Source of the DNA: Patescibacteria group bacterium
GTDB lineage: Bacteria; Patescibacteriota; Patescibacteriia; 2-12-FULL-60-25
Reading direction: 5' to 3'
Assembly: GCA_028688515.1 (NCBI GenBank)
Contig: JAQTXZ010000001.1
Coordinates: forward strand, 868,001-932,000
DNA length: 64,000 nucleotides
The position numbers and the translations under genes are program-made. Below, in pieces: positions 1-64,000 of this stretch. Position 1 is the first letter of the stretch. Each line of letters starts with the position of its first letter. Below the pieces are notes generated by a model. That model searched no databases. It was not told the origin of the DNA and saw nothing but the letters and a program-made list of their open reading frames with translations.

Positions 1-115
1 AGGCAATGAATAGCGGCCCCCTTGTCTTCTCCAGCCCAGCGAGCCAGTCTTCCCAGCTCATATTCCGATCAGAGGACGATGTTGCTTTGGCGATCTCTGA
101 CAATGACTTTTCCAT
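1..115 (-). CDS. N-terminal fragment of an unknown protein
   Basis: Thirty-eight codons are open from an ATG at 115-113 to the window edge. A strong ribosome binding site (AGGAAGG) lies about 8 nt upstream. The peptide starts MEKSLSEIAKATSS and contains SWEDWLAGLEK. I do not recognise the family. The strong Shine-Dalgarno matches the start type used by the lineage-specific genes of this window rather than by its core genes. Confidence 0.5.
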   Translation of the reverse strand, partial: MEKSLSEIAKATSSSDRNMSWEDWLAGLEKTRGPLFIA

Positions 116-258
116 GGTACAAACCTTCCTTTTCCGCTCCCGCTCCTGGAGAGCGGTTAAAGGTTAATCCTTGGCTAAGATAAGGTCAACTGCGACTATT
201 GCCAAAATCGGCTATATACTGTAGACTTTGGCTACTTAAAAAACTCACGTTTCCGTGC

Positions 259-288
259 GGTTAGACGCAAGATTGTGCGTCTCTACAG
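259..288. repeat. Short hairpin repeat (family C)
   Basis: The sequence TTAGACGCA-n-TGCGTCTCTACAG is a short palindrome. It recurs at about 18765 and 55780, and in variant form at 52563. It lies in the 219-bp gap upstream of rpsA, where I see no gene. Confidence 0.6.
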
Positions 289-334
289 CGTGGAAGCGGC
301 TGCACGGTTTAGGTGCGGCTAATGTTCAATAGTT

Positions 335-1441
335 ATGTCAACAAAAATTGCTCCTGAAAATCAAACCAGCGAGATCGGCAAACTGCTCGAAGACAAAATT
401 TATACAAACTATCCCAAACCCGGGGATGTGGTGCACGGCAAAGTCATCTCCGTGGGTCGCAACGAAGTCAGAATCGACATCGGAGGCCTGGCCGTTGGCT
501 TGGTCCGAGGGCCGGAACTTGATCCGCAAGCCGTGCTCGCAGTAGGCGACGAAATCGATGCAACAGTGGTTGATTTGGACAACGAATTCGGCGAACTGGA
601 ATTAAGCCTTAAGGGTGCAGGCCGCAAAAAGACCTGGGAAAAAATCAAAGAACTTTTTACGAGCGGAGTGGTTGTTACCGCACGCATTCTCGAGGCCAAC
701 AAAGGCGGACTCATTGTGCGCTTGGAAGGCATCACCGGATTTTTGCCTGTTTCGCAGCTTTCACCCGAGAATTATCCCCGCGTGCAGGGCGGCGAAAAGA
801 ACCGCATTTTGGAAAAACTCAAAGAGTTGGTTACGCGCGATTTGGAAGTTAAAGTCATCGACGTAAACGAGGAAGAAGGCAAATTCATTGTTTCCGAAAA
901 AGCCGTTTGGGAAACCAAACAGGAAAGCGTCATCTCCAAATATAAAGTCGGAGATACGGTGGAGGGCAATGTTACGGCCGTTACGGACTTTGGCGCTTTC
1001 ATCAAATTTGACGCCAATCTGGAAGGCTTGGTGCACATCAGCGAAATCGCCTGGCAACGCATCGACCACCCGCGCGACGTGCTCAAAATTGGCGACCGCG
1101 TCCGCGCAGAAATCATCAACTTGGAAGGCTCGAAAATCTTCCTCTCAATGAAAAAGCTGGTGGAAGATCCGTGGGTCAATGTCAGCAAAAAATACAAAGA
1201 GGGCGACTGGGTCAAAGGCCGCGTGCTCAAGATCAATCCCTTTGGACTCTTTGTCGAGCTTGATCCTGATATTCACGGCCTTGCTCACATCAGCGAACTG
1301 GCCGACAAGCCGGTCAAAGATGTAAACGAAATCGCACGCATCGGAGATGAATTTGATTTCCGTATCGTGTCCATCGAACCGTTAAACCACCGTTTGGGCC
1401 TTTCACTCAAAAAAGACAAAGTGGAAGCGGAGAAGAAATAA
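335..1441 (+). CDS. rpsA: 30S ribosomal protein S1 (four S1 domains)
   Basis: The 368-residue protein holds four S1 RNA-binding OB folds at about 30-99, 113-188, 204-275 and 289-361. The third and fourth carry the typical FGAFIKF/FGLFVEL and GLVHISE/GLAHISE strands. S1 helps the 30S subunit bind and unfold mRNA. Four domains rather than six fits the short S1 forms seen outside Proteobacteria. No good Shine-Dalgarno precedes the ATG; an AGGTG lies about 20 nt away. A strong terminator follows, so the gene is probably a single transcription unit. Confidence 0.9.
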   Translation: MSTKIAPENQTSEIGKLLEDKIYTNYPKPGDVVHGKVISVGRNEVRIDIGGLAVGLVRGPELDPQAVLAVGDEIDATVVDLDNEFGELELSLKGAGRKKTWEKIKELFTSGVVVTARILEANKGGLIVRLEGITGFLPVSQLSPENYPRVQGGEKNRILEKLKELVTRDLEVKVIDVNEEEGKFIVSEKAVWETKQESVISKYKVGDTVEGNVTAVTDFGAFIKFDANLEGLVHISEIAWQRIDHPRDVLKIGDRVRAEIINLEGSKIFLSMKKLVEDPWVNVSKKYKEGDWVKGRVLKINPFGLFVELDPDIHGLAHISELADKPVKDVNEIARIGDEFDFRIVSIEPLNHRLGLSLKKDKVEAEKK

Positions 1442-1460
1442 AATTAAAAATCGCAAAGCA

Positions 1461-1490
1461 AAAACGCTCGACATTAGTCGGGCGTTTTGC
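1461..1490 (+). terminator. Rho-independent terminator after rpsA
   Basis: AACGC-T-CGAC, loop ATTA, GTCG-G-GCGTT, then a T run. A very similar hairpin (CGAC-acta-GTCG core) recurs at 58917. Confidence 0.85.
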
Positions 1491-1502
1491 TAAATTATGT
1501 AC

Positions 1503-2156
1503 ATGAAAATCGCTTACGTCGACGGATATAAGATACGGCAGACGCTGGATACGGACTTTAATCTCGTGCACTTGCACGTAGACGATCCGACCGAATATTC
1601 TCCCAAATTTTATATTCCGCGCGGTGAAATCTGGATAGACCATCGCTTCAAAAAAGAGACCTCTCATCTGTTGAAATTCGAATTAAGATGGTACGGCAAA
1701 CAAAACGGAACGTACCACGAGATAAGAAAGCGGGATTTGAAAAATGCGAAACATTTGGGCGATGCTCCTGATTTCGTCATCAAAACTCAAAAGAAAAATA
1801 GGCTGGCCATCCGCCACGTCGATGGAAGCATCGTGCGCAAATACATTGACCCTGAATGGGTCTGCGGCGGACACGATTTTGTTTACGGCTACATTCCAAA
1901 AAACGAAATTTGGATCGACTCTCTGATGGATCCGCGCGATTTGCCCCACGTTCTGCTACACGAAACCATTGAACGTAATCTGATGTCCGCAGGCATGTCT
2001 TATGAACCGGCGCATGAATTTGCGACAGCCGGCGAAAGACTGTCGCGACGTTCCGCGGGCGGAATTTATCCGGGCGATCCGGGTTATAAACGCGGACTGA
2101 CTAAAGAACAATTCATGAAAAAATATGTCAAAAGTTATAAAACCGTTAAAGGTTAA
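1503..2156 (+). CDS. Unknown protein, translationally coupled to a C39-like peptidase
   Basis: The protein starts MKIAYVDGYKIRQTL and has about 217 residues, with no signal peptide or membrane segment. Two imperfect halves share the theme 'Y/F-I-P-K/R-x-E-I-W-I-D' (about 40-50 and 130-140). Near residue 150 it has HVLLHETIERN, which looks like a lone zinc-peptidase-like helix but is HETIE, not a full HExxH. I chose ATG 1503 over ATG 1497 because an extended -10 (TGCTAAATT, 1488-1496) ends 6 nt before it, suggesting a leaderless mRNA. The gene overlaps the next by 32 bp, implying coupled expression and a linked function. Function not recognised. Confidence 0.75.
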   Translation: MKIAYVDGYKIRQTLDTDFNLVHLHVDDPTEYSPKFYIPRGEIWIDHRFKKETSHLLKFELRWYGKQNGTYHEIRKRDLKNAKHLGDAPDFVIKTQKKNRLAIRHVDGSIVRKYIDPEWVCGGHDFVYGYIPKNEIWIDSLMDPRDLPHVLLHETIERNLMSAGMSYEPAHEFATAGERLSRRSAGGIYPGDPGYKRGLTKEQFMKKYVKSYKTVKG

Positions 2157-2610
2157 ACACTACCGCGAACGGCCCGGCTACTGCGGACCGGCATCTTTGA
2201 AGATTTTATTTTCACATTACGGAGTCGAGGCTAGCGAAATTAAACTGGGACGTATTGCAGGCACGGTCGCAAAAATCGGCACTTTCCACGAAGGCCTTGT
2301 CAAAGCCGCAGAAGTCCATGGTTTTAAAACTTATACAAAAGAACGTGCGACCTTTAAAGATCTGGACACTTGGATCAATCGCAAAAAAACGCCTGTCATC
2401 GTGGACTGGTTCAGTGATTACGATGATCATTACGCAGTAGTCATCGGACTTGATAAAAAATACATCTATATGGACGACCCGGAGCTGGACAAGCCCATGC
2501 GCCGAATTGAAAGAAGTTTCTTCAATCACATATGGTTTGGTTTTACCGGTAAAAACAATGAAAAAGTCAGTTGGCGCTGGATGATGACCATCGAGCCTAA
2601 AATTACTTGA
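2125..2610 (+). CDS. Peptidase C39-like (papain-fold) protein
   Basis: The 161-residue protein has the layout of a C39-like cysteine peptidase: GYCGPASL with nucleophile Cys20, DDHYAVVIG with His102, and MDDPE with Asp117/118. Stand-alone C39 domains cut leader peptides or act as bacteriocin-processing or housekeeping proteases. There is no ABC transporter domain and no signal peptide, so it is cytoplasmic as read. The start lies inside the end of the upstream gene, in another frame. Substrate unknown; the overlapping upstream protein is the obvious candidate partner. Confidence 0.75.
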   Translation: MSKVIKPLKVKHYRERPGYCGPASLKILFSHYGVEASEIKLGRIAGTVAKIGTFHEGLVKAAEVHGFKTYTKERATFKDLDTWINRKKTPVIVDWFSDYDDHYAVVIGLDKKYIYMDDPELDKPMRRIERSFFNHIWFGFTGKNNEKVSWRWMMTIEPKIT

Positions 2611-2643
2611 TTAACCTGGTAAACCTGATAAACTTCGTTAGAT

Positions 2644-4488
2644 ATGAAACAAACAGTCAGAAACATCATTATATTCGCCGTTGCCATGGTTATATTGGGT
2701 GCTATTTTGGCGACAACTTCGCTTGATACGACCAAAACGACTGATATTGCCACATTGGCGAGCGATGTACAAAAAGGCAACGTCACCAACCTCGTTGTCA
2801 GCGGTGATGTGATTGAAGCGACTTACAAAGATGGGTCAAAGGCCAAGGCCGAAAAAGAACCTGGCGATTCCATTTCTACGATATTCAAAAATTACGGTGT
2901 TGACGCGGATCGCATGCTTGCAATACCGACAGAGATAAAAGAAGCCAGCGGCTTCAATTATTGGGCATCGCTGCTGTTGCCAAATATTTTGACGATTTTG
3001 CTGCTCATCGGAATCATGTGGTTTTTCTTTCGCCAGGTTCAAGGACAAAATAACAAGGCCCTTTCTTTTGGACAGGGTGCCGGACACGAAATTTCAAAAG
3101 ACGCGAAAGACAAAGTCATGTTTAAGGATGTTGCAGGAGTAAGAGAGGCCAAACACGAACTGATGGAGATTGTGGAATTTTTAAAGACTCCGGAAAAGTT
3201 TTCGTCTTTCGGTGCAAAAATTCCCAAAGGCGTTTTGCTTATGGGCGCTCCGGGCACGGGAAAGACATTGCTCGCCAAAGCCGTCGCAGGCGAAGCCGGC
3301 GTGCCTTTTTACTTTATGAGCGGTTCTGAATTTGTTGAAATGTTTGTGGGCGTCGGCGCCTCGCGCGTTCGCGATCTGTTTGCCCGCGCCAAAAAGAACG
3401 CTCCATGTATTGTATTCGTTGATGAAATTGATGCGGTTGGACGCCAGCGCGGTTCCGGCTTGGGCGGATCTCACGATGAACGCGAACAAACTTTGAACCA
3501 GATACTTGTGGAGATGGATGGCTTTGAACCAAACGCCGGCGTTATCATGATCGCGGCGACAAACAGACCAGACGTGCTGGATCCCGCATTGTTGCGTCCG
3601 GGACGTTTTGACAGGCGCATTATGCTCGATCCCCCGGATATTGATGACCGCGAAGCGATTCTTAAAATCCACGGCAAGCACAAGCCGCTCTCCAAAGGAG
3701 TTTCATTGCGCAAGCTGGCAGAAAGAACACCGGGATTCTCAGGAGCTGATTTGATGAACTTGATGAACGAGGCTGCCATTCTTGCCGTGCGCCGCGGCAA
3801 AACTTCTATCAGCGAAGACGAGCTGCTCGAATCGATCGAAAAAGTAATGCTTGGTCCGGAGCGCCGCAGCCGCGTTATGAATGAGAATGAACGCAAGATA
3901 ACCGCCTTTCATGAAGTCGGCCACGCCTTGATTGCTCACATGCTGCCGCACGCCGATCCGGTACAAAAAATCAGCATTATCTCTCGCGGACGTGCTGCCG
4001 GTTATACGATCAAAACCCCGACCGAGGATAGGCACATGCGCGCTCGCGAAGAGTACGTGGAAGATTTGTCAGTCATGCTCGGAGGATATGCGGCGGAACA
4101 GATTGTTTTTGGAGATATTACGACCGGCGCTTCGAGCGATATGCGCAGCGCGACCCAACTTGCCAAAGACATGGTCATGCAGTGGGGCATGAGCGCCGCA
4201 CTTGGACCGCGCGTGTATGGCGAGCGCGAAGATATGATTTTTCTTGGCCGCAACATCCATGAAAATCGCGACTACTCGGAAAAAATCGCCGAGAAGATCG
4301 ATAATGAAATTGATAAGTTGATAACCGAGGCACTCGAGCGCGCCAAGCAAATCATCAACGACAATCGCAGTGCAATGAACAAAGTCTCAGAAGTTTTGAT
4401 GGAAAAAGAAACTCTCGAACGCGACGCCTTTTTGGCAGCCATCGAAATTCCGTCCGCCAATCCGGCAAACAGACCGGATAACACATAA
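2644..4488 (+). CDS. ftsH: ATP-dependent zinc metalloprotease FtsH
   Basis: The membrane-anchored AAA+ protease (614 residues) has two membrane helices (about 7-25 and 111-130) flanking a small extracytoplasmic domain. Walker A is GAPGTGKT (201-208), Walker B VFVDE ends near 261, and the second region of homology runs to about 324 with the arginine finger. The zinc site is HEVGH (423-427), an HExxH with Val where Ala is usual. It degrades misfolded membrane proteins and short-lived regulators. Length and order are normal for the family. A tandem TAAACCTG-type repeat (about 2612-2638) fills the gap before it. Confidence 0.97.
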
Positions 4489-4562
4489 ACAAACCCAGAG
4501 GACCACGCGGACCAGACGTAACAAGAACGTCCACCGTGTCCGCATGGTCCTCATGGTCCGTT

Positions 4563-4585
4563 AAAGACGCCTTTGCGCGTCTTTT
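4563..4585 (+). terminator. Terminator after ftsH
   Basis: AAAGACGC, loop ctttgc, GCGTCTTTT. A second imperfect inverted repeat of GGACCA-type words (4498-4560) sits between the ftsH stop and this hairpin. Confidence 0.75.
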
Positions 4586-4586
4586 G

Positions 4587-4595
4587 TGTTATAAT
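4587..4595 (+). promoter_or_regulatory. Extended -10 promoter, leaderless start
   Basis: TGTTATAAT ends 8 nt before the ATG at 4604, so transcription should start at or beside the start codon. No Shine-Dalgarno fits. Confidence 0.7.
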
Positions 4596-4603
4596 GTTGC
4601 CAT

Positions 4604-5623
4604 ATGTTAAAAAGCAAATCGATCATTCCACACGACCGCCCGGTTTACCGCGAGGTCTTACCCCAGGCGCTAAAAACCGCTTGGCGCAATCCACTGCTTT
4701 GGATCTTTGGCATCTTTGCCGCAGTGTTAAATAGCGGCGGTGCATTGGATGCTTGTTGGAAATTTTTTAACTCCATTCAAACTCAAGGTTCTGATATTTT
4801 TATCGGGCAAACCGTTGTTCAAATTTGGCACGTTGGTTGGATCGGCGGCTTTCATCTCTTGCCGTTCTTTCAAGCCTTGCTTGCCATCTTTTCTTTGACT
4901 GTAATTTTTTTGGCAGTGCTCGCTTTTTCCTGCATCAGCCAAGGCGTTATCATCCAGTCGGTCGGATCCGGCAAAGACGGTTCTTTGGGACGCATCAAAA
5001 AAGCCATGCTTGTCAGCGGCCGCGCGCTTTTGCCGATCGCGGTATTAAACGTCATCATTATCGCAGCCATTTGGCTTACGCGCTTTTTGGTCTCTCTACC
5101 TTTGGCTATGGTACTCGGACGCGACAGCGGTTTGCGCTTGGCTATCTACTTAGTTTCTTTTATCGTTTTCTTTGTTCTGACTTTCTTTTTAAGCATCTTA
5201 CAGATTTACGCCTTAAACGCCATGATGTCGCAAGGTGCGACTTTAGCTCAGGCCTTTGGACGCGCCTGGCAGGTCATCAAACAACATTGGCTGGTAACGA
5301 TTGAAACCGCAATTTTGCAAGCACTGATAATCGTTGTCGCAACAATTGCGGCACTTATCGCGCTCATGATATTAATCTTTCCGCCGGCAGTGCTTTACGT
5401 TTTGGCGCTATTCAGACAAAACTTCGCACTCTTTCAACTAAGCTCCGGAATTTTTGCGGTAATTATCATAGTCTTTTTGGTGGCTTATACCGGTTTTACC
5501 GTCACATTCCAATACGCGCTTTGGACGCACATGTACCGCAAATTCGGCGAGGGCGGGGTCATGCCAAAACTTCACAGACTATTTCGTTTTGCCACGCATA
5601 AAACAGACATCCCGCAATCCTAA
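4604..5623 (+). CDS. Unknown polytopic membrane protein
   Basis: The 339-residue protein has about six hydrophobic helices (roughly 30-46, 85-110, 140-165, 180-205, 235-265 and 285-310) and short polar loops. The N-terminal PQALKTAWRNPLLWIFGIF resembles the amphipathic start of a common CPR membrane family related to the membrane domain of glycerophosphodiester phosphodiesterases. No catalytic motif is visible. It is transcribed from its own leaderless promoter and lies 29 bp before pilB, so the two may be co-transcribed. Function unknown. Confidence 0.8.
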   Translation: MLKSKSIIPHDRPVYREVLPQALKTAWRNPLLWIFGIFAAVLNSGGALDACWKFFNSIQTQGSDIFIGQTVVQIWHVGWIGGFHLLPFFQALLAIFSLTVIFLAVLAFSCISQGVIIQSVGSGKDGSLGRIKKAMLVSGRALLPIAVLNVIIIAAIWLTRFLVSLPLAMVLGRDSGLRLAIYLVSFIVFFVLTFFLSILQIYALNAMMSQGATLAQAFGRAWQVIKQHWLVTIETAILQALIIVVATIAALIALMILIFPPAVLYVLALFRQNFALFQLSSGIFAVIIIVFLVAYTGFTVTFQYALWTHMYRKFGEGGVMPKLHRLFRFATHKTDIPQS

Positions 5624-5652
5624 CAACAGAACCGGACAGAAGTTACTTGCTT

Positions 5653-7527
5653 ATGCCTTCTCCGTCACAAAAACCTAAGACGCCGTCGATTGAAGACCTG
5701 CTCAAAAAACCGACTGCTCCCGTTGCGTCCGGCGCATCCGGTCCCGGTATTTTTAAAGGCGCAAAAAAAGCAACGACCGCGCTCAAAAAAACCAAGAGCC
5801 AGGATGAGATGTCACAAATTGAACTCTTGGATCAAAAGATGCGGCAAATTGAGACTTCTGAAATAGAAAGACAAACGCAAAGAGAGGCCGAGAAACATTC
5901 TCTTCCCTACATAAACCTCAAAGGTTTTCCGATTTCTCCGGAAGCTCTTATCTTACTCAGCAAAGAAGACGCCGAGGAAAAAAAGACTATCGTATTTCTT
6001 AAAGTCACGGACGAAATTCGGTTAGCGACATCCAAACCAACGGAAGAAGTTTTTGCACTGGCAAAAAAATTTGCAGAAGATTTCGCGTCAGACGTGCACG
6101 TTTACTATTGCTCGGAATCCAGCCTGCAATTTGGCATCAAACTTTATGAGGCATTGCCAAAAACAATAGAAGTATCTTACGGCGTAAAAATTTCGAGCGA
6201 AGACTTGCAGCGTTTTGAAAAAGAAATCTCCAATTTTAAAGACCTTCAGGAAAAACTCAAAAAAATAACCACAACGGATTTGGTAACTTTGATAATCAGC
6301 GCCGCTTTAAAAGGCAATGCGTCTGACATTCACATCGAAGCCGAAGAAGACGGCATCAAAGTCCGTTTGCGCATCGACGGCATTTTGCACGAAGCAGCCA
6401 CTGTCCCGAGAGAACAATGGAAGCTGATCATTTCGCGCATCAAGCTGCTTTCGGGCATGAAGATTAACATCGAGTCAGTTCCGCAAGACGGGCGCATCAC
6501 GATTTATCTGACCAACGAAAAGATTGAAATACGCGTCAGCTCTTTGCCGACAGCATACGGAGAATCAGTCGTCATGCGTTTGCTTAGACCAAAATCAATC
6601 TCGCTTGATTTTGAGCAACTCGGCATCGAAGGCATCGCTTGGGAGCGCTTACAGCAAGAAGCGGCGCGTCCAAATGGCATGATCGTCACCACCGGTCCAA
6701 CAGGATCCGGTAAAACCACAACGTTGTATGCGATTTTAAAAAAGCTGAACACGCCTGAAGTTAAAATCATAACTTTGGAAGATCCCGTCGAGTACAAACT
6801 TCCGGGCATCAACCAAAGTCAGATTGAACACACCAAAGATTACACTTTCGCGAAAGGCTTGAGATCAATTCTACGTCAGGATCCGGATATTGTGATGGTT
6901 GGAGAAATCCGAGACACCGAGACCGCTGAAATAGCTGTTCAGGCCGCTTTGACGGGACACTTGGTCATTTCGACGATCCACACCAACAACGCGGCCGGCG
7001 CAATTCCCCGCTTTCTTTCCATGGGCGTAAAACCTTTCTTTCTGGCCCCCGCGCTCAACTGCGTTATCGGCCAGCGCCTGGTCCGTTTGTTATGCAACGA
7101 GTGCAAAGCCCCGATCAAACTTGACGATGGCGTCATGTCGCAAGTCAAAAAAGAATTAGGCGATCTTCCGGCTGCAAGCAAAATAAAGATCGATCTCGAA
7201 AAACTGCAATTTTACGGACCTTCAGAAAAAACCAAAGCTTGTCCGGCTTGCAACGGCCTTGGCTACAAAGGACGCTTGGGTATCTACGAATTGTTTACAA
7301 TGAACAAAGAAATCGAGCACATGATACTCGGACAATCGGTCTCCGAATACGACATGCTGGCCATCGCCAAAAAATTCGGAATGGTGACGATGACTCAAGA
7401 CGGCCTGCTCAAAGCCTCGCGCGCTCTGACTTCTGTCGACGAAGTGCTGCGCGTTGCCGGCACCGAGACTGTGCCTGACGAGGAAACGAGCGAGGAGACT
7501 GTAGAACAGATTAGCGATTCAGTTTAA
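5653..7527 (+). CDS. pilB: Type IV pilus assembly ATPase PilB / GspE family
   Basis: This is a hexameric secretion ATPase that drives polymerisation of type IV pilins. Residues 1-70 are a low-complexity linker, about 80-180 an N-terminal MshEN-like domain, and 200-600 the N2 and core ATPase domains. Walker A (GPTGSGKTTT) is near 347, the Asp box follows, and Walker B with the GEIRD motif is near 415. A zinc tetracysteine (CNEC near 480, CPAC near 529) is present, as in PilB/GspE but not PilT. I prefer ATG 5653 over the upstream TTG. The rest of the pilus machinery is not in this window. Confidence 0.93.
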   Translation: MPSPSQKPKTPSIEDLLKKPTAPVASGASGPGIFKGAKKATTALKKTKSQDEMSQIELLDQKMRQIETSEIERQTQREAEKHSLPYINLKGFPISPEALILLSKEDAEEKKTIVFLKVTDEIRLATSKPTEEVFALAKKFAEDFASDVHVYYCSESSLQFGIKLYEALPKTIEVSYGVKISSEDLQRFEKEISNFKDLQEKLKKITTTDLVTLIISAALKGNASDIHIEAEEDGIKVRLRIDGILHEAATVPREQWKLIISRIKLLSGMKINIESVPQDGRITIYLTNEKIEIRVSSLPTAYGESVVMRLLRPKSISLDFEQLGIEGIAWERLQQEAARPNGMIVTTGPTGSGKTTTLYAILKKLNTPEVKIITLEDPVEYKLPGINQSQIEHTKDYTFAKGLRSILRQDPDIVMVGEIRDTETAEIAVQAALTGHLVISTIHTNNAAGAIPRFLSMGVKPFFLAPALNCVIGQRLVRLLCNECKAPIKLDDGVMSQVKKELGDLPAASKIKIDLEKLQFYGPSEKTKACPACNGLGYKGRLGIYELFTMNKEIEHMILGQSVSEYDMLAIAKKFGMVTMTQDGLLKASRALTSVDEVLRVAGTETVPDEETSEETVEQISDSV

Positions 7528-7530
7528 TTG

Positions 7531-7640
7531 CCTAACTCACCCTACCCTCTCTTACCCAAGAGAGGGTTCTGAATCGCTCAGCTACACGAGGATGATGCGG
7601 TTCTCTCTCTTGGGTAAGAGAGAGTTAGAGTGAGTTAGGC
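7531..7640. repeat. Palindromic element family A, copy 1
   Basis: A ~110-bp inverted repeat. The left arm begins CCTAACTCACCCT and includes CTCTTACCCAAGAGAGGG; the right arm is its complement and ends GAGTGAGTTAGG. The centre contains ACACGAGGATGATG. Further copies are at 22169 and 22978. It is non-coding and has no transposase, so it is MITE-like. Confidence 0.85.
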
Positions 7641-7672
7641 TATTCAACCAATCAACTCTTGTCAGTTGTCAG

Positions 7673-8221
7673 CTATATCAGTTCTATCATCACCTGCACC
7701 GTCTGCTTTGCATATTTTTTCAACCAACTTCTTGCATTTTCAGGCCACTCGATAAGCACCACAGTCCCCGGTTCCGAAAGCTCTTCGTCGAGATCGAGGA
7801 CTACTAGATCTTTTTCGTCTTCAATGCGGTAGGCGTCGACGTGGACCAAGCGTCGAATGTCCGCTTCGCTGTCTTCGACCCTGAGGCTCAGACCCGAAGG
7901 GAATGTCCGCTTCGCTGAATTTCGAACATCGCTTTTCGATCCCCGACGTCGTACGTCGTACGTCGTACGTGGTACGTTGTAGATTCTCATCAGCGCAAAG
8001 GTCGGCGAGATGGCGCGTTTTGGCGCACCGAGCAAAGCCGCCAAATACTGTGTCAATGTCGTTTTGCCGGCACCAAGCGGACCGGAAAGCGCAACAATAA
8101 AACCAGGCTCGATCAGACGTGCGAGCGCGTCTGCAACCTTTTTCCAGTCGTCGAGCTCAACTACTTTAAACTGCTCAACGAGTTTGTCGTGCTTGATTGT
8201 GACGAGACGAGTTTGCTTCAT
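7673..8221 (-). CDS. tsaE: tRNA t6A biosynthesis ATPase TsaE with an in-frame repeat insertion
   Basis: TsaE is the P-loop ATPase of the complex that makes N6-threonylcarbamoyl-adenosine at A37 of ANN-decoding tRNAs. The Walker A is GPLGAGKTTL, followed by the conserved SPTFALMRIY and, after a gap, LVHVDAYRIED and VLIEWPENA. In normal TsaE the SPTF strand leads almost directly to the H-D-x-YR strand; here about 38 residues (about 80-118) intervene, encoded by repeat sequence. The gene follows tsaD on the same strand, as expected for a functional pair. A start at 8233 is possible, but that ATG belongs to a dispersed repeat, so I prefer 8221. Confidence 0.9.
   Translation of the reverse strand: MKQTRLVTIKHDKLVEQFKVVELDDWKKVADALARLIEPGFIVALSGPLGAGKTTLTQYLAALLGAPKRAISPTFALMRIYNVPRTTYDVRRRGSKSDVRNSAKRTFPSGLSLRVEDSEADIRRLVHVDAYRIEDEKDLVVLDLDEELSEPGTVVLIEWPENARSWLKKYAKQTVQVMIELI
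7855..7982. repeat. In-frame repeat block inside tsaE (family E)
   Basis: It holds a run of GTACGTCGTACGT words at 7944-7982 and two copies of GAATGTCCGCTTCGCTG (near 7855 and 7899). The reading frame of tsaE stays open through it. Confidence 0.75.
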
Positions 8222-8228
8222 ACTTTTT

Positions 8229-8323
8229 GTCATCCTCGGGCGAGTCCGACGAGACCCGAGGATCCAGTAAGATTAATTTGTTTCAATTTATTATATTGGA
8301 TCCCCGCATTCGCGAGGATGACA
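8229..8323. repeat. Palindromic element family D, copy 1
   Basis: The left arm is GTCATCCTCGGG...GAGGATCC and the right arm TTGGATCCCCGC...GCGAGGATGAC, around an AT-rich centre. It lies between tsaD and tsaE. Other copies: 16305, 20628, 23969, 29294, 32368 and 49841. Confidence 0.85.
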
Positions 8324-8333
8324 GAGTGGGAAG

Positions 8334-9476
8334 TTACAAATCCAAATCCGGTTCCGCATCGAGATTGCGCCAAGCCGGGAGTTTTTTATTTTGCATAAGA
8401 TTCCACAGCCCGGCTGCAGCGATCATTGCGCCGTTGTCCGTGTAAAGACCTTTGGCCGGTGCGAGAAATTTTACCTTTGGACAAGCTTTGCGCAAAGCTT
8501 TTTTCAATTCAGATTTTAACATCGGATTGGCGGATACTCCGCCGACGACTGCAACTGCGGTCGGATTGACCTTAAGCGCGGCCTTGATCGTCTTGGAGAC
8601 TAGGACGTCGACAATCGCGGCTTGGATGGAGGCGCAGAGGTCATCAATGACCTTACCACGTACCACGTACTTCGTACCACGTTTATTTTCCGACGTTGTA
8701 CGTTGTACGTTGTACGTTGTACGCTCAAGAAGTTGCCTCACCGCAGTCTTAAGGCCTGAAAAACTAAAATCCAGCGACGGATCGTTGATCATTGGACGAG
8801 GCAGGTCGAAGGCTTTTGGATTGCCGTTGACTGCAAGTTTGGAAAGATGCGGACCACCGGGGTAAGGCAAACCTAAAAGTTTCGCGGTTTTATCGAAACA
8901 CTCCCCTGCCGCGTCATCGCGCGTACGGCCAAGGACTTTATAATCTCCAAAGTCTTTCATGAGCACCAATTCAGTGTGGCCGCCCGAGACCAATAAAAAC
9001 AAAATCGGAAACTTCCAGTTTCTGCGATTGGCAGGTACGAGCCAGGCTGATGCCATGTGACCTTCCAGATGGTTGACAGGAACAAGAGGCTTGCCATAAG
9101 CCCAAGCCAGCGTCTTGCCGGCTTCAAAACCAACACGCAGCGCGGTTGCAAGTCCGGGGCCTTGGGTGACGGCGACGGCATCGAAATCCCCCCTTCCCCC
9201 CTTTATCAAGGGGGTTGTTAATTTGCTCCAACCGACAGTTTTTTCGAGCAACGACACGACTTCGGCGACATGAGTTCTTGCGGCAATCTCCGGTACCACC
9301 CCGCCGTAACGGGCGTGGATGGGAATCTGCGTCGCTATCAGATGTTTCTTAATTGTTAATTGTTCATTGTTAATTGTAAATTGCAAAAGAGCGACGCTCG
9401 TTTCGTCGCAGCTGGTTTCTATGCCTAAAATCTTAATCTCCTTTGATTTTGCACTGCTTTTTCGTGGCATATTGTT
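8334..9476 (-). CDS. tsaD: tRNA t6A threonylcarbamoyltransferase TsaD with three in-frame insertions
   Basis: TsaD transfers the threonylcarbamoyl group to tRNA A37. The protein begins MPRKSSAKSKEIKILG, then IETSCDETS. It carries the metal-binding HLEGH motif (the usual HxxxH), SGGHTEL and CFDKTAKLLGLPYPGG. At about 380 residues it is longer than the usual 330-345. The excess matches three repeat-encoded insertions at about 30-42 (after SVALL), 85-97 (before FDAVAVTQGPG) and 251-274 (after VRQLLER). Catalytic motifs are untouched. I chose ATG 9476 because upstream codons lack family similarity. It is followed by tsaE. Confidence 0.93.
   Translation of the reverse strand, partial: NNMPRKSSAKSKEIKILGIETSCDETSVALLQFTINNEQLTIKKHLIATQIPIHARYGGVVPEIAARTHVAEVVSLLEKTVGWSKLTTPLIKGGRGDFDAVAVTQGPGLATALRVGFEAGKTLAWAYGKPLVPVNHLEGHMASAWLVPANRRNWKFPILFLLVSGGHTELVLMKDFGDYKVLGRTRDDAAGECFDKTAKLLGLPYPGGPHLSKLAVNGNPKAFDLPRPMINDPSLDFSFSGLKTAVRQLLERTTYNVQRTTSENKRGTKYVVRGKVIDDLCASIQAAIVDVLVSKTIKAALKVNPTAVAVVGGVSANPMLKSELKKALRKACPKVKFLAPAKGLYTDNGAMIAAAGLWNLMQNKKLPAWRNLDAEPDLDL
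8654..8723. repeat. In-frame family E repeat inside tsaD
   Basis: Alternating ACGTACCACGT and GTTGTACGTTGTACG words, translated as a TTYNVQRTT / KYVVRGK-like linker. Confidence 0.8.
9186..9220. repeat. In-frame family G repeat inside tsaD
   Basis: CCCCCTTCCCCCCTTTATC followed by AAGGGGGTTG forms a hairpin. It is translated as LTTPLIKGGRGD, just before the conserved AVAVTQGPG strand. Related words occur at 40390 and 56430. Confidence 0.7.
9349..9385. repeat. In-frame AATTGTTAATTG repeat inside tsaD
   Basis: Three near-copies of AATTGTTAATTG, translated as FTINNEQLTIKK between the first two strands of TsaD. Similar AT-rich words fill gaps elsewhere (19590, 21962). Confidence 0.7.
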
Positions 9477-9525
9477 GAGCCATACTAACGCAAAATGGGC
9501 GATTCGGCAATGCTCCGGATTGTAA

Positions 9526-10284
9526 TTATTCCTCCACCCTCTTTTCCAAAAAAACTCTCTCTTTCCCAACTCCTCCGACTCGCTTGCGATCGGGCACAAA
9601 ACCGTGTTCGATTTGATTTTTACGCTTTATCGCCATATCAATCTCCCAAATTTCTTTTTGCGTTCTGTAGACAACGACGCATAAACCAAAAAACGAAAAA
9701 ACCAATACATACGGTAACGCCACCACCATATAAGTTTTTCCGAATAAAATTATCAAAGTATTGATGACAATAAAAACAAGACGAATTTCCGTCGGGCCGA
9801 TACCGAGATAGGCTATCCTGAATTTATTGCTGGCCGCAAACGCAAGGTAAGAATTCACCATGAACGCTCCAAAGATAGCTAAAACAAAAAAATGAACGTC
9901 CTTAAATCTATCCGGGATCAAAAGCATGTAGCCGATCAGAATGGCGCACAGAAAAATATAATCCAAAAAATGGTCCATGTAATAACCCCATTTGATAAAA
10001 CCCTCCTCGCGCGCACGACCCACCGCTCCGTCCAATCCGTCGGTCACCCACTGCATAAAGATGAACACTGAAACCAGCCAAAGCCAATTAATCTCGAATC
10101 TGGCCATATAACTGAACAGAACAATCCCAAGGCTGATTGGGATCGTAGCCAACGTCAGGTGATACGTTCTGATAAACAGAGGCACTTTCGGTACCGCCCA
10201 GCCAACAATCTTAGTCTCCCAACGAGTTAGGATTGAACGGCCGACTTTTTTGTCCCCCGCGAAATTCTCGTCATTTTGCGGCAT
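9526..10284 (-). CDS. CDP-alcohol phosphatidyltransferase family membrane protein
   Basis: This is an integral membrane enzyme that would swap CMP from a CDP-linked lipid for an alcohol such as glycerol phosphate or inositol phosphate. The signature is present near residues 80-110 as DG-AVGRAREEGFIKW-G-YYM-D-HFL-D. The catalytic aspartates are in place, but the usual AR pair reads GR. Five to six hydrophobic helices follow. It lies just upstream of tsaD on the same strand. The C-terminus ends in a charged tail of about 30 residues. Substrate cannot be told from sequence. Confidence 0.8.
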   Translation of the reverse strand: MPQNDENFAGDKKVGRSILTRWETKIVGWAVPKVPLFIRTYHLTLATIPISLGIVLFSYMARFEINWLWLVSVFIFMQWVTDGLDGAVGRAREEGFIKWGYYMDHFLDYIFLCAILIGYMLLIPDRFKDVHFFVLAIFGAFMVNSYLAFAASNKFRIAYLGIGPTEIRLVFIVINTLIILFGKTYMVVALPYVLVFSFFGLCVVVYRTQKEIWEIDMAIKRKNQIEHGFVPDRKRVGGVGKERVFLEKRVEE

Positions 10285-10372
10285 AGCGATAAAATCATGC
10301 TAACTGAAAAATGAATCTTGAGCAACGGGTCCGCAACAAAAAACGCTCGGTCAAAGACCAAGCACGAGGTGG

Positions 10373-10699
10373 CTACTGCGGCAGATTGAGCAGTTCGAGG
10401 ATGCGCGGCTTCAGTGCGCTCGGAGTAAAGAAATTATAGCCAAGGCTGTGCCACTCGATCTCGCCTCCCTGGCGATAGCCCGCACCCTTCATGCAAGCCT
10501 CGTCGAGCGGGACGGCGTTCTGGCGGTTGTACTCCGCGAGCATGAGCTTGTGCTGTCTGATAGGATGGTCGGATACGAGCAGAGCCTCTTCCCCATCCGG
10601 ATTGACGAAGTAAAGGAACTTGTACCAGTGATGCTCACCCGGCTTGTACGGGACGATCGTCGCGGTATTGCCCTTAAACATCAGAAAGTGCCGTTGCAT
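10373..10699 (-). CDS. Unknown small protein in a two-gene operon
   Basis: The 108-residue protein starts MQRHFLMFKGNTATIV and contains GEHHWYKFLYFVNPDGEEAL. It has no signal or membrane segment. The start (ATG 10699) is 2 nt after the stop of the upstream gene, so it is probably translated by coupling. A TTG at 10705 is less likely. Function not recognised. Confidence 0.65.
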   Translation of the reverse strand: MQRHFLMFKGNTATIVPYKPGEHHWYKFLYFVNPDGEEALLVSDHPIRQHKLMLAEYNRQNAVPLDEACMKGAGYRQGGEIEWHSLGYNFFTPSALKPRILELLNLPQ

Positions 10700-10701
10700 G
10701 A

Positions 10702-11064
10702 TCAAGCACTCTCATCTGCGCCGGCCGCGAATGAATCAAGTTCCCAATTATAGCGCTCGATGAACACTCGCACGCACCAGTCAGACGGCAGTCGTTTTTT
10801 CGCCGCCAAAGCAAGCGCCGTCGCCAGGCCATCTTTAGCTACCGTAGAGCGACCCGCCCGATCAAAGATACCCGTGACAAAAATCCACAAGTTCTTGTCA
10901 TCTGGCACCGCCTGTTCAGCACCGAACACCGCCGTCACCTGTGAGACAGTACCGACATCCGGAGTATCGGCCTGTACGCAGGCCTGTCGCAGATCCTGCG
11001 GAAGTCCGGCCAGACAGTTGTACTTGTACGACGGGTGATAGTTATCGATTCGAATGAACGGCAT
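10702..11064 (-). CDS. Unknown protein, possibly tautomerase-like
   Basis: The 120-residue protein starts MPFIRIDNY. The ATG at 11064 has an ideal Shine-Dalgarno (AAGGAGG) about 8 nt upstream. The MPFIRI start, with Pro2 exposed after Met removal, and a later IFVTGIFDRAGR / VRVFIERYNWE strand pair are reminiscent of the 4-oxalocrotonate tautomerase/MIF fold. I see no stronger evidence, so this is only a suggestion. First gene of a two-gene operon with 10373-10699. Confidence 0.65.
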   Translation of the reverse strand: MPFIRIDNYHPSYKYNCLAGLPQDLRQACVQADTPDVGTVSQVTAVFGAEQAVPDDKNLWIFVTGIFDRAGRSTVAKDGLATALALAAKKRLPSDWCVRVFIERYNWELDSFAAGADESA

Positions 11065-11115
11065 CTCTAGCCTCCTTTTCGGCCACGCGGGCCATGAGTC
11101 TCCTTGAGGAGAGAG

Positions 11116-11141
11116 GTTATAGGAAATGGGAGGGATGTCAA
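11116..11141 (-). promoter_or_regulatory. Probable sigma-70 promoter for 11064-10373 operon
   Basis: TTGACA (11141-11136) and TATAAC (11121-11116) on the minus strand. Spacing is 14, or 16 if TAACCT is used; shorter than ideal. Confidence 0.5.
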
Positions 11142-11201
11142 GACTGATGCACCAATATTTGGATCTTTGCCGTCGACCAAGTTCGGTGTAACATATTTTG
11201 T

Positions 11202-11741
11202 ATGAAATCAAAAATTTATGTGCAAGCAATACTGAAAATGGCCAAAAAAGATCGGGCCATGAGACTGGCGCATCAGAAAAAAGCGGCTGATTGGAATTAT
11301 TCGTTGGATAGAAAAAACACGCGCCGCATGAAACAAATAGTTAAAGCCATTGGTTGGCCACGGATTTCAAAAGTCGGCAAAAGGGCCGCGAGTGCGGCAT
11401 GGCTATTGGCACAACATGCCGATCATGATCCAAGATTTCAAAGGCAATGTCTCACGCTCATGAAAGAACAGCCCAAGGATGATGTATCAAGACACGACAT
11501 CGCCTATTTGGAGGATCGCGTGCTTTTAAACGAAGGCAAAAAGCAGAAATACGGCACTCAATTTTATTATCCAAAAAAATGGAAAGTCATGCCTCGCCCA
11601 TTGGCCAGCCGCAAGCTGCTTGCACGGCGTCGCAAAGAGATGGGACTTGAAAGTTTTGAAGAAAATCTTAAAACCATGCAACAAATGGTGGATGAACATC
11701 GGAAAGTGATGGATAGAAAAGCAAAAAAAGACTTCTCGTAA
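11202..11741 (+). CDS. DUF6624-like protein
   Basis: The 179-residue protein is lysine/arginine-rich at both ends. Its core, GWPRISKVG...AAWLLAQHADHD...CLTLM...AYLEDRVLLNEGKKQKYGTQ, matches the DUF6624 layout as I know it: a conserved QHAD, then DRV and YGTQ. No biochemical role is known to me for the family. A TAACAT box ends 7 nt before the ATG, suggesting a leaderless transcript. A terminator overlaps the last codons. Confidence 0.75.
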   Translation: MKSKIYVQAILKMAKKDRAMRLAHQKKAADWNYSLDRKNTRRMKQIVKAIGWPRISKVGKRAASAAWLLAQHADHDPRFQRQCLTLMKEQPKDDVSRHDIAYLEDRVLLNEGKKQKYGTQFYYPKKWKVMPRPLASRKLLARRRKEMGLESFEENLKTMQQMVDEHRKVMDRKAKKDFS

Positions 11742-11756
11742 TGAGAAGTCTCTTTT
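11729..11756. terminator. Bidirectional terminator between a DUF6624-like gene and tRNA-Glu
   Basis: AGACTTCTC, loop gtaat, GAGAAGTCT followed by TTTT. The A run on the other side allows it to serve the convergent tRNA gene too. Confidence 0.75.
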
Positions 11757-11830
11757 GGTAGCCTCTAGGGGAATTGAACCCCTGTTAACGGCTTGAAAAG
11801 CCGCTGTCCTAACCATTAGACGAAGAGGCC
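11756..11830 (-). tRNA. tRNA-Glu (anticodon TTC)
   Basis: A 75-nt cloverleaf reading GGCCTCTTCGTCTAATGG at the 5' end. The anticodon loop TTTTCAA lies between GGC/GCC stems; T-loop GGTTCAATTCC; encoded CCA. Confidence 0.95.
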
Positions 11831-11885
11831 AAAAAGTGCGGTTATTTTAGCCAAGGACAGTGCTGATGTCAAGATGGTTACGCTC

Positions 11886-11914
11886 TGGACAAGAAAATGA
11901 GCCTAGTCTAACCT
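11886..11914 (+). promoter_or_regulatory. Probable sigma-70 promoter for the HD hydrolase
   Basis: TGGACA, 17-bp spacer, TAACCT. The transcript would have a short leader with a GGAGG site. Confidence 0.5.
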
Positions 11915-11943
11915 TACGCCACAATCCGCACCAGGAGGACGAC

Positions 11944-12510
11944 ATGGAAACTCTCAAGAACCTTTGCACATTCCTTTTTGAGCTCGGACATCTGCGCCGC
12001 GTCAAGCACAACGGCTGGAAATTGGCTCTCGTGGACAATCCGAACTCTGTAGCTGAACACTCTCTGCGTGCCGCGCAGATTGCCTACATCCTGGCCTATA
12101 TGGAGCGTTACCCCAACCCCAGCCAGGCCGCAGCCGCGCTGGTGTTCCACGATTGCCACGAAACTCGCATCAGTGACCTGGACAAAGTCGCCAGGCGTTA
12201 CATCAAAGTTGACGAAGAACTCGTAGCGCGCGACCAACTATCGTCGCTCGGAGCGATCGGTCAGGGCATTCTCGATCTTTGGCTCTTGGTGGAGAACAAG
12301 ACGCCGCCACTCGGTCCGATACTGAAGGATGCAGATCTGCTGGAATGCGCCTTCACCGGCAAGGAATACCTGGAGATTGGCTACCGGGAAGCGCAGGGCT
12401 GGATCGACTACGGAGGCAGCTCTTTGAACACAGAATCCGCCAAAAAGCTGCACGCCATGCTCTGCAAGTGCACCTCCACCGAGTGGTGGCACAGCCTCAA
12501 GAAGCTCTGA
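11944..12510 (+). CDS. HD-domain hydrolase (YfbR/HDDC2-like 5'-nucleotidase type)
   Basis: The 188-residue protein shows the HD metal-site pattern: a His in RRVKHNGW, AEHSLRAAQIA, FHDCHETR and, further on, ILKDADLLECAF for the last Asp. The order matches the YfbR/HDDC2 class of HD phosphohydrolases, many of which dephosphorylate deoxynucleoside monophosphates. The start is fixed by CAGGAGG 7 nt before ATG 11944. It may help thymidine kinase (18061) in nucleotide salvage; that link is only inference. Confidence 0.8.
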   Translation: METLKNLCTFLFELGHLRRVKHNGWKLALVDNPNSVAEHSLRAAQIAYILAYMERYPNPSQAAAALVFHDCHETRISDLDKVARRYIKVDEELVARDQLSSLGAIGQGILDLWLLVENKTPPLGPILKDADLLECAFTGKEYLEIGYREAQGWIDYGGSSLNTESAKKLHAMLCKCTSTEWWHSLKKL

Positions 12511-12571
12511 CATCGGCTCCGCCGCCGCCTCCTCTCGCAAGAGAGTCTTTTTTTTATTCTCAACCGCTTTG

Positions 12572-12577
12572 TATACT
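12572..12577 (+). promoter_or_regulatory. -10 box, leaderless start of ddl
   Basis: TATACT ends 9 nt before the ddl ATG. No Shine-Dalgarno. Confidence 0.6.
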
Positions 12578-12586
12578 CAAATAACT

Positions 12587-13627
12587 ATGTCATCTAAAAT
12601 TCGAGCGGCTATCATCTGCGGCGGCATGTCCAATGAACGCGAAGTTTCCCTCAAATCCGGAAAGCAGGTTTTAGAAAATCTGGATCACGAAAAATACGAA
12701 CCTTTAATGGTCGAGATTACCGGGAGCGGTCAATGGCTGCTGCACGATTCTGAACCCAAAAAAGCGTTAACGCCTCAAGAAGATGCCGGTCAGCAGCTCG
12801 CCATTCGCTCACCATTTGAAGTTGATGGCAATCTGGACAAGCCTTTTGACGTGGCTTTTTTGGCACTGCACGGCAAGTTCGGTGAAGACGGTGGAATGCA
12901 AGCGCTGCTTGAATTGATAGGCATCCCGTACACCGGCTCCGGAGTTTTGGCGAGCGCACTTTGCATGGACAAGGTCAAGACGCAAAACATGTTGGCGAGC
13001 TTTGAAATTTTGATGCCAAGTTTTTTAAGTTTAAACAGCCAAAACTATTCCTTCGAAAACGTCAGTCAAAAAGTCGATTCGCAAATCAAGTATCCATGCG
13101 TGGTTAAACCCAATGAATCCGGTTCGAGCGTAGGCATCTCTATCGTAAAGTCTAAAGACGAATTAAAGTCGGCTTTGGAAAAAGCTTCCAAAGAAGATTC
13201 GACTTTAATCATTCAACAATTCATTAAAGGACGGGAACTGACATGCGGCGTGATGGGCAATTCAAGTCAAAACGACGAATTGCAAGCACTGCCCCCGGTC
13301 GAGATTATTTCCGCCAACGAATTTTTCGACTATGACGCCAAATATTCGTCGCAACAAACTCAAGAAATCTGTCCGGTGCAACTTGAGGCAAGCATGACGA
13401 AAAAAATCCAAGACTTGTCGACAAAGATCCACGCCGTTTTAGGCTGCGACGGACTTAGCCGTACGGATTTTATTTTGAAAGACGGAGAACTCTATTTTTT
13501 GGAGATAAACACCATCCCGGGCATGACGGAGCAAAGTCTTTGTCCCAAAGAAGCCGCGGCCGCAGGCATGAGTTATGCGGAGTTTTTGGATAAATTGATT
13601 GAACTGGCGTTAAAAAAGACGCGCTGA
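12587..13627 (+). CDS. ddl: D-alanine--D-alanine ligase
   Basis: Ddl makes the D-Ala-D-Ala terminus of peptidoglycan precursors. The ATP-grasp protein (346 residues) starts MSSKIRAAIICGGMSNEREVS, with the family GG-S-E-VS motif. LHGKFGEDG, YTGSGVLASALCMDK, VVKPNESGSSVGI, the FFDYDAKY omega loop and the C-terminal YFLEINTIPGMT all match; Glu and Asn in the last are magnesium ligands. The omega-loop tyrosine pair suggests D-Ala specificity rather than D-lactate. Start chosen from the -10 position. Confidence 0.95.
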   Translation: MSSKIRAAIICGGMSNEREVSLKSGKQVLENLDHEKYEPLMVEITGSGQWLLHDSEPKKALTPQEDAGQQLAIRSPFEVDGNLDKPFDVAFLALHGKFGEDGGMQALLELIGIPYTGSGVLASALCMDKVKTQNMLASFEILMPSFLSLNSQNYSFENVSQKVDSQIKYPCVVKPNESGSSVGISIVKSKDELKSALEKASKEDSTLIIQQFIKGRELTCGVMGNSSQNDELQALPPVEIISANEFFDYDAKYSSQQTQEICPVQLEASMTKKIQDLSTKIHAVLGCDGLSRTDFILKDGELYFLEINTIPGMTEQSLCPKEAAAAGMSYAEFLDKLIELALKKTR

Positions 13628-13640
13628 TACCCTAGACGGA

Positions 13641-14993
13641 ATGAATATCGAACGCACTCCCGAATTTGAAGATGCTTTGGGTAAGATGAAATCCGGTAAG
13701 GCGTTTGTTTTTGTTACGGGGCGCGCGGGCACGGGCAAAAGCACGCTGCTGAAATATTTTGTCGAGCACTGCCATGTTAACGCGCCGGTTTTGGCGCCGA
13801 CAGGCGTCGCCGCACTAAACGTGCATGGCGAGACCATACATCGCTTTTTCAAAATCCCGCCTTCAGTCGACCTGCAAACGGCGCGCATTGAGGCCGCAAC
13901 GCGCAAAAAGCCGGACGTCTACAAACAAATAGAAGCGCTGGTCATTGATGAGATCTCCATGGTGCGCGCAGACCTGCTGGATTGCATCGACGTCTTTCTG
14001 CAAGTCATCCGCAGAGATAAAAGGCCGTTCGGCGGAGTGCGCATTATCGGCATCGGCGACCTTTATCAGCTTCCGCCGGTTGTTACGACTGCGGACAAAC
14101 AGGCTTTTTTGCAAAGATACAAAACTCCTTATTTCTTTTCTGCGACTTCTTATAAAAATCTGCATGCCATGGATCAAATAGACTTTGCCGAGCTGACGAC
14201 CGTCTATCGTCAAAAAGATGAAAGCTTTATCGAACTGTTAAATGCAATCCGAAATCGTAACATCACGAATGAACAACTGACAAAAGTGAACAGCCGCATG
14301 ATAAACGACGCGCCGCCGGAAGATGCCATACTATTGACGCCTATCAACGAGACGGCTGACGTCATCAACCAAACAAGACTGGGCAAGCTTAAAACGCCGG
14401 GACACAAGTTCGACGGCGAGGTGCAGGGCAAGTTTCAAGAAAAAGACATGCCAACGGATCAGACGCTGGTTTTAAAGGTTGGAGCGCGCGTAATGTGCAT
14501 TGCCAACGACAGCAAAGGAAGATTTGTGAACGGCAGCTTAGGCTGGGTGTTTGGTTTTGGAGGCGACAAAGAAAACCCGACGGTGGTCGTCAAATTGGAC
14601 GACAAAGACGAAGAGACGATCATCGATGCTTATACCTGGAACGTGCATCGTAACAAATTCAATAAAAAAACCGGCGAACTCGAGCAGGAACAAGTCGGCA
14701 GTTTTAAACAAATTCCTTTAAGGCTCGCTTGGGCGGTCACCATCCACAAAAGTCAGGGCAAAACATTTGATAAAATCACTTTAGACCTTGGTCGAGGTGC
14801 ATTTGCAGCAGGCCAAGTTTACGTCGCACTAAGCAGATGCAGAACTTTTGAAGGTTTGCATCTTTTAAATCCCATCACATCCTGGCAGTTAAAACCCAAC
14901 GACGACATCGCGCATTATTTTAACCACGTGTTGAATCAGCCGCCGGAAATTGAGTACGTGCAATCGTATAACGACGGACAGTTATCTTTCTAA
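13641..14993 (+). CDS. Pif1-like superfamily 1B DNA helicase
   Basis: The 450-residue helicase has Walker A GRAGTGKST, motif Ia APTGVAALN, Walker B VIDEISMV (the Pif1/RecD DEIS form), GIGDLYQLPPV, and the C-terminal AVTIHKSQGKTF and YVALSRCR motifs typical of Pif1/RecD2. Pif1 helicases move 5' to 3' and resolve G-quadruplexes and stalled forks. There is no extra C-terminal domain. It lies 13 bp after ddl and may share its transcript. Confidence 0.88.
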   Translation: MNIERTPEFEDALGKMKSGKAFVFVTGRAGTGKSTLLKYFVEHCHVNAPVLAPTGVAALNVHGETIHRFFKIPPSVDLQTARIEAATRKKPDVYKQIEALVIDEISMVRADLLDCIDVFLQVIRRDKRPFGGVRIIGIGDLYQLPPVVTTADKQAFLQRYKTPYFFSATSYKNLHAMDQIDFAELTTVYRQKDESFIELLNAIRNRNITNEQLTKVNSRMINDAPPEDAILLTPINETADVINQTRLGKLKTPGHKFDGEVQGKFQEKDMPTDQTLVLKVGARVMCIANDSKGRFVNGSLGWVFGFGGDKENPTVVVKLDDKDEETIIDAYTWNVHRNKFNKKTGELEQEQVGSFKQIPLRLAWAVTIHKSQGKTFDKITLDLGRGAFAAGQVYVALSRCRTFEGLHLLNPITSWQLKPNDDIAHYFNHVLNQPPEIEYVQSYNDGQLSF

Positions 14994-15014
14994 AATATCA
15001 AATTCGATATTTGG

Positions 15015-15023
15015 TGCTATAAT
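15015..15023 (+). promoter_or_regulatory. Extended -10 promoter
   Basis: TGCTATAAT ends 14 nt before the ATG at 15038, leaving only about 7 nt of leader. Confidence 0.65.
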
Positions 15024-15037
15024 TGTTGGCGATACAC

Positions 15038-16102
15038 ATGCCAAAAAAATCAGCCGTTTCCAGCGTTAAAAAAATCCATAAAAAAATCGCCATCCATGGC
15101 CGGCGCTTGGTTAAGCACGCCAAAGATCATTTCATCCCGCATAAAAGCAACGATCATCATCCGCATGTCCTCAAGCATCATGTCTTGGCAGGATACTCTG
15201 CGATAATCATACTTCTGAAAATTTTGGTGATAGCGGTTACCGTCGTTTATCCGAGCATACATATACAGGCTATGGCGCTGACGCCTTTAAATGTTTTGAC
15301 TTTGGTTAATCAAGCCAGGCGTTCAGCCTCCTTACCGGAGTTGAATCACAACACTATTTTAACAGCTTCGGCCAACGATAAAGCCAACGACATGTTGGTC
15401 AATCAATATTTCGATCACTACAGCTCAAGCGGCGTAAGTCCGTGGTTTTGGATTAAACGCGCGGGTTATCGCTACTTGAGCAGCGCAGAAAATCTGGCCG
15501 TGCATTACACATCCGCCGAAGGAGTTTACGATGCATGGATGTCCAGCCCGGATCACATGAAGAACATTTTGAATCCAAAATTTACGGATGTCGGCATAGG
15601 TATGGCCGAAGGAAACTTTGAGGACATGGATTCAATTTTTGTCGTCCAACATTTTGGCCAGCCGTACGAAGCCGCACAGAAAACTCAAACCACTAAAAAG
15701 TCCGGCTCTGCAAAAGAACCGACTCAACCGACTGCTCAAAATACTGCTACAACAACCGTCGCGCCGACTGATGATGTCGGCGCGGTTTTAGCCGCAGTGT
15801 CAAATCTGGACGATGCGCAAAATGAGACTCCAACCGAACCGGCCACAATGACAAAAAGCTCTCCCGAATGGGCATCTAACTCATTCGACGCTACGCAGAC
15901 GATATCGGGCAATAAGTTATTTGGACTTCTTGATGCACACAACATAAATACTTTACAACGCGGCATTTATATATTTTTTATCGTCTTCCTTTCCTTGGCT
16001 TTAATTTTAAGCATCAGCAAAAAGATGCATGTCAAAAAACCCGAAGTAATCGCTCACGCGCTTGGAGTTATCGGATTGATTGTTTTTCTTTGGCTGATGT
16101 AA
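15038..16102 (+). CDS. CAP/SCP-domain cell envelope protein
   Basis: The 354-residue protein has a basic, His-rich N-terminal 45 residues and a membrane helix at about 50-75. An extracytoplasmic CAP (SCP/PR-1) domain follows at about 85-210. Its signature pieces include VNQARRSASLPEL, NQYFDHYS, SAENLAV, AWMSSPDHMKNIL and GIGMAEGN. A Thr/Ala/Pro-rich linker (about 215-280) and two C-terminal helices follow. CAP proteins bind lipids or act as peptidases or wall-associated factors; the role here is unknown. Confidence 0.85.
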   Translation: MPKKSAVSSVKKIHKKIAIHGRRLVKHAKDHFIPHKSNDHHPHVLKHHVLAGYSAIIILLKILVIAVTVVYPSIHIQAMALTPLNVLTLVNQARRSASLPELNHNTILTASANDKANDMLVNQYFDHYSSSGVSPWFWIKRAGYRYLSSAENLAVHYTSAEGVYDAWMSSPDHMKNILNPKFTDVGIGMAEGNFEDMDSIFVVQHFGQPYEAAQKTQTTKKSGSAKEPTQPTAQNTATTTVAPTDDVGAVLAAVSNLDDAQNETPTEPATMTKSSPEWASNSFDATQTISGNKLFGLLDAHNINTLQRGIYIFFIVFLSLALILSISKKMHVKKPEVIAHALGVIGLIVFLWLM

Positions 16103-16104
16103 TT

Positions 16105-17541
16105 TTATCCAGAATCAACATCCACACCTTCTGTTTTTCTGAACCCGATTCTGTCCGACGCAAAGCCTTTACTGAGATTGAGCATGCTTGCAAAGACAAT
16201 TGATTCCTCGCCGTAGCGATCGCGGATAGCATCAACCGCACGCGATGCTTCTTGCTCTTTTTTACTCGTCTCCCCTCCGTCATCCTTGCTATTCGCCATT
16301 TCTTTGTCATCCTTCCGCCTGAGGCGGAGGGATCCAGTAGAATCGACTTGTTCAAATTTATTTTTATTGGATCCCCGCATCCGCGAGGATGACAAATAAG
16401 AAGTCGACGGCGACAAAGTCAGTTGTCCATTTGGCGGGACGAGATCGTTTAACGTCACCGCCAAAAACGAGACTTGCGCTTTACCGTCCCAAATGGATTC
16501 CAATAGTTGAGTCGCTCCATGCGCTAAAGAAAAGACATCGCTCAACGCCTCGCCAAAACAAACCGTCGCAACGCTATGTACGTTATGTACGTGATGTACG
16601 TCATGCACGCCCACTTCGACCGTCATACTGCGCGTCAAAAGCCCGAATGACCTTAGACGTCGACCTGCGCGTTCTGTAAGACGGAGCAGGATGCTCAAGA
16701 TCGTCCTAGGTACTTGGTCCTGGGTCCTAGCAGACGCTCGAGGACGTATTAGGACGCTCGAGGAAGCTTTAGGACGCCCCAAGCGCGGCACGCAAAAAGA
16801 ATGACCGATCGACTTCGGCAGACGTTCTCCGGCTTGGTCGAGACGATCGACGTCATGGCCGCACAAACGCTCGTGCCACATCCAACCGGCTTTGCCCAAA
16901 ACCTGCATCAGGTTGCCGACAGGATAATGTTTGAGATCCAAAAGAGTGTAGATGCCGAGTTTATTTAAACGTTTGCGGATGCGCGACCCGATGCCCCAAG
17001 CATCTTCGACTTCCAACTTTGCCAAAACTTCATCCAAATTTTCTTGATTGATAATCACCAGACCGTTGGGCTTTTCCAAATCAGACGCCAGCTTGGCCAA
17101 AAATTTTGACGGCGCTATGCCGATCGAACACTTGAGCCAATCCCCTATCTCGCGCTGAATGCGCAAACGCGTTTTGCACAATGCCCACGCCGCTTCCGCC
17201 TCATCGCGATACCAACCCGTCAAATCAAGAAAAGCTTCGTCGATTGAATAGTGCTCGACTTTGTCGGTGAGCTCGTGCAACAAAGAAAATACACGTGACG
17301 TGACGGCACGATATTTGGGCGGATCGTTTTGCACAAACACCATGTCAGGACAAACGCTCCGACACTCTTCGAGCGACATGCCAACTTTTGCTCCGCGCTT
17401 TTTCGCTTCTATCGACGCCGCAATCACGCAACCGTTCTTATGCAAATACGCACAAACCCCCAACGGGCATCCGCGCCAATGCGGATTTGCCTGCTGTTCC
17501 ACCGAAGCGAAATAGGAGTTCATGTCGATGTGGGCGTACAT
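16105..17541 (-). CDS. dinB: DNA polymerase IV (Y family) with in-frame repeat insertions
   Basis: This is an error-prone translesion polymerase. It starts MYAHIDMNSYFASVE, with the catalytic acidic palm residues there and in YSIDEAFLDLTG. Thumb/HhH motifs follow (DAWGIGSRIRKRLNKLGI) and the little-finger LGRPK and LTERAGRRLR strands. Length is 478 residues against a usual 350-420. The excess falls in three repeat-encoded stretches at about 250-281, 311-323 and 383-412. The C-terminal RAVDAIRDRYGEESI is intact. Its stop is 2 bp from the stop of the convergent CAP gene. It sits next to a DUF6504-like gene, a known partner of Y-family polymerases. Confidence 0.9.
   Translation of the reverse strand: MYAHIDMNSYFASVEQQANPHWRGCPLGVCAYLHKNGCVIAASIEAKKRGAKVGMSLEECRSVCPDMVFVQNDPPKYRAVTSRVFSLLHELTDKVEHYSIDEAFLDLTGWYRDEAEAAWALCKTRLRIQREIGDWLKCSIGIAPSKFLAKLASDLEKPNGLVIINQENLDEVLAKLEVEDAWGIGSRIRKRLNKLGIYTLLDLKHYPVGNLMQVLGKAGWMWHERLCGHDVDRLDQAGERLPKSIGHSFCVPRLGRPKASSSVLIRPRASARTQDQVPRTILSILLRLTERAGRRLRSFGLLTRSMTVEVGVHDVHHVHNVHSVATVCFGEALSDVFSLAHGATQLLESIWDGKAQVSFLAVTLNDLVPPNGQLTLSPSTSYLSSSRMRGSNKNKFEQVDSTGSLRLRRKDDKEMANSKDDGGETSKKEQEASRAVDAIRDRYGEESIVFASMLNLSKGFASDRIGFRKTEGVDVDSG
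16305..16393. repeat. Family D palindromic element inside dinB
   Basis: GTCATCCTTCCGCCTGAGG...GGATCC and TTGGATCCCCGC...GAGGATGAC arms around an AT-rich centre, read in frame near the dinB C-terminus. Confidence 0.85.
16571..16609. repeat. Family E tandem repeat inside dinB
   Basis: TATGTACGT-TATGTACGTGATGTACGT words give the odd protein stretch HDVHHVHNVHS in the little-finger domain. Confidence 0.75.
16699..16790. repeat. Family E-like repeat inside dinB
   Basis: Repeated GTCCTAGG / ACTTGGTCCT and GACGCTCGAGGA words, in frame within the dinB little-finger region. Confidence 0.6.
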
Positions 17542-17551
17542 AACTTTAGAA

Positions 17552-17640
17552 AGCGTCCTCTAGCGTACATAGCGTCCTAACGCGTCCTCCAGCGTCTACG
17601 CTCCAGGATGTTCGAAGGACGCTCCAGGACGCTGCCGGAC
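17552..17640. repeat. Intergenic AGCGTCC/ACGCTCC repeat cluster
   Basis: Many copies of (T)AGCGTCC and GGACGCT in both orientations form a folded palindrome between dinB and the DUF6504-like gene. Confidence 0.65.
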
Positions 17641-17641
17641 G

Positions 17642-17887
17642 TTATAGGTTCGCGGTCTCTTCCAGCGTCCACTTAAGCGTCTCGGTCGAGAATCGTAGAC
17701 GAAAAGCGTTGACTTCATCTGAAACAGAAAAGATATACTGTTTATCCCTCCCCTGTCGTTCCGTGTGAACAAGATTGACGCGTTTGACCCTATATTGCCG
17801 ATTTCCCCATTTAAAAAACACGGGCTCGACTTTTTTGCCGTTGAATATGACTACGACTTCGATTGGCTCATCAATCTGTTGGTACAT
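17642..17887 (-). CDS. DUF6504-like small protein linked to DinB
   Basis: The 81-residue protein starts MYQQIDEPIEVVVIF and has KKVEPVFFKWGNRQYRV and a C-terminal LKWTLEE. The pattern of G-x-P-x-F-x-W-x-x-R-x-Y-x-V strands then a closing W resembles DUF6504 proteins encoded beside Y-family polymerases. The adjacency to dinB supports this. Extended -10 TGCTTTAAT lies just before ATG 17887; ATG 17893 overlaps it. Function unknown. Confidence 0.65.
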   Translation of the reverse strand: MYQQIDEPIEVVVIFNGKKVEPVFFKWGNRQYRVKRVNLVHTERQGRDKQYIFSVSDEVNAFRLRFSTETLKWTLEETANL

Positions 17888-18060
17888 ACTCATTAAAGCA
17901 AAATTCAAGAAGCAAGATTCAAAATGATTGTGTCCCTTCGGGATGTTTATATATTAATGCCGCAGGCCACCAGCTATTTGCTACTTGCTTTTTGAATTAC
18001 TTTGCCATAGAACAAAAATAGAACAGTTGTTCAACTGTGTCAAATGCATCAAAAAAGACG

Positions 18061-18627
18061 TCAATCGCGCGGCACACTGTGGCAGCTCCTGCATCTCGCC
18101 TCGTACATCTCGTCTCCGCCGACGACGATGCGCGGCGAGTTGTATGGCGCAGGTTGGCCGTCTATCAAGCGTTGAGTTCTGATAGCAGGTTGGGCGCAAC
18201 GGACGCAAACTGCAGTTAGTTTTGTTACTGAATCCGCTTCGGCCATAAGTTGAGGGATGACTCCGAAAGGTTCGCCGCGAAAATCAGTGTCCAGACCGGC
18301 GATCAAAACGCGCACTCCTTTGTCTAAAAGTCGGCGGATGACATCAAGCGTCGACTCCGGCAAAAACTGCGCTTCGTCGAATGCGACCACGCAATGTTCA
18401 TCTTGCAAATGATCAAAAACATTCTGCGGTTCGTCGATGGGGATGGCATCAAAGAGTCGACCGTCGCGCGATGCGATGACCAACTTCTCGCCGCGGCTGT
18501 CAACTCCGGGTTTAAAGACGACGACAGGCTGCTTGGCGATGGTCGCGCGCTTTAAGCGACGAATCAACTCCTCGCTTTTGCCGGAAGACATACATCCGAC
18601 GATGACTTCGAGGGTGCCTTTGGACAT
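18061..18627 (-). CDS. tdk: Thymidine kinase
   Basis: This salvage enzyme phosphorylates thymidine. The 188-residue type II kinase starts MSKGTLEVIVGCMSSGKSEEL, with the P-loop in the last part. VVAFDEAQF is Walker B and LDTDFRGEPFG the lid region. Two zinc cysteine pairs (CVRCAQ and CRSCH) and the VGGDEMYEARC thymidine-binding segment complete the family pattern. The start is the second in-frame ATG, which fits the usual N-terminus. The promoter region lies in a composite repeat (18640-18880). Confidence 0.95.
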   Translation of the reverse strand: MSKGTLEVIVGCMSSGKSEELIRRLKRATIAKQPVVVFKPGVDSRGEKLVIASRDGRLFDAIPIDEPQNVFDHLQDEHCVVAFDEAQFLPESTLDVIRRLLDKGVRVLIAGLDTDFRGEPFGVIPQLMAEADSVTKLTAVCVRCAQPAIRTQRLIDGQPAPYNSPRIVVGGDEMYEARCRSCHSVPRD

Positions 18628-18639
18628 AACGCCATACAA

Positions 18640-18880
18640 AATACCACGTACGACGTACTGCGTACAACGATCGGACGCCCTCTATCCACCCCCTCACTTT
18701 GATATATTGCGGGGGAGCCTTTCCCCCCGTCGAACAGGGGAAAGGTAGCTATAGTTTAATTAGTTAGACGCAAGATTTTGCGTCTCTACAGAATAACCGA
18801 TCAACTCCTTTCCCTCGTCTGACGGGGGAAAGAGCCTGCCCTGAGCGAGCATAAGTTAGAGCGAGTCGAATGGGTGGCGC
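18640..18880. repeat. Composite repeat E-B-C-B, copy 1
   Basis: Order: GTACGACGTACTGCG words, the CCCTCTATCC...CCTTTCCCCCCGTCGAACAGGGGAAAGG hairpin, AGACGCA-n-TGCGTCT (family C), then CTCCTTTCCCTCGTCTGACGGGGGAAAG. The whole unit reappears inverted and largely identical at 55690-55936. It fills the 316-bp gap between tdk and the MFS-like gene; I see no gene in it. Confidence 0.85.
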
Positions 18881-18928
18881 GCAATATTGTTAATAGAGGT
18901 GACGGATAGAGGATCCGATCGGCCGATA

Positions 18929-18937
18929 TGCTATAAT
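18929..18937 (+). promoter_or_regulatory. Extended -10 promoter, leaderless start
   Basis: TGCTATAAT ends 6 nt before ATG 18944. Confidence 0.7.
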
Positions 18938-18943
18938 ACTCCC

Positions 18944-19576
18944 ATGTTCCGTTGGTTACGCGCACTTGCAACAGGCGACATGTTTTATCTCACGGCATTC
19001 GGATTGCTGACGCCTATTTTTGCTTTGTTTTTATTAGATCGCATACCCGGCGCAAATCTTTTAACCGTCGGTATCGCCGAAGCAACTTATCTTGCAACCG
19101 TCGGCGTGCTGCGACCTTTCTCCCAACTCTATTCCAAAAACGACACTTCCGGCTGGCGTACGCAAAATATTCTTTGGTTTGGTTCGGCATTCGTCGTTCT
19201 GGTACCTTTTTTGTATCTACTTTCTCGCGACATGATAGATGTTTACGTCATCGAACTTTTATACGGCGTCGGCATCGCGTTTTGCGGACCGGCTTGGTCT
19301 CGCTTGATGGACAAGAGCTGCTCTTTCGATTCCGCTGCCGGCTTTGATCGTTACAGCACACTCAGTACGCTGCTCGCCGCAGGTCTTGCACTCGTCGGCG
19401 GATTTATCGCAGACCAACAAGGCATCCCGGCACTTTTGTTCTACCTCAACGTCACCGTGCTATTTGCCTCCATGCTGCTCGTCGGACTTTATTGGCGATT
19501 TGGAATTCAACCAAGACACAACTTAAATGCCAAATTAAGGTCGCCTGCGGCAATTCAAAATAATATCACAAAGTGA
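18944..19576 (+). CDS. Half-size (six-helix) MFS-like membrane protein 1
   Basis: The 210-residue protein has six hydrophobic helices and resembles one half of a major facilitator: FGLLTPIFALFLLDRIPGANLLTVGIAEATYL, then a loop and a second helix pair. It is homologous along its length to the next gene (both share T/LTPIFALFL-D-x-I-x-GANL and a GxGIAFCGPAWS / GYGLMYPAWT helix). Full MFS carriers have 12 helices, so a dimer or heterodimer would be needed for transport. The ATG is placed by the promoter; an upstream TTG start would add 19 residues. Substrate unknown. Confidence 0.8.
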   Translation: MFRWLRALATGDMFYLTAFGLLTPIFALFLLDRIPGANLLTVGIAEATYLATVGVLRPFSQLYSKNDTSGWRTQNILWFGSAFVVLVPFLYLLSRDMIDVYVIELLYGVGIAFCGPAWSRLMDKSCSFDSAAGFDRYSTLSTLLAAGLALVGGFIADQQGIPALLFYLNVTVLFASMLLVGLYWRFGIQPRHNLNAKLRSPAAIQNNITK

Positions 19577-19620
19577 TATCTGAATTTGGCATTCGTAATT
19601 CGTAATTCGTAATTAAATGT

Positions 19621-20202
19621 ATGTTGCCCCTTAGAATCATTGCACTTTTAGTCAGTGAGATACTGACCAGCGGATCGTACGGATTGATGATGCCGATTTT
19701 GGCGCTGTTTTTGACAGATAAAATCAGCGGCGCGAATTTAATGTCCATTGCAGTTGCAGTGGCCATCTATCTTTTTGCGCAAGCCGGATTCAGCTGGATC
19801 TTTTCGTCCTACATGCACCACGCAAAAACAATGGAACGCGCGCAGGCCGGTTTGTTTTTCGGTTCTGCTGTAATCACGCTAGTGCCGGTTGCCTACGCCT
19901 ACTCTACCGACATATCGCAAATCATGCTAGCGCAGATTGTTCTCGGCCTGGGTTATGGCTTGATGTATCCGGCTTGGACATGGCTTGCCAATGATCATGC
20001 ACCAAATAAATATCTCAACAGTTTAAAAAATTTACACTCTTTGATTTCAGCTTTGTCGCTCGCGGCAATCACTGCAATCGGAGGTTTTGTCGCATATTTT
20101 TACGGCTACAACACGCTTCTGCGAATGATGATGATCTTTGGCTTTCTCGGAACGCTCGCTGCAACGACATTGTTTTTGGGTAAGGCAAAAAAGAGACGAT
20201 AG
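19621..20202 (+). CDS. Half-size (six-helix) MFS-like membrane protein 2
   Basis: The 193-residue paralogue of the preceding gene starts MLPLRIIALLVSEILTSG and has six helices. Conserved shared positions include MPILALFLTDKISGANLMS and GLGYGLMYPAWTWL. The two genes are separated by 44 bp of AATTCGT tandem repeat and probably form one transcription unit. Together they would make 12 helices, the size of a normal carrier. Confidence 0.8.
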   Translation: MLPLRIIALLVSEILTSGSYGLMMPILALFLTDKISGANLMSIAVAVAIYLFAQAGFSWIFSSYMHHAKTMERAQAGLFFGSAVITLVPVAYAYSTDISQIMLAQIVLGLGYGLMYPAWTWLANDHAPNKYLNSLKNLHSLISALSLAAITAIGGFVAYFYGYNTLLRMMMIFGFLGTLAATTLFLGKAKKRR

Positions 20203-20940
20203 TCAGGCCCCCTTCCGCCACTCCGCTATTTTCCCATGATCGCCTGAAAGCAAAATTTTCGGGACTTTCCATTTATTAAAAACTTCGGGACGCGTGTACT
20301 GCGGATATTCTTTTGTGACTCCGTCGCTCCAAGATTCTTCGTCAAGCGACGCTTCGGCACCCAAAACTCCGGGACGCAAACGAGCGACAGCGTCCGTGAT
20401 TACCATTGCCGCAAGCTCCCCGCCCGTCATCACGTATTCGCCGATAGAAATTTCTTCGTCCGCGAGTTTCGTTGCAACGCGTTCATCAACGCCTTCGTAA
20501 CGTCCGCATAAAAAAACCAAACGATCATATTTGCTAAGACGCTTGGCATCTTTTTGCGTAAACACTTTGCCTTTGGCGGATAACAAAATAACCCTCGTCT
20601 TTTTCTTGTCATCTCTCATCTTCTCCTTGTCATCCTTGCGTATGCGAGGATCCATCCGATTTTGTTTATTTTTCTGGATTCCCGCCTGCGCAGGAATGAC
20701 GGATAGCGCTTTCAATGCATTATAAAACGGTTCCACCCGCATCACCATGCCCGCACCGCCGCCGTAAGGACGGTCATCAACATGGCCATGTTCATCTATC
20801 GCCCAATCGCGCAATTGATGCGCTTTGACTTTGAGCAATTTGTTTTTTTGCGCGCGCCCAAGAATCGAGGCACCGCAATACACGTCAACCATTTCGGGAA
20901 ACAAAGTTAGAACATCCACTTGCAGGACTTTCTTTTTCAT
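20203..20940 (-). CDS. trmD: tRNA (guanine-N1)-methyltransferase TrmD with an in-frame repeat insertion
   Basis: TrmD methylates G37 of tRNAs with G36 and prevents frameshifts. Starts MKKKVLQVDVLTLFPEM; YGGGAGMVMRVEPFY, FLCGRYEGVDERV and SIGEYVMTGGELAA form the knotted SAM site, and LDEESWSDGVTKEYPQYTRP is the tRNA-binding end. About 25-30 extra residues at 80-104, between the GGGAGM strand and RVILLSAKGK, come from a family D repeat. Gene order rpsP, khpA, trmD is the usual one, with rimM missing. Confidence 0.93.
   Translation of the reverse strand: MKKKVLQVDVLTLFPEMVDVYCGASILGRAQKNKLLKVKAHQLRDWAIDEHGHVDDRPYGGGAGMVMRVEPFYNALKALSVIPAQAGIQKNKQNRMDPRIRKDDKEKMRDDKKKTRVILLSAKGKVFTQKDAKRLSKYDRLVFLCGRYEGVDERVATKLADEEISIGEYVMTGGELAAMVITDAVARLRPGVLGAEASLDEESWSDGVTKEYPQYTRPEVFNKWKVPKILLSGDHGKIAEWRKGA
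20628..20700. repeat. Family D element inside trmD
   Basis: GTCATCCTTGCGTATGCGAGGATCC and TTCTGGATTCCCGCC...AGGAATGAC arms, in frame, translated as SVIPAQAGIQ and RMDPRIRKDD. This peptide pair is the hallmark of this repeat family. Confidence 0.85.
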
Positions 20941-21071
20941 CATATCAAACTCAATTCTGCCATGTTTAAGGTTTGACGTCTACCTAAATCAAAACCGCCC
21001 GGAAAACTCCGAGCGGCCTTTGAATTCCGAATCACGACATTAATTCGTAATTTGGAATTTGTAATTGATTT

Positions 21072-21428
21072 TTATATTCCCAAATCAGCGATGTCCTGAT
21101 CCGAGACCAGTTGAGCTTCGGGTTTTTCTTCACCGCCTGTTTTGCGGCGAGACTCCTGGTGCGCCATGCGGGCGTTCTCAGGTTCGAAAACCTTAAGGTT
21201 AACGCGGGCATTTTCTTTGGCGCCGACGATCTTGAGCAAAATACGCAAGGCACGTGCGGTCTGGCCCTGGCGGCCGATGACGTATCCCATGTCCTCCTGA
21301 TTGATGTGGAGGGTGATGAGCACGCCGCGCTCGTCGACAGTGCGTTCGGTCTTCACGTCATCCGGATGGTTGACGATGGACTTAACAACGAACTCGATAA
21401 ACTGCTGGTCCCTAAACTGTTCTGCCAT
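21072..21428 (-). CDS. khpA: KH-domain RNA-binding protein KhpA (YlqC)
   Basis: The 118-residue protein starts MAEQFRDQQFIEFVVKSIV. The single KH domain has the GYVIGRQGQTARALR signature loop, which is GxxG-type (here GRQG). KhpA, often with KhpB, binds RNA and affects cell size and division in Gram-positives. A charged C-terminal tail of about 30 residues extends the usual 75-80-residue form. It lies between rpsP and trmD, the standard position. Confidence 0.9.
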   Translation of the reverse strand: MAEQFRDQQFIEFVVKSIVNHPDDVKTERTVDERGVLITLHINQEDMGYVIGRQGQTARALRILLKIVGAKENARVNLKVFEPENARMAHQESRRKTGGEEKPEAQLVSDQDIADLGI

Positions 21429-21652
21429 ATCGGCTCTGAACAATCCGACCTGCTCCCCGAGCTTGCTTGAGCAAGGCACGTGACACAGGAACGGATAAAC
21501 TTTTTGTAACCCAAGATGCGAATTACATCTAAATTATCAATTAATTGTGCAACTTCGGCCGGCATCTTCAGCCATAAGTTGAGAATATGATAGCACTTTT
21601 TATGACCCCTGTCAAAACAAAAAAGAGGCATAACACCTCTTTTTGCCTTTAT

Positions 21653-21958
21653 TTAAGCCTTTTTCTCTGCTTTTGCAGCGCGTTTTTTGGAAATGGATAC
21701 CACCTTGCGCTTGTCGCCTTTTACCACACCCTGGTCAACCAGGATGTTCCAGACCGTTTCGGAGCACTGAGCGCCCTTGGAAATCCAGTATTCTACACGA
21801 TCTTTCTTAAGCGTGACTGTGGCAGGATTGGTGCGCGGGTTCATGTTGCCAAGAATCTCCGTAGCCTTACCCCATGGATCACGAGCTTTTTCTGACACAA
21901 TAAAGCGATATTCAGGCTGCTTTTTCTTACCCACGCGGGTTAAACGAATCATCAACAT
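21653..21958 (-). CDS. rpsP: 30S ribosomal protein S16
   Basis: The 101-residue protein starts MLMIRLTRVGKKKQPEYRFIV. EILGNMNPRTNP and the WISKGAQCSETVWNILV helix are typical. S16 is an early-binding assembly protein of the small subunit. First gene of the rpsP-khpA-trmD cluster; gaps of over 200 bp separate it from khpA, so internal promoters are possible. Confidence 0.95.
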   Translation of the reverse strand: MLMIRLTRVGKKKQPEYRFIVSEKARDPWGKATEILGNMNPRTNPATVTLKKDRVEYWISKGAQCSETVWNILVDQGVVKGDKRKVVSISKKRAAKAEKKA

Positions 21959-21961
21959 ACA

Positions 21962-22042
21962 AATCAATTATGAATTAAGAATTATGAATTATAAATTGAT
22001 GAAACCTACATTCTTAATTCTTAATTATTAATTCTTAATTTT
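21962..22042. repeat. AATTATGAATTAAG palindromic AT-rich repeat
   Basis: Tandem AATTATGAATTA words on one side of a centre (GATGAAACC) and ATTCTTAATT words on the other make a long AT-rich hairpin upstream of rpsP. Confidence 0.65.
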
Positions 22043-22168
22043 TAGCGAAGGATCGGGTTACCAGACCCGAGCGTCACGAGCTCCGCCCCATCTTTCTGAC
22101 GGAGGGACGTATGGCGCATAATATACGGAAATTAGCCAAAAATGTCAAGGAGCGTCGTTGTCATGCAG

Positions 22169-22279
22169 CCTAACTCACCCTGCCCTCTCTCTTACCCAAG
22201 AGAGGGTTCTGACAAACCAACAACACGAGGATGATGCGGTGCTCTCTCTTGGGTAAGAGAGAGTTAGAGTGAGTTAGGC
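22169..22279. repeat. Palindromic element family A, copy 2
   Basis: Same arms and ACACGAGGATGATG centre as at 7531. It lies 37 bp before truB. Confidence 0.85.
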
Positions 22280-22315
22280 CTCGACCACTGTGCCAAAACG
22301 TGGCATCCTCCTCTC

Positions 22316-22963
22316 ATGACAACCTCGGAACAACTCTCAGAAATCCTGCTTATAGACAAGCCCGCGGGCATAACTTCGCATGACGTGGTTGATAGGGTGC
22401 GTCGAATTTATAACACAAAGAAAGTCGGCCACGCGGGCACTTTGGACCCGTTCGCGACCGGGCTTTTGATTGTGGCTGTTGGCAAAGCGACAAAAGAACT
22501 GTCGAAATACGTCGGTTTGGATAAAACATATGAGGCGACAGCACGCCTTGGTGCGATTTCTGATACCTATGACCTTACTGGTCAAATCACCAATAACCAG
22601 GACATCGTACCTAGGACCAAGGACCAAGCTTCAGACGCATTATTGACTTTCAAAGGCGGGTATTTGCAAAAAGCTCCGGCTTATTCGGCAAAAAAGGTGA
22701 ACGGCAAAAAATTATACGAATTGGCGCGCCGAGGTGAGGATGTCGAAAGCTTAAGACCTTCAAAACAAGTCGACATTAGTGAAATCGTGCTCCTGGACTT
22801 TAACTGGCCGGACGTCAAATTCCGCGTCTCCTGCTCATCCGGCACCTATATTCGCTCTCTTGCCCATGACTTTGGCGAAATACTGGGCTGCGGAGCATAT
22901 CTGACGGAGCTGCGCAGGACGAAGGTTGGTGAGTTTAAGGTTGAGGATGCGGAGAAGGTGTAG
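22316..22963 (+). CDS. truB: tRNA pseudouridine(55) synthase TruB (short form)
   Basis: TruB makes pseudouridine 55 in the T-loop. LLIDKPAGITSHDVV, then GHAGTLDPFATGLL with the catalytic Asp, Y-E-A-x-x-R-L-G and SGTYIRSLAHD are present. At 215 residues it lacks the C-terminal PUA-like extension of the 300-residue E. coli form. A small in-frame insertion (about 96-106, DIVPRTKDQAS) comes from the CCTAGGACCAAGGACC repeat word at 22606-22630. It is flanked on both sides by family A elements. Confidence 0.93.
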   Translation: MTTSEQLSEILLIDKPAGITSHDVVDRVRRIYNTKKVGHAGTLDPFATGLLIVAVGKATKELSKYVGLDKTYEATARLGAISDTYDLTGQITNNQDIVPRTKDQASDALLTFKGGYLQKAPAYSAKKVNGKKLYELARRGEDVESLRPSKQVDISEIVLLDFNWPDVKFRVSCSSGTYIRSLAHDFGEILGCGAYLTELRRTKVGEFKVEDAEKV

Positions 22964-22977
22964 TTTGCATCGCACAG

Positions 22978-23097
22978 CCTAACTCACCCTGCCCTCTCTT
23001 ACCCAAGAGAGGGTTCTGACGGAAACTGAATCGCTCACAAACACGAGGATGATGTGGTACTCTCCCTTGGGTAAGGGAGAGCTAGAGTGAGTTAGGC
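22978..23097. repeat. Palindromic element family A, copy 3
   Basis: Same arms as at 7531 and 22169, with a slightly longer centre. Two A elements thus bracket truB in the same orientation. Confidence 0.85.
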
Positions 23098-23108
23098 TCA
23101 TCAACTCA

Positions 23109-23137
23109 TTGACTTTCCCACCTATTTTTGATATACA
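23109..23137 (+). promoter_or_regulatory. Sigma-70 promoter
   Basis: TTGACT, 17-bp spacer, TATACA. Leader of about 70 nt to the gene at 23215. Confidence 0.7.
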
Positions 23138-23214
23138 AACCCCATCAACCCCGAACCTTGGACACCTGGCGCGTGCGCATTTGCGTTTTACGCGTCCTGC
23201 AAAGGAGTCTTGAG

Positions 23215-23739
23215 ATGAAACACCGCACCTACGGCCGAGAGTTTCTCCTGCTGTTGGAGATCGACGTCCTGAAAGCGTACACAAAATACACACTCTCTAA
23301 AGATGGAAGATGGATATGCATCCGATCCATTCTCGCTATTATTCAAATTCTTTTCTTCTGGGTAGGATACCAGAATCATCCGTTTTATTGGTTCAGCGTA
23401 TTCGCATCATTCCTATTGATACCTGTCGAGTTTTCGTCGTGGAACAGTAGCTATCTGCGCACCATCTACCACAAACGCCGAGTCGAAGCTGCGGTGAGAA
23501 GGAGCGAGACTGCCGTGCAGGCTCTCAACAAGAAGTTGCCGACCGAAAAGTACCGCGTGCCGGCGAACGTGTCGGATGCTGTGCGCTTGCGGGTGAGGTT
23601 GCGAGAACGTACTTTGCCGGAATATCTGGAACATGAAGCGGCGATCATCGTCCAAGCGCATGACGAAATGGCCGAGGCTGAACAGGCTCTTGCCGAGCTC
23701 GAAGCGGCCAAAACCAAAGCCTCCACGCAAACTACTTAG
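23215..23739 (+). CDS. Unknown membrane protein with a coiled-coil tail
   Basis: The 174-residue protein starts MKHRTYGREFLLLLEI behind an AAAGGAG site. Two hydrophobic segments (about 38-55 and 58-75) lie close together, followed by a long charged, Ala/Glu-rich helical region (about 85-170). It is therefore a hairpin membrane anchor with a cytoplasmic coiled coil. Family not recognised. Confidence 0.7.
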   Translation: MKHRTYGREFLLLLEIDVLKAYTKYTLSKDGRWICIRSILAIIQILFFWVGYQNHPFYWFSVFASFLLIPVEFSSWNSSYLRTIYHKRRVEAAVRRSETAVQALNKKLPTEKYRVPANVSDAVRLRVRLRERTLPEYLEHEAAIIVQAHDEMAEAEQALAELEAAKTKASTQTT

Positions 23740-23761
23740 CCCATTTGGGGCTTCTTTTTTT
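23738..23761 (+). terminator. Terminator
   Basis: AGCCC, loop atttg, GGGCT, then a TTTTTTT run. It overlaps the stop codon of the upstream gene. Confidence 0.8.
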
Positions 23762-23817
23762 GCTTAATTTTAATAAGACCTCACCAAAACTTTCAATAAG
23801 TTCCTTTGTATCTCGTA

Positions 23818-23902
23818 GGGGTTCGGGGACAAAAATTTTGAGCGGCTCACATGAAATGAGTCGCCACATAGAAAGAAGCGAGTTTTTTTGTCCCCGAAAC
23901 CT
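23818..23902. repeat. 85-bp inverted repeat
   Basis: GGTTCGGGGACAAAAAT... and ...TTTTTTTGTCCCCGAAACC arms, with GAGCGGCTCACATGA/TGAGTCGCC inside. A 72-codon minus-strand ORF (23950-23732, MKDLFTLLFITEQVT...) runs through it; its coding status is unclear. The rest of 23740-24052 shows no gene. Confidence 0.6.
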
Positions 23903-23968
23903 TTTGGTTACTTGTTCAGTTATGAAAAGTAACGTAAAAAGATCCTTCAAGTTGAATTTAATATCTTA

Positions 23969-24044
23969 TTGGATCCCCTGGTCTCCGTCGAACTACGCCC
24001 GAGGATGACAAAAAGGGATGGATTCTCGCATTCGCAAGAATGAC
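23969..24044. repeat. Family D element, copy 4
   Basis: TTGGATCCCCTGG...CCCGAGGATGAC followed by GGATTCTCGCATTCGCAAGAATGAC, two right-arm-type units in tandem. Confidence 0.75.
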
Positions 24045-24052
24045 AAGGGGGC

Positions 24053-24081
24053 TTGTCAGAAGGCCTGCAATTTGCTATCCT
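24053..24081 (+). promoter_or_regulatory. Probable promoter with a 200-nt leader for rny
   Basis: TTGTCA, 17-bp spacer, TATCCT, the spacer ending in TGC (extended -10). The leader (about 24088-24288) has no ORF I can support; it could be regulatory RNA. Confidence 0.55.
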
Positions 24082-24288
24082 ACCCTCGTCAGTCATTAAT
24101 AATTGTAATGAATCGGATGGCAAGGTCTTATCAGCTGATCACACTTTGGACGTTTACGGATTTCGACTTTAATTTCATGCTAATCTTAGCCCAAAACCTT
24201 ACGGCTTTTTCAGGAATTGGTACTAAAATCACGGCATCGTGATCAATTGTTTAATAGAAAAAGACTTTTGACATGCGATTGAAACGCT

Positions 24289-25821
24289 ATGTTTTATGTT
24301 ATCGCATTGATCCTCGGCGCAGCAGCGGGAGCGATCGTCGCATCACTTGTTTATTCAGACAAAGCAGCCAAAGCAAAGCTCACATTGTCCGAGGCCGAAT
24401 CTAAGGCCGAAAAATTGTTAAAAGATGCCGAAGCCAAAGAGCAGGACATTATGGTCCGCGCCAAGGACAAGGCCATCAAAGTGATCGAGGAAGCACGCCG
24501 CGAGGAAAAGCAGACTCAAGAAGAGTTAAAAAAACAGCAAGCCGCTTTAGTCGAACGTGAAACCGCTTTTGGCACAAAGATGCTTGAGATGGATGAGATC
24601 AAAAAGGGTTTGGAGACAAAAAATTCGGCTCTTATTGAAAAAGAAAAACAGATCGACGAGCTTAAACTCGAAGAGAGCCGTAAGCTCGAAGAGGTCGCGG
24701 GATTGACGCAACAGCAGGCCGTTGACCGCCTCTTGTCGTTGGTCGAAGAGCAAAGTCAGGACACGCTCATGAGCCGCGTGCGCAAGTTGGAGCAAATGGA
24801 ATCCGACGAGATTGATCGCAAGGCCAAAAATATTTTGGCCGTTGCCGTTCAACGCTTGGCGGCTTCGCATGTAGTTGAGACGACTACAACCAACGTCGAA
24901 CTCCCAAGCGACGAGATGAAGGGCCGCGTCATCGGCCGCGAGGGACGCAATATCAAAGCAATTGAACTTTTAACCGGCTGCGAATTGATCATCGACGAGA
25001 CGCCGAACATGCTGACGATTTCCGGTTTTTCTCCGATCAGACGCCAAGTTGCAAAACGCGCTTTGGATAAATTGATTTCCGACGGACGCATTCATCCGGG
25101 ACGCATTGAGGAAGCGGTTGATGAGGCTAAAAAAGATTTGGCGTTGGACATCAAAAAATCCGGCGAAGACGCACTGTTTCAAGTCGGCATCTCCATGGCC
25201 GGAATTGATCCAAAACTCGTGCAGATTCTCGGACGACTTAAATATCGCACGTCATACGGACAAAATATTTTACAACACTCAATGGAAGTTTCGCTTATCG
25301 CCGCAACGCTGGGTGAGGAGCTTGGCGCAAATGTCGCAGTTTGCAAAAAAGGCGGTCTGTTCCATGACATCGGCAAAGCCGTTGACCACGATTTGCAAGG
25401 CGGACATCCGGAGCTTGGCGTTCAGATTTTAAAAAAGTTTGGAATGCCGGAAGAAATTTGGTATCAAAGCATCGGACATCACGAAGACAAACCCAAAACG
25501 CTCGAAGCTGTCATTGTTAAAGCCGCGGATGCAATCAGTGGCGCGAGGCCGGGAGCGCGCAAAGATTCTCTCGAATTGTACGTCAAACGTTTGGAAGAAT
25601 TGGAAGCCGTTGCCACAAGTTTTGAAGGCGTAGAAAAAGTTTATGCCATTCAAGCCGGCCGCGAGATTCGCGTGTTCGTGAATCCCAAAGCGATGGATGA
25701 TTTTGCAACTACGAACCTAGCACGCGAAATTGCCGCCAAAATCGAAGCCGAACTTAAATACCCGGGCGAAATCAGAGTCACAATCATCCGCGAGACAAGA
25801 GTTATCGAGTACGCTCGCTGA
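24289..25821 (+). CDS. rny: Ribonuclease Y
   Basis: RNase Y is a membrane-anchored endoribonuclease that starts mRNA decay. The 510-residue protein has an N-terminal membrane helix (about 2-20), a long coiled coil (about 25-170) and a KH domain near 205-270 (GRVIGREGRNIKAIE). The HD domain (about 330-425) has HSMEVS and the metal pair in GLFHDIGKAVDHD. All parts of the family are in normal order and length. Confidence 0.96.
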   Translation: MFYVIALILGAAAGAIVASLVYSDKAAKAKLTLSEAESKAEKLLKDAEAKEQDIMVRAKDKAIKVIEEARREEKQTQEELKKQQAALVERETAFGTKMLEMDEIKKGLETKNSALIEKEKQIDELKLEESRKLEEVAGLTQQQAVDRLLSLVEEQSQDTLMSRVRKLEQMESDEIDRKAKNILAVAVQRLAASHVVETTTTNVELPSDEMKGRVIGREGRNIKAIELLTGCELIIDETPNMLTISGFSPIRRQVAKRALDKLISDGRIHPGRIEEAVDEAKKDLALDIKKSGEDALFQVGISMAGIDPKLVQILGRLKYRTSYGQNILQHSMEVSLIAATLGEELGANVAVCKKGGLFHDIGKAVDHDLQGGHPELGVQILKKFGMPEEIWYQSIGHHEDKPKTLEAVIVKAADAISGARPGARKDSLELYVKRLEELEAVATSFEGVEKVYAIQAGREIRVFVNPKAMDDFATTNLAREIAAKIEAELKYPGEIRVTIIRETRVIEYAR

Positions 25822-25828
25822 TCGCGCA

Positions 25829-25905
25829 ATAACCAATAACCAAATAACAAGATACAAACGTTTGGTATTTGTTTGGTTATTGGTGCTTGGTTATTGGTTA
25901 TTATG
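25829..25905. repeat. AATAACC palindromic tandem repeat
   Basis: AATAACCAATAACCAAATAAC on one side and GGTTATTGGTGCTTGGTTATTGGTTATT on the other form a long hairpin. Similar words occur at 30940-30972 before elp3. It runs directly into the -10 box of the next gene. Confidence 0.7.
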
Positions 25906-25912
25906 CTATAAT
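25904..25912 (+). promoter_or_regulatory. Extended -10 promoter, leaderless start
   Basis: TGCTATAAT ends 8 nt before ATG 25921. Confidence 0.7.
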
Positions 25913-25920
25913 GCATTGAT

Positions 25921-26658
25921 ATGAAAAACATGGTTTCCGTTTTTAAATCCCTCGGCTTTTTGGAGAGCGAGATCAAAACTTATTTGAGCACATTGGAGCT
26001 CGGTCAAAGTACGGTTTTAGAAATCAGCGCGGAGACAAAACTTTCGCGCCAAACGACGTACATGGCCATCGAGTCACTCATCAAACAAGGCATGATGACC
26101 TCGGTGCAAAAAGGCAAAAAGACATACTTTGCCGCTGAATCGCCGGAGAGATTGCGCTCGTACGCGGAAGCAAAACTTAAAGCCATGGAGGCGACCGTGC
26201 GCGAGATAAAAACCATTACCAACGAGTTGAAACTGATGGAAAAAGGCGAAAAACCCATTGTTAAATTGTATGAGGGGCTGGAAGGATACATCAGTCAATT
26301 TAATGACGTCACGAAATGCAAACCGGAAAGGCTCTACAACATGACCAATGAGGATGTTGCGGAAGCCATTCATTCGAGCGAAGAACTTAAACCGTATAAA
26401 GAACAACTGGACAAACTCAATATAAATACAGATCTGATTTCCATCGCAAACCAACAGCATACCTATCGTAAACTCACCAGGCGCGAAAGCATCACCAGAA
26501 AAGATTTGAATTTTGAAGGAGATGTTTTGATTTATAAAGACAGAGTTGTACTTTCAACATATAAAGGCAAAATGATCAGTGTTTTTATAGAAAACAAAAT
26601 TTTAGCGGATACCATGCTGGCATTGTTTAAGATGGCTTGGGAGAATAAGAACAAGTAA
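25921..26658 (+). CDS. TrmB-family transcriptional regulator
   Basis: The 245-residue protein starts MKNMVSVFKSLGFLESEIKTYL. A winged helix-turn-helix covers about 10-75 (TVLEISAETKLSRQTTYMAIESLIKQGMM), with a coiled linker at 80-110. A C-terminal effector-type domain follows (PIVKLYEGLEGY...). This layout matches TrmB-like sensors that bind sugars or other small ligands. Neighbours give no hint of the regulon. Confidence 0.85.
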   Translation: MKNMVSVFKSLGFLESEIKTYLSTLELGQSTVLEISAETKLSRQTTYMAIESLIKQGMMTSVQKGKKTYFAAESPERLRSYAEAKLKAMEATVREIKTITNELKLMEKGEKPIVKLYEGLEGYISQFNDVTKCKPERLYNMTNEDVAEAIHSSEELKPYKEQLDKLNINTDLISIANQQHTYRKLTRRESITRKDLNFEGDVLIYKDRVVLSTYKGKMISVFIENKILADTMLALFKMAWENKNK

Positions 26659-26667
26659 AAGTCACAC

Positions 26668-26702
26668 GTACATTGCGTACATCACGTACATAACGTACAG
26701 CG
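26668..26702. repeat. Family E repeat
   Basis: ACGTACATTGCGTACATCACGTACATAACGTAC: four ACGTACAT-like words, immediately upstream of a terminator. Confidence 0.7.
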
Positions 26703-26713
26703 TAAAATGAATC

Positions 26714-26746
26714 GACCCCCGGCAAGAACTGCTCGGGGGTCTTTTT
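26714..26746 (+). terminator. Terminator after the TrmB-like gene
   Basis: GACCCCCG, 12-nt loop, CGGGGGTC, TTTTT. Confidence 0.85.
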
Positions 26747-26841
26747 GTCCGCCCAGACGGACAAGGTGGGTCTTCTGGGATTGGTGCGAAATCGACGATG
26801 CGCATGACGCTCGTCGACCATGTAGTCTTTTTGTTGAACGA

Positions 26842-27423
26842 TCAGCCTGCTAGCAGGCGATAGGCGTCGAAGCGAGACCACGGGCCGCCTTCACAGCCCC
26901 AGATGCCGCCGTCATCATGACGTGCAGATCGTCCCACGTCGCTCGTCCCACGTCGCTCGTCGCCGGAGCCGCCGGATGAGCTCGTCGGAGCGGATGGACC
27001 GAAGCCGGAGCTGGAAGTATAGTTGAGCGTTCGTTCGATCTCGTACCAGTGCATGAGCCGACCGCGCACCAGATGAGCTTGGCAGCTCTGGTGCACCGTA
27101 AGCCGCACGGTGGCGTAGGCCGCTGCGGCCGCGCCGCCAAACATCGCCGCAATCAGGACGACAGCCGTCACGAAGTTTGCCGACGTGCCGACGGTGACTG
27201 CAATGCTTTCTCCGAAGAGCTCGGCCGTTCTGTACGCAGCGTACATACCGGCTATCGCGCCCAGCATGACAGCGAGGATGTACACACCCGACCAGAATCG
27301 CTCCATCAGCCGCGCCGTCTTGTACAGACTCGCGGACTGTGGGACCGGGTCGCCCGGATTGTAGCGCACGATGAACTGCAAGTCATCGAAAAGTCGTCTC
27401 AACCATCGTTTCAAAGAATCCAT
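26842..27423 (-). CDS. Unknown two-helix membrane protein
   Basis: The 193-residue protein starts MDSLKRWLRRLFDDL behind CAGGAGG. Two membrane helices lie at about 48-68 and 82-108 (AAMFGGAAAAAYATV). The C-terminal 55 residues are Ser/Gly-rich and hold a repeat-coded piece at 26927-26953 (DERRGTSDVGRS from CGTCCCACGTCGCTCGTC words). Family not recognised. Transcribed from its own strong promoter at 27531-27559. Confidence 0.7.
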   Translation of the reverse strand: MDSLKRWLRRLFDDLQFIVRYNPGDPVPQSASLYKTARLMERFWSGVYILAVMLGAIAGMYAAYRTAELFGESIAVTVGTSANFVTAVVLIAAMFGGAAAAAYATVRLTVHQSCQAHLVRGRLMHWYEIERTLNYTSSSGFGPSAPTSSSGGSGDERRGTSDVGRSARHDDGGIWGCEGGPWSRFDAYRLLAG

Positions 27424-27530
27424 GACTTCGCCTCCTGTGGTTCGGCTCCGTTTTACGCGGTAGCCGATCACATGGTTTGTTCTCTGCAAGGCCACGAAAA
27501 CCAGCTCCCGAGGCTTTCAGAGAACGTGTG

Positions 27531-27559
27531 AATATACCAAAAATAGGCCTTTTTGTCAA
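27531..27559 (-). promoter_or_regulatory. Strong sigma-70 promoter
   Basis: TTGACA (27559-27554), 17-bp spacer, TATATT (27536-27531). Leader of about 100 nt to ATG 27423. Confidence 0.8.
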
Positions 27560-27570
27560 GGGTTGGGTCA

Positions 27571-27720
27571 CAATACGACGTACATCGCGTACATAACGTA
27601 CATCGCGTACATAACGTTCAAAACGGCGAAACGATAGCTATTTGGCTAAAATAAGCTAAAAAATTACTCGAATTCAAGAACTTTAAAGAGTTTACGGACT
27701 TTACGGACTTTACGGACTCG
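27571..27720. repeat. Family E and TTTACGGAC tandem repeats
   Basis: GTACATCGCGTACATAAC is repeated at 27578-27620. GGACTTTAC is repeated three times at 27690-27718. The latter recurs at 60600-60630. No gene in this stretch. Confidence 0.7.
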
Positions 27721-27735
27721 CCTGTTATGCAGGCC

Positions 27736-27764
27736 TTGACAGAATTATCTATTTATGATAGTTT
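27736..27764 (+). promoter_or_regulatory. Sigma-70 promoter with a long leader
   Basis: TTGACA, 17-bp spacer, TAGTTT. It would give a leader of about 210 nt before the small gene at 27982. Confidence 0.65.
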
Positions 27765-27869
27765 CATTTATTCGCTGGACTGTCAGCGAAACCATCTTCC
27801 GCCATGCCTGTCCGGAAGATGGGAAAATCCGGTTCGCTTTTTTCACTTAGGAGGAGAGAAAGTGAACTC

Positions 27870-27897
27870 AAAATCCCCAAACGGGGATTTTGATTTG
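27870..27897 (+). terminator. Hairpin with T tract in a leader (possible attenuator)
   Basis: AAAATCCCC, loop aaac, GGGGATTTT, then TGATTT. It lies between promoter 27736 and the gene at 27982, so it may attenuate that transcript. Confidence 0.6.
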
Positions 27898-27981
27898 ACC
27901 GGAACTTAGAAACTGCGTAATCTTAATCTTGAGCATTGTCGCTGACAGTGCTCGTAAACCCCAACCCTCTCAAGGAGAGTC

Positions 27982-28173
27982 ATGTCAGAGAAAATAAAAA
28001 AAGAGCATAGTCAGAAGGTATACAACAACTTGTCAGACGAAGATCGTGTTGAGCGAGACGATTCCAAAAAAAGAAAAGTCCGATCATACACGTTCAATCG
28101 CCACGGCGAAATAGTCTTTCAAGACACGCCCGAGTACCCTGCTTATTGGGACTCGATCAGGCACAACGAATAA
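27982..28173 (+). CDS. Small unknown protein
   Basis: The 63-residue, highly charged protein starts MSEKIKKEHSQKVYNN. CAAGGAG lies 6 nt upstream. It is rich in Lys, Glu, Asp and Arg, with no membrane segment or known motif. The ribosome binding site and own promoter support expression. Confidence 0.6.
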   Translation: MSEKIKKEHSQKVYNNLSDEDRVERDDSKKRKVRSYTFNRHGEIVFQDTPEYPAYWDSIRHNE

Positions 28174-28319
28174 GCTTCACGCAACCGGTCGCCACGGCGA
28201 CATAAGGTGCACTCATGGAGAGACTCTCTCCGACTAGACATAAACTGCGGCACTCCAAAGTTTGTGTCGCCTAATGTGTAAGCCACTTCGTGACTTGCAG
28301 AAGAGGCGAATAAAAAAAT

Positions 28320-28350
28320 CCTTCCCGTTAGTTGGGGAAGGCAAGAGAAG
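28320..28350 (-). terminator. Terminator overlapping the end of 28765-28328
   Basis: CCTTCCC, loop, GGGAAGG then a T run on the minus strand. It overlaps the last codons of the gene. Confidence 0.7.
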
Positions 28351-28765
28351 CGGAGGACTCGCATGGATTCGTTTGGTCTTCATGCGTACGTACGAGTTTT
28401 GCATACGCAACGTTCATGCGCCAACCGTTCGTGACTCGCGCGATGCGCTTCATGGAGTCGCGCGTAATCTTGAGAAACACCCAGCCATTCGGTGCGATGA
28501 AGCACAACATCTCGTGCAGCAAAGCAACCCACCTGTCGACGAGATGCGGGTCCTTCACCAATAGGGACGGCATCTGCACCTCTGTCTTAAAGACCTCGAG
28601 GCTGTTGGCAATATGAATCTGCGCCAACCGTCGCTTGGTCGGCTTGGTCATCAGACTGGCCATGAAGCCCTCCAGCTCCGCCTGCCTCCGACGAGATTTC
28701 AGAAAGGCGACGAACTCCTCCGTCGTGCCCTGATATTCAAAGACCAGCTGCAGATATCGATCCAT
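28328..28765 (-). CDS. Unknown protein
   Basis: The 145-residue protein starts MDRYLQLVFEYQG; GGAGGTGGAGG lies upstream of the ATG. It contains KTEVQMPSLLVKDPHLVDRW and FIAPNGWVFLKITRDSM, and has no membrane segment. No family recognised. The promoter overlaps the start region of divergent ymdB. Confidence 0.65.
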   Translation of the reverse strand: MDRYLQLVFEYQGTTEEFVAFLKSRRRQAELEGFMASLMTKPTKRRLAQIHIANSLEVFKTEVQMPSLLVKDPHLVDRWVALLHEMLCFIAPNGWVFLKITRDSMKRIARVTNGWRMNVAYAKLVRTHEDQTNPCESSASLAFPN

Positions 28766-28795
28766 CCTCCACCTCCTCGATTGATTGCAATAAAC

Positions 28796-28824
28796 ATTAA
28801 AGACTATTTGACTGATACGGTCAA
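28796..28824 (-). promoter_or_regulatory. Sigma-70 promoter overlapping the ymdB upstream region
   Basis: TTGACC (28824-28819), 17-bp spacer, TTTAAT (28801-28796). The -35 is only 5 bp from the ymdB ATG at 28829, so the two genes may compete for polymerase. Confidence 0.65.
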
Positions 28825-28828
28825 CGTT

Positions 28829-29719
28829 ATGTCCTTCAATTCCATTCAGGATACAAACCAAGCAACAATACTTTTGTTCGGCGACATCGTGGGCAAAATC
28901 GGACGCAGAGCACTGCTCGCAAAACTGCCTGAACTCAAAAAAAGATTCAATGCGGATCTGACCATCGCGAATGTTGAAAATCTGGCGCACGGCCGCGGGA
29001 TCACAGCAAAGACATTGGACGAGCTCGTCGAAGGCGGAGTCGATGCTTTTACGTCCGGGCATCATGTTTGGGAAAATCAGCAAGGCGCTCCATTGCTATC
29101 AGATACAAACTGGTCCAATCGGCTGATCCGTCCGGCGAACGTCGATCCCAGCTTGCAGGGCAAGGGATTTATGACGCTCGATGTCAAAGGCGAACCGGTT
29201 ACAATCGTCAATTTGCAAGGTAGACTTTTTATGTCACAAGAGGCATCATCCCCTTTTCTGGCTTTTGACAGGATTTGGAAGAATATTAATTCATTGGATC
29301 CCCGGGTCTCATCGGATTCGCCCGAGGATGACAGAGAGAGAAGTGCGGGTGACAGGGGTCCGATCATGATAATCGACCTGCACGCAGAGGCAACGAGCGA
29401 AAAAATGGCTTTTGGACAGTATGTGGATGGTCGAGCATCTCTTGTTTACGGCACCCATACTCACGTGCCCACAAATGACGCTAAAACCCTGGTCAATGGT
29501 ACCGGATATTTAACCGACATCGGGATGATAGGGTTAAAAGATTCTGTTATTGGGTTTGAAAAAAATAGCTCTATTAAGCGATTTTTAGACCTTACAGAAG
29601 CTCCATACGAGCTTTTAGACAAAGGCACAGCAGAGGTCAATGGCCTTGCTCTAACCATCAATCTTGATACCCGCCAGGTCTTGGACTTGATTCAAATACG
29701 TGAATTTGTTGATATATAA
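28829..29719 (+). CDS. ymdB: YmdB-family metallophosphoesterase (2',3'-cAMP phosphodiesterase) with a repeat insertion
   Basis: The 296-residue protein matches the YmdB/TIGR00282 family: LLFGDIVGKIGRRAL, IANVENLAHGRGIT, SGHHVWEN, DLHAEATSEK and YGTHTHVPT hold the di-metal ligands. In Bacillus YmdB acts on cyclic nucleotides and affects biofilm versus motility choice. About 13 residues at 155-168 (after FDRIWKNINS) come from half of a family D repeat; the protein resumes with GPIMIIDLHAEATS. The start is chosen by similarity; the upstream ORF extension is not conserved-looking. Confidence 0.92.
   Translation: MSFNSIQDTNQATILLFGDIVGKIGRRALLAKLPELKKRFNADLTIANVENLAHGRGITAKTLDELVEGGVDAFTSGHHVWENQQGAPLLSDTNWSNRLIRPANVDPSLQGKGFMTLDVKGEPVTIVNLQGRLFMSQEASSPFLAFDRIWKNINSLDPRVSSDSPEDDRERSAGDRGPIMIIDLHAEATSEKMAFGQYVDGRASLVYGTHTHVPTNDAKTLVNGTGYLTDIGMIGLKDSVIGFEKNSSIKRFLDLTEAPYELLDKGTAEVNGLALTINLDTRQVLDLIQIREFVDI
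29294..29333. repeat. Family D half element inside ymdB
   Basis: TTGGATCCCCGGGTCTC...GCCCGAGGATGAC, a single right arm, in frame, coding SLDPRVSSDSPEDDRE. Confidence 0.8.
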
Positions 29720-29737
29720 GCGCAATAATGCTATACT
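29709..29737 (+). promoter_or_regulatory. Promoter of the HU gene
   Basis: TTGATA, 17-bp spacer ending TGC, TATACT. The leader is about 65 nt with a GTCCG...CGGAC hairpin. Confidence 0.7.
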
Positions 29738-29808
29738 CCCTTTAACGCTACCGTTTGCTGTCCGACATCGGAACGCGAACGGACTAATTCATTCATAATC
29801 ATACCTGT

Positions 29809-30123
29809 ATGAACAAAGCGGAATTAATCAATGTAGTTGCCGAAAAAGTCGGTGTTACCAAAAAACAAGCCGAAGACATGATCGAATGTCTGGTTGCCAC
29901 CATCACAGGTGAGCTGACAAATGGCGGAGATGTGACAATTGCCGGTTTTGGACAGTTCCTGGCCAAAAAGCGTGCAGGCCGCATGGGTGTTAACCCGCAG
30001 AATCCGACCCAGAAAATTCAAATACCTTCGGTCACCGTGCCTAAATTCAAGGCAGGTAAGGGTTTGAAGGATGCTCTCAAAGCAGCTCACGCAGCAGCTC
30101 CGGCACCGGCCCCGACAATGTAA
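29809..30123 (+). CDS. hup: HU-family DNA-binding protein
   Basis: The 104-residue nucleoid protein starts MNKAELINVVAEKVGVTKK. The GFGQFLAKKRAGRMGVNPQN beta-arm and PKFKAGKGLKDAL helix are canonical, including the arm-tip proline. An Ala/Pro-rich tail (about 92-104) is added. HU bends and compacts DNA. The gene is followed by a terminator nested within a palindromic repeat. Confidence 0.95.
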   Translation: MNKAELINVVAEKVGVTKKQAEDMIECLVATITGELTNGGDVTIAGFGQFLAKKRAGRMGVNPQNPTQKIQIPSVTVPKFKAGKGLKDALKAAHAAAPAPAPTM

Positions 30124-30228
30124 AACTTGAAACTGGAAACTAGAAAGAGCTGACTGCAAAGTCGGCTCTTTTTGATAACTTAATTGCTCTTTCTAGTTTC
30201 CAGTTTCAAGTTTCTACTTTCTAGTGAC
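30123..30228. terminator. Terminator nested in an AAACTTGAAACTGG palindrome
   Basis: The inner stem AAGAGCTGACT / AGTCGGCTCTT with T run (30145-30173) terminates the HU transcript. The outer arms (GAAACTGGAAACTAGAAAGAG / CTCTTTCTAGTTTCC) form a larger hairpin between convergent genes. Confidence 0.75.
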
Positions 30229-30921
30229 TATCGCTACCAAATTCCTCCCTTTAAACCAATGGCACCAACCGTCGCGATCATATGCTCCGATATTTTCAAT
30301 CTTCCACTGTTCGGCCTTAAATATCTTTCGAAATTCATTCAGTGTAAACGCATGCACGTAACGATTCTCCAATGTTCCGCTAGCTTTCCAAACATAATAC
30401 AAGTCTCCCGGTTCACCGCCTTTAACTCCAACAAAGCGCAGCCAGGCATGCACAAAATTACTCCAAGACCAAAAACGTTTTGCGCGCAAATTCCATACGG
30501 TAATCAACATCGTTCCACCGGGCTTGAGGATTCTATGCAACTCGGCAATTGACTCGTCTCGTAATTCTTTTGATGGGATGTGATGCAAGACAGCGATGCA
30601 GGCGACAACGTCCGCGCTGTCGTCTTTGAGTTCGAGCTTAGGCAATTCACCCGCAATCATTTTTTTACCGCGAGCTTCATCGCGCAATGCGCCGGACGGC
30701 TCAATACCTAAATAATTGACGTCACTCGGCAGTACATCAGCCAAACGACCGTTGCCCGCGCCAACATCGACGAATAAATCTCCGGGCTTGAGACGCTCGG
30801 ATAGCAAACTCATGACATTCCAAGACTTCGTACGCTTGGAACTGAAAGCTGCGCCTTCTTTTTCGTAAAAATCAGCGACTTCTCGCGATAGCTTGCGTCT
30901 TACGTCATTTTGCATCATCAT
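30214..30921 (-). CDS. Class I SAM methyltransferase, Trm9/ALKBH8-like
   Basis: The 235-residue protein has the SAM motif VDVGAGNGRLADVL, then YLGIEPS and ADVVACIAVLHHIPSKELR, with ELHRILKPGG. The IAVxHHxxxxxxR...RxLKPGG-x-x-L-x-x-VW pattern and a C-terminal VHAFTLNEF are close to eukaryotic Trm9. Trm9 methylates 5-carboxymethyl-uridine at tRNA position 34. It is divergent from elp3 (49 bp apart), whose product starts that same modification, which strongly suggests the same pathway here. Start among three tandem ATGs. Confidence 0.8.
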   Translation of the reverse strand: MMMQNDVRRKLSREVADFYEKEGAAFSSKRTKSWNVMSLLSERLKPGDLFVDVGAGNGRLADVLPSDVNYLGIEPSGALRDEARGKKMIAGELPKLELKDDSADVVACIAVLHHIPSKELRDESIAELHRILKPGGTMLITVWNLRAKRFWSWSNFVHAWLRFVGVKGGEPGDLYYVWKASGTLENRYVHAFTLNEFRKIFKAEQWKIENIGAYDRDGWCHWFKGRNLVAIVTRK

Positions 30922-30970
30922 GGGTGACACTATAACAGGTCAATAACCAATAACCAAGCACCAATAACCA

Positions 30971-32767
30971 ATGCAGCCGACTCCCCCGCTTCAGCTCGCC
31001 AAAGATATCTTAAAGGATGCTTCTGTTTTGGGTTGCGCGGATAGAATCGAGCTGACACGAGTTGCGCGCAAACATCTGAAGAACACCGCCTACGCCTTCC
31101 CGACTTCGCAGCAGCTTTGGGCTGCATATCGTGAGTTGGTGGAAGAAGGTTTTGTCCGCGATGAAAAACTGGAAAAAGCCATGCGCGTCAAAGACGTGCG
31201 GACTGACAGCGGCGTTGCGCCGATTACAGTTTTGACCAAGCCATTCCCCTGCCCAGGGCGCTGCGTTTATTGTCCGACCGAGGTCCGGATGCCGAAAAGT
31301 TATCTGTCGACGGAACCTGCCGCGGCGCGCGCTTTGAGTTTGAAGTTTGATCCGTATGAACAAGTGAAACAAAGAGTTGAAGTGCTGGAAAGAAACGGAC
31401 ATCGTGCAAATAAAATCGAACTGATAATAAAAGGCGGAACGTGGTCGGCGTACACGCAAGAATATCGCGAATGGTTTGTGATGAGATGTTTTGAAGCAGC
31501 GAACGAGCTCAACCCAAACTCACCCCCCGTCCCATCCGAACCGAGCCCTCATCCTCCATCTCCTTCTCCCACAAAAGCAGGAGAAGGAGGGCTTAAGGAA
31601 GCTCAAGACGCTAACGAGACGGCTGACTATCGGATTATCGGACTGACGATTGAGACAAGACCGGATTGGATCAAGACGCAAGAGGTTATTCACTTGCGCA
31701 AGTTGGGAGTGACGCGAGTTGAACTCGGTTTGCAAATAATTAACGACCGAGTCTTGAGTCTGACTAAGCGCGGCACAACTGTCGCCGACGCGGAACATGC
31801 GATCGCGTTATGCAAAACGGCGGGATTAAAAGTTGATGTGCACATCATGCCCGGGCAACCCGGCGCAAGCATAGAGGACGATCTGAAATCGTTTAGACTT
31901 TTATTCGACGATCCTAGATTCAGACCTGACATGGTAAAAATTTATCCCTGCGTTGTATTGCCTGATGCGGAACTTGCCGAATGGTCGGCGCGAGGAGAGT
32001 TTAAGCCGCTCGAAGGCCGCGATCTGATCGAACTGCTCATAAAGATGCAGACAATGGTTCCCCGTTATTGCCGCATTCCGCGAGTCATCCGCGATTTTCC
32101 AACCACAGGAATTTTGCAAGGCAACAAACAATCCAACTTGCGCGAAATGATGGACAGTGAGATGACGCGACGCGGACTAAAATGCGCATGTCTGCGCTGC
32201 AGAGAAGTCGGACATGTCGCCGGAGATCACACGCACGATAAAACGCAACTATTCGAAGAACGTTACGAAAATGCCGGCGGCACGGAAGTCTTTTTGTCGA
32301 TAGAAAATGAAAACCGAAGCGCGGTCTTTGGATTTTGCAGGATGCGGCTCCCCTCCCGCACCCCTCTGTCATCCTCGCGGATGCGGGGATCCAATATGAT
32401 AAAATATGTACAAATTGATTCTACTGGATCCCCGGGTCTTCGTCAGACTACGCCCGAGGCTGACAAAATAGAAACAAGGGAAAGGGAGCTGCTACATGAC
32501 GCTTTTCCGGTTCTACGCGACGCAGCCATCATCCGCGAGCTGCACACTTACGGCACTGCGTTAAACATTGATCAGTCAGACCCGGATGCGTCACAGCACA
32601 AAGGCTACGGACGCCTGCTGATGCAACGTGCGGAAGAGATTGCCGCCAAAGAAGGTTTTGACCATCTGGCTGTCATCAGCGGCATTGGCGTTCGCGAGTA
32701 CTACAAAATACTCGGCTATCGCGAGCAGGATGGATATATGACGAAGAAACTAACAACTAAAAACTGA
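30971..32767 (+). CDS. elp3: Elp3-like radical SAM/acetyltransferase with two repeat insertions
   Basis: Elp3 adds a carboxymethyl group to U34 of tRNA. The radical SAM domain carries the 4Fe-4S cysteines in KPFPCPGRCVYCPTE (about 93-102), then GGTWSAY, IETRPDW and VELGLQ. IRELHTYG, GYGRLLMQRAEEIA and VREYYKILGY form the C-terminal GNAT domain. Length is 598 against about 530 usual. The excess lies in a Pro/Ser stretch at about 185-210 (from a CTCCATCTCCTTCTCC hairpin) and a family D element at about 466-498 inside the GNAT fold. Divergent partner: Trm9-like gene. Confidence 0.92.
   Translation: MQPTPPLQLAKDILKDASVLGCADRIELTRVARKHLKNTAYAFPTSQQLWAAYRELVEEGFVRDEKLEKAMRVKDVRTDSGVAPITVLTKPFPCPGRCVYCPTEVRMPKSYLSTEPAAARALSLKFDPYEQVKQRVEVLERNGHRANKIELIIKGGTWSAYTQEYREWFVMRCFEAANELNPNSPPVPSEPSPHPPSPSPTKAGEGGLKEAQDANETADYRIIGLTIETRPDWIKTQEVIHLRKLGVTRVELGLQIINDRVLSLTKRGTTVADAEHAIALCKTAGLKVDVHIMPGQPGASIEDDLKSFRLLFDDPRFRPDMVKIYPCVVLPDAELAEWSARGEFKPLEGRDLIELLIKMQTMVPRYCRIPRVIRDFPTTGILQGNKQSNLREMMDSEMTRRGLKCACLRCREVGHVAGDHTHDKTQLFEERYENAGGTEVFLSIENENRSAVFGFCRMRLPSRTPLSSSRMRGSNMIKYVQIDSTGSPGLRQTTPEADKIETRERELLHDAFPVLRDAAIIRELHTYGTALNIDQSDPDASQHKGYGRLLMQRAEEIAAKEGFDHLAVISGIGVREYYKILGYREQDGYMTKKLTTKN
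31525..31600. repeat. In-frame hairpin repeat inside elp3
   Basis: CCTCCATCTCCTTCTCC...GGAGAAGGAGGG arms, translated as a PHPPSPSPTKAGEGG linker between radical SAM strands. Confidence 0.65.
32368..32464. repeat. Family D element inside elp3
   Basis: Full element: GTCATCCTCGCGGATGCGGGG... and TGGATCCCCGGGTCTTCG...CCCGAGGCTGAC. It is in frame and encodes SSSRMRGSN...STGSPGLR within the GNAT domain. Confidence 0.85.
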
Positions 32768-32820
32768 CAACTTACAAGAGCAACTTAGTAACTCTTGTTA
32801 GTTGTCAGTTGTTAGTCTTT
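32752..32820. repeat. AACTGACAAC palindrome between elp3 and proS
   Basis: CTAACAACTAAAAACTGACAAC and GTTAGTTGTCAGTTGTTAG arms; probably doubles as a bidirectional terminator for the convergent genes. Confidence 0.65.
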
Positions 32821-32821
32821 T

Positions 32822-34273
32822 TTAGTACGACTTCGCAAAAATCACCGCGGTATCTGCATCCTTGCCGCAATACAGACATTTTCCACTTCCTTCATTTGGC
32901 ATTTCAAAAGGAATGCATCGTATCGTTGCTTTTGTTTCTTCTTTGACTTTCGCTTCGCACTCCGCAGAACCGCACCAGTGCGCCAATACGAAATTACCTT
33001 CGAGCTTGTTCTTAAAGTCCTCGTAGTCTTTGACTGTGATCGTGCGTTCTTGACGAAAAGCCAATGCTTTTGCGTAAAGGCTGCTTTGAATTTGATCCAA
33101 CAAATCTTTAATAACGTCGATCAAACCTTCCTCAGTCAAGGTTTGTTTTTCGGATGTGTCGCGGCGGACTGCAACGACAGAACCTTTGACAATATCCTTT
33201 GGTCCGATTTCGACACGTACCGGCACGCCCTTCTTTTCCCATTCAAAAAACTTCGGCCCGGGACGCATATCACGTTTGTCAATCTTGACTCTGATGCCTT
33301 CAGCTCTTAACTGGTCAGCGATCTCTTGCGCTTTTGCCTGCGAAGCCTCAACTTCTTCCGGCGTTGCGCCGATTGGGATGATGACGACTTGATGCGGCGC
33401 AAGTTTTGGCGGCAAGACCAAACCTTTGTCATCGCTGTGCGCCATAATCAATCCGCCGATAAGACGCGTTGATACGCCCCAGCTCGTTTGCCAGCCGAAT
33501 TTTTCTTGGCTGTCCGCATCCAAAAATTTAACGCCGAACGCTTTTGCGAAATTCTGACCCAGCATGTGCGATGTACCCGCTTGCAGCGCCTTACCATCTC
33601 CCATCATGGCCTCGATGCAATACGTCCGAACAGCGCCTGCAAATCGCTCCGAGTCTGATTTTGTGCCGACAATGACGGGCATGGCCATAATATCTTCGGC
33701 AAAACTTCGATAAACCTCCAACATCTGTTTTGCAAAATCATCGGCCTCATCCTCTGTTGCATGCACCGTGTGACCCTCTTGCCACAAGAATTCCGTTGTG
33801 CGCAAAAATAAACGCGTGCGCATTTCCCAACGCACGATATTCGCCCATTGGTTGATGAGTAAAGGCAAATCGCGATACGACTGAATCCAGCGCGAAAAAA
33901 CGTCGTACATAATCGTCTCCGAAGTGGGGCGGACAACGAGCGGCTCATCGAGTTTCTCACCACCGGCGTGAGTGACGACGGCCACTTCCGGCGCAAAGCC
34001 CTCAACGTGTTTGGCCTCGCGCTTTAAAAAACTCTCTGGAATAAATAAAGGAAAATAGGCGTTCTGAACGTCTTTCGCCTTGAATCTGGCATCCAAATCC
34101 TTTTGCATCAGCTCCCAAATGGCATAGCCATATGGCTTGATAACCATGCATCCGCGAACGGGAGAGTGCTCGGCCATCTCGGCCTGTTCCACAATATCCT
34201 GATACCACTCGGAGTAATCCTTAGCGCGGGGCGTAATCGCTTTTTGGGCGGCTTTATCCAATTTTTCGCTCAT
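32822..34273 (-). CDS. proS: Prolyl-tRNA synthetase, archaeal/eukaryotic type
   Basis: The 483-residue class II synthetase starts [41 protein letters not shown] and [12 protein letters not shown] are typical of the archaeal-type ProRS without the bacterial editing insertion. RPTSETIMY (motif 2 region), [12 protein letters not shown] and the motif 3 [20 protein letters not shown] are intact. The C-terminal zinc-like domain has [10 protein letters not shown] and [12 protein letters not shown]. Normal length for this type. Confidence 0.95.
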
Positions 34274-34304
34274 AATGCAACCATTTGTATCATTTGCGCC
34301 GCAT

Positions 34305-34376
34305 CTTGCCAAGCTCGTTAAATTGTCTTAATATATGCCCGTCGGATAAAACATAGGTGTTGGGCGAGTGGCGGAA
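34305..34376 (+). repeat. Left direct repeat of the DGR island (tRNA-Leu promoter and 5' end)
   Basis: 72 bp matching 36755-36826 at 65 positions with no gaps. It spans the tRNA promoter and the first 15 nt of the tRNA. Exactly 2450 bp separate the two copies. Confidence 0.85.
34306..34334 (+). promoter_or_regulatory. tRNA-Leu promoter
   Basis: TTGCCA, 17-bp spacer, TAATAT. The right-hand duplicate of this promoter (36756-36784) is also intact. Confidence 0.7.
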
Positions 34377-34448
34377 CTGGTAGACGCACAGGACTCAAAA
34401 TCCTGCGGCCGCAAGGTCATGAGGGTTCGACCCCCTCCCCGCCCACCA
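34362..34448 (+). tRNA. tRNA-Leu (anticodon CAA)
   Basis: 87 nt with a long variable arm (GCGGCCGCAAGGTC region). The anticodon loop CTCAAAA lies between CAGGA and TCCTG; GGTTCGACC T-loop; encoded CCA. One A-C mismatch in the acceptor stem. Confidence 0.93.
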
Positions 34449-34449
34449 T

Positions 34450-34475
34450 AAAAGACGGCTTCGGCCGTCTTTTTG
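34450..34475 (+). terminator. Terminator after tRNA-Leu
   Basis: GACGGC, loop TTCG, GCCGTC, TTTTTG. Confidence 0.9.
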
Positions 34476-34483
34476 TTTTTACT

Positions 34484-34936
34484 CTACGTATCATCTGTAT
34501 TGAAGTTTAGTATTTTAACGATAACAACCAACAGAGAGCGGTCGTGCGACAAGAAAACAAAGTCATCTGCATAACGGACATAATACTTCCTTCGTAGATC
34601 ATGCTTCACGAACTGATCAAACTCGTTCATGTAGATGTTGGCAAAAAGTTGAGAAGTGAGGTTGCCGAGCGGGATCCCTTTTCCTACCCTTGTCTCAAAA
34701 CTCCTGATAACATTTTCAAGCAGGATTAGCAAGCGTGGATTTGTGGTGTGACTATGCAAAATACCGATCAAGATGTCATGGTCTATGCTCGCAAAAAACT
34801 TTCGAATATCACATTTCAAAACCCAACAGGTTCGTGAATTATTTCGGCTGACTTTTCTTGCGATGCTCTCTTGTCATGCCTCACACAAATTTTCCATGGA
34901 CGAGACTTCTTCAAACGAAACAGTACATAATTTCAT
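34484..34936 (-). pseudogene. DGR-type reverse transcriptase remnant
   Basis: On the minus strand, about 115 codons encode SRNNSRTCWVLKCDIRKFF, SIDHDIL, GIPLGNLTSQLFANIY and YVRYADDFVFL. These are RT motifs 2-5, including the catalytic YADD. PLGNLTSQ fits the (I/V/L)GxxxSQ form of motif 4 that marks DGR RTs. Upstream the frame has a TGA (34876-34874) after ...MENLCEA. The preceding SFEEVSSMENLCEA resembles an RT N-terminus, but motif 1 is absent. Downstream the protein stops right after SLLVVIVKIL, losing the thumb. About half of a normal RT is missing, so it should be inactive unless completed in trans. Confidence 0.85.
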
Positions 34937-34971
34937 ATCATTAATTCATAATTCGTAATTTTTAATTCCTT

Positions 34972-35446
34972 ATGAGGATACCCCCCGCAATCAATCACAT
35001 CAAATTTTCCCGTCTTGCAAAAGGTGGTAGATGTTTACAAAATCTGGCATGCACACTACTCAAATTTTCCTCGCCTCTCTAAATTTGCGCTCGGTGCGAA
35101 GATCGACTCGCTATTCACTGACGTAATCGAGCTGATTTTTCTTGCCGGCTACGCCGGAGCTGATCAAAAATACACATTCGTCGTAAGAGCTTCTACGAAG
35201 CTAGATCTTCTCAAATTTTTCATGCAGGCTGCGTGGGAAATGCGCTGCATCGACCAGAAAAAATATGCGGCACTCACCACTCCTCTGAATGAGATCGGTA
35301 AAGATATCGGCAGTTGGCAAAAATACCTTCAAACAAAACAACCCCATCCAAAGGATAGGGGTTGTTTGAAAAAACTTGAAGAGATTTGCGCACGGCGAGG
35401 AAACGGTAGTTGTCGTTCCAGTCGTTGTCGATCCAGTTCAGGTTGA
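34972..35446 (+). CDS. avd: Avd-like accessory protein of the DGR (four-helix bundle)
   Basis: The core FPVLQKVVDVYKIWHAHY...LSKFALGAKIDSLFTDVIELI...KLDLLKFFMQAAWEM...LNEIGKDIGSWQKYL has the four amphipathic helices of Avd, the basic protein that binds the RT and template RNA. The family similarity begins upstream of the first usable start (TTG 35015). ATG 34972 is out of frame by one base at a C6 tract (34981-34986), so a frameshift or sequencing error there is likely. The domain ends near 35330, but the frame stays open through the template repeat to 35446. It is on the opposite strand from the RT and target, which is unusual. Confidence 0.75.
35336..35367. terminator. Strong hairpin next to the template repeat
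   Basis: AAACAACCCC pairs with GGGGTTGTTT, with ATCC/GGAT inside. On the minus strand it is followed by TGTTTTGTTT, so it can terminate the template RNA 20 nt past its 3' end. Confidence 0.75.
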
Positions 35447-35482
35447 GGTTTCGGCCGTTGTCATCGTTCCACAAATACGCGA
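35386..35482 (-). repeat. DGR template repeat (TR)
   Basis: 97 bp aligned without gaps to 35882-35978 (offset 496). There are 14 mismatches. Twelve are at TR adenines (plus-strand T at 35407, 35413, 35416, 35417, 35426, 35438, 35450, 35458, 35459, 35461, 35464 and 35468). Two non-adenine changes (35391, 35394) lie at the 3' end. Read as codons it would give an Asn-rich stretch (NDDNGRNLNLN), i.e. many AAC codons, the form that allows wide diversification. Confidence 0.95.
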
Positions 35483-35877
35483 ACCCTCCACGTTCGTCTC
35501 GGAGCCGAGAGGACCGTATCGAAAGCCATCTTGATCACCACCACTTGAATAATCTCGTGGTTGAATTTTATTTGGGGCGTTTAGCCCGCCAGCTTTCGAC
35601 ACCAAGTATCTTCAGTTTATGGACAAACCGACGCACGCTGCCGACCGGCGTACCGCCCGACATTTTGACAAACGGATCCGTCCAGATTTCGACCGCCTGC
35701 AACCGTAATCGCAATCTGTTTCGTCTACTATCCGAAGTGAATTATACAAAATAAAAGCGACACTGCCCAGTGTACGAGCATCCAAGTTGCGGATTTCGTA
35801 CACCGGACAGGGTCCAGAGCAAATGGCCCAAGTGTCCCAGAGCCTTTTTAAGGGCAGAGTGACCGAGGGTCCAAGTA
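35483..35877. other. Spacer between TR and target gene
   Basis: No complete gene. Similarity to the target gene continues about 30 bp past the TR (LGSETNV versus LGSGTDV) but is shifted by a 10-nt gap. A minus-strand TATAAT (35746-35741) could start the template RNA. A stem CCGGTGTACGA / TCGTACACTGG (about 35769-35809) lies downstream of the target stop. A ~55-codon open stretch ending in ...GSVRRFVHKLKILGVES at about 35570 may be a remnant gene. Confidence 0.5.
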
Positions 35878-36453
35878 CTACTTGCGGACAGCGAGGAAAC
35901 GGCAGTTGCCGAGCCAGTCGTCGTCGATCCAGTGCAGGTTGAGGTGTCGGCCGAGGCCACCGTACCACAAATACGCGACGCGGCGGCGACCCCGCACGTC
36001 CGTACCGGAGCCGAGAGCGACGATCGGGTGCTTCCGCTGCTCGTCGGGGTACTTCTCGTCGAAACCGAGGAGCTCCTCGTAGAGCGCGGGCCGGAGTCGC
36101 TTGCGGTCAAACTCGGCGAGCACCTCGTCGGTCGACGCGTAGCGGTCCATGTGGACGTACTCGAAGGCGACCTCGCGGTTCTCCTTGGAGACGGTCTTGC
36201 AGCGCTCGATCGGATCGAAGCGCGTGGCTTGGTAGTCGGGGTTTACGTAGGCCGGGAACCGGCGCTTCAACTCCTCTAACTCGGGCTGGAGGTAGACGAC
36301 CGGAGCCGAGAACGCCGTGCTGCCGCCGGCCGTGGCCAGACGGTAGATGGCCACGAAAGGATACACCTTCTCGCGGACCACACCTATCATCGCGCTCACG
36401 AAATCAATGAAGGATTCCGCGCCCTCGATCTCGGAAACATTTCGCTTCGCCAT
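35878..36453 (-). CDS. DGR target protein (variable lectin-fold C-terminus)
   Basis: The 191-residue protein starts MAKRNVSEIEGAESFI with a GAGGTG site. The N-terminal 130 residues are not recognised. The C-terminus, VALGSGTDVRGRRRVAYLWYGGLG...CRFLAVRK, has the YLWYG and FLAVRK strands typical of C-type-lectin (formylglycine-enzyme-like) DGR targets. The variable repeat forms the last 32 codons and stops 1 codon past it. No signal peptide is visible, so a role inside the cell or export by an unknown route must be considered. Confidence 0.88.
   Translation of the reverse strand: MAKRNVSEIEGAESFIDFVSAMIGVVREKVYPFVAIYRLATAGGSTAFSAPVVYLQPELEELKRRFPAYVNPDYQATRFDPIERCKTVSKENREVAFEYVHMDRYASTDEVLAEFDRKRLRPALYEELLGFDEKYPDEQRKHPIVALGSGTDVRGRRRVAYLWYGGLGRHLNLHWIDDDWLGNCRFLAVRK
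35882..35978 (-). repeat. DGR variable repeat (VR)
   Basis: Counterpart of the TR. Every mismatch within the core corresponds to an adenine in the TR (to G five times, C four times, T three times). The two 3' non-adenine mismatches fit the IMH/IMH* boundary difference of known DGRs. Confidence 0.95.
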
Positions 36454-36616
36454 GACACACCTCGTTAGCTTGGCTCGCCCCTCATCCCAGCATGATTGCG
36501 GGACCCCGGGCTTACCGTTCCGTTCGTTTCTCTGCGTAAGTAAACACTTGGATGTAAGGTCCAGTACCGTAGTCTGCCAGCCCGCCTGCGTACGAAGTTT
36601 GCGGCGGGAATAAAAG

Positions 36617-36645
36617 AAGATATCACAAAAAAGCCCTTTTGTCAA
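36617..36645 (-). promoter_or_regulatory. Sigma-70 promoter of the DGR target gene
   Basis: TTGACA (36645-36640), 17-bp spacer, TATCTT (36622-36617). Leader of about 155 nt; no gene seen in 36454-36754. Confidence 0.75.
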
Positions 36646-36754
36646 GGGATAAATAGCGAAATTTGGCTAATTTGAGTTAAATAATTAACATTGAACAGAA
36701 AGGCTAATTAATGAATTCCTCCATTATGAACACACCTCATAAATACTCCTTATA

Positions 36755-36826
36755 CTTGCCAAGCTTATTAAAATGTCTTAATATATGGCCGTCGGATAAA
36801 ACATAAATGTCGGGCGAGTGGCGGAA
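36755..36826 (+). repeat. Right direct repeat of the DGR island
   Basis: Copy of 34305-34376. It contains an intact TTGCCA-N17-TAATAT promoter and 15 nt of tRNA-Leu (GGGCGAGTGGCGGAA), after which similarity stops. Confidence 0.85.
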
Positions 36827-36884
36827 AGTGTGTTTTATCTTGATTGAATAAAGTATTGATCCATGTTGCACAATAACCGCATAA

Positions 36885-36980
36885 AAACCTGGTCAGGTTT
36901 TATCAAAAACGCCCGTTAAATTAACCGATAGGCGTTGGGAATTTTTGCATTCCATCCACCTATCGGGTGGGTTTTTTATT
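36885..36980 (+). promoter_or_regulatory. Structured leader, candidate riboswitch or attenuator of yhhQ
   Basis: Hairpins in order: AAAACC-tggtca-GGTTTT, AACGCC...GGCGTT (36908-36936), and a terminator CCACC-tatcg-GGTGG-TTTTTT (36956-36977). CCGATAGG (36925-36932) is fully complementary to CCTATCGG (36959-36966), so an antiterminator can form that excludes both later stems. This is the layout of a transcriptional on/off switch. I could not match it to a known preQ1 class. Confidence 0.6.
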
Positions 36981-37000
36981 TTATTCATTTAATTAAAACT

Positions 37001-37654
37001 ATGATTCAAATGTCTGAAAAATCTCTAAAAAAATTACTGATCGCACTTGCGGTCTATTTAACATCGCTGTTTGCGGCCAATACGCTCGGCCTTAAAATCA
37101 TGCCATTCATCTTTGGTTCTCATCTTTCCGTGGGCGTATTTTCTTTTCCCGTGGTCTTTCTGATGACCGACGTTATCGGCGAAACGTACGGTAAACGTGT
37201 GGCCAAACTTTTTGTTTTGGCAGGTTTTATCAGCACGGCTTTATTCATCTTGTACTCTTTCCTATCACTTGCCATGCCATGGTCATCCGACGGTGAATGG
37301 GCCAGGCAGGGCTATAATCAAATCTTTGGCATCTCGACGCGTATCGCGGTTGCTTCGCTTACGGCCTTTATCATTGCCGAATATCAAGACGTTATTGCAT
37401 TTTTCTTTTTCCGCGACAAACTGGGTACAAAAAACTTTTGGCTGCGTTCCAATCTCTCCAATCTCTGGTCGCAGCTGCTTGACACCGTCATCTTTATGAC
37501 GATCGCATTTGCCGGAATATATCCGACGCGAGTTCTAATCAGCATCATCATCACTTGGTGGCTGTATAAAGTCGTCATGGGCCTGCTCTACACGCCGCTC
37601 TCGTATATTGGCCTGCGCCTACTTCGTCAAAAACCTGACTTAACTCAAAACTAA
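37001..37654 (+). CDS. yhhQ: Queuosine precursor transporter, YhhQ (VUT) family
   Basis: The 217-residue protein has about six membrane helices and the family helix PVVFLMTDVIGETYGKRVAK, followed by NLWSQLLDTVIF. YhhQ proteins import queuine-type precursors (preQ0/preQ1) for tRNA modification. No queuosine synthesis gene is visible here, so the cell may salvage the base. The long structured leader upstream fits regulation by such a ligand. CofE-like gene follows 6 bp downstream, so they form an operon. Starts at ATG 37001, or 37010. Confidence 0.88.
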   Translation: MIQMSEKSLKKLLIALAVYLTSLFAANTLGLKIMPFIFGSHLSVGVFSFPVVFLMTDVIGETYGKRVAKLFVLAGFISTALFILYSFLSLAMPWSSDGEWARQGYNQIFGISTRIAVASLTAFIIAEYQDVIAFFFFRDKLGTKNFWLRSNLSNLWSQLLDTVIFMTIAFAGIYPTRVLISIIITWWLYKVVMGLLYTPLSYIGLRLLRQKPDLTQN

Positions 37655-37660
37655 ATTCAT

Positions 37661-38377
37661 ATGATTGTTAAACCCATTAAAACCCGCATATTCAAAGAGG
37701 GCGAAGACCTTTTGAAATTTATCGCTCGCTATTTTAAAAAGATACCTGAGCGCTCGGTAATTGTCGTCACTTCAAAAATCGTCGCGCTGTCCGAAAGACG
37801 AACGGCAATCATTGAAAACGCAAAGACAAAAGAGAGGCTGATCAAGGCGGAAAGCGATTTTGCGATTCCGACAAAATATGTCTGGCTAACTGTCAAAGAC
37901 AACATGGCAATGGCCTCGGCCGGCATTGACGAATCGAATGCCAACGGCAAATTAATTTTATTGCCCAAAGACTCATACGCGACTGCCGAACGGTTGTGCG
38001 GACAACTGAAAAAAAGATACAAGCTCAAAAATCTTGGCATCCTGATAACCGACAGCCGCACCATGCCTTTTAGAGCTGGCATAACAGGCGTTTCTTTGGG
38101 GTACGCGGGATTTGAAGGCGTTATCGACTATCGTGAAACGCCGGATCTTTTTGGCAGAAAATTCCATTTTTCCAGAACCGACGTTGCGGACGGCTTAGCC
38201 GCAGCCGCCGTGCTCGTTATGGGTGAAGGACGCGAACGCCAACCCCTCGCTATAATCTCCGACGCTCCAATCAAATTTTGCAAAACGATAAAACACAACG
38301 AACTCGATATCGACATTCGAGACGATATGTATCGACCGTTGTTTGAAAAATTACCAAAACCAAAAAACCGACTCTGA
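37661..38377 (+). CDS. CofE-like gamma-glutamate ligase
   Basis: The 238-residue protein resembles coenzyme F420-0:L-glutamate ligase: VIVVTSKIVALSERR, ITDSRTMPFRAGITGVSLGYAGF and MGEGRERQPLAI. No other F420 gene is here and CPR bacteria are not known to make F420. In such genomes the family is usually called a putative folate gamma-glutamate ligase. It lies in an operon with yhhQ, so a link to pterin or deazapurine metabolism is a fair inference, not shown. Confidence 0.82.
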   Translation: MIVKPIKTRIFKEGEDLLKFIARYFKKIPERSVIVVTSKIVALSERRTAIIENAKTKERLIKAESDFAIPTKYVWLTVKDNMAMASAGIDESNANGKLILLPKDSYATAERLCGQLKKRYKLKNLGILITDSRTMPFRAGITGVSLGYAGFEGVIDYRETPDLFGRKFHFSRTDVADGLAAAAVLVMGEGRERQPLAIISDAPIKFCKTIKHNELDIDIRDDMYRPLFEKLPKPKNRL

Positions 38378-38405
38378 TCGGTTTTTATGCTGTGCCGCTA
38401 TGCGC

Positions 38406-39272
38406 TTAAACTCCCACAAGCAACGGCACAATATCTTGATTGACTGCCTGCGAGATTAATTCGACGTTCGCGTCTGCGGGCGGCTGGTACTTCATCAGAC
38501 TGAAAGTTGAATCGATAAACTCCTCTTTTACAAACGCGCCGGTTTTGCGATCGGATATCTCGCGCCAAAGAGAATTTGTTCGGAAATATTTATTTTGCTG
38601 CGCGTCAAACAAATATTGATGTCCTTTTTCGATAACGTGATAAGAAAATTCCGATTCTTGATCGGATCTTATCTCGCCTTTCAAATGTTCATCCGTGACT
38701 TGGACGTTAATTTGAAAAGTTTTGTCCGTTTGATTGCAAAATTGCAAATCGAGATAGTTGTAATAAATAGTCGCACCGGAACCGAAAGGCAATGTGCGAC
38801 CGGAATCGGGGAAGGCGTCAAAACTGTGATGATGACGCTCGGTAACAGTCATCGGCGTATGAAGGACCATCCAATAAAGCAGATTGGCCATTTGACACAA
38901 ACCGCCGCCGATCTCCGATTTTGCCTCGCCGTCTTTTAAGACCATTCCCTCCAAATAACCTTTCTTAGCCGTCGGACGTCCGACTAAACTCCAAAGAGAA
39001 AAAGTTTCACCGGGCTTAATGATCACGCTGTTAATTTTTTCCGCAGCCAATTTCAAATTCGTAATTTTGTTGTACTGCAAACGCATGTCGACGTCTCCCA
39101 ATTTACGCAACAGCAAAGACTGGTGCGTAAAACATTTGAACGCAATCGGAGCGTCAGACTTTTGTTCCGCAATCTTGCGGCCAACGGAAATCATACTGCG
39201 TTTAAAACGATGAGTTTCTACGCAAGCCGTGTAAAGCCAGGGATGGAGTTGAGAGACTAATTTTCTTTGCAT
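38406..39272 (-). CDS. VanW family protein
   Basis: The 288-residue protein has the VanW core: LAAEKINSVIIKPGETFSLW, GRPTAKKGYLEGMVLKDGE, EIGGGLCQMANLLYWM and HHHSFDAFPDSGRTLPFGSGATI. The family was named from vancomycin clusters but is widespread and of unknown function, probably in the envelope. ATG 39272 is preferred to an upstream TTG. Convergent with the CofE-like gene. Confidence 0.88.
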   Translation of the reverse strand: MQRKLVSQLHPWLYTACVETHRFKRSMISVGRKIAEQKSDAPIAFKCFTHQSLLLRKLGDVDMRLQYNKITNLKLAAEKINSVIIKPGETFSLWSLVGRPTAKKGYLEGMVLKDGEAKSEIGGGLCQMANLLYWMVLHTPMTVTERHHHSFDAFPDSGRTLPFGSGATIYYNYLDLQFCNQTDKTFQINVQVTDEHLKGEIRSDQESEFSYHVIEKGHQYLFDAQQNKYFRTNSLWREISDRKTGAFVKEEFIDSTFSLMKYQPPADANVELISQAVNQDIVPLLVGV

Positions 39273-39364
39273 ATTCGCTCTAATCAACGGACATAGCCAA
39301 AGCCCATGACACGGGAGTATTATATTGTAATCGCAAAGAGAGTCAACAATGAAACGACACTTCC

Positions 39365-39482
39365 GTCATCTCGACCGGAACGTAGTGGAGTGGAGAGATC
39401 TCTTGAACAAAATAACAAAGTGACTGCGTTGATTAGCAATGAGATTTCTCCACTTCGCTCTAACGCTCCGGTCGAAATGACA
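39365..39482. repeat. Palindromic element family H upstream of polX
   Basis: GTCATCTCGACCGGAACGTAG...AGATCTC and GAGATTTCTCCACTTCG...CCGGTCGAAATGAC arms. The polX frame stays open through it, but the family similarity starts only at ATG 39519. Confidence 0.8.
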
Positions 39483-39518
39483 GAGAAGAGTCGAACTTCG
39501 CTCGCAATAACAAAACGT

Positions 39519-41324
39519 ATGACCAAAGCACAGCAGTTATCCAAAATATTCTACGAATTCTCGGCTTGGCACGAGATGAACGGCGTGGCTTTTAAGCCGC
39601 GGGCTTATCAAATTGTCTCGGAGTCAGTTGCGGCGCTGGGCGACGAGGTGGAGGCTGTCTGGCGCAAAGGTGGAGTCAAGGGACTCAAAGAACTCCCCGG
39701 CATAGGACAAGCTACGGCTGATGCAATAGACGAATTTTTGCGCACCGGGCACATCAAAGAATACGAACAGATAAAAAAGAAATTTCCGGTGGACATCTGG
39801 GGTCTGTCGCAAATCGAAGGGCTTGGTCCGAAACACATTAAGGAGCTTTACGAACATCTTAAAGTTAAAAACGTTGATGACCTTAAACGCGCCCTAAAGT
39901 CCGGCAAGATCAAAGACTTGCCGCGCTGGGGTTTAAAGAGTCAAGAAAAACTTTCCAAGCAATTGCTGATGATGGAAGCTTCGTCCGGCCGACAGCTTTT
40001 GGGTTATGTTCTGCCTTCGGCGGATACAATCGTCAATGAGCTAAAAAATGTCCCCGGCGTCACTCGATGCACCTATGCAGGATCTTTGCGCCGCAAACAA
40101 GAAACTGTCGGAGACATTGATTTGATTGCAACTTCAAAACATCCTGAAAAAATCATGGACGCTTTTGTACAACTACCGCAAGTCGAATCAATACTCGTCA
40201 AAGGCAAGACCAAAACGTCCGTACGGCTCAAAATCGGAATCGACGCAGATCTGCGCGTTGTGCCGGACGAAGTCTACGGCGCGACGCTCCAATATTTTAC
40301 CGGCGACAAAAAACACAATGTCATGCTGCGCGAGCTGGCGCTATCCAAAGGCTATACGTTGAATGAGTACGGACTGTTTAAGTTACGGAAATCCCCTGTC
40401 GCATCGGACGCGACATCTCCTTTAACAAGGAGACTTAAAAACTCCCCCTTGCCAAGGGGGACAAAGGGGGATCTGGTCGTATGCAAAACAGAAGAACAAA
40501 TTTATCGCGCATTGGGTATGGAAACTCCCCCGCCCGAGCTGCGCGTCGGCGGAGATGAAATTGATACTGCGAGAAAACACAAACTGCCAAAACTTTTGCC
40601 ATACGGTTCCGTCAAAGGTGATTTGCAAACGCAGACGACTTGGTCGGACGGCGCGAACAGCATCGAGGAGATGGCCAAAGCCGCCAAAGCACGCGGCTTG
40701 AGTTATATGGCGGTTACGGATCACACAAAATCCCTGGCCTTTATCCACGGTCTGGACGAAAAACGTCTCGCGCAACAAGGGAAAGAAATCGACAAGCTGA
40801 ATAAAAAGTTGCGCGGCTTTACAATTCTCAAAAGCACGGAGTGTGACATCCGCAAAGACGGTTCTTTGGATCTTACGGACGCGGCGCTATCCAAATTGGA
40901 TTGGGTCGGCATTTCGATCCACTCGAATTTTAAACTATCGCAAGCAGAACAAACCAAACGTCTAGTCAAAGCCATGTCCAACAAATACGTTGACTGCGTT
41001 TTTCATCCGACTTGCCGCTTAATCGGCAAACGCGAACCGATTGAGCTGGACATGGATGAAATTTTTGCGGCCGCAAAAAAATTTAACGTCGCGATGGAAG
41101 TCAACTGCTTTCCGGAGCGATCAGACCTTCGCGACATTCATGTGCGTGCTGCGCTTAAAGCCGGCATTAAACTCGTCATAAATACGGATGCCCACGCAAC
41201 CGAACATTTCGACTTTATTCCCTTGGGCGAAGCTATCGCCCGCCGCGGCTGGGCCACAAAATCCGACGTCTTAAACACCCGCGACGTTAAGGCGCTGCTC
41301 GCCTGTTGCAAAAGAAACAAATAA
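39519..41324 (+). CDS. polX: Family X DNA polymerase with PHP domain
   Basis: The 601-residue repair polymerase starts MTKAQQLSKIFYEFSAWHEMNG. HhH motifs at about 50-130 include ELPGIGQATADAI. The nucleotidyl-transferase palm has VGDIDLIATS (two catalytic Asp). A PHP exonuclease-like domain covers about 365-595: SDGANSIEEMA, TDHTKS, HPTCR, NTDAHATEHF. The first PHP motif reads GDLQTQTTWSDG, so the usual HxH metal pair is QxQ. A repeat block at about 290-319 (SPLTRRLKNSPLPRGTKGD) separates palm and PHP domains. Confidence 0.92.
   Translation: MTKAQQLSKIFYEFSAWHEMNGVAFKPRAYQIVSESVAALGDEVEAVWRKGGVKGLKELPGIGQATADAIDEFLRTGHIKEYEQIKKKFPVDIWGLSQIEGLGPKHIKELYEHLKVKNVDDLKRALKSGKIKDLPRWGLKSQEKLSKQLLMMEASSGRQLLGYVLPSADTIVNELKNVPGVTRCTYAGSLRRKQETVGDIDLIATSKHPEKIMDAFVQLPQVESILVKGKTKTSVRLKIGIDADLRVVPDEVYGATLQYFTGDKKHNVMLRELALSKGYTLNEYGLFKLRKSPVASDATSPLTRRLKNSPLPRGTKGDLVVCKTEEQIYRALGMETPPPELRVGGDEIDTARKHKLPKLLPYGSVKGDLQTQTTWSDGANSIEEMAKAAKARGLSYMAVTDHTKSLAFIHGLDEKRLAQQGKEIDKLNKKLRGFTILKSTECDIRKDGSLDLTDAALSKLDWVGISIHSNFKLSQAEQTKRLVKAMSNKYVDCVFHPTCRLIGKREPIELDMDEIFAAAKKFNVAMEVNCFPERSDLRDIHVRAALKAGIKLVINTDAHATEHFDFIPLGEAIARRGWATKSDVLNTRDVKALLACCKRNK
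40390..40475. repeat. In-frame family G repeat inside polX
   Basis: CATCTCCTTTAACAAGGAGAC and CCCCCTTGCCAAGGGGG hairpins side by side, in frame in the linker of PolX. Confidence 0.75.
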
Positions 41325-41327
41325 AAT

Positions 41328-42197
41328 ATGAATCTCGGAGTCATATTCGCACTCGGCGCTTTGCTCGGTTGGTCGTTTGGAGATTTCTCCATTCAAAAAA
41401 CAGTTCGTGCCATAGGAAATGTCCGAGCAATTTTTTACATCTCAATCACCGGCGGAATTTTGCTGCTGCCTTTTATCTGGCGCGAAATTATTCCGGCATT
41501 TTCATCTGTCTCAAACTTTCCATTGATCATTTTTGCCTGCATCCTGGTTCTGGTTACAGCGCTGGCCAATTTTGAAGGTTTAAAAAAAGGCAAACTCTCC
41601 GTGGTCTTGCCAATCAACGGAGTCGAACTAGTCATAGCCATCGCTTTAGCCGCACTTATAAGCGGAGAAAGATACCATTCGCTAATCTACCTTGGCATCG
41701 TACTTGTGTTCGTAGGTCTTTTATTGACGACAATTACTTCGATCAAAAATCTGACCGATTTAAAATGGGAGAAAGGCGTCGCTTGGGCGCTGACGGGCGC
41801 GATTTTACTAGGCGTTAGCAATTACACGATCGGACTTACGAGCAGAACTTTTTCTCCGATTTTTTCCATCTGGCTGACTCATTCGGTTGCGGCCATCGCC
41901 ACATTTTTGATCATGCTAAAGCGCAAAGAAATCTCCGCGATACGCAATGATCTGAAAAATCATTTCAACATCATCGCCGCGCAAAGCCTGCTAGACAACC
42001 TAGCTTGGATAAGTTTCGCTTATGCCACAACGCTGATACCAATCGGCATCGCCACAACAATCAGCGAGGGCTATTTGGCGCTTGGCGCAATTTTAGGCAT
42101 GACCATCAACCAAGAAAAACTTCGACGCCACCAGTTATTTGGCGTCGCCCTAACGATCATTTCCGTCTTGTTGCTTTCTTGGCTGATTGGAGTTTAA
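41328..42197 (+). CDS. EamA/DMT-family transporter
   Basis: The 289-residue protein has ten hydrophobic helices in two EamA repeats: an N-terminal half LGALLGWSFGDFSIQK... and a second starting GVAWALTGAILLGVSNYTIGL. SGERYHSLIYLGIVLVFVGLLL at the end of the first half is typical. DMT carriers export amino acids or other metabolites; the substrate is unknown. It starts 3 bp after the polX stop, so both share a transcript. Overlaps the convergent PEBP gene by 4 bp. Confidence 0.85.
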   Translation: MNLGVIFALGALLGWSFGDFSIQKTVRAIGNVRAIFYISITGGILLLPFIWREIIPAFSSVSNFPLIIFACILVLVTALANFEGLKKGKLSVVLPINGVELVIAIALAALISGERYHSLIYLGIVLVFVGLLLTTITSIKNLTDLKWEKGVAWALTGAILLGVSNYTIGLTSRTFSPIFSIWLTHSVAAIATFLIMLKRKEISAIRNDLKNHFNIIAAQSLLDNLAWISFAYATTLIPIGIATTISEGYLALGAILGMTINQEKLRRHQLFGVALTIISVLLLSWLIGV

Positions 42198-42655
42198 ACA
42201 TCTCCTCCCCTATCATAAACTCCCATCAACTCCGCGTGTTCGATGACGTGATTTTCCATGGCAAGCATAACCTCGGACTTGGTCACATCCGGATTAAGAT
42301 CGAGCATGTCGTCCAACGCAAACAATTTAAAGAAGTAACGATGTTGACCGACAGGCGGACAAGGCCCACCGTATGCCATGTGGCCTCTTGTATTTTTACC
42401 TACAACGCCGGGTGGATTTTCATTTTCTGAAACGACTTTGACGTGCGGAGGAACGTTGAACACAACCCAATGATCCCACACGCCATCCGGTCTGAATACC
42501 TTTGGCACGTCCGGATCGTCCATAATCAAAACCAAACTTTTTGCATTTTCCGGCACGTCCAAAAACTCCAAAGGCGGACTCATGTTTTCACCATCGCATG
42601 TGTATTTGCTTGGTATTCTCTCATTTTGGCCAAATGCAGAACTTGTGATGCGCAT
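42194..42655 (-). CDS. PEBP family protein (YbhB/YbcL type)
   Basis: The 153-residue protein carries the phosphatidylethanolamine-binding fold: SPPLEFLDVPENAKSLVLIMDDPD, DHWVVFNVPP, AYGGPCPPVGQHRYFFKLFALD. Anion-binding Asp-Pro-Asp and the GPCPPxGxHRY motif are intact. No signal peptide is visible. In bacteria these proteins are of unknown role; some affect kinases. Confidence 0.92.
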   Translation of the reverse strand: MRITSSAFGQNERIPSKYTCDGENMSPPLEFLDVPENAKSLVLIMDDPDVPKVFRPDGVWDHWVVFNVPPHVKVVSENENPPGVVGKNTRGHMAYGGPCPPVGQHRYFFKLFALDDMLDLNPDVTKSEVMLAMENHVIEHAELMGVYDRGGDV

Positions 42656-42799
42656 ATGATTTTGGTTATGAATTAGCTAATTTTAGCTTAACAAGATATA
42701 AGGATCGAGGAAGTGGACAACAATCAGACTCTTGACTTTATCCGCTATTTTTGCTTAGCTTGTTCGCACAACGACAGCCAACCCGGAAGAGGTTACCTC

Positions 42800-43789
42800 A
42801 TGAATGGAATCACTCCCCGTTTCGCTCTTTACCTTACCAAACTCGAACAGGACGTCTGGGACGCTCTGTGCATCAAATCAGAAAAAATCGGAGACAAACT
42901 CCACGTCGGCATTCCGCGAGATCCAGCAATCTGCCTCGCCGAATGGATTTCCGAAAAAGCGTCGGTCACCATCGAACTCGTCGAGGAGACCATCCAGCGC
43001 TTCGTAGAACAAAGGCTTCTCATCCAATTCTGCGACAAGGACGACGCACGCAACAGGGGCTATACCTTCGGGTACAACTACGAGCTGTTCGTGGTTCAGC
43101 CCATCGCATTCCACATGGTTGCGTACGAAGATCCCAAGGTCAAGGAAGTCCTCAAGACCTTACAAAACATGTACGTCGCCGGACGCGAGGTTATGATTGC
43201 CAGGCGGCTCGAAGACTGGTTAATGGAACAATTGGGTGAGTCATCTGACACCCAGACGTTTCGCAGACGGTGCTTCGAGTGGTCAAAGAATCTTATTTTC
43301 TCCGTGGGCGGCATCTTCCAACGACAGGGAGATGATGAGTACTTCCTGGTCTGCTGGCCGGGCTACGAAGCCAATCGGCTCGTCGAGAAAGATGATTCGG
43401 ACGATGAACAACCATCCTTCCGTCCCTTGCCGCAAATCGACGAACGCGCCCTGCGGCCAGCGGAGGCGCTGGTGCCGCATTCTCCAATCATAGTGTTGCT
43501 GGGAGTGGCTCAGATCAAGGGATTGTTCCAAGGGCACGTCATGAGTCATTGCGAACTTCGCCCTTCCAACCTCACAGATGACGCTCTGAGCGCAGAAGCT
43601 GACGAGCTCGCCGAGCTGAGCGAGCTGATCTCTGATCGCAGCAAGTGCATCTCAGACGAGATCAAGCGCCGCAAGCTCGCCGCGCAACGCGAACCCCTGG
43701 TTCGTGAGCTGGCCGAGCTCGAAAGCAGAAGCTCCGAGATAAAGCTCCGACTCGCGTTCATAGATCAGGTACTTTCAGCCACCGTCTGA
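42800..43789 (+). CDS. Unknown protein with a C-terminal coiled coil
   Basis: The 329-residue protein starts MNGITPRFALYLTKLEQDVWDAL; GGAAGAGG lies 7 nt upstream. An earlier GTG (42713) with AAGGATCGAGG is possible and would add 29 residues. The N-terminal 100 residues look like a winged-helix (EQDVWDAL...ISEKASVTIELVEETIQRFVEQRLL). A central acidic region follows, and about 260-329 is a charged coiled coil. Function not recognised; regulation of transcription is a weak inference. Confidence 0.65.
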   Translation: MNGITPRFALYLTKLEQDVWDALCIKSEKIGDKLHVGIPRDPAICLAEWISEKASVTIELVEETIQRFVEQRLLIQFCDKDDARNRGYTFGYNYELFVVQPIAFHMVAYEDPKVKEVLKTLQNMYVAGREVMIARRLEDWLMEQLGESSDTQTFRRRCFEWSKNLIFSVGGIFQRQGDDEYFLVCWPGYEANRLVEKDDSDDEQPSFRPLPQIDERALRPAEALVPHSPIIVLLGVAQIKGLFQGHVMSHCELRPSNLTDDALSAEADELAELSELISDRSKCISDEIKRRKLAAQREPLVRELAELESRSSEIKLRLAFIDQVLSATV

Positions 43790-43800
43790 CCGTTGACTCA

Positions 43801-43827
43801 CGCCAAGTGCTCCTTGGCGATTTTTTT
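43801..43827 (+). terminator. Terminator
   Basis: CGCCAAG, loop tgctc, CTTGGCG, then ATTTTTTT. Confidence 0.85.
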
Positions 43828-43841
43828 AAATAATCCAACAC

Positions 43842-43863
43842 AAAAACCCCTTCCGGGATTTTT
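43842..43863 (-). terminator. Terminator of tRNA-Lys
   Basis: On the minus strand: AAAAATCCC, loop ggaa, GGGGTTTTT. Confidence 0.75.
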
Positions 43864-43865
43864 GT

Positions 43866-43941
43866 TGGTGCGACGGCCGGGGTTTGAACCCGGGACCTTG
43901 GGCTTAAGAGGCCCCTGCTCTACCAGCTGAGCTACCGTCGC
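43866..43941 (-). tRNA. tRNA-Lys (anticodon CTT)
   Basis: 76 nt starting GCGACGGTAGCTCAGCTGG. Anticodon loop CTCTTAA; GGTTCAAACC T-loop; encoded CCA. Confidence 0.93.
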
Positions 43942-44018
43942 AAATATTTCTATTTGCGTCGCTATAATACGAAACTATGCGATAAACGTCAAGATAAAAA
44001 AGAAGCCCCGGAACGGGA

Positions 44019-44711
44019 CTAGAGTAGAAAAGCATTCGGCGTGACGAGGTTGGGCGGCTGAGCGTCTGCCGGGAAGGGTTGGAAGTGTATTGCTTCACCG
44101 GGCGCATATGCCACGCCAAGAATCGTCTCGTTGGTAACATTTGAAGTTCTGAGAAACAAGCGATCGCCCGTTTCGGGAGAGGCAAAGTTAGCCTGGCATC
44201 CGTCGCCATCAAAGCCATCCTCACGCAAGGCGATAGATCGAGCTAGAAGATAGACAAGATGAACGGCGCTCGGCAGGGATGAGAATATACCGCTGCTGCC
44301 GTTCGAAAAGTTCTCATAAGGCAAAATACCGTGAGACCAAGCAATCCATGCTCCGTGAGCGGTAGCGCTCAAGCCGAGCAAATACGGGCCGATCTCTGCG
44401 GGGAGCATCAGACTGATTCTGCGCTTGGCAAAGAACGGAAAAAGACCGGCAAACAGGTCTACTCCCTTAGGGCACCAGCACAGTTGGCGAGCGCCGGTTT
44501 GAATCTCTCTAAAGAGCCTTGCAGAACCCGCGTCCACCGAAAACCGCGGCGCTCTCATGGCGGGCATATGAAGGTGTCGCCTGAGCATATCGTACGACTG
44601 CTGTTGAGTTTCCCAGTGTTCCCGAGTGAACTTCAACAAATTGCATACAGGCGTCGGAACTTCGTCCGACGCAAAAGTTTCTGCTTCCGCTGTGCTTCTT
44701 ACATCTGGCAC
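44019..44711 (-). CDS. Unknown protein, paralogue of 44787-45509
   Basis: The 230-residue protein starts at GTG 44711 (MPDVRSTAEAETFASD) behind AAGGAGG. Shared with the neighbour: a THE/RDHW helix early on, CWCPKGVDLFAGLFPFF, SAVHLVYLLARSI, RTSNVTNETILGVAYAPG and a C-terminal LVTPNAFLL. There is no signal peptide. The C-W-C-P motif is the most striking conserved feature. I do not recognise the family. Confidence 0.7.
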   Translation of the reverse strand: MPDVRSTAEAETFASDEVPTPVCNLLKFTREHWETQQQSYDMLRRHLHMPAMRAPRFSVDAGSARLFREIQTGARQLCWCPKGVDLFAGLFPFFAKRRISLMLPAEIGPYLLGLSATAHGAWIAWSHGILPYENFSNGSSGIFSSLPSAVHLVYLLARSIALREDGFDGDGCQANFASPETGDRLFLRTSNVTNETILGVAYAPGEAIHFQPFPADAQPPNLVTPNAFLL

Positions 44712-44786
44712 GGTATTCCTCCTTGCGAAAAACGTTATTAATTTGTATCACGATAACAAAAATTTTTCCATAAAAAGACCCCAACC

Positions 44787-45509
44787 TCACACCAGGATAA
44801 AGGCATCCATGGTTTTGAGATCGGGGGCAGAACGCGTCCGGAACGTGCGCAAGATGAGTCGTCTGCCGGGAAGATAGGCCGCAGCGACGATCACGTCGTT
44901 CGTTGGACGAGTGGAAGTGCGAAAGAACGTCAGTGACCGCTCGTCCGCGCTCGAGATGAGTTTGAGCGCAGAGCTGTCTTCGGTCTCGATGAGCCAAGCG
45001 ATGAGATACGCCATCTGCACAGCGTTAGGCAAAGGAATCGCGAGCTGCACGCCGCTACTTGGCCGAGGGTAGTGTCCTCGTTCAAAATCATTGCGGTAGT
45101 CAGCCTCGCGGTTGTAGCAATGTGCGCGATAAGCGATCCACACATCGGATTCGCAGCGTCTGATCTTTGGGTCATCAACCATCGACTGCTCGTACTCTAT
45201 GGCAATGCCCTGGACATCGAAGTACGGGTACAGATCCGTGAAGAGATTGATTCCCGGCGGACACCAGCAGACCCTGCGGTTATCGCGGAATACGCTCTGC
45301 ATAAACCTTCCGGCACTCTGCGGGACAGAGTAATCGCATGGCATTCGACCGGCAGCTCCGATTCTGGCAAAGAACGCACTATACTCCCTGGCCAGATTCC
45401 GCCAGTGATCACGCAAAACGTCCTTAAGACCGATACACAACGGCGTTGTTTCTGATTCGTCGACGACTCTCAGCGCGTCAACATTTGATTTCGGACTTGG
45501 CAGCGGCAT
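44787..45509 (-). CDS. Unknown protein, paralogue of 44019-44711
   Basis: The 240-residue protein starts MPLPSPKSNVDALRVVD behind AAGGAGG. Matching motifs are CWCPPGINLFTDLYPYF, NAVQMAYLIAWLI, RTSTRPTNDVIVAAAYLPG and LKTMDAFILV. A TATAAT box (minus strand, about 45546-45541) gives a short leader. The pair arose by tandem duplication with strong divergence (roughly a third identical by eye), suggesting separate but related roles. Confidence 0.7.
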   Translation of the reverse strand: MPLPSPKSNVDALRVVDESETTPLCIGLKDVLRDHWRNLAREYSAFFARIGAAGRMPCDYSVPQSAGRFMQSVFRDNRRVCWCPPGINLFTDLYPYFDVQGIAIEYEQSMVDDPKIRRCESDVWIAYRAHCYNREADYRNDFERGHYPRPSSGVQLAIPLPNAVQMAYLIAWLIETEDSSALKLISSADERSLTFFRTSTRPTNDVIVAAAYLPGRRLILRTFRTRSAPDLKTMDAFILV

Positions 45510-45551
45510 TTAACCGACCTCCTTGTTAAACCGTAAAAACATTATAGCATC

Positions 45552-45580
45552 TTGTCATTGATGGCGTTATCGCATATTAT
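45552..45580 (+). promoter_or_regulatory. tRNA-Arg promoter
   Basis: TTGTCA, 17-bp spacer, TATTAT; predicted start about 7 nt before the tRNA. Confidence 0.7.
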
Positions 45581-45594
45581 GCCAACGCAAATAA

Positions 45595-45671
45595 GCGCCC
45601 GTAGCTCAGCTGGATAGAGTACTTCCCTCCGAAGGAAGGGGTCAGTGGTTCAAATCCACTCGGGCGCACCA
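45595..45671 (+). tRNA. tRNA-Arg (anticodon CCG)
   Basis: 77 nt starting GCGCCCGTAGCTCAGCTGG. Anticodon loop CTCCGAA between CTTCC and GGAAG; encoded CCA. Confidence 0.95.
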
Positions 45672-45788
45672 CCCCTTGTTTAAGCTACGTACGTCATCTA
45701 ATCTATACCTATGGTTAATAACGAAATCTTCAACCCGCCCAAGGTTCCTATGATGGGATGAGTAATTTCGTCAGGCGTTTCCCGTCCG

Positions 45789-45817
45789 CCGTTTAGTTCC
45801 GACTGAACGGTTTTTTT
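45789..45817 (+). terminator. Terminator upstream of the KamA-family gene
   Basis: CCGTTTAGT, loop tccg, ACTGAACGG, TTTTTTT. It lies 20 bp before the next start codon, so it could end the tRNA transcript or act as an attenuator. Confidence 0.7.
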
Positions 45818-45836
45818 ATTCTAAACAATCAACCTT

Positions 45837-46829
45837 ATGCCTCTAGAAAATTGGCAAAAAGATCTGCGACATTGCGTACGGAACATTGATGAATTAGAGA
45901 GTTACGTCGCCATCAAAGATAAAGAACTGCTGCGAAAAGCTATCAGCCGCATGCGACTATCGATCACGCCGCACACGCTCAAACTGATTGATTTTAATAA
46001 TCCGCACGATCCCTTACTACGGATGTGTTTGCCGCAAGCACAAGAGCTGGCATTCGCGGCAGGCGAAACATATGATCCTATAGGCGACGACAAAAAATCT
46101 CCACTCCCCTTTTTAGTACACCGTTATCCTGATCGCGCCTTGATCCATGCAACGTACGTTTGCGCCCAATACTGCCGCTTCTGTTTTCGCCGTACCAAAA
46201 CAGGCCATGCCAACCCGGGCCCGTCGGCCCAAGATCGGGCTATGATCATCAAATATATCGCGGACCATCCCGGCATAGAAGAAGCCATCCTCTCTGGCGG
46301 CGATCCGTTGATGCTCACCGATCAGGAGCTGGCCGCCTGGCTCAAGGCTCTCAGCTCAGTGCCGACTCTGCAGCGCATCCGCATTCACACGCGCTTGCCC
46401 GTGACCCTTCCCTCGCGCGTTACACCGGCACTGGTACGCACGCTCAAGCGCTTCCAAAAAACCGAGTTCCCCATCTACCTCGTGACGCACTTCAACCATC
46501 CGCAAGAAATAGCTGCGGATAACGTCAAAGCCATCGCCCGGTTGGTCAATGCCGGCATCGTGGTACGCAACCAAAGCGTGCTACTGAAAGATGTTAATGA
46601 CGACCTTAACGTGATGACCGAACTGCTCAAACGATTGATTACCATACGTATCGTTCCCTATTACGTGCATCAACTTGATAAAGCGCAAGGCATCAATCAT
46701 TTTCGCGTGCCCGTAAATCGCGGAAAAAAACTGATAGCGGAATTGCACGGGCATCTGAGCGGCATCGCAATTCCTAAGTTTATGCTAGACTCCCCTGACG
46801 GCTCAGGCAAAAAAGTATTAGCAGCCTAA
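45837..46829 (+). CDS. KamA-family radical SAM protein (lysine 2,3-aminomutase / EpmB-like)
   Basis: The 330-residue protein has the radical SAM cysteines in CAQYCRFCFRR, then ILSGGDPLMLTD, RIHTRLPVTLPSRVT, VTHFNHPQEI and YYVHQLDKAQGINHFRVP, which binds PLP and lysine in the family. At 330 residues it is nearer EpmB (EF-P lysine modification) than full-length catabolic aminomutases of over 400. No epmA or efp is in view, so the exact substrate is open. Confidence 0.88.
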   Translation: MPLENWQKDLRHCVRNIDELESYVAIKDKELLRKAISRMRLSITPHTLKLIDFNNPHDPLLRMCLPQAQELAFAAGETYDPIGDDKKSPLPFLVHRYPDRALIHATYVCAQYCRFCFRRTKTGHANPGPSAQDRAMIIKYIADHPGIEEAILSGGDPLMLTDQELAAWLKALSSVPTLQRIRIHTRLPVTLPSRVTPALVRTLKRFQKTEFPIYLVTHFNHPQEIAADNVKAIARLVNAGIVVRNQSVLLKDVNDDLNVMTELLKRLITIRIVPYYVHQLDKAQGINHFRVPVNRGKKLIAELHGHLSGIAIPKFMLDSPDGSGKKVLAA

Positions 46830-46855
46830 CGGCGACCGTGATATATATACTGCAT

Positions 46856-47185
46856 ATGCCCATCACCAACATCACCAATCAACAAGATTTTGAACAGACG
46901 CTGCAAAATAACAAACTCGTCGTCGCGGATTTTTATTCCACCGACTGTCCGCCATGCGCCAATCTCGCGCCGATCTATGAAGCTGTGGCTGAAAAATATT
47001 CTGACGTTAAATTCATCAAAATCATGCGCCAAGAAAATCGCGAGCTAGCGCAATCATATTTTGTCATGAGCTCGCCTTCCATCCTCTTTTTCCGCGGCGG
47101 GCAACTTTTGGACAATCGCCTTTCCGGCACCATCAATCAAAACGAACTAGAAGCTGCGATTCAAGCTTTGCGAAACAATAAATAA
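46856..47185 (+). CDS. Thioredoxin-like protein
   Basis: The 109-residue protein starts MPITNITNQQDFEQTL. VVADFYSTDCPPCANLAPIY has a CPPC active site instead of CGPC, with Asp in place of the usual Trp before it. A cis-Pro is present in MSSPSILFF. The changed dipeptide should shift the redox potential. A TATACT box ends 4 nt before the ATG, consistent with a leaderless start. Confidence 0.88.
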   Translation: MPITNITNQQDFEQTLQNNKLVVADFYSTDCPPCANLAPIYEAVAEKYSDVKFIKIMRQENRELAQSYFVMSSPSILFFRGGQLLDNRLSGTINQNELEAAIQALRNNK

Positions 47186-47227
47186 AAAAGAGACGCGAGA
47201 GTGCGTCAAGGTTGAAGCCGTACGGGC

Positions 47228-47701
47228 TTAGTAGTAATGCCGCCAAGAGCTGAAGCTGCTGAGGGCCGGCAGCGCATGCCCACGGATGCATGCGCCGTCA
47301 ACATAATATGTCGTTGCATTGCACTTGTGGCAATATTCTCTTGAATGATTTTTGCACGGATCTCCGTTAAGACGCAGAGTCTTCTTCGTGCAAATGCTGC
47401 AGTACACGAACTCGTGGGCGGTACAGACGTCGTTTTTGTGCTGCGTGTAACGACCGCATACGTTGCAACGTATCTGCGCAACAGAGCTTGAACCGCGTTT
47501 GGATTCGTATCTTGCCATCAAGCTCTCGAGGATGCTCGCTGCTCTTTCGCCATCCGCCACCGCCGCAACAACTTCGTTGCGCAGCTTTGCCCGCAGCGCG
47601 TTACTCGAAGCCGCAAGCGAGCACTTGCGCCTCACCCGGCTCAACAGCGTACGCACGGCGCGTCTCTGGCTCTTACTGAAAACGTACGACGGCTTTGACA
47701 T
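47228..47701 (-). CDS. Unknown protein with zinc-ribbon-like cysteine repeats
   Basis: The 157-residue protein starts MSKPSYVFSKSQRRAVRTLL behind AAGGAGG. A basic helical N-terminus (about 1-75) is followed by three CxxC units (CNVCGRY, CSICTKK, CHKCNAT). Each is spaced by a Cys/His pair such as CTAHEF, CKNHSREY and CIRGHA. The pattern suggests three treble-clef or ribbon zinc sites and nucleic-acid or protein binding. No named family recognised. Confidence 0.7.
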   Translation of the reverse strand: MSKPSYVFSKSQRRAVRTLLSRVRRKCSLAASSNALRAKLRNEVVAAVADGERAASILESLMARYESKRGSSSVAQIRCNVCGRYTQHKNDVCTAHEFVYCSICTKKTLRLNGDPCKNHSREYCHKCNATTYYVDGACIRGHALPALSSFSSWRHYY

Positions 47702-47732
47702 GAGAAACCCTCCTTGCAGGTTGCGTGGCTCG

Positions 47733-47761
47733 ATATTGCTCTTGTACGTGTCGTCTGTCAA
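47733..47761 (-). promoter_or_regulatory. Sigma-70 promoter for 47701-47228
   Basis: TTGACA (47761-47756), 17-bp spacer, CAATAT. It overlaps the upstream region of the divergent CrtC-like gene. Confidence 0.6.
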
Positions 47762-47797
47762 ATACCCAACCTGCGTACAGCGTGATATTCTATCGGC

Positions 47798-48769
47798 ATG
47801 AAAAAGTCCGCGATTCATCTTCCACACGACGAAGGTGCGCACGACGATCCGATTGAATGGTGGTATTGGACGGCACAAGGTGCTGATTCCAAGGGCAGAT
47901 CATACGCAGTCATGTTTGCACTTTTTAAATTCGGCTTGCTTGGATTGGCGGAGGTTTATTTTACCCACTGGTTTGTGACGGATATTGAAAAGAAAAAATT
48001 CATACCGCACTTTAAAGTCTTTTGGAAGGGCTTGGAAGAGAACGGCTTGCGCCATCACAAATTGCATGCCAAAGAAAATAAAGATTTTTTGATGACCAAA
48101 GAGCGACATGGTTCGTTTCGTTTAAAAACGAAACAGTTCGATTTGCGTTTTATTCAATCCAAACCGATTATGCTTGTTGGTGGCGCCGGTTTTGTTGATT
48201 TAAAAACGGCTACGACGCACTATTACACGATTCCGCGCCTTGAGGTTAAAGGCAAGATTTTAATCAAAGGTAAAAAATTAAGTTTTAAAGGCTTGGGCTG
48301 GACCGACCATCAATGGAGTCCGTTAAATATTAAACCCGAGCACGCCTGGACATGGTTTTCGTTCCAACTGTCCGATGGCACGGATTTGCAGTGTTTTGAC
48401 TACGGCCGCACCAAGCGCGTACGCATGGCAACGATCTCCATGCCAAACGGCAGACAAAAAGTTTATAAAGACGTGCGTTTAACGCCGTTCGGGATCGCTT
48501 GGCACAGCAAAAAATCCGGCGCCAAATATCCGCTGGAATGGAAGATAGAAATTCCGAAAGCAAAAATCAAACTTACCTGCGGACCGAAACTGCAAAATCA
48601 AGAAATGATCCACGGGCCGTTCAGATATTGGGAAGGTCCGCTTTGGGCGCACGGCGAAATCGGACAAACGGCAGTGGAAGGCCACGGCTTTTTGGAGTTA
48701 AACGGCGTAACTTCCGACAAGAATATTTTTCAGATGCTGCGCAGTTTAATGTCGCGTAAAAAAAGTTAA
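47798..48769 (+). CDS. CrtC/AttH lipocalin-like domain protein
   Basis: The 323-residue protein starts MKKSAIHLPHDEGAHDDP and has the two-domain lipocalin layout of hydroxyneurosporene synthase (CrtC)/AttH. Motifs: IEWWYWTAQG, GLGWTDHQW, W-F-S-F-Q-L-S-D-G-T-D-L and a closing GHGFLELNGV. Carotenoid genes are not present, so a different hydrophobic ligand is likely. An extended -10 (TGATATTCT, 47783-47791) ends 6 nt before the ATG. Confidence 0.82.
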   Translation: MKKSAIHLPHDEGAHDDPIEWWYWTAQGADSKGRSYAVMFALFKFGLLGLAEVYFTHWFVTDIEKKKFIPHFKVFWKGLEENGLRHHKLHAKENKDFLMTKERHGSFRLKTKQFDLRFIQSKPIMLVGGAGFVDLKTATTHYYTIPRLEVKGKILIKGKKLSFKGLGWTDHQWSPLNIKPEHAWTWFSFQLSDGTDLQCFDYGRTKRVRMATISMPNGRQKVYKDVRLTPFGIAWHSKKSGAKYPLEWKIEIPKAKIKLTCGPKLQNQEMIHGPFRYWEGPLWAHGEIGQTAVEGHGFLELNGVTSDKNIFQMLRSLMSRKKS

Positions 48770-49801
48770 TCAACCTTTGCCGGACAAAATGCGGCGCAAA
48801 AAAATCAGATTATACAAAGCCATATTAAGCGGCAAATCCCATGTACCGATCAAATCAACCTGCTCCCCTCCCCAGCCCGCCTTAAAACGCGAAATTCCCT
48901 CCCAAGATTTTTTATACAGTGCCGAAGAAACATTTTGCGGATTAACTCCCCAAAAATCATATTTTTTTGCACCTTCCTGTTTGGCCGCCTTTATAGCGTC
49001 CCATTGCAAGGCATACGGCGCCATTGCCTGGCGCATCAAGTGAGAAGAGGCGCCGTAAAGATAAGTCACAGTTTGACCATACGAAATCTCGACGTTCGCG
49101 GCCAGCATCGCGCCGTTTAATTCCGCGACGCGCAATCGCGCCATCTTGGCTGCCGCGAGCGTCTGCAAAGTCTTGTAAACATAATCCGAAGAATGCTGCA
49201 CGAAGCCGGCGCGTTTTTCCGTCTCTGCCATCAATTGCAAAAAATGATCGATGTCTGCGGGATGTGCAGTGACACGAGTTTTCACTTCATGGCGTGCCGC
49301 GACCTTGATGTTATAGCGCGTTTTCTCATGCATGTCGCGCAGCAACTCATCCTCCGTTTTCGTCAAATCCAAAAGACGCGTACTTGCAGGACTGACTGCC
49401 AAACTGCGCAAAAAACGCGGCGGCAAATGTCTTTGCCGCGATTCGACTTTAATCGGCGGCTCTATGCGCCAAAATAAACTGCGCGGCAATTTGGACTTTT
49501 CCGCCATCAAGCTTACGAGATGAGAAATTACGGCGCGATATTTATCTTTATCGACTTTATGTGAAATGACCGGGCCGCGGGCCGCATACCAAAAACCCAA
49601 ACCCAGCGCCTTACGGCGATATTCGCCTTGCATTGCGCAAAGCCAATCGTCATTTTCATCCACCAATGCAAAACGCCGTATGGAATAACCCAAATGTTTA
49701 CGAAATTCGCCCCATGCCCAGGATTGCGTAAACTGCGTCCAAGGTTGGCGGAGTTGAAATATCTCCCAAGTTGTAGGATCGTTGGCTTCCAAGAGGTGCA
49801 T
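48770..49801 (-). CDS. FemX/FemAB peptidoglycan aminoacyltransferase
   Basis: The 343-residue protein adds amino acids from aminoacyl-tRNA to the peptidoglycan cross-bridge. Two GNAT-like halves are seen: TQSWAWGEFRKHLGYSIRR, GFWYAARGPVIS; then MHEKTRYNIKVAARHEV, YLYGASSHLMRQAMAPYALQW and YDFWGVNP, ending ISRFKAGWGGEQVDLIG. These are standard for FemX/lipid II:glycine transferases. The -10 (TATAGA) lies 9 nt before the ATG. Confidence 0.9.
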   Translation of the reverse strand: MHLLEANDPTTWEIFQLRQPWTQFTQSWAWGEFRKHLGYSIRRFALVDENDDWLCAMQGEYRRKALGLGFWYAARGPVISHKVDKDKYRAVISHLVSLMAEKSKLPRSLFWRIEPPIKVESRQRHLPPRFLRSLAVSPASTRLLDLTKTEDELLRDMHEKTRYNIKVAARHEVKTRVTAHPADIDHFLQLMAETEKRAGFVQHSSDYVYKTLQTLAAAKMARLRVAELNGAMLAANVEISYGQTVTYLYGASSHLMRQAMAPYALQWDAIKAAKQEGAKKYDFWGVNPQNVSSALYKKSWEGISRFKAGWGGEQVDLIGTWDLPLNMALYNLIFLRRILSGKG

Positions 49802-49840
49802 AAGAATGAGTCTATAAAGTCCTTAAAGTCATTTCTTTTT

Positions 49841-49937
49841 GTCATCCTCGCGGATGCGGGGATCCATTAAGATTAAGTTGAAACAAATTTATTTTATTGG
49901 ATCCCCGGGTCTCCGTATAACTTCGCCCGAGGATGAC
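49841..49937. repeat. Family D element, copy 7 (complete)
   Basis: GTCATCCTCGCGGATGCGGGGATCC, AT-rich centre, TTGGATCCCCGGGTCTCCG...CCCGAGGATGAC. Intergenic between femX and ruvA. Confidence 0.85.
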
Positions 49938-49959
49938 AAAGAAGGAATACGAAGAAGTG

Positions 49960-50517
49960 TTATTTACTCAAAAGTTTAAGTGCGGCGCGGACGCGGTCGG
50001 AAGAAGAGCCTTGTTCCGGAGCGATATGCTTGGCGGCCTCACGAGCTTGATAAGCCGTGTAACCCAAGTTGGTGAGCGTCTCGATCAATTCACGATCAGT
50101 GTCCGCAACGACGCCAACTTCCACTAACTTGCCTTTGAGTTCAAGCACGATTTTTTGCGCCGTCTTTTTGCCGATGCCTTGCAACGACGCAAGCCAATCC
50201 GCATCGCCCTGCGCCAAGCGAGAACGCAGACTTTCGAGCGGCGCAGCGGCACAGACTGCGAGCGCAACTTTTGGACCGACACCGGACACGCTTAAAAGTT
50301 GCTCAAAAAAATCCAGTTCATCCATTGTCAAAAACGCATAAAGATCATCCGCGTCTTCGCGAATATGTTCGTGAATATAAACTCGTCTTTCGACTCCGAC
50401 CGTCAATGCGGACAAAGTTCCGGTGTGTGCACGCAAACGATAACCGATTCCGCCGACTTCCAAAATAAAAAAATCCAAAAAAATTTCCGCAACATGACCA
50501 CGCAAAGTGACTATCAT
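49960..50517 (-). CDS. ruvA: Holliday junction helicase subunit RuvA
   Basis: The 185-residue protein starts MIVTLRGHVAEIFLDFFILEV. The OB fold (1-62) is followed by HhH motifs (LLSVSGVGPKVALAV and LQGIGKKTAQKIVLELKGK). The C-terminal RuvB-contacting domain has LTNLGYTAYQAREAAKHI. RuvA targets RuvB to four-way junctions. ruvB and ruvC are not in this window. Confidence 0.95.
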   Translation of the reverse strand: MIVTLRGHVAEIFLDFFILEVGGIGYRLRAHTGTLSALTVGVERRVYIHEHIREDADDLYAFLTMDELDFFEQLLSVSGVGPKVALAVCAAAPLESLRSRLAQGDADWLASLQGIGKKTAQKIVLELKGKLVEVGVVADTDRELIETLTNLGYTAYQAREAAKHIAPEQGSSSDRVRAALKLLSK

Positions 50518-50523
50518 AACGGC

Positions 50524-50560
50524 AATATCGTACCACGTACAACGTACCGCGTACAACGTT
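50524..50560. repeat. Family E repeat upstream of ruvA
   Basis: CGTACCACGTACAACGTACCGCGTACAACG, four ACGTAC-type words. Confidence 0.7.
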
Positions 50561-50574
50561 TCGGATTATAAAAA

Positions 50575-50613
50575 AAGAGACTCCCGAGCTGAAAGGACAT
50601 CAGCTGGGAGTCA
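50575..50613 (-). terminator. Terminator of the kinase gene
   Basis: Minus strand: GACTCCC-a-GCTGA, loop, TCAGC-tc-GGGAGTC, TCTTTTTTT. It overlaps the gene's stop codon region. Confidence 0.85.
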
Positions 50614-52410
50614 TTGATTGATGGGCGGCGGAGCGCCCGGAGGCAGGCCGTCGCCTCCCATCCAAGTATCTGCCCCTGTTGCTGTTGTGGGGCGAGTTCT
50701 GGTGGGAGTGACGGTGGGTGCGGCGGGACGCACAGTCCTTGCGGGCTGTGCGGGGATTGTGTAGGTGGGCGGAACGTAGACGGGTGGCTTAGGCGCCGCA
50801 GTTGCATACACTGTGGGTTGCGCTGTCGCAGACACTGGCGTTGCAGCAGGCGCCGGCTCGTTAACCGTCTTAGTCGCCGGTTCATCTTGACCGGCAACAT
50901 ACGGCAACCAGGTGTTGACCGTCAAAGCCATAGCTATGGCGACGGCGCAAAGCAGCGCCAACAGCATGATCAAGCCGGCAGACGGGCGTCCTCCAAGCTC
51001 TGAAGCCGGAGGCTGAGTCGCAATCTGCGACTGAGGCACGTACCCAGCCTGAGCCTGCTGAACAGCGCTCACCACCGGCGGAGGCAACGGATCAGGCTGC
51101 GAAACCGGCTGCTCGTAGGACATGATCGCCTGCGGGGTAGACGGGTAAGTCTCTCGCACGACCATTACTTTCGGCACTTGAGCGACGCCGACCGCTCTCG
51201 GCTTGCGATATGGAATATGCGCGGCGTCCGAAGGACGGCTAGCCGGCGAAGCTTCCTGCGCGATGATCACCTTGGCCCGCTTGACCGGCGCGGGTTGAGC
51301 CGGCAATTCAAACGTCTGCTCAAAGAACTGCTCAGTCGGCGACGACGCTTGCCGTGCCGGCGGCGCATCTTGCGTCTCCGCAAACTTGTCCACCTGAGGC
51401 GGGCGCGAGGAGATGGGCGTGAACGAAAGCTGCGTCTCGGCCAACTCCAACCTCTGAACATCGTCGCGTAAGGCTGTCAGAATCCGCAGCACTTCGTCCG
51501 CAGACGGACGAAGCACTGGGTCTGGATTCAAACCAAGCTTAATGGCGTTGATAAGCGAAGGTGGCGTGCCTGTACAGTACCGCTCCACCGGATCGATTTC
51601 CACCCGCCCAGCCTTGATCAACTGCCAAAGGTCGACGCAGTCTTGCGCCGTGTCGAGACGATGCGAGGAATACGGCAGGCAACCCGTAACCGCCTCGTAA
51701 GCAGTCACAATCAGGCTCCATACGTCGCTCGCAGAAACAGCTTTGCCGAATCCTTGCTCCCACGACATGTAACCCAGCGATCCGAGCGTCTGGCCCGTGC
51801 TGGTCAACTTGCGCAGCCTATTGCTATCCGAATCCTTGGCAGTGCCAAAATCAGAGACCTCAGCAAGGAACGATCCGTCGCCCTGCTCGACGAGCAAGAT
51901 ATTGCTCGGTTTGAGATCGCGGTGAATCACTCCCCTGTCGTGAATGTAGACCAACGCACTTGCGACCTGAACCAAAATGTCCAAGGCCATTGCCATCGGT
52001 ACGCACGATCCGCGATAGAGTCCTTTGTGCAACACGGATGCCGTGCGATACATCTCGATCAAGTGCCAAAGGTTGAACCCTCCGGGCACCCATTCGAGCA
52101 CCACAATCTCTTCCGTACTGGAAGCGTCGGGTGGAATGATCTCGACCCCATTGTGTTGCTTGTGTGAGGTCACACTCTCAACTCCGTACATCTTGAGGAT
52201 GTTGGGATGGTCAAGCATGGCATGTACATCCGCCTCTTGCTTGAAGCGCGCACGAATGTGGGCGTTGCTGCCCACGAGAGGCTGCTTGATGGCGACGTCG
52301 TGACAAGCAGCCTCGTCCCACGCGTGGTAGACCCTGGCCTGACCCCCGTCCATCGGGGCGTCTTGCGAAATGACGTACCTGTTATTCAACTTTGCACCCG
52401 GATGGAACAT
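50611..52410 (-). CDS. Membrane-anchored Ser/Thr protein kinase
   Basis: The 599-residue protein starts MFHPGAKLNNRYVISQD behind GGAGG. It has a Hanks-type kinase domain at about 12-325: Lys42 in VAIKQ, IHRDLKPSNILL near 155-165, VSDFGTAKD, and GSLGYMSWEQ for the usual GTxxYMAPE. The glycine loop is degenerate (MDGGQARVY). A long Pro/Ala/Gln-rich juxtamembrane region, one membrane helix (about 475-500) and a Pro/Thr-rich external tail follow, with no PASTA domain. Such kinases sense the surface and phosphorylate cell-wall or division proteins. Substrates are unknown. Confidence 0.9.
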   Translation of the reverse strand: MFHPGAKLNNRYVISQDAPMDGGQARVYHAWDEAACHDVAIKQPLVGSNAHIRARFKQEADVHAMLDHPNILKMYGVESVTSHKQHNGVEIIPPDASSTEEIVVLEWVPGGFNLWHLIEMYRTASVLHKGLYRGSCVPMAMALDILVQVASALVYIHDRGVIHRDLKPSNILLVEQGDGSFLAEVSDFGTAKDSDSNRLRKLTSTGQTLGSLGYMSWEQGFGKAVSASDVWSLIVTAYEAVTGCLPYSSHRLDTAQDCVDLWQLIKAGRVEIDPVERYCTGTPPSLINAIKLGLNPDPVLRPSADEVLRILTALRDDVQRLELAETQLSFTPISSRPPQVDKFAETQDAPPARQASSPTEQFFEQTFELPAQPAPVKRAKVIIAQEASPASRPSDAAHIPYRKPRAVGVAQVPKVMVVRETYPSTPQAIMSYEQPVSQPDPLPPPVVSAVQQAQAGYVPQSQIATQPPASELGGRPSAGLIMLLALLCAVAIAMALTVNTWLPYVAGQDEPATKTVNEPAPAATPVSATAQPTVYATAAPKPPVYVPPTYTIPAQPARTVRPAAPTVTPTRTRPTTATGADTWMGGDGLPPGAPPPINQ

Positions 52411-52488
52411 GAGGACCTCCAATGTCCGTAAATTGTCGAATCTGCACCCTTTGCCGTCAACCCATTTGGCAGACAAAAGGAATACGTT

Positions 52489-52517
52489 AACCTACACGTT
52501 TTTGTGACGTTTGTCAA
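52489..52517 (-). promoter_or_regulatory. Sigma-70 promoter of the kinase gene
   Basis: TTGACA (52517-52512), 17-bp spacer, TAGGTT (52494-52489); leader of about 70 nt. Confidence 0.7.
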
Positions 52518-52562
52518 CCGTAAAAACGCCGAAATATGGGTTTATGGGTTGATTTGTTAAAA

Positions 52563-52592
52563 AGTAGAGACGCCCTCGGAGGGCGTCTCTAC
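52563..52592 (-). terminator. Terminator of ileS (family C variant hairpin)
   Basis: GTAGAGACGCCC, loop, GGGCGTCTCTAC, then TTTTT on the minus strand. The arms match the dispersed family C repeat, so the repeat has been taken over as a terminator. Confidence 0.8.
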
Positions 52593-52617
52593 AAAACAAT
52601 GTATAATTGTTATTGCG

Positions 52618-55600
52618 TTATTTAAGCGAAATTTTGACCTTTTTGCCGTCCCATTTCATATCCTCTCCCTCGAAATCTTCCGTTAACTCAACGACCTCGA
52701 TAGACTCAGCCTTGCTCTCTTTGGATAGATCATCCTGCAGATCCTTAATCCAAGCCGTAAGCTCCGCATCGTCCGATGCGATTTTGAGTTTAACCGTATC
52801 GCTAGGCGTTAAACCGGACTGTTTGCGCAGTTGCATGATATTGCGCGTCATTTCGCGGTAAAAACCTTTCTTTTTGAGCTCCGGCGTCAAAACGGTATCA
52901 AGCTCAACCATCCAATCTTGCGGTTGGTTTGGATCGCCGGCAGCGAGCAAAACTTTTTCAACATTCAGCTCATCTCGAATCAAGGCCAGCAAATCTGTTC
53001 TTTGCGAAAGTCTGGCTTGTTCCGCCGACGCTTTAAAACCCACAGAGATGGATGCCAAAGCCTGTCTGACCGGAAGTTTAGCCGCAACTCGAGCTTCGAG
53101 ACCGGCCGTGACAACATTGCGCACCCATTCCATGTCAGACTCCAAGCGTTCATCAATCGTGCCTTCGTCAACCTTTGGCCAACGATCCAAGTGTACTGAC
53201 ATTTTGCCGCCTTCCAAATCCTGATAAAGACGCTCGGCAAAAAACGGCATAAACGGCGCGAGCAATTTTGCCAATTCAAGCAGCACCTCGCGCAAAGTGC
53301 GCAATGCATCGTATGAATCATCCGCATCGAGCGTCTGCTTCATGCGTTCGCGCGAGCGGCGCAGCCACCAAGTTGAAAGATCGTCGACAAAAGGACGAAC
53401 CGGGCGAAGCGCGCCCGCCAAATCATAACCGTTCATCTTTTCCGTAACATTTTTTGCCAAACCTTGCATGCGCGAAAAAATCCATCGGTCCAAAACCTGC
53501 ATACTGTGCGGCTTCTGTATTTCGATGCGCTTACCCTCCGCATAAGTCAAATAAAACTGGCGCACATTCCATAAGATGCCAAGCACCGAACGCTGCAACT
53601 GCGCACACTCCTCGTCCGAAAAATTGATCGCTTCCGCTGCCATGACATTTGAGGAAAGCAGATACATGCGTAGAGCATCCGCGCCGTATTTATCCATTAT
53701 CTCGTAAGGATCCGTGTAATTTTTCAGCGACTTGGACATTTTTTTGCCGTCCGCCGCAAGTATCATGCCGGTTGCCACAATATTTTTTGCGGCAGGTTTG
53801 CCAAACAGGCCGGATGACATCACGTGCATGTTATAAAACCAGCCGCGGGTTTGATCTTGCGCTTCGCCCACAAAATCCGCCGGAAAATGCGCTTCGAATT
53901 TTTCGCGGTTTTCAAAAGGATAATGCACTGACGCATACGGCATGCTGCCGGATTCGAGCCAACAATCGAAAGTAAAAATAGTACGCTTCATCACGCCGCC
54001 ACATTCGCATTTGAATTCCACCAAGTCAATGCCCGGGCGATGCATGTCCCAATCTTTTGTCAGATGTCCGCCGGCCGCTTCTTTTAGTTCCGCCATCGAA
54101 CCGATGACTTTTCGTTCAGCGCAAGATTCGCATTCCCAAACCGGCATCGGCGCGCCCCAATATCTTGTGCGGGAAATATTCCATTCGGGCGCGGAGCTTA
54201 AACCATTGCCAAAACGACCTTCCTTAAAAGATTCGGGCACCCAGTGAATTTTTTTTGCCGCATCCAACATCTTTGGGCGAAGTTTGTCGATGCTTACAAA
54301 CCAAGCTGTCTGCGCCTTGTAGATGAGAAGAGTTTTGCAGCGATAACATTCCGGAACGCTGTGCGTGATTTTTTGATTAGTGACGAGCAATCCGCGTTTT
54401 TCCAAATCTGCGATCACGAGCGGATCAGCCTGCTTGATCGGTAAGCCCGCAAACGGACCAGTTTCCGGCATCATCTTTCCTTCATCATCCACGGTAAGCA
54501 AGACCGGAAGTTTGTGAATTTTTGATGCGTTAAAATCATCTTCGCCAAAAGCCGGCGCCGTGTGCACCAAGCCCGTTCCATCTTCCGCGCTAACATAAGG
54601 CATGTCTACCACGCGATACCCTTTTGCAAAATCGTCCTGCGTCCTGCGTCCCAATCGTCCTGCGTCACGATCACCATCCTCGACGTGCGACGTGGGACGT
54701 GCGATGTGGGACGATTCGTATAAAGGTTCATACTCCCATCCCACCATCTCCTTGCCTTCGAGACGACGCTCGACATGCATTGCCTCCGCTTCCGGATTCT
54801 CATCGCTCAAATCCTCGCGGATATAATCTTTAAGAACTTCTGCCTTGCGCGACTCGGCAACAATCCAATACTCGTCTTTTTCCGGAATGTGAATTTTGAG
54901 ATAAGCCAAATCAGGATTGACGGCAATCGCGGTATTGGCCGGCAATGTCCAGGGCGTTGTTGTCCATGCCAGCAAATAAGTTTTGTCCTGACCTATGACT
55001 TTGAATTTGACAGTGATGGCCGGATCTTCCTCATCGCGATACGAATGACCCATGGTGACCTCGGAGTTTGAGAGCGGGGTTGAGCAGCGCGGGCAATAAA
55101 GCGACACGCGAAAATCTTTGTAGACCAAGCCCTTTTTGTAGAGTTCAGAAAAAGCCCACCAAACCGATTCGATATAAGAGTCGTCCATGGTTTTGTAGGC
55201 GTGATCCATATCCACCCAACGTCCGAAACGGCGGATATATTTGCGCCACTCTTTGTCATACATCAAAACGGTCGAGCGGCAGGCGGCGTTAAATTTGTCG
55301 ACGCCGTATTCCAAAATTTCGCGGCGCGAGTTTAGGCCCAAATCTTTTTCTATCATGTTTTCGATCGGCATACCGTGGCAATCCCAACCCCAAACGCGAT
55401 CCACGCGATAACCGTTCATGGTCCAATATCGCGGCACCGCGTCTTTTAACGCGCTCTGCAAAAGATGCCCATGATGAGGAAGACCTGTTGCAAACGGAGG
55501 ACCGTCGTAAAAAACAAAAAGTTTATTCTCGGGACGTTCTTCAATCGAACGCTCAAAAATCTTATGTTTGTCCCAAAATTCGAGGATCTCCTCCTCCATC

Positions 55601-55647
55601 TTTGGAAAATCCGGACGCGCGGACGGCGTCTGTTCTAGCTTTGTCAT
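52618..55647 (-). CDS. ileS: Isoleucyl-tRNA synthetase with a repeat insertion in the editing domain
   Basis: The 1009-residue class I synthetase starts MTKLEQTPSARPDFPKMEEE. The HIGH motif reads GLPHHGHLL and the KMSKS loop is intact in KKMSKSLKNY. It has the architecture of the type with a long C-terminal end also found in eukaryotes. The CP1 editing domain keeps GTGLVHTAPAFGEDDF. About 25 extra residues (about 312-337, ARPTSHVEDGDRDAGRLGRR) between YEPLYESS and YRVVDMPYV are repeat-encoded. A TATAAT box (55659-55654) lies 6 nt before the ATG, suggesting a leaderless mRNA. Confidence 0.95.
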   Translation of the reverse strand: MTKLEQTPSARPDFPKMEEEILEFWDKHKIFERSIEERPENKLFVFYDGPPFATGLPHHGHLLQSALKDAVPRYWTMNGYRVDRVWGWDCHGMPIENMIEKDLGLNSRREILEYGVDKFNAACRSTVLMYDKEWRKYIRRFGRWVDMDHAYKTMDDSYIESVWWAFSELYKKGLVYKDFRVSLYCPRCSTPLSNSEVTMGHSYRDEEDPAITVKFKVIGQDKTYLLAWTTTPWTLPANTAIAVNPDLAYLKIHIPEKDEYWIVAESRKAEVLKDYIREDLSDENPEAEAMHVERRLEGKEMVGWEYEPLYESSHIARPTSHVEDGDRDAGRLGRRTQDDFAKGYRVVDMPYVSAEDGTGLVHTAPAFGEDDFNASKIHKLPVLLTVDDEGKMMPETGPFAGLPIKQADPLVIADLEKRGLLVTNQKITHSVPECYRCKTLLIYKAQTAWFVSIDKLRPKMLDAAKKIHWVPESFKEGRFGNGLSSAPEWNISRTRYWGAPMPVWECESCAERKVIGSMAELKEAAGGHLTKDWDMHRPGIDLVEFKCECGGVMKRTIFTFDCWLESGSMPYASVHYPFENREKFEAHFPADFVGEAQDQTRGWFYNMHVMSSGLFGKPAAKNIVATGMILAADGKKMSKSLKNYTDPYEIMDKYGADALRMYLLSSNVMAAEAINFSDEECAQLQRSVLGILWNVRQFYLTYAEGKRIEIQKPHSMQVLDRWIFSRMQGLAKNVTEKMNGYDLAGALRPVRPFVDDLSTWWLRRSRERMKQTLDADDSYDALRTLREVLLELAKLLAPFMPFFAERLYQDLEGGKMSVHLDRWPKVDEGTIDERLESDMEWVRNVVTAGLEARVAAKLPVRQALASISVGFKASAEQARLSQRTDLLALIRDELNVEKVLLAAGDPNQPQDWMVELDTVLTPELKKKGFYREMTRNIMQLRKQSGLTPSDTVKLKIASDDAELTAWIKDLQDDLSKESKAESIEVVELTEDFEGEDMKWDGKKVKISLK
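54637..54712. repeat. In-frame family E-like repeat inside ileS
   Basis: GTCCTGCGTCCTGCGTCCC and GACGTGCGACGTGGGACGTGC words in mirror arrangement, in frame in the CP1 region. Confidence 0.75.
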
Positions 55648-55689
55648 ACGCGCATTATATTGACTTAAAAAACGACAACGGTCAAACGA

Positions 55690-55936
55690 GCAACTCCCTC
55701 TATCCGTCCCTCGCTTTTAACTTATGCTCGGGACACCTTTCCCCCGTCAGACGAGGGAAAGGAGTTAATGAGTTATTCTGTAGAGACGCAAAATATTGCG
55801 TCTAACTAATTAACTTAATAACCCACCTTTCCCCTGTTCGACGGGGGAAAGGCTCCCCCGCAATATAATCAAAATGAGGGGGTGGATAGAGGGCGTTCGG
55901 CCGATCATACATGACGCAGTACGTTGCACGTGGTAC
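55690..55936. repeat. Composite repeat E-B-C-B, copy 2 (inverted)
   Basis: The reverse complement matches 18640-18880 nearly throughout: CCCTCTATCCACCCCCTCA, GGGGGAGCCTTTCCCCC, AATTAGTTAGACGCAA, CTCCTTTCCCTCGTCTGACG. It fills the 301-bp gap between ileS and rpiB. No gene inside. Confidence 0.85.
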
Positions 55937-55948
55937 TTTATGTTATAT

Positions 55949-56425
55949 ATGCAACTATATCTCGCAGCTGACCACGCCGGTTTTGCACTCAAAGAAAAAC
56001 TTAAAACTCACCTTGCGAAACAAGGACATGAGATTTTTGACGTGACGCCGACTTTTCACGCGGGAGATGATTATCCACTTGTCGCAAAAGAACTGTCGTC
56101 CTATGTACGACGTACCGCGTACGACGTACAACGTGATCAGAAACGTGGTACGAGACACGTGGTACGTGGTACGAAGGGTTTGTTGATTTGCGGCAGCGGT
56201 ATCGGCGTTTGCATTGCATCCAATCGACACAAAGGCATTCGCGCCGCCGTCGGACATGATGCAAAAGAAGTTAAACTTGCACGCGAGCACAACGACATTA
56301 ATATTTTATGCTTGTCCGGACGGCTCACAAAAATCAATGATGCGATAAAGATGATCGAAATATTTTTGAAAACAAAAAAATCAAAAGAGGCAAGGCACGC
56401 GAGGCGCGTAAAACAATTGAGCTGA
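55949..56425 (+). CDS. rpiB: Ribose-5-phosphate isomerase B with an in-frame repeat insertion
   Basis: RpiB interconverts ribose-5-P and ribulose-5-P. The 158-residue protein starts MQLYLAADHAGFALKEKL (the DHAG active-site strand). GLLICGSGIGVCIASNRHKGIRAA has the CGSGIG phosphate loop with its catalytic Cys. HNDINILCLSGR is the last motif. About 25 residues (50-75) between LSS and GLLICGSGIG come from a GTACGAC repeat. The insertion sits next to the active-site loop, so whether the enzyme folds is a real question. ATG chosen by family start. Confidence 0.9.
   Translation: MQLYLAADHAGFALKEKLKTHLAKQGHEIFDVTPTFHAGDDYPLVAKELSSYVRRTAYDVQRDQKRGTRHVVRGTKGLLICGSGIGVCIASNRHKGIRAAVGHDAKEVKLAREHNDINILCLSGRLTKINDAIKMIEIFLKTKKSKEARHARRVKQLS
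56099..56175. repeat. In-frame family E repeat inside rpiB
   Basis: TATGTACGACGTACCGCGTACGACGTAC and CGTGGTACGAGACACGTGGTACGTGGTACG words; translated as YVRRTAYDVQR and RHVVRGTK. Confidence 0.85.
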
Positions 56426-56429
56426 TGAG

Positions 56430-56552
56430 TTGATCCCCCCCTGCTTTGATACTGCGTATCAAAGCTGTCCCCTTAACAATGGGACGTCGAGGTTCGATAT
56501 CCCCTTTGACAAGGGGGACATTCAACGCTGCGCGTTGAATTGGGGGAATCAA
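56430..56552. repeat. Family G palindromic repeats
   Basis: Several nested hairpins: TTTGATACTGCGTATCAAAG, GTCCCCTTAACAATGGGAC and CCCCTTTGACAAGGGGG, then AACGCTGCGCGTT. Intergenic. Confidence 0.7.
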
Positions 56553-56575
56553 CTCATGGACTTTATAAGCTTACA

Positions 56576-56584
56576 TGTTATACT
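56576..56584 (+). promoter_or_regulatory. Extended -10 promoter, leaderless start
   Basis: TGTTATACT ends 8 nt before ATG 56593. Confidence 0.7.
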
Positions 56585-56592
56585 TGAATTAT

Positions 56593-58014
56593 ATGAAAAG
56601 CATATCAGTCATCGGCCTGATTTTGATGGCCGCATTAATACTATCATCCAATGTCGCGAATGCAGCGACACTCTCTGCAGGAACCTTGATCAAAGCATCG
56701 GGGCCTGCCGTTTATTATTATTCTGACACGGGAAAAAGACTTGTCTTTCCGACGGAAAAAACTTTTAAAACTTGGTTCTCAGATTTCTCCAACGTCACGA
56801 CAGTTACCGACGCAGAACTTGCGGCGATTCCGCTTGGAGGAAACGTGACTTACAAACCCGGCGTTAAACTCGTAAAAATCACGACCGACCCGAGCGTGTA
56901 TGCCGTTGCCGCCGGCGGAGTTTTAAGGCATATCGCCAGCGAGTCATTAGCCGTCTCTCTTTACGGACCGGACTGGAACACAAAAGTTGACGATGTACCG
57001 GATGCATTTTTTACAAACTACAATGTCGGCTCTGAAATAACTTCGACGAGCGATTTCAGTCCGTCCGCCATCACCGCGCTCGCGACAAGTATTGATGCCG
57101 ATAAGCTGGCGCGCACCACAGGCCAAACTACGGACAATCAAAATACAAACACGACAACCACGACGCCGACGGCTCCTATCGTAACCCTGACCAGCAACAA
57201 AAGCCCTCTGCACTTGAACGACCTCGTGACGATTTCCGCAACCGCAAGCTACGCAACTGGCATCCGTCAAATCAGCCTTTTCTTTGACGGCCAACTACTT
57301 AACACATGCAACTACACCACGATTTGCAACGTTGATTACCACATGCCGGCTTACTATCAAAAAGATTCTTTTGAGGCCAGCGTCACCGTTCAGACAATCG
57401 ACCTGAAAACCGCAAGCAAGGTGCTTGATTTGCCGTTTGCCAGCGCAACGCAGGCAGCATCCGAGGCATCAATCAAAGTTGACCGGTCAACAATCAACCC
57501 GGGCCAGTCAACCGGAATCACGGTAACCGCCGCCGAAACCGTCAACGTTAAAAACATTACGATTTATGTTGATACAAGCACCGTCAAAGGCTGTGATTAT
57601 TTGGGCAGGACTTGCCAATGGAGTCAGGTGTACAATGGAAACATTGGAAAGACGTTTAATGTCTACGGAATAATCACGGACACCAGCGGAAGGGCATATC
57701 GCACGACGGATGAAACTATCACGCTCGCGGCAAACGATTCTCCGGCTGTGACGGTACTGACGAGTAAACCGTGGATTTATGTCGGCGAAACGGTTGATGT
57801 GACGGTCTCCGGCGCAGACGACAACGGTATTCAATCCAACATCGTATCGGATGCACAAAAGGCTGTACTTAAAACATGCTCCGGCGCAAGTCCGTGCACT
57901 TACAGCGCAGGTCCGTGGTCGCAAACCGGCACTTACACTTTTTACGGCAAAGCCACAGATCTACTCGGCGCCAGCGATGAGAGATCCGTGACAGTCGAAG
58001 TCAGAAATAACTAA
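56593..58014 (+). CDS. Secreted surface protein with CPR-type N-terminal domain and Ig-like repeats
   Basis: The 473-residue protein has a signal peptide (MKSISVIGLILMAALILSS, cut near 24). A domain at about 25-165 (GTLIKASGPAVYYYSDTGKRL...GGNVTYKPGVKLVKITTD...VDDVPDAFFTNY) is shared with the next gene. After a Thr-rich linker come about three beta-rich Ig-like repeats of ~95 residues (VTLTSNKSPLHLNDLVTISA, IKVDRSTINPGQSTGITVTA, VTVLTSKPWIYVGETVDVTV). Four to six cysteines in Cys-x(3-5)-Cys pairs may form disulfides. Probably an adhesin or S-layer-associated protein. The start follows the promoter position. Confidence 0.85.
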   Translation: MKSISVIGLILMAALILSSNVANAATLSAGTLIKASGPAVYYYSDTGKRLVFPTEKTFKTWFSDFSNVTTVTDAELAAIPLGGNVTYKPGVKLVKITTDPSVYAVAAGGVLRHIASESLAVSLYGPDWNTKVDDVPDAFFTNYNVGSEITSTSDFSPSAITALATSIDADKLARTTGQTTDNQNTNTTTTTPTAPIVTLTSNKSPLHLNDLVTISATASYATGIRQISLFFDGQLLNTCNYTTICNVDYHMPAYYQKDSFEASVTVQTIDLKTASKVLDLPFASATQAASEASIKVDRSTINPGQSTGITVTAAETVNVKNITIYVDTSTVKGCDYLGRTCQWSQVYNGNIGKTFNVYGIITDTSGRAYRTTDETITLAANDSPAVTVLTSKPWIYVGETVDVTVSGADDNGIQSNIVSDAQKAVLKTCSGASPCTYSAGPWSQTGTYTFYGKATDLLGASDERSVTVEVRNN

Positions 58015-58046
58015 TCAATTAATTCTTTATTCATATTTTTCAACAT

Positions 58047-58835
58047 ATGTTTAAGCGCATCACTTCTCTGATTGCAGCGATCGCCATGCTGGCCGGTACG
58101 TTTATGCCGGTCTCAACCTTCGCGGCAACCACCAGTTCATTTAATCCGGGCACATTAATCAAGGGCTCTGGTCAGGCGGTTTATTATTTTGCCGAAAACG
58201 GCAAACGCTACGTTTTCCCGAACGAAAAAACTTATTTCACCTGGTACAACGATTTCAACAAAGTCGTGCAAATTCCGGACACTCTTCTGTACGCGATTCC
58301 GATCGGCGGCAACGTCACGTATCGCCCGGGCAAAAAGATGGTAAAAATCACAACCGATCCCAAAGTTTATGTAGTTGACGAAGGCGGTTATCTTCGTCAT
58401 GTAACGACTGAACAACTTGCTCAGACGTTTTACAATATAAACTGGAAGAACCAGGTTGACGACGTGCCTGATGCATTTTTCACCAATTATAAAACAGGGA
58501 ACGCCATCACAACGGCTGCGGAATACAGCCCGGCCAACGTCATGACCAACACAACCACAATTTCGAAGGACAAAGGTTTTGACGAATTGATGGCCGCAGT
58601 ATCGATCGGCAACACGATGACCGGTTTCGTTCCTTCCAGCATGACTGTCAAAAAAGGTACAACCGTAACATGGACCAATCAAGACAGCGCCACTCACAGC
58701 GTTAAGAGCGACGGCTTCCAATCCGAAAATCTGTCTTACAATCAGTCCTACTCGCACACCTTCAACTCGACAGGTTCATTCCAATATTACGATGGGTTAC
58801 ACACTTCCGTCGTTGGAACGATCAACGTGCAATAG
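58047..58835 (+). CDS. Secreted protein with the same N-terminal domain and a cupredoxin-like domain
   Basis: The 262-residue protein has a signal peptide (about 1-27, ending VSTFAA). The shared domain (about 30-165) includes GTLIKGSGQAVYYFAENGKRY and GGNVTYRPGKKMVKITTD. A C-terminal cupredoxin fold (about 185-262) has FVPSSMTVKKGTTVTWTN and SATHSV. Copper sites of plastocyanin need His, Cys, His, Met. Here the first His (ATHSV) and the second (GLHTS) remain, but the Cys and Met positions read Asp and Val (YYDGLHTSVVGTI). It is probably not a blue copper protein. It lies 32 bp after the previous gene. Confidence 0.85.
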   Translation: MFKRITSLIAAIAMLAGTFMPVSTFAATTSSFNPGTLIKGSGQAVYYFAENGKRYVFPNEKTYFTWYNDFNKVVQIPDTLLYAIPIGGNVTYRPGKKMVKITTDPKVYVVDEGGYLRHVTTEQLAQTFYNINWKNQVDDVPDAFFTNYKTGNAITTAAEYSPANVMTNTTTISKDKGFDELMAAVSIGNTMTGFVPSSMTVKKGTTVTWTNQDSATHSVKSDGFQSENLSYNQSYSHTFNSTGSFQYYDGLHTSVVGTINVQ

Positions 58836-58845
58836 ACCCACTCCC

Positions 58846-58912
58846 TCTATCCGGCCCTCATTTTAATGATATTGCAGGCCACCTTTCCCCCGTCAAACAA
58901 GGGAAAGGAGAA
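58846..58912. repeat. Family B repeat
   Basis: CCCTCTATCC...ACCTTTCCCCCGTC-AAACAAGGGAAAGG. Same unit as in the composite repeats at 18640 and 55690. Confidence 0.75.
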
Positions 58913-58916
58913 ACGA

Positions 58917-58943
58917 AAGCCTCGACACTAGTCGGGGCTTTTG
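58917..58943 (+). terminator. Terminator
   Basis: AAGCC-t-CGAC, loop acta, GTCG-g-GGCTTTTG; same core as after rpsA. Confidence 0.8.
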
Positions 58944-58979
58944 TGTTACAATGTGCCGTAATAGTCATCGAACGCAAAT

Positions 58980-59447
58980 ATGGCCGAACGATTCCCCGCG
59001 CTAACCAAAGAGCAAATTGCCGAGGCTCGTAAAAAAGCCGGCTTGCCGGAAGAAATACCGATTACACCTTCCAGTAAACGCAATAGAGCAGAGGCTTTAA
59101 ACGAAGACGTTCGCATTCTGCTCACAAAAGAAATCGACGGATTGAGAGTTGCGGTCCAATCTACCAATTCCCGTCTGTTCAACATGCAAAAACCGGACGC
59201 GAACAGATTGCATTTTCCCGGCGCGGCTTTGCCGAGTTTTAGTACAGAACAAATAAGACATGCGGAAGACGATCTACTGGGAAATAAAATCCGCTTGCAA
59301 TGTCTGGAAGAATCTTTGGAGGCTCTGACAAACAATCAACCGTTGCCGGCCGACTTGAGAAAAACTCTGCAGATTCTAGAAAGCGAAAGCGACCCCGGTT
59401 CCGCAAGACAAAAAAGTTTGCACGCGCTTTTGATCCAGCTGCCTTAA
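58980..59447 (+). CDS. Unknown helical protein
   Basis: The 155-residue, charged protein starts MAERFPALTKEQIAEARKKAG and is predicted mostly alpha-helical with no membrane part. It contains RLHFPGAALPSFSTEQIRHAEDDLL. An extended -10 (TGTTACAAT, 58944-58952) gives a leader of about 20 nt without a Shine-Dalgarno. It is 19 bp from fba and probably co-transcribed. Not recognised. Confidence 0.65.
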   Translation: MAERFPALTKEQIAEARKKAGLPEEIPITPSSKRNRAEALNEDVRILLTKEIDGLRVAVQSTNSRLFNMQKPDANRLHFPGAALPSFSTEQIRHAEDDLLGNKIRLQCLEESLEALTNNQPLPADLRKTLQILESESDPGSARQKSLHALLIQLP

Positions 59448-59466
59448 ATTCGTAATTAATCCGACT

Positions 59467-60384
59467 ATGCTCGTACCTGCAATCAAAGTTCTAAAACCCG
59501 CACGCGAACGCCATTATGCCGTTCCCGCATTGAACATCAATAATCTCGAGGCGCTCAAAGCCGTGATTCAAGCGGCTACTAAGATGCGCTCCCCCATTAT
59601 AGTTCAGACTTCCGAAGGCGCAATTGAATATGCCGGCATGGATTACTTGATTGCAATGGTCAAAGTCGCAGCCAAAGCGCCGATCCCCGTAGTACTGCAT
59701 CTTGACCACGGAAAAGATTTAAAAATCATCAAACAAGCCATTCAAAACGGATACACCAGCGTGATGTTCGACGGCTCTGCTCTCCCCTATAAAGAAAACC
59801 TTGCCAAGACAAAACAAGTCGTGGCTTGGGCACGCGCAAAAAAAGTCAGCGTCGAGGCGGAGATTGGAGCAATCGCCGGAATTGAAGATTTTGTAAGCGT
59901 GGCAGACAAAGACGCGCACCTGACAAATCCGGAGCAAGCCGCAAAGTTTGCAAAAGAAACCAAGTGCGACAGTTTGGCCGTGGCCATCGGCACTGCACAC
60001 GGCGCATACAAATTTAAAGGCGAAACTCATCTTGATATCGAGAGATTAAAAAAGATCGCCAAGCTCGTAAAAAATCCGATTGTCTTGCACGGCGCATCGG
60101 GCGTGATGGAAGACGTGGTCAAGCTCGCGGAATATCACGGAGCGAAACTCGGCAAAGCTCGCGGCGTTTTGGACGAAGACATCAAGCAAGCCATTAAATT
60201 CGGCGTCAGCAAAATAAACATCGATACCGACCTGCGTCTTGCCTTTACGGCCGGCGTGCGCGAGGCCATGGACCAGATGGTTACAGTGATTGACCCGCGC
60301 AAACTCCTAGAACCGGCAATCGTCCTGATGCGCGAGGTTGCGATGAAAAAGATGATTTTGTTTAAAAGCGAGGGGAAGGGCTAA
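59467..60384 (+). CDS. fba: Class II fructose-bisphosphate aldolase
   Basis: This zinc aldolase (305 residues) cleaves fructose-1,6-bisphosphate. YAVPALNINNLEALKAV, PVVLHLDHGKD (zinc His and Asp), SVMFDGSALPYKEN, VEAEIGAIAG, GTAHGAYKF (zinc His), PIVLHGASGV (zinc His) and KINIDTDLR are all intact. It is a normal member. In CPR it serves the partial glycolysis/pentose route; rpiB nearby fits that. Confidence 0.96.
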   Translation: MLVPAIKVLKPARERHYAVPALNINNLEALKAVIQAATKMRSPIIVQTSEGAIEYAGMDYLIAMVKVAAKAPIPVVLHLDHGKDLKIIKQAIQNGYTSVMFDGSALPYKENLAKTKQVVAWARAKKVSVEAEIGAIAGIEDFVSVADKDAHLTNPEQAAKFAKETKCDSLAVAIGTAHGAYKFKGETHLDIERLKKIAKLVKNPIVLHGASGVMEDVVKLAEYHGAKLGKARGVLDEDIKQAIKFGVSKINIDTDLRLAFTAGVREAMDQMVTVIDPRKLLEPAIVLMREVAMKKMILFKSEGKG

Positions 60385-60386
60385 CC

Positions 60387-60640
60387 CTCTATCCGTCGCC
60401 TCAATTAACGATATTGCGGACGACACCTTTCCCCCGTCTAACAAGGGAAAGGTGGCTAAAAACAGTAGATTGTCGTCCTCCCGGAGGGTCACGAGGGACG
60501 AGTGAGAGCGAAGCGAAGGATCTTCAAATTGAAACCTCCAGCGAGGCGTTATATACAAATTTGGCTCTATTGAGCCATTTTTTATTTATCAGTATCCCCG
60601 ACTTTATGGACTTTACGGACTTTACGGAATCGCGCGTCCA
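60387..60640. repeat. Mixed repeat block (families B and TTTACGGAC)
   Basis: CCCTCTATCC...CTTTCCCCCGTC-TAACAAGGGAAAGG, then TCGTCCTCCCGGAGGGTCACGAGGGACGA, then GGACTTTAC tandem copies (60600-60628). No gene supported in this 415-bp gap. Confidence 0.7.
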
Positions 60641-60647
60641 GCGCCGG

Positions 60648-60676
60648 TTGACAAAACCGCCATTTTGTGCTATTAT
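60648..60676 (+). promoter_or_regulatory. Strong sigma-70 promoter
   Basis: TTGACA, 17-bp spacer, TATTAT; leader of about 117 nt to ATG 60800. Confidence 0.8.
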
Positions 60677-60799
60677 TGTTGGTTATTTTTAGCGGAATTT
60701 CTGTCTAAATCCAGGAGGAAATCACGGGTTTTGACAGGAGTTCCGAACCACTAACGGTTATCGGATCTCGAAGATCGGTTACACGTCAGGAGGAACAGC

Positions 60800-61138
60800 A
60801 TGAAAATCAGTCTGAAGTCGCTCTTTGCAGTCGTTCTCGTCGTTTTCGCTTTCTCGAGTGCCGGCTGCGTCGCCGAAGGTGTTCCGCCGGCCATGGCCTG
60901 GAACGACCATGACGACTTGAAGTTCCTCATGAGCGAACGGAATCGCCACGAGGAGGAGCTCAAGAATCTCCAGGTCATGCACGACGCGGAAACCCTCCAG
61001 CTCAAGAGTAAGCTGGACGGACTCGAGGCCGAGATCGACCGCCTCAAGACCTGGCTCGAGACGGGCAAGGACCCGCTCAAGGACCGCGGCCCGTCCGCAC
61101 CCGGCCAGCAGCCCGCGCCGACCGACGGGCGGAAGTAG
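60800..61138 (+). CDS. Small coiled-coil lipoprotein
   Basis: The 112-residue protein starts MKISLKSLFAVVLVVFAF and has a lipobox SSAGC with Cys23-24. After processing, about 35-90 is a charged coiled coil (ERNRHEEELKNLQVMHDAE). The tail is Pro-rich. CAGGAGG lies 7 nt before the ATG. It is followed by a terminator. Probably an envelope spacer or scaffolding lipoprotein, like Lpp in general form only. Confidence 0.75.
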   Translation: MKISLKSLFAVVLVVFAFSSAGCVAEGVPPAMAWNDHDDLKFLMSERNRHEEELKNLQVMHDAETLQLKSKLDGLEAEIDRLKTWLETGKDPLKDRGPSAPGQQPAPTDGRK

Positions 61139-61159
61139 CACCTTCACCACACCTACCCT

Positions 61160-61197
61160 TTTCCCGAACCTCGCGTTCCACGCTTGCAGGTTCGGGT
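61160..61197 (+). terminator. Terminator-like hairpin
   Basis: CCCGAACCT, loop, AGGTTCGGG, TT. A family B-like repeat (61207-61262) follows. Confidence 0.6.
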
Positions 61198-61338
61198 TCC
61201 GGTTTAATGTCCCCTCATCCCCTCTCCTTCCCAACATCAAATGAGGGAAGGGTGAGAGTGCATCAAACCGGAAGAGACGAAGCACATTGACCCACAAACA
61301 AATCGGGAGCGAGAGCTTTCGAGCAGAAGGAGACGGAC

Positions 61339-62196
61339 ATGGAACTCCAGAGCTATGTGAAGCAGTTTACGGGCGCGGAGAAGATGAGTGGCAACGAGTA
61401 CCAGCGGCTCTTCGCAATCATCCGCAACGTCAAAGCTTCCGAAAAGGAGCGCGGCGCGGCGGCAACGTTGATCGCGGCGAGCTGCTACCTGCAGATCGCC
61501 AAAATCGTCTGGAAGTACAGATACGTCGACGTCGACCTCGTGGACGTCTTCTGCCACGCCATGGCCTTTCTCGCCGAGCTCTGTCTCGCGAGCAATGGCT
61601 ACGACCCCGCGTTCCGGCACATCTGGCCATACGCCCACCGCGCCGTGGCCGGCGAGATCGCCAAGTACGTGCGCTGCTCCCGCAGCCTGTACTCCACCAC
61701 TGATCGAGCGGCCAAGAAGGTCGACCCGGTCAGGCAGGCGCAGGACGCGGTCCGGTTGAACGATACGCTCCATGGCGACTGCCGTCAGGCCGAGGAGCTG
61801 ATCGCGGGCTACGGGATTGATCCCGAAGCTACGCTCATCGCTCGCGAGGAGTGCAGCCTGGAGGAGCGGTACGAGCGCATGCTGGTCGACATCAACATCG
61901 CTCTCGACGAACTCGCGGAGGAAATCAAAGGTCAGGCGAACGCCGAACGCAACTTGCGGCTCCTCAAGCTTCGCTTGGGCTTCGAAGGCAGTTACAGCCT
62001 CGACGAGATCGGCAAATCATACGGCGTGTCGCGCGAACGCGTTCGGCAGATCGAGATGCGCCTCATGAAGCGACTCTCACATCTCACCGGCATTCCGGTC
62101 GAGCAACTCAGGGCGATCGCCGAACTGCTTGCTCACGAGACCGGCGCGACTCGCAGTCGCACAAGCGATAGCCGCCGCCTCGCCAAGGCGGCCTAA
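61339..62196 (+). CDS. Sigma-70 family RNA polymerase sigma factor (divergent)
   Basis: The 285-residue protein starts MELQSYVKQFTGAEKMSG behind AAGGAG. Region 4 at about 205-250 is clear (YSLDEIGKSYGVSRERVRQIEMRLMKRL), with the family VSRERVRQIE recognition helix. The first 130 residues probably hold region 2, but the core-binding and -10 melting motifs are weak. The middle has RECSLEERYERMLVDINIAL. A Ser/Arg-rich tail ends it. No anti-sigma factor is adjacent; flanking genes are lipoproteins. Confidence 0.8.
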   Translation: MELQSYVKQFTGAEKMSGNEYQRLFAIIRNVKASEKERGAAATLIAASCYLQIAKIVWKYRYVDVDLVDVFCHAMAFLAELCLASNGYDPAFRHIWPYAHRAVAGEIAKYVRCSRSLYSTTDRAAKKVDPVRQAQDAVRLNDTLHGDCRQAEELIAGYGIDPEATLIAREECSLEERYERMLVDINIALDELAEEIKGQANAERNLRLLKLRLGFEGSYSLDEIGKSYGVSRERVRQIEMRLMKRLSHLTGIPVEQLRAIAELLAHETGATRSRTSDSRRLAKAA

Positions 62197-62277
62197 CAGT
62201 ACATTCCCACCATCACACTCGTGTCATGAACCGCAGTCCTTGCGTGTTCGTGACCCCGTACTAACTTACAAACGTAC

Positions 62278-62360
62278 CTGGCGTACATCACGTTCATCAC
62301 GTACATCGCGTTAAAAATACGTTATACACGCTATGTACGTCATGTACGTTATGCACGTAA
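62278..62360. repeat. Family E repeat
   Basis: ACATCACGTTCATCACGTACATCGCG and TATGTACGTCATGTACGTTATGCACG words form an imperfect palindrome. Part of the 238-bp gap; no gene. Confidence 0.7.
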
Positions 62361-62434
62361 GTTGTAGGTTGATACGGGAAACACAACCAAGGCGGCCTCC
62401 CGACCGCTCGCTATTTCGACAAGGAGAGATAGAG

Positions 62435-64000
62435 ATGAAAACGTCCCACGTCGCACGTCCCACGTACATCGTCGTAGCTGCACTATTCGTGCTGTTCAAT
62501 ATCGGGTGTGGAGAAATTCAGGCACAAGATGCCGGAAAGGATCAGACCTCCGACGCAGCAGCAACACCCGACGCTCCGACCTCGACTCCGGCCACGTGCG
62601 TCCCGGGAGAGCAGAACATCTGCCTTTGCCTGGACGGTCGCCAGAGCTATCAGGTCTGTGCCGACGACGGCAAGTCGTTCGACGCGTGTCACTGCGATGA
62701 GTGCATGCCCGGGCTGCAGCACGAATGCTTCTGCCCCGGCGGACTCACCGGAATGCAGGCCTGCGCCGATGACGGCAAGTCGTACAACAAGTGCAAGTGC
62801 AACCAACCGGACGCAGGAGCGCAGCCCGACGCCAACGTCGAGAGCGACGCGCAACCGGACTCGAATACAGAGCCGGATGCGGAGGCTGATGCCAATGTCG
62901 AGCCGGATGCGCAAGTCGAACCTCCGACGCTCAACGTCAAGCTTTCACTCGACACGCCTCCTGGCATGACCATGTGCGACGGCGCGCAAACCTCGGTCCT
63001 GAAGTTCGGCTATGAGAACAGCTCATCCGAACCCATCACCGTCGCGAGCACCAAGCTGCACAGAGTCGGCATCGGGAGCATCAACGACTTCACGGTCGGC
63101 GGCATTGCCGGCGACTACACCCATCTGGGCATCCCCGACCTATCCGGCTACCTGGAGTTCAACAACATGGTCCTCACCGTGCCGGCGATGACGTCGATGG
63201 AACACAGCTATTGGGTGGGAGTGACGGCTCCGGGCGGAGTCAGCGGCGACCAGTTCGCGTTCGAGATCGAGAAGCCGAGCGACATCACGCTCGATGGCAG
63301 TGCCAAGGTGGCAGGGAGTTTTCCCGTGAGGGGCAATACCTTTGTCATCAGCAACGTCAAGTGCGGCGAACTCAAGGCCTCGCTGGCTTCGAACCCCGTC
63401 TCCAACACGGTGGTCACGAAGGCTCATCACATCGAGACCGTCGGCATCACACTGTATGCGTCGGGTGCGAACGACATGAAAGTCACGTACCTGCCGCTGC
63501 AGTGCCAGGCCTCGATTCACGGTGCGCCTTACGCCGCCGTGGATTGCGACAAGCGCATCACGTCCCTCGCCTATTACGACGGCGACACGATGGTTGGCTT
63601 GCCCTGGTCGCCGGATGCAAACGGCATTGCGCCCATCGCACCCAATGTCGTCGTTCCGGTGGGTACGATCAAAACGCTTACGGTGAAAGCATCGTTTGCA
63701 TCGACGGCCAGCGATACGCCGCCGTACGATCGGGTCTCGATCGGTCTGGCGCCTGGCGGAGTCGCGACTGACATGGTCTACAACCAAACGGTTGGGATCG
63801 ATGTCGGCAATTCGCTCGCCGCACAGCTCTCGCAAAACCCGATCGTGACCACGACTATCATGCCGAGCGGCACGATCTCGATCACGGAAGACAACATGCC
63901 GCCTGCGCAGACCGTGGTCGCCGGAAATGGCAACTGGGTACCGTTCGCGGGCCTTAAGGCTACGACGCAGTACGAGGATGGTGCCATGGACGTGGTTCGC
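62435..64000 (+). CDS. Cys-rich lipoprotein with beta domains (3' end outside window)
   Basis: 522 codons are open to the window edge. AAGGAG lies upstream of the ATG. The signal peptide MKTSHVARPTYIVVAALFVL ends in a lipobox NIGC. Two Cys-rich units follow (CVPGEQNICLCLDGRQSY..CADDGKSFDACHC and ECFCPGGLTGMQACADDGKSYNKCKC), then an Asp/Ala/Pro linker of about 40 residues (repeated PDA, DAN) and beta-rich extracellular domains. The first residues after MKT are encoded by a family E-type CCCACGTCGCACGTCCCACGT repeat. Likely a surface-displayed protein; function unknown. Confidence 0.8.
   Translation, partial: MKTSHVARPTYIVVAALFVLFNIGCGEIQAQDAGKDQTSDAAATPDAPTSTPATCVPGEQNICLCLDGRQSYQVCADDGKSFDACHCDECMPGLQHECFCPGGLTGMQACADDGKSYNKCKCNQPDAGAQPDANVESDAQPDSNTEPDAEADANVEPDAQVEPPTLNVKLSLDTPPGMTMCDGAQTSVLKFGYENSSSEPITVASTKLHRVGIGSINDFTVGGIAGDYTHLGIPDLSGYLEFNNMVLTVPAMTSMEHSYWVGVTAPGGVSGDQFAFEIEKPSDITLDGSAKVAGSFPVRGNTFVISNVKCGELKASLASNPVSNTVVTKAHHIETVGITLYASGANDMKVTYLPLQCQASIHGAPYAAVDCDKRITSLAYYDGDTMVGLPWSPDANGIAPIAPNVVVPVGTIKTLTVKASFASTASDTPPYDRVSIGLAPGGVATDMVYNQTVGIDVGNSLAAQLSQNPIVTTTIMPSGTISITEDNMPPAQTVVAGNGNWVPFAGLKATTQYEDGAMDVVR

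Follow-up and report, generated by a model that had tools for sequence, protein, structure and literature searches.

Mechanistic knowledge of diversity-generating retroelements (DGRs) comes mostly from Bordetella phage BPP-1, whose target protein has a C-type-lectin fold. The BPP-1 locus (NC_005357) reads avd, template repeat (TR) and reverse transcriptase (RT) gene brt, all on a single strand. The spacer 3' of the TR folds and recruits the RT-Avd complex, with an adenine within this spacer priming the cDNA, and an inverted repeat stands directly behind the variable repeat (VR) (PMC12875486), a structured trailing RNA being likewise spoken of in PMC8867640. The passages on DGR clade 2 in Roux et al. 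2021 (PMC8144416) describe this clade as restricted to Patescibacteria/CPR and as cellular rather than phage-borne, and in these passages we found no mention of a leader RNA or of an antisense bAvd gene. Inactivated DGRs are an already described kind, Schillinger et al. 2012 having reported cassettes with a broken RT beside an intact, adenine-mutated TR/VR pair, and having given SQ as a DGR mark in RT motif 4 (PMC3521204).

Here, we present a DGR cassette identified in a 64,000-nucleotide stretch of DNA (hereafter the window) from a Patescibacteria genome related to Candidatus Uhrbacteria (1.29 Mb, 4 contigs, 99.2% complete). This cassette shares with BPP-1 an adenine-specific rewriting from TR to VR, a DGR RT, an Avd and a target gene ending in the VR, but differs by its broken RT, by a bAvd gene lying antisense between TR and RT, by a conserved structure located 5' rather than 3' of the TR, and by promoter- and terminator-like signals of its own for the putative TR-RNA. 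In retrons, the msr-msd ncRNA also carries its structured part 5' of the template part, a likeness that is topological only, with no sign of 2'-5' branched priming or of a retron-type RT in the window system. With clade 2, as portrayed in the passages mentioned above, the cassette has in common the host phylum and a cellular setting, the likeness being drawn on these traits rather than on tree placement. Compared with the inactivated DGRs of Schillinger et al., it shows two deletions plus a stop where they have a single lesion, and its TR is damaged too; unlike them, it can be set against an empty site as well as a homologous cassette that is intact, providing a well-bracketed case of DGR death. 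We consider it probable that this cassette is a DGR remnant beside a tRNA-Leu gene, that its RT was recently lost, and that it worked via a TR-RNA scaffolded by its leader. The features concerned are as follows (positions in the window):

34305..34376, plus strand: left copy of a 72-bp direct repeat, covering the tRNA upstream region and the tRNA 5' end
34362..34448, plus strand: tRNA-Leu(CAA), adjoining the cassette; site empty in the congener G001
34484..34934, minus strand: RT remnant, with an N-terminal stub, a TGA stop, ~100 codons missing, a palm (LGNLTSQ, YADD) and no C-terminal part
35015..35353, plus strand: bAvd core (PF22296), antisense to TR and RT
35342..35360, minus strand: terminator-like hairpin 3' of the TR, putative end of the TR-RNA; similar hairpin in relatives
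35386..35512, minus strand: TR, made of 97 bp (35386-35482), a 10-bp deletion point, then ~30 bp of further homology
35516..35734, minus strand: structured leader RNA directly 5' of the TR (P1 35690-35723, P2 35620-35684, P3 35516-35602)
35741..35769, minus strand: sigma-70-like promoter directly before the leader (TGGGCA-17-TATAAT, consensus match only), putatively that of the TR-RNA
35878..36453, minus strand: target gene, 191 aa from its ATG, with the VR at its 3' end and a C-type-lectin-like predicted fold
35882..36017, minus strand: VR (136 bp, end approximate), 35882-35978 being the part originally noted
36617..36645, minus strand: promoter-like site ahead of the target gene (TTGACA-17-TATCTT, with an extended TG), conserved in sequence in the intact relative L041
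36755..36826, plus strand: right copy of the 72-bp direct repeat, 90% identical, without a tRNA body after it

Template and variable repeats and the target gene

The TR (35386-35482) and the VR (35882-35978) align on the minus strand over 97 bp, gap-free, at an offset of 496 bp and with 14 mismatches, a pair claimed in the preliminary description and recovered independently by a repeat search. Its reading of the substitutions was likewise borne out, as 12 of the 14 mismatches fall at TR adenines (A>G 5, A>C 4, A>T 3), of which the TR has 27 (hypergeometric p = 1.6e-6), and no enrichment was detected at other bases or in other directions. The remaining two, at non-A positions 89 and 92 of 97, are indeed close to the 3' end of the repeat, the location expected for putative IMH/IMH* sequences. 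The variable residues correspond to the usual TR Asn/Asp/Tyr codons (TR AYLWNDDNGRNLNLNWIDNDWNDNYRFLAVR, VR AYLWYGGLGRHLNLHWIDDDWLGNCRFLAVR). A search of the whole genome with the TR returned the TR and the VR only, ruling out additional VRs of this TR elsewhere in the genome.

The proposed extent of 97 bp holds for this alignment but not for the repeat as a whole, which continues to about 36017 in the VR and to about 35512 in the TR. Alignment to L041, an intact homologous cassette from another genus of the same family (G029, contig 88), revealed a frame-breaking deletion of 10 bp after 35482 in the window TR, absent from both the window VR and the L041 TR. The retention in the VR of bases missing from the TR suggests that the VR was last written before the TR deletion occurred. 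Of the 29 mismatches between the window VR and the L041 TR, 20 fall at adenines of that TR (p = 4e-8), and in the own TR/VR pair of L041, homologous over ~140 bp, 20 of 23 do so (141 bp compared).

As previously claimed, the target gene ends in the VR, which closes its 191-aa frame. The target is predicted to be lectin-like, its AlphaFold2 model being confident over residues 44-191 and its best PDB matches being nearly all C-type lectin domains, with modest scores (Foldseek E at least 0.07, Z at most 7.6). Homologues of this domain were also observed in RT-less genomes, in 12 of 57 relatives, including the complete genome G010 (L046), where the target domain occurs in tandem and the copies show no adenine bias.

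A broken reverse transcriptase

The genome contains a single RVT_1 match, located inside the window, with an in-frame TGA and an end at profile position 173 of 205. A second RT sought across the 99.2%-complete genome was not found and was ruled out on this basis. The census covered the 4-contig draft, so that an RT lying beyond the assembled 99%, or an intact copy carried by other cells of the population, would have escaped it. Relative to the 339-aa RT of L041, the N-terminal stub reads MENLCEA, followed by a TGA at the tryptophan codon of L041; ~100 codons including motifs 1-2 are deleted, and ~100 C-terminal residues, about a third of the protein, are also gone. The palm remnant retains IPLGNLTSQ and YADD, typical of DGR-type RT sequences, and its closest relatives are RTs from TR/VR cassettes. 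Its low pN, against a high to saturated pS, suggests that the RT gene was under selection until recently, so that its death looks recent. The bAvd gene matches Pfam PF22296 (46 bits for a cut-off of 40); compared with L041, its usual ATG has fallen out of frame and it no longer has its stop codon, the frame continuing to 35446, and its function is uncertain.

Judged from its sequence, this feature is a diversity-generating retroelement, as the TR/VR pair, the RT remnant, the bAvd gene and the target ending in the VR, with its predicted lectin-like fold, all indicate. The DGR identity given in the preliminary description therefore stands, but the working state that it implied is very unlikely, owing to the broken RT and the TR deletion. 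A functional DGR being defined by an intact RT gene in the genome, and the only one found here being broken, we classified the cassette as a DGR remnant, and the broken RT together with the TR deletion lead us to expect little adenine-directed VR variation in population reads.

Genomic site and mosaic history of the cassette

The cassette occupies ~2.4 kb directly after the tRNA-Leu gene and is bounded by the 72-bp repeat, which spans the tRNA upstream region and the first ~15 nt of the tRNA. The congener G001 has an empty site, with proS, tRNA-Leu(CAA) and yhhQ arranged as in the window but lacking an intervening DGR, and the congeners G002, G003 and G006 carry proS and tRNA-Leu(CAA) nearby, with no RT in their genomes. 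A lineage-specific insertion is the economical reading, a loss of the DGR in the congeners being possible instead. A tRNA-type site-specific integration fits as the cause of the 72-bp repeat only if the right tRNA body was later lost.

Divergence from L041, in which bAvd is also antisense, is uneven along the cassette. The TR and leader are 5-8% different and the constant part of the target 11% (pS 0.17), whereas pS reaches 0.87 in bAvd and 0.75 in the RT, near saturation. This contrast suggests separate histories for the target-leader-TR and RT-bAvd parts, with modules recombining between DGR cassettes.

A structured leader RNA upstream of the template repeat

The preliminary description overlooked a structured RNA between the VR and the TR. 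This leader of ~215 nt lies on the TR strand and folds into three parts, P1, P2 and P3. Among five cassettes, the 226 bp upstream of the TR are 81-95% identical in every pair, mostly higher than the RT, bAvd and target. The three-part structure emerged from the alignment of ten leader copies, some with extra hairpins inserted at loops, and these ten sequences display compensatory changes in 29 of 60 pairs, with 96% of cells paired compared with 32-45% in slid versions; none of 500 shuffles reached any of the measures.

P3 is a three-way junction, and ~3 nt separate the end of its closing helix from the TR (35516 vs 35512). Across 48 copies aligned by fitting to a covariance model of this domain (R1), pairing holds in 95% of cells and drops to 30-51% in slid versions, and 24 of 27 pairs show double changes. 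P3 was recovered again when alignment and folding were unguided, at a mean pairwise identity of 59%, with 138 G-U for 21 A-C cells, an excess that argues for a structure on the TR strand. For P1 and P2, an unguided alignment of 28 copies supported 20 of 22 pairs, with a covariation score of 0.90 compared with 0.32 when shuffled and at most 0.27 when slid. The window leader remains intact (126 bits with R1) although the RT is dead, which could reflect a very recent death or another use.

Searches of the window stretch and 12 relatives against Rfam (E 0.5 and 0.1) gave no match but tRNA, ruling out a known RNA from that collection. The frame running from the leader into the TR is open in some relatives, contains stops in others and matched no target gene; given these stops and the strong covariation, a coding nature of the leader was set aside. 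In the literature searched, which gave partial coverage, we found no description of such a leader RNA, and an earlier account of the RNA or of the avd orientation may exist.

Four promoter-like sites were found for 0.9 expected, all being consensus matches only, and relatives possess a TATAAT-like box and a similar hairpin. From the promoter-like site before the leader to the terminator-like hairpin, both consensus matches only, the predicted TR-RNA would be ~400 nt long. This hairpin stands ~25 nt after the TR, in the interval to the RT that also holds the antisense bAvd.

Distribution of the leader across Patescibacteria

A search with R1, the covariance model of the leader 3' domain (P3), over 380 sampled Patescibacteria genomes yielded 77 hits in 64 genomes, 59 of which belong to the 134 RT-positive ones (Fisher p 1e-25). 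At least 53 of the 77 hits are followed on their own strand, after 539-788 nt, by an RT palm, the others having mostly no listed RT match on their contig. Among 28 fetched hits, 24 are accompanied by an adenine-biased TR/VR beginning 0-13 nt before the hit end. At the inspected loci, the TR and VR stand 424-577 bp apart, and bAvd lies antisense to the RT wherever both genes are present (24/24). The leader was not found by R1 at the relatives' RT loci L008, L009, L010, L016 and L019, not all of which are necessarily of DGR type, nor at 8 phage DGR-type RT loci, including BPP-1. Searches of viral contigs by bAvd and by two exact patterns returned none, and an occurrence of bAvd or the leader in viral contigs was rejected within the reach of these searches.

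With the leader covariance model, TRs can be located directly, even in cassettes that are broken or lack an RT. Two loci, L165 (G240:C22) and L168 (G202:C4), hold a leader, a TR and an adenine-biased VR with no RT or Avd within several kb, the genome RT being located elsewhere; such trios fit either cassettes served in trans or decayed ones. In G311, a second leader-TR-bAvd copy (L166) lies ~6 kb from the RT-bearing cassette, its TR being 68/70 identical. Further decayed DGRs occur at L172 (G336) and L174 (G420), where the leader, the TR and an adenine-mutated VR are kept and the RT is a fragment. Finally, at L171 (G338) and L173 (G354) the leader RNA stands by itself, with neither TR/VR nor RT detected in its vicinity.

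Proposed mechanism and alternative explanations

We propose that a DGR cassette inserted beside tRNA-Leu, that adenine-mutagenic retrohoming then rewrote the 3' end of the lectin-like target gene, and that the RT was recently lost, in which case the VR would be a frozen copy of the last rewriting. In the working cassette, a TR-RNA of ~400 nt would have been transcribed from a promoter of its own, closely following the target gene, with its first ~215 nt folding into P1, P2 and P3 and probably docking the RT-Avd complex. The TR would have been copied 3' to 5' until a presumed stop at the P3 closing helix abutting the TR, and the adenine-mutagenised cDNA would have replaced the VR. The constancy of the leader while TRs differ, its near-fixed distance to the TR and its co-occurrence with the RT are best read as those of an RT-Avd docking scaffold, and the position of the P3 helix against the TR would suit a cDNA stop.

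A DGR still diversifying its VR with its own RT, Avd and TR is very unlikely here. The clean adenine-specific TR/VR pair, the open target frame and the intact leader and promoter-like sites would all suit it, but the RT contains a stop and is missing both motifs 1-2 and the thumb, the genome has no other RT, and the 10-bp TR deletion absent from the VR would probably make any new retrohoming shift the target frame; we rejected a live DGR on the broken RT and the damaged TR. Also quite unlikely is that the cassette's own RT is dead while another RT, brought by a plasmid, a virus or a neighbouring strain and missing from the assembly, acts in trans on the leader-TR. Such an action would agree with the intact window leader and with the RT-less trios of genomes having an RT elsewhere (G240:C22, G202:C4), but these trios are equally explained as decayed cassettes, the 99.2%-complete genome in 4 contigs has no other RT, the TR deletion was never copied into the VR, and viral contigs lack bAvd relatives.

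The structure between the VR and the TR might alternatively belong to the 3' untranslated part of the target mRNA, or be a VR-marking cruciform as in BPP-1, instead of a part of the TR-RNA. It follows the VR on the same strand, which speaks for this, as does the BPP-1 inverted repeat right behind the VR (PMC12875486). We nevertheless regard it as unlikely, since the distance of the structure to the TR is near constant (0-13 nt) when the TR and VR can be anywhere between 424 and 577 bp apart, a promoter-like site lies between the structure and the target, the second leader-TR copy of G311 is 6 kb from the VR, and G-U pairs are numerous, which suits a folded RNA better than a DNA cruciform. An ordinary gene duplication with a chance base bias, for which nothing speaks beyond the sequence similarity itself, is refuted by the bias in the window (p = 1.6e-6) and by the same bias in all close relatives.

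Returning to the leader-scaffolded TR-RNA, a conserved RNA on the opposite side of the template from that of BPP-1 points to a different template recognition and bounding, phylum-wide. By extension, and as a tentative proposal that we hold at somewhat less than even confidence, the DGRs of Patescibacteria may use an undescribed class of TR-RNA, a free-standing ncRNA whose 5' P1-P2-P3 scaffold would recruit RT-Avd, bound the cDNA and replace the 3' spacer of BPP-1 type, with one RT serving several leader-TR units in trans and with TRs and targets swappable as modules. The RT-less trios and the second copy in G311 would fit such action in trans, and decay would fit too.

Other observations in the window

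Beyond the cassette, a conserved leader with a terminator-like hairpin (36870-36980), also found in G001, precedes a YhhQ/Vut_1-type transporter gene (36935-37651). It had no Rfam match at E 0.5 and is possibly an undescribed or divergent queuosine-precursor riboswitch. Further along, two adjacent minus-strand genes of 230-240 aa (44019-44711 and 44787-45509) resemble divergent paralogues, with a CWCPxGxxLF motif in common.
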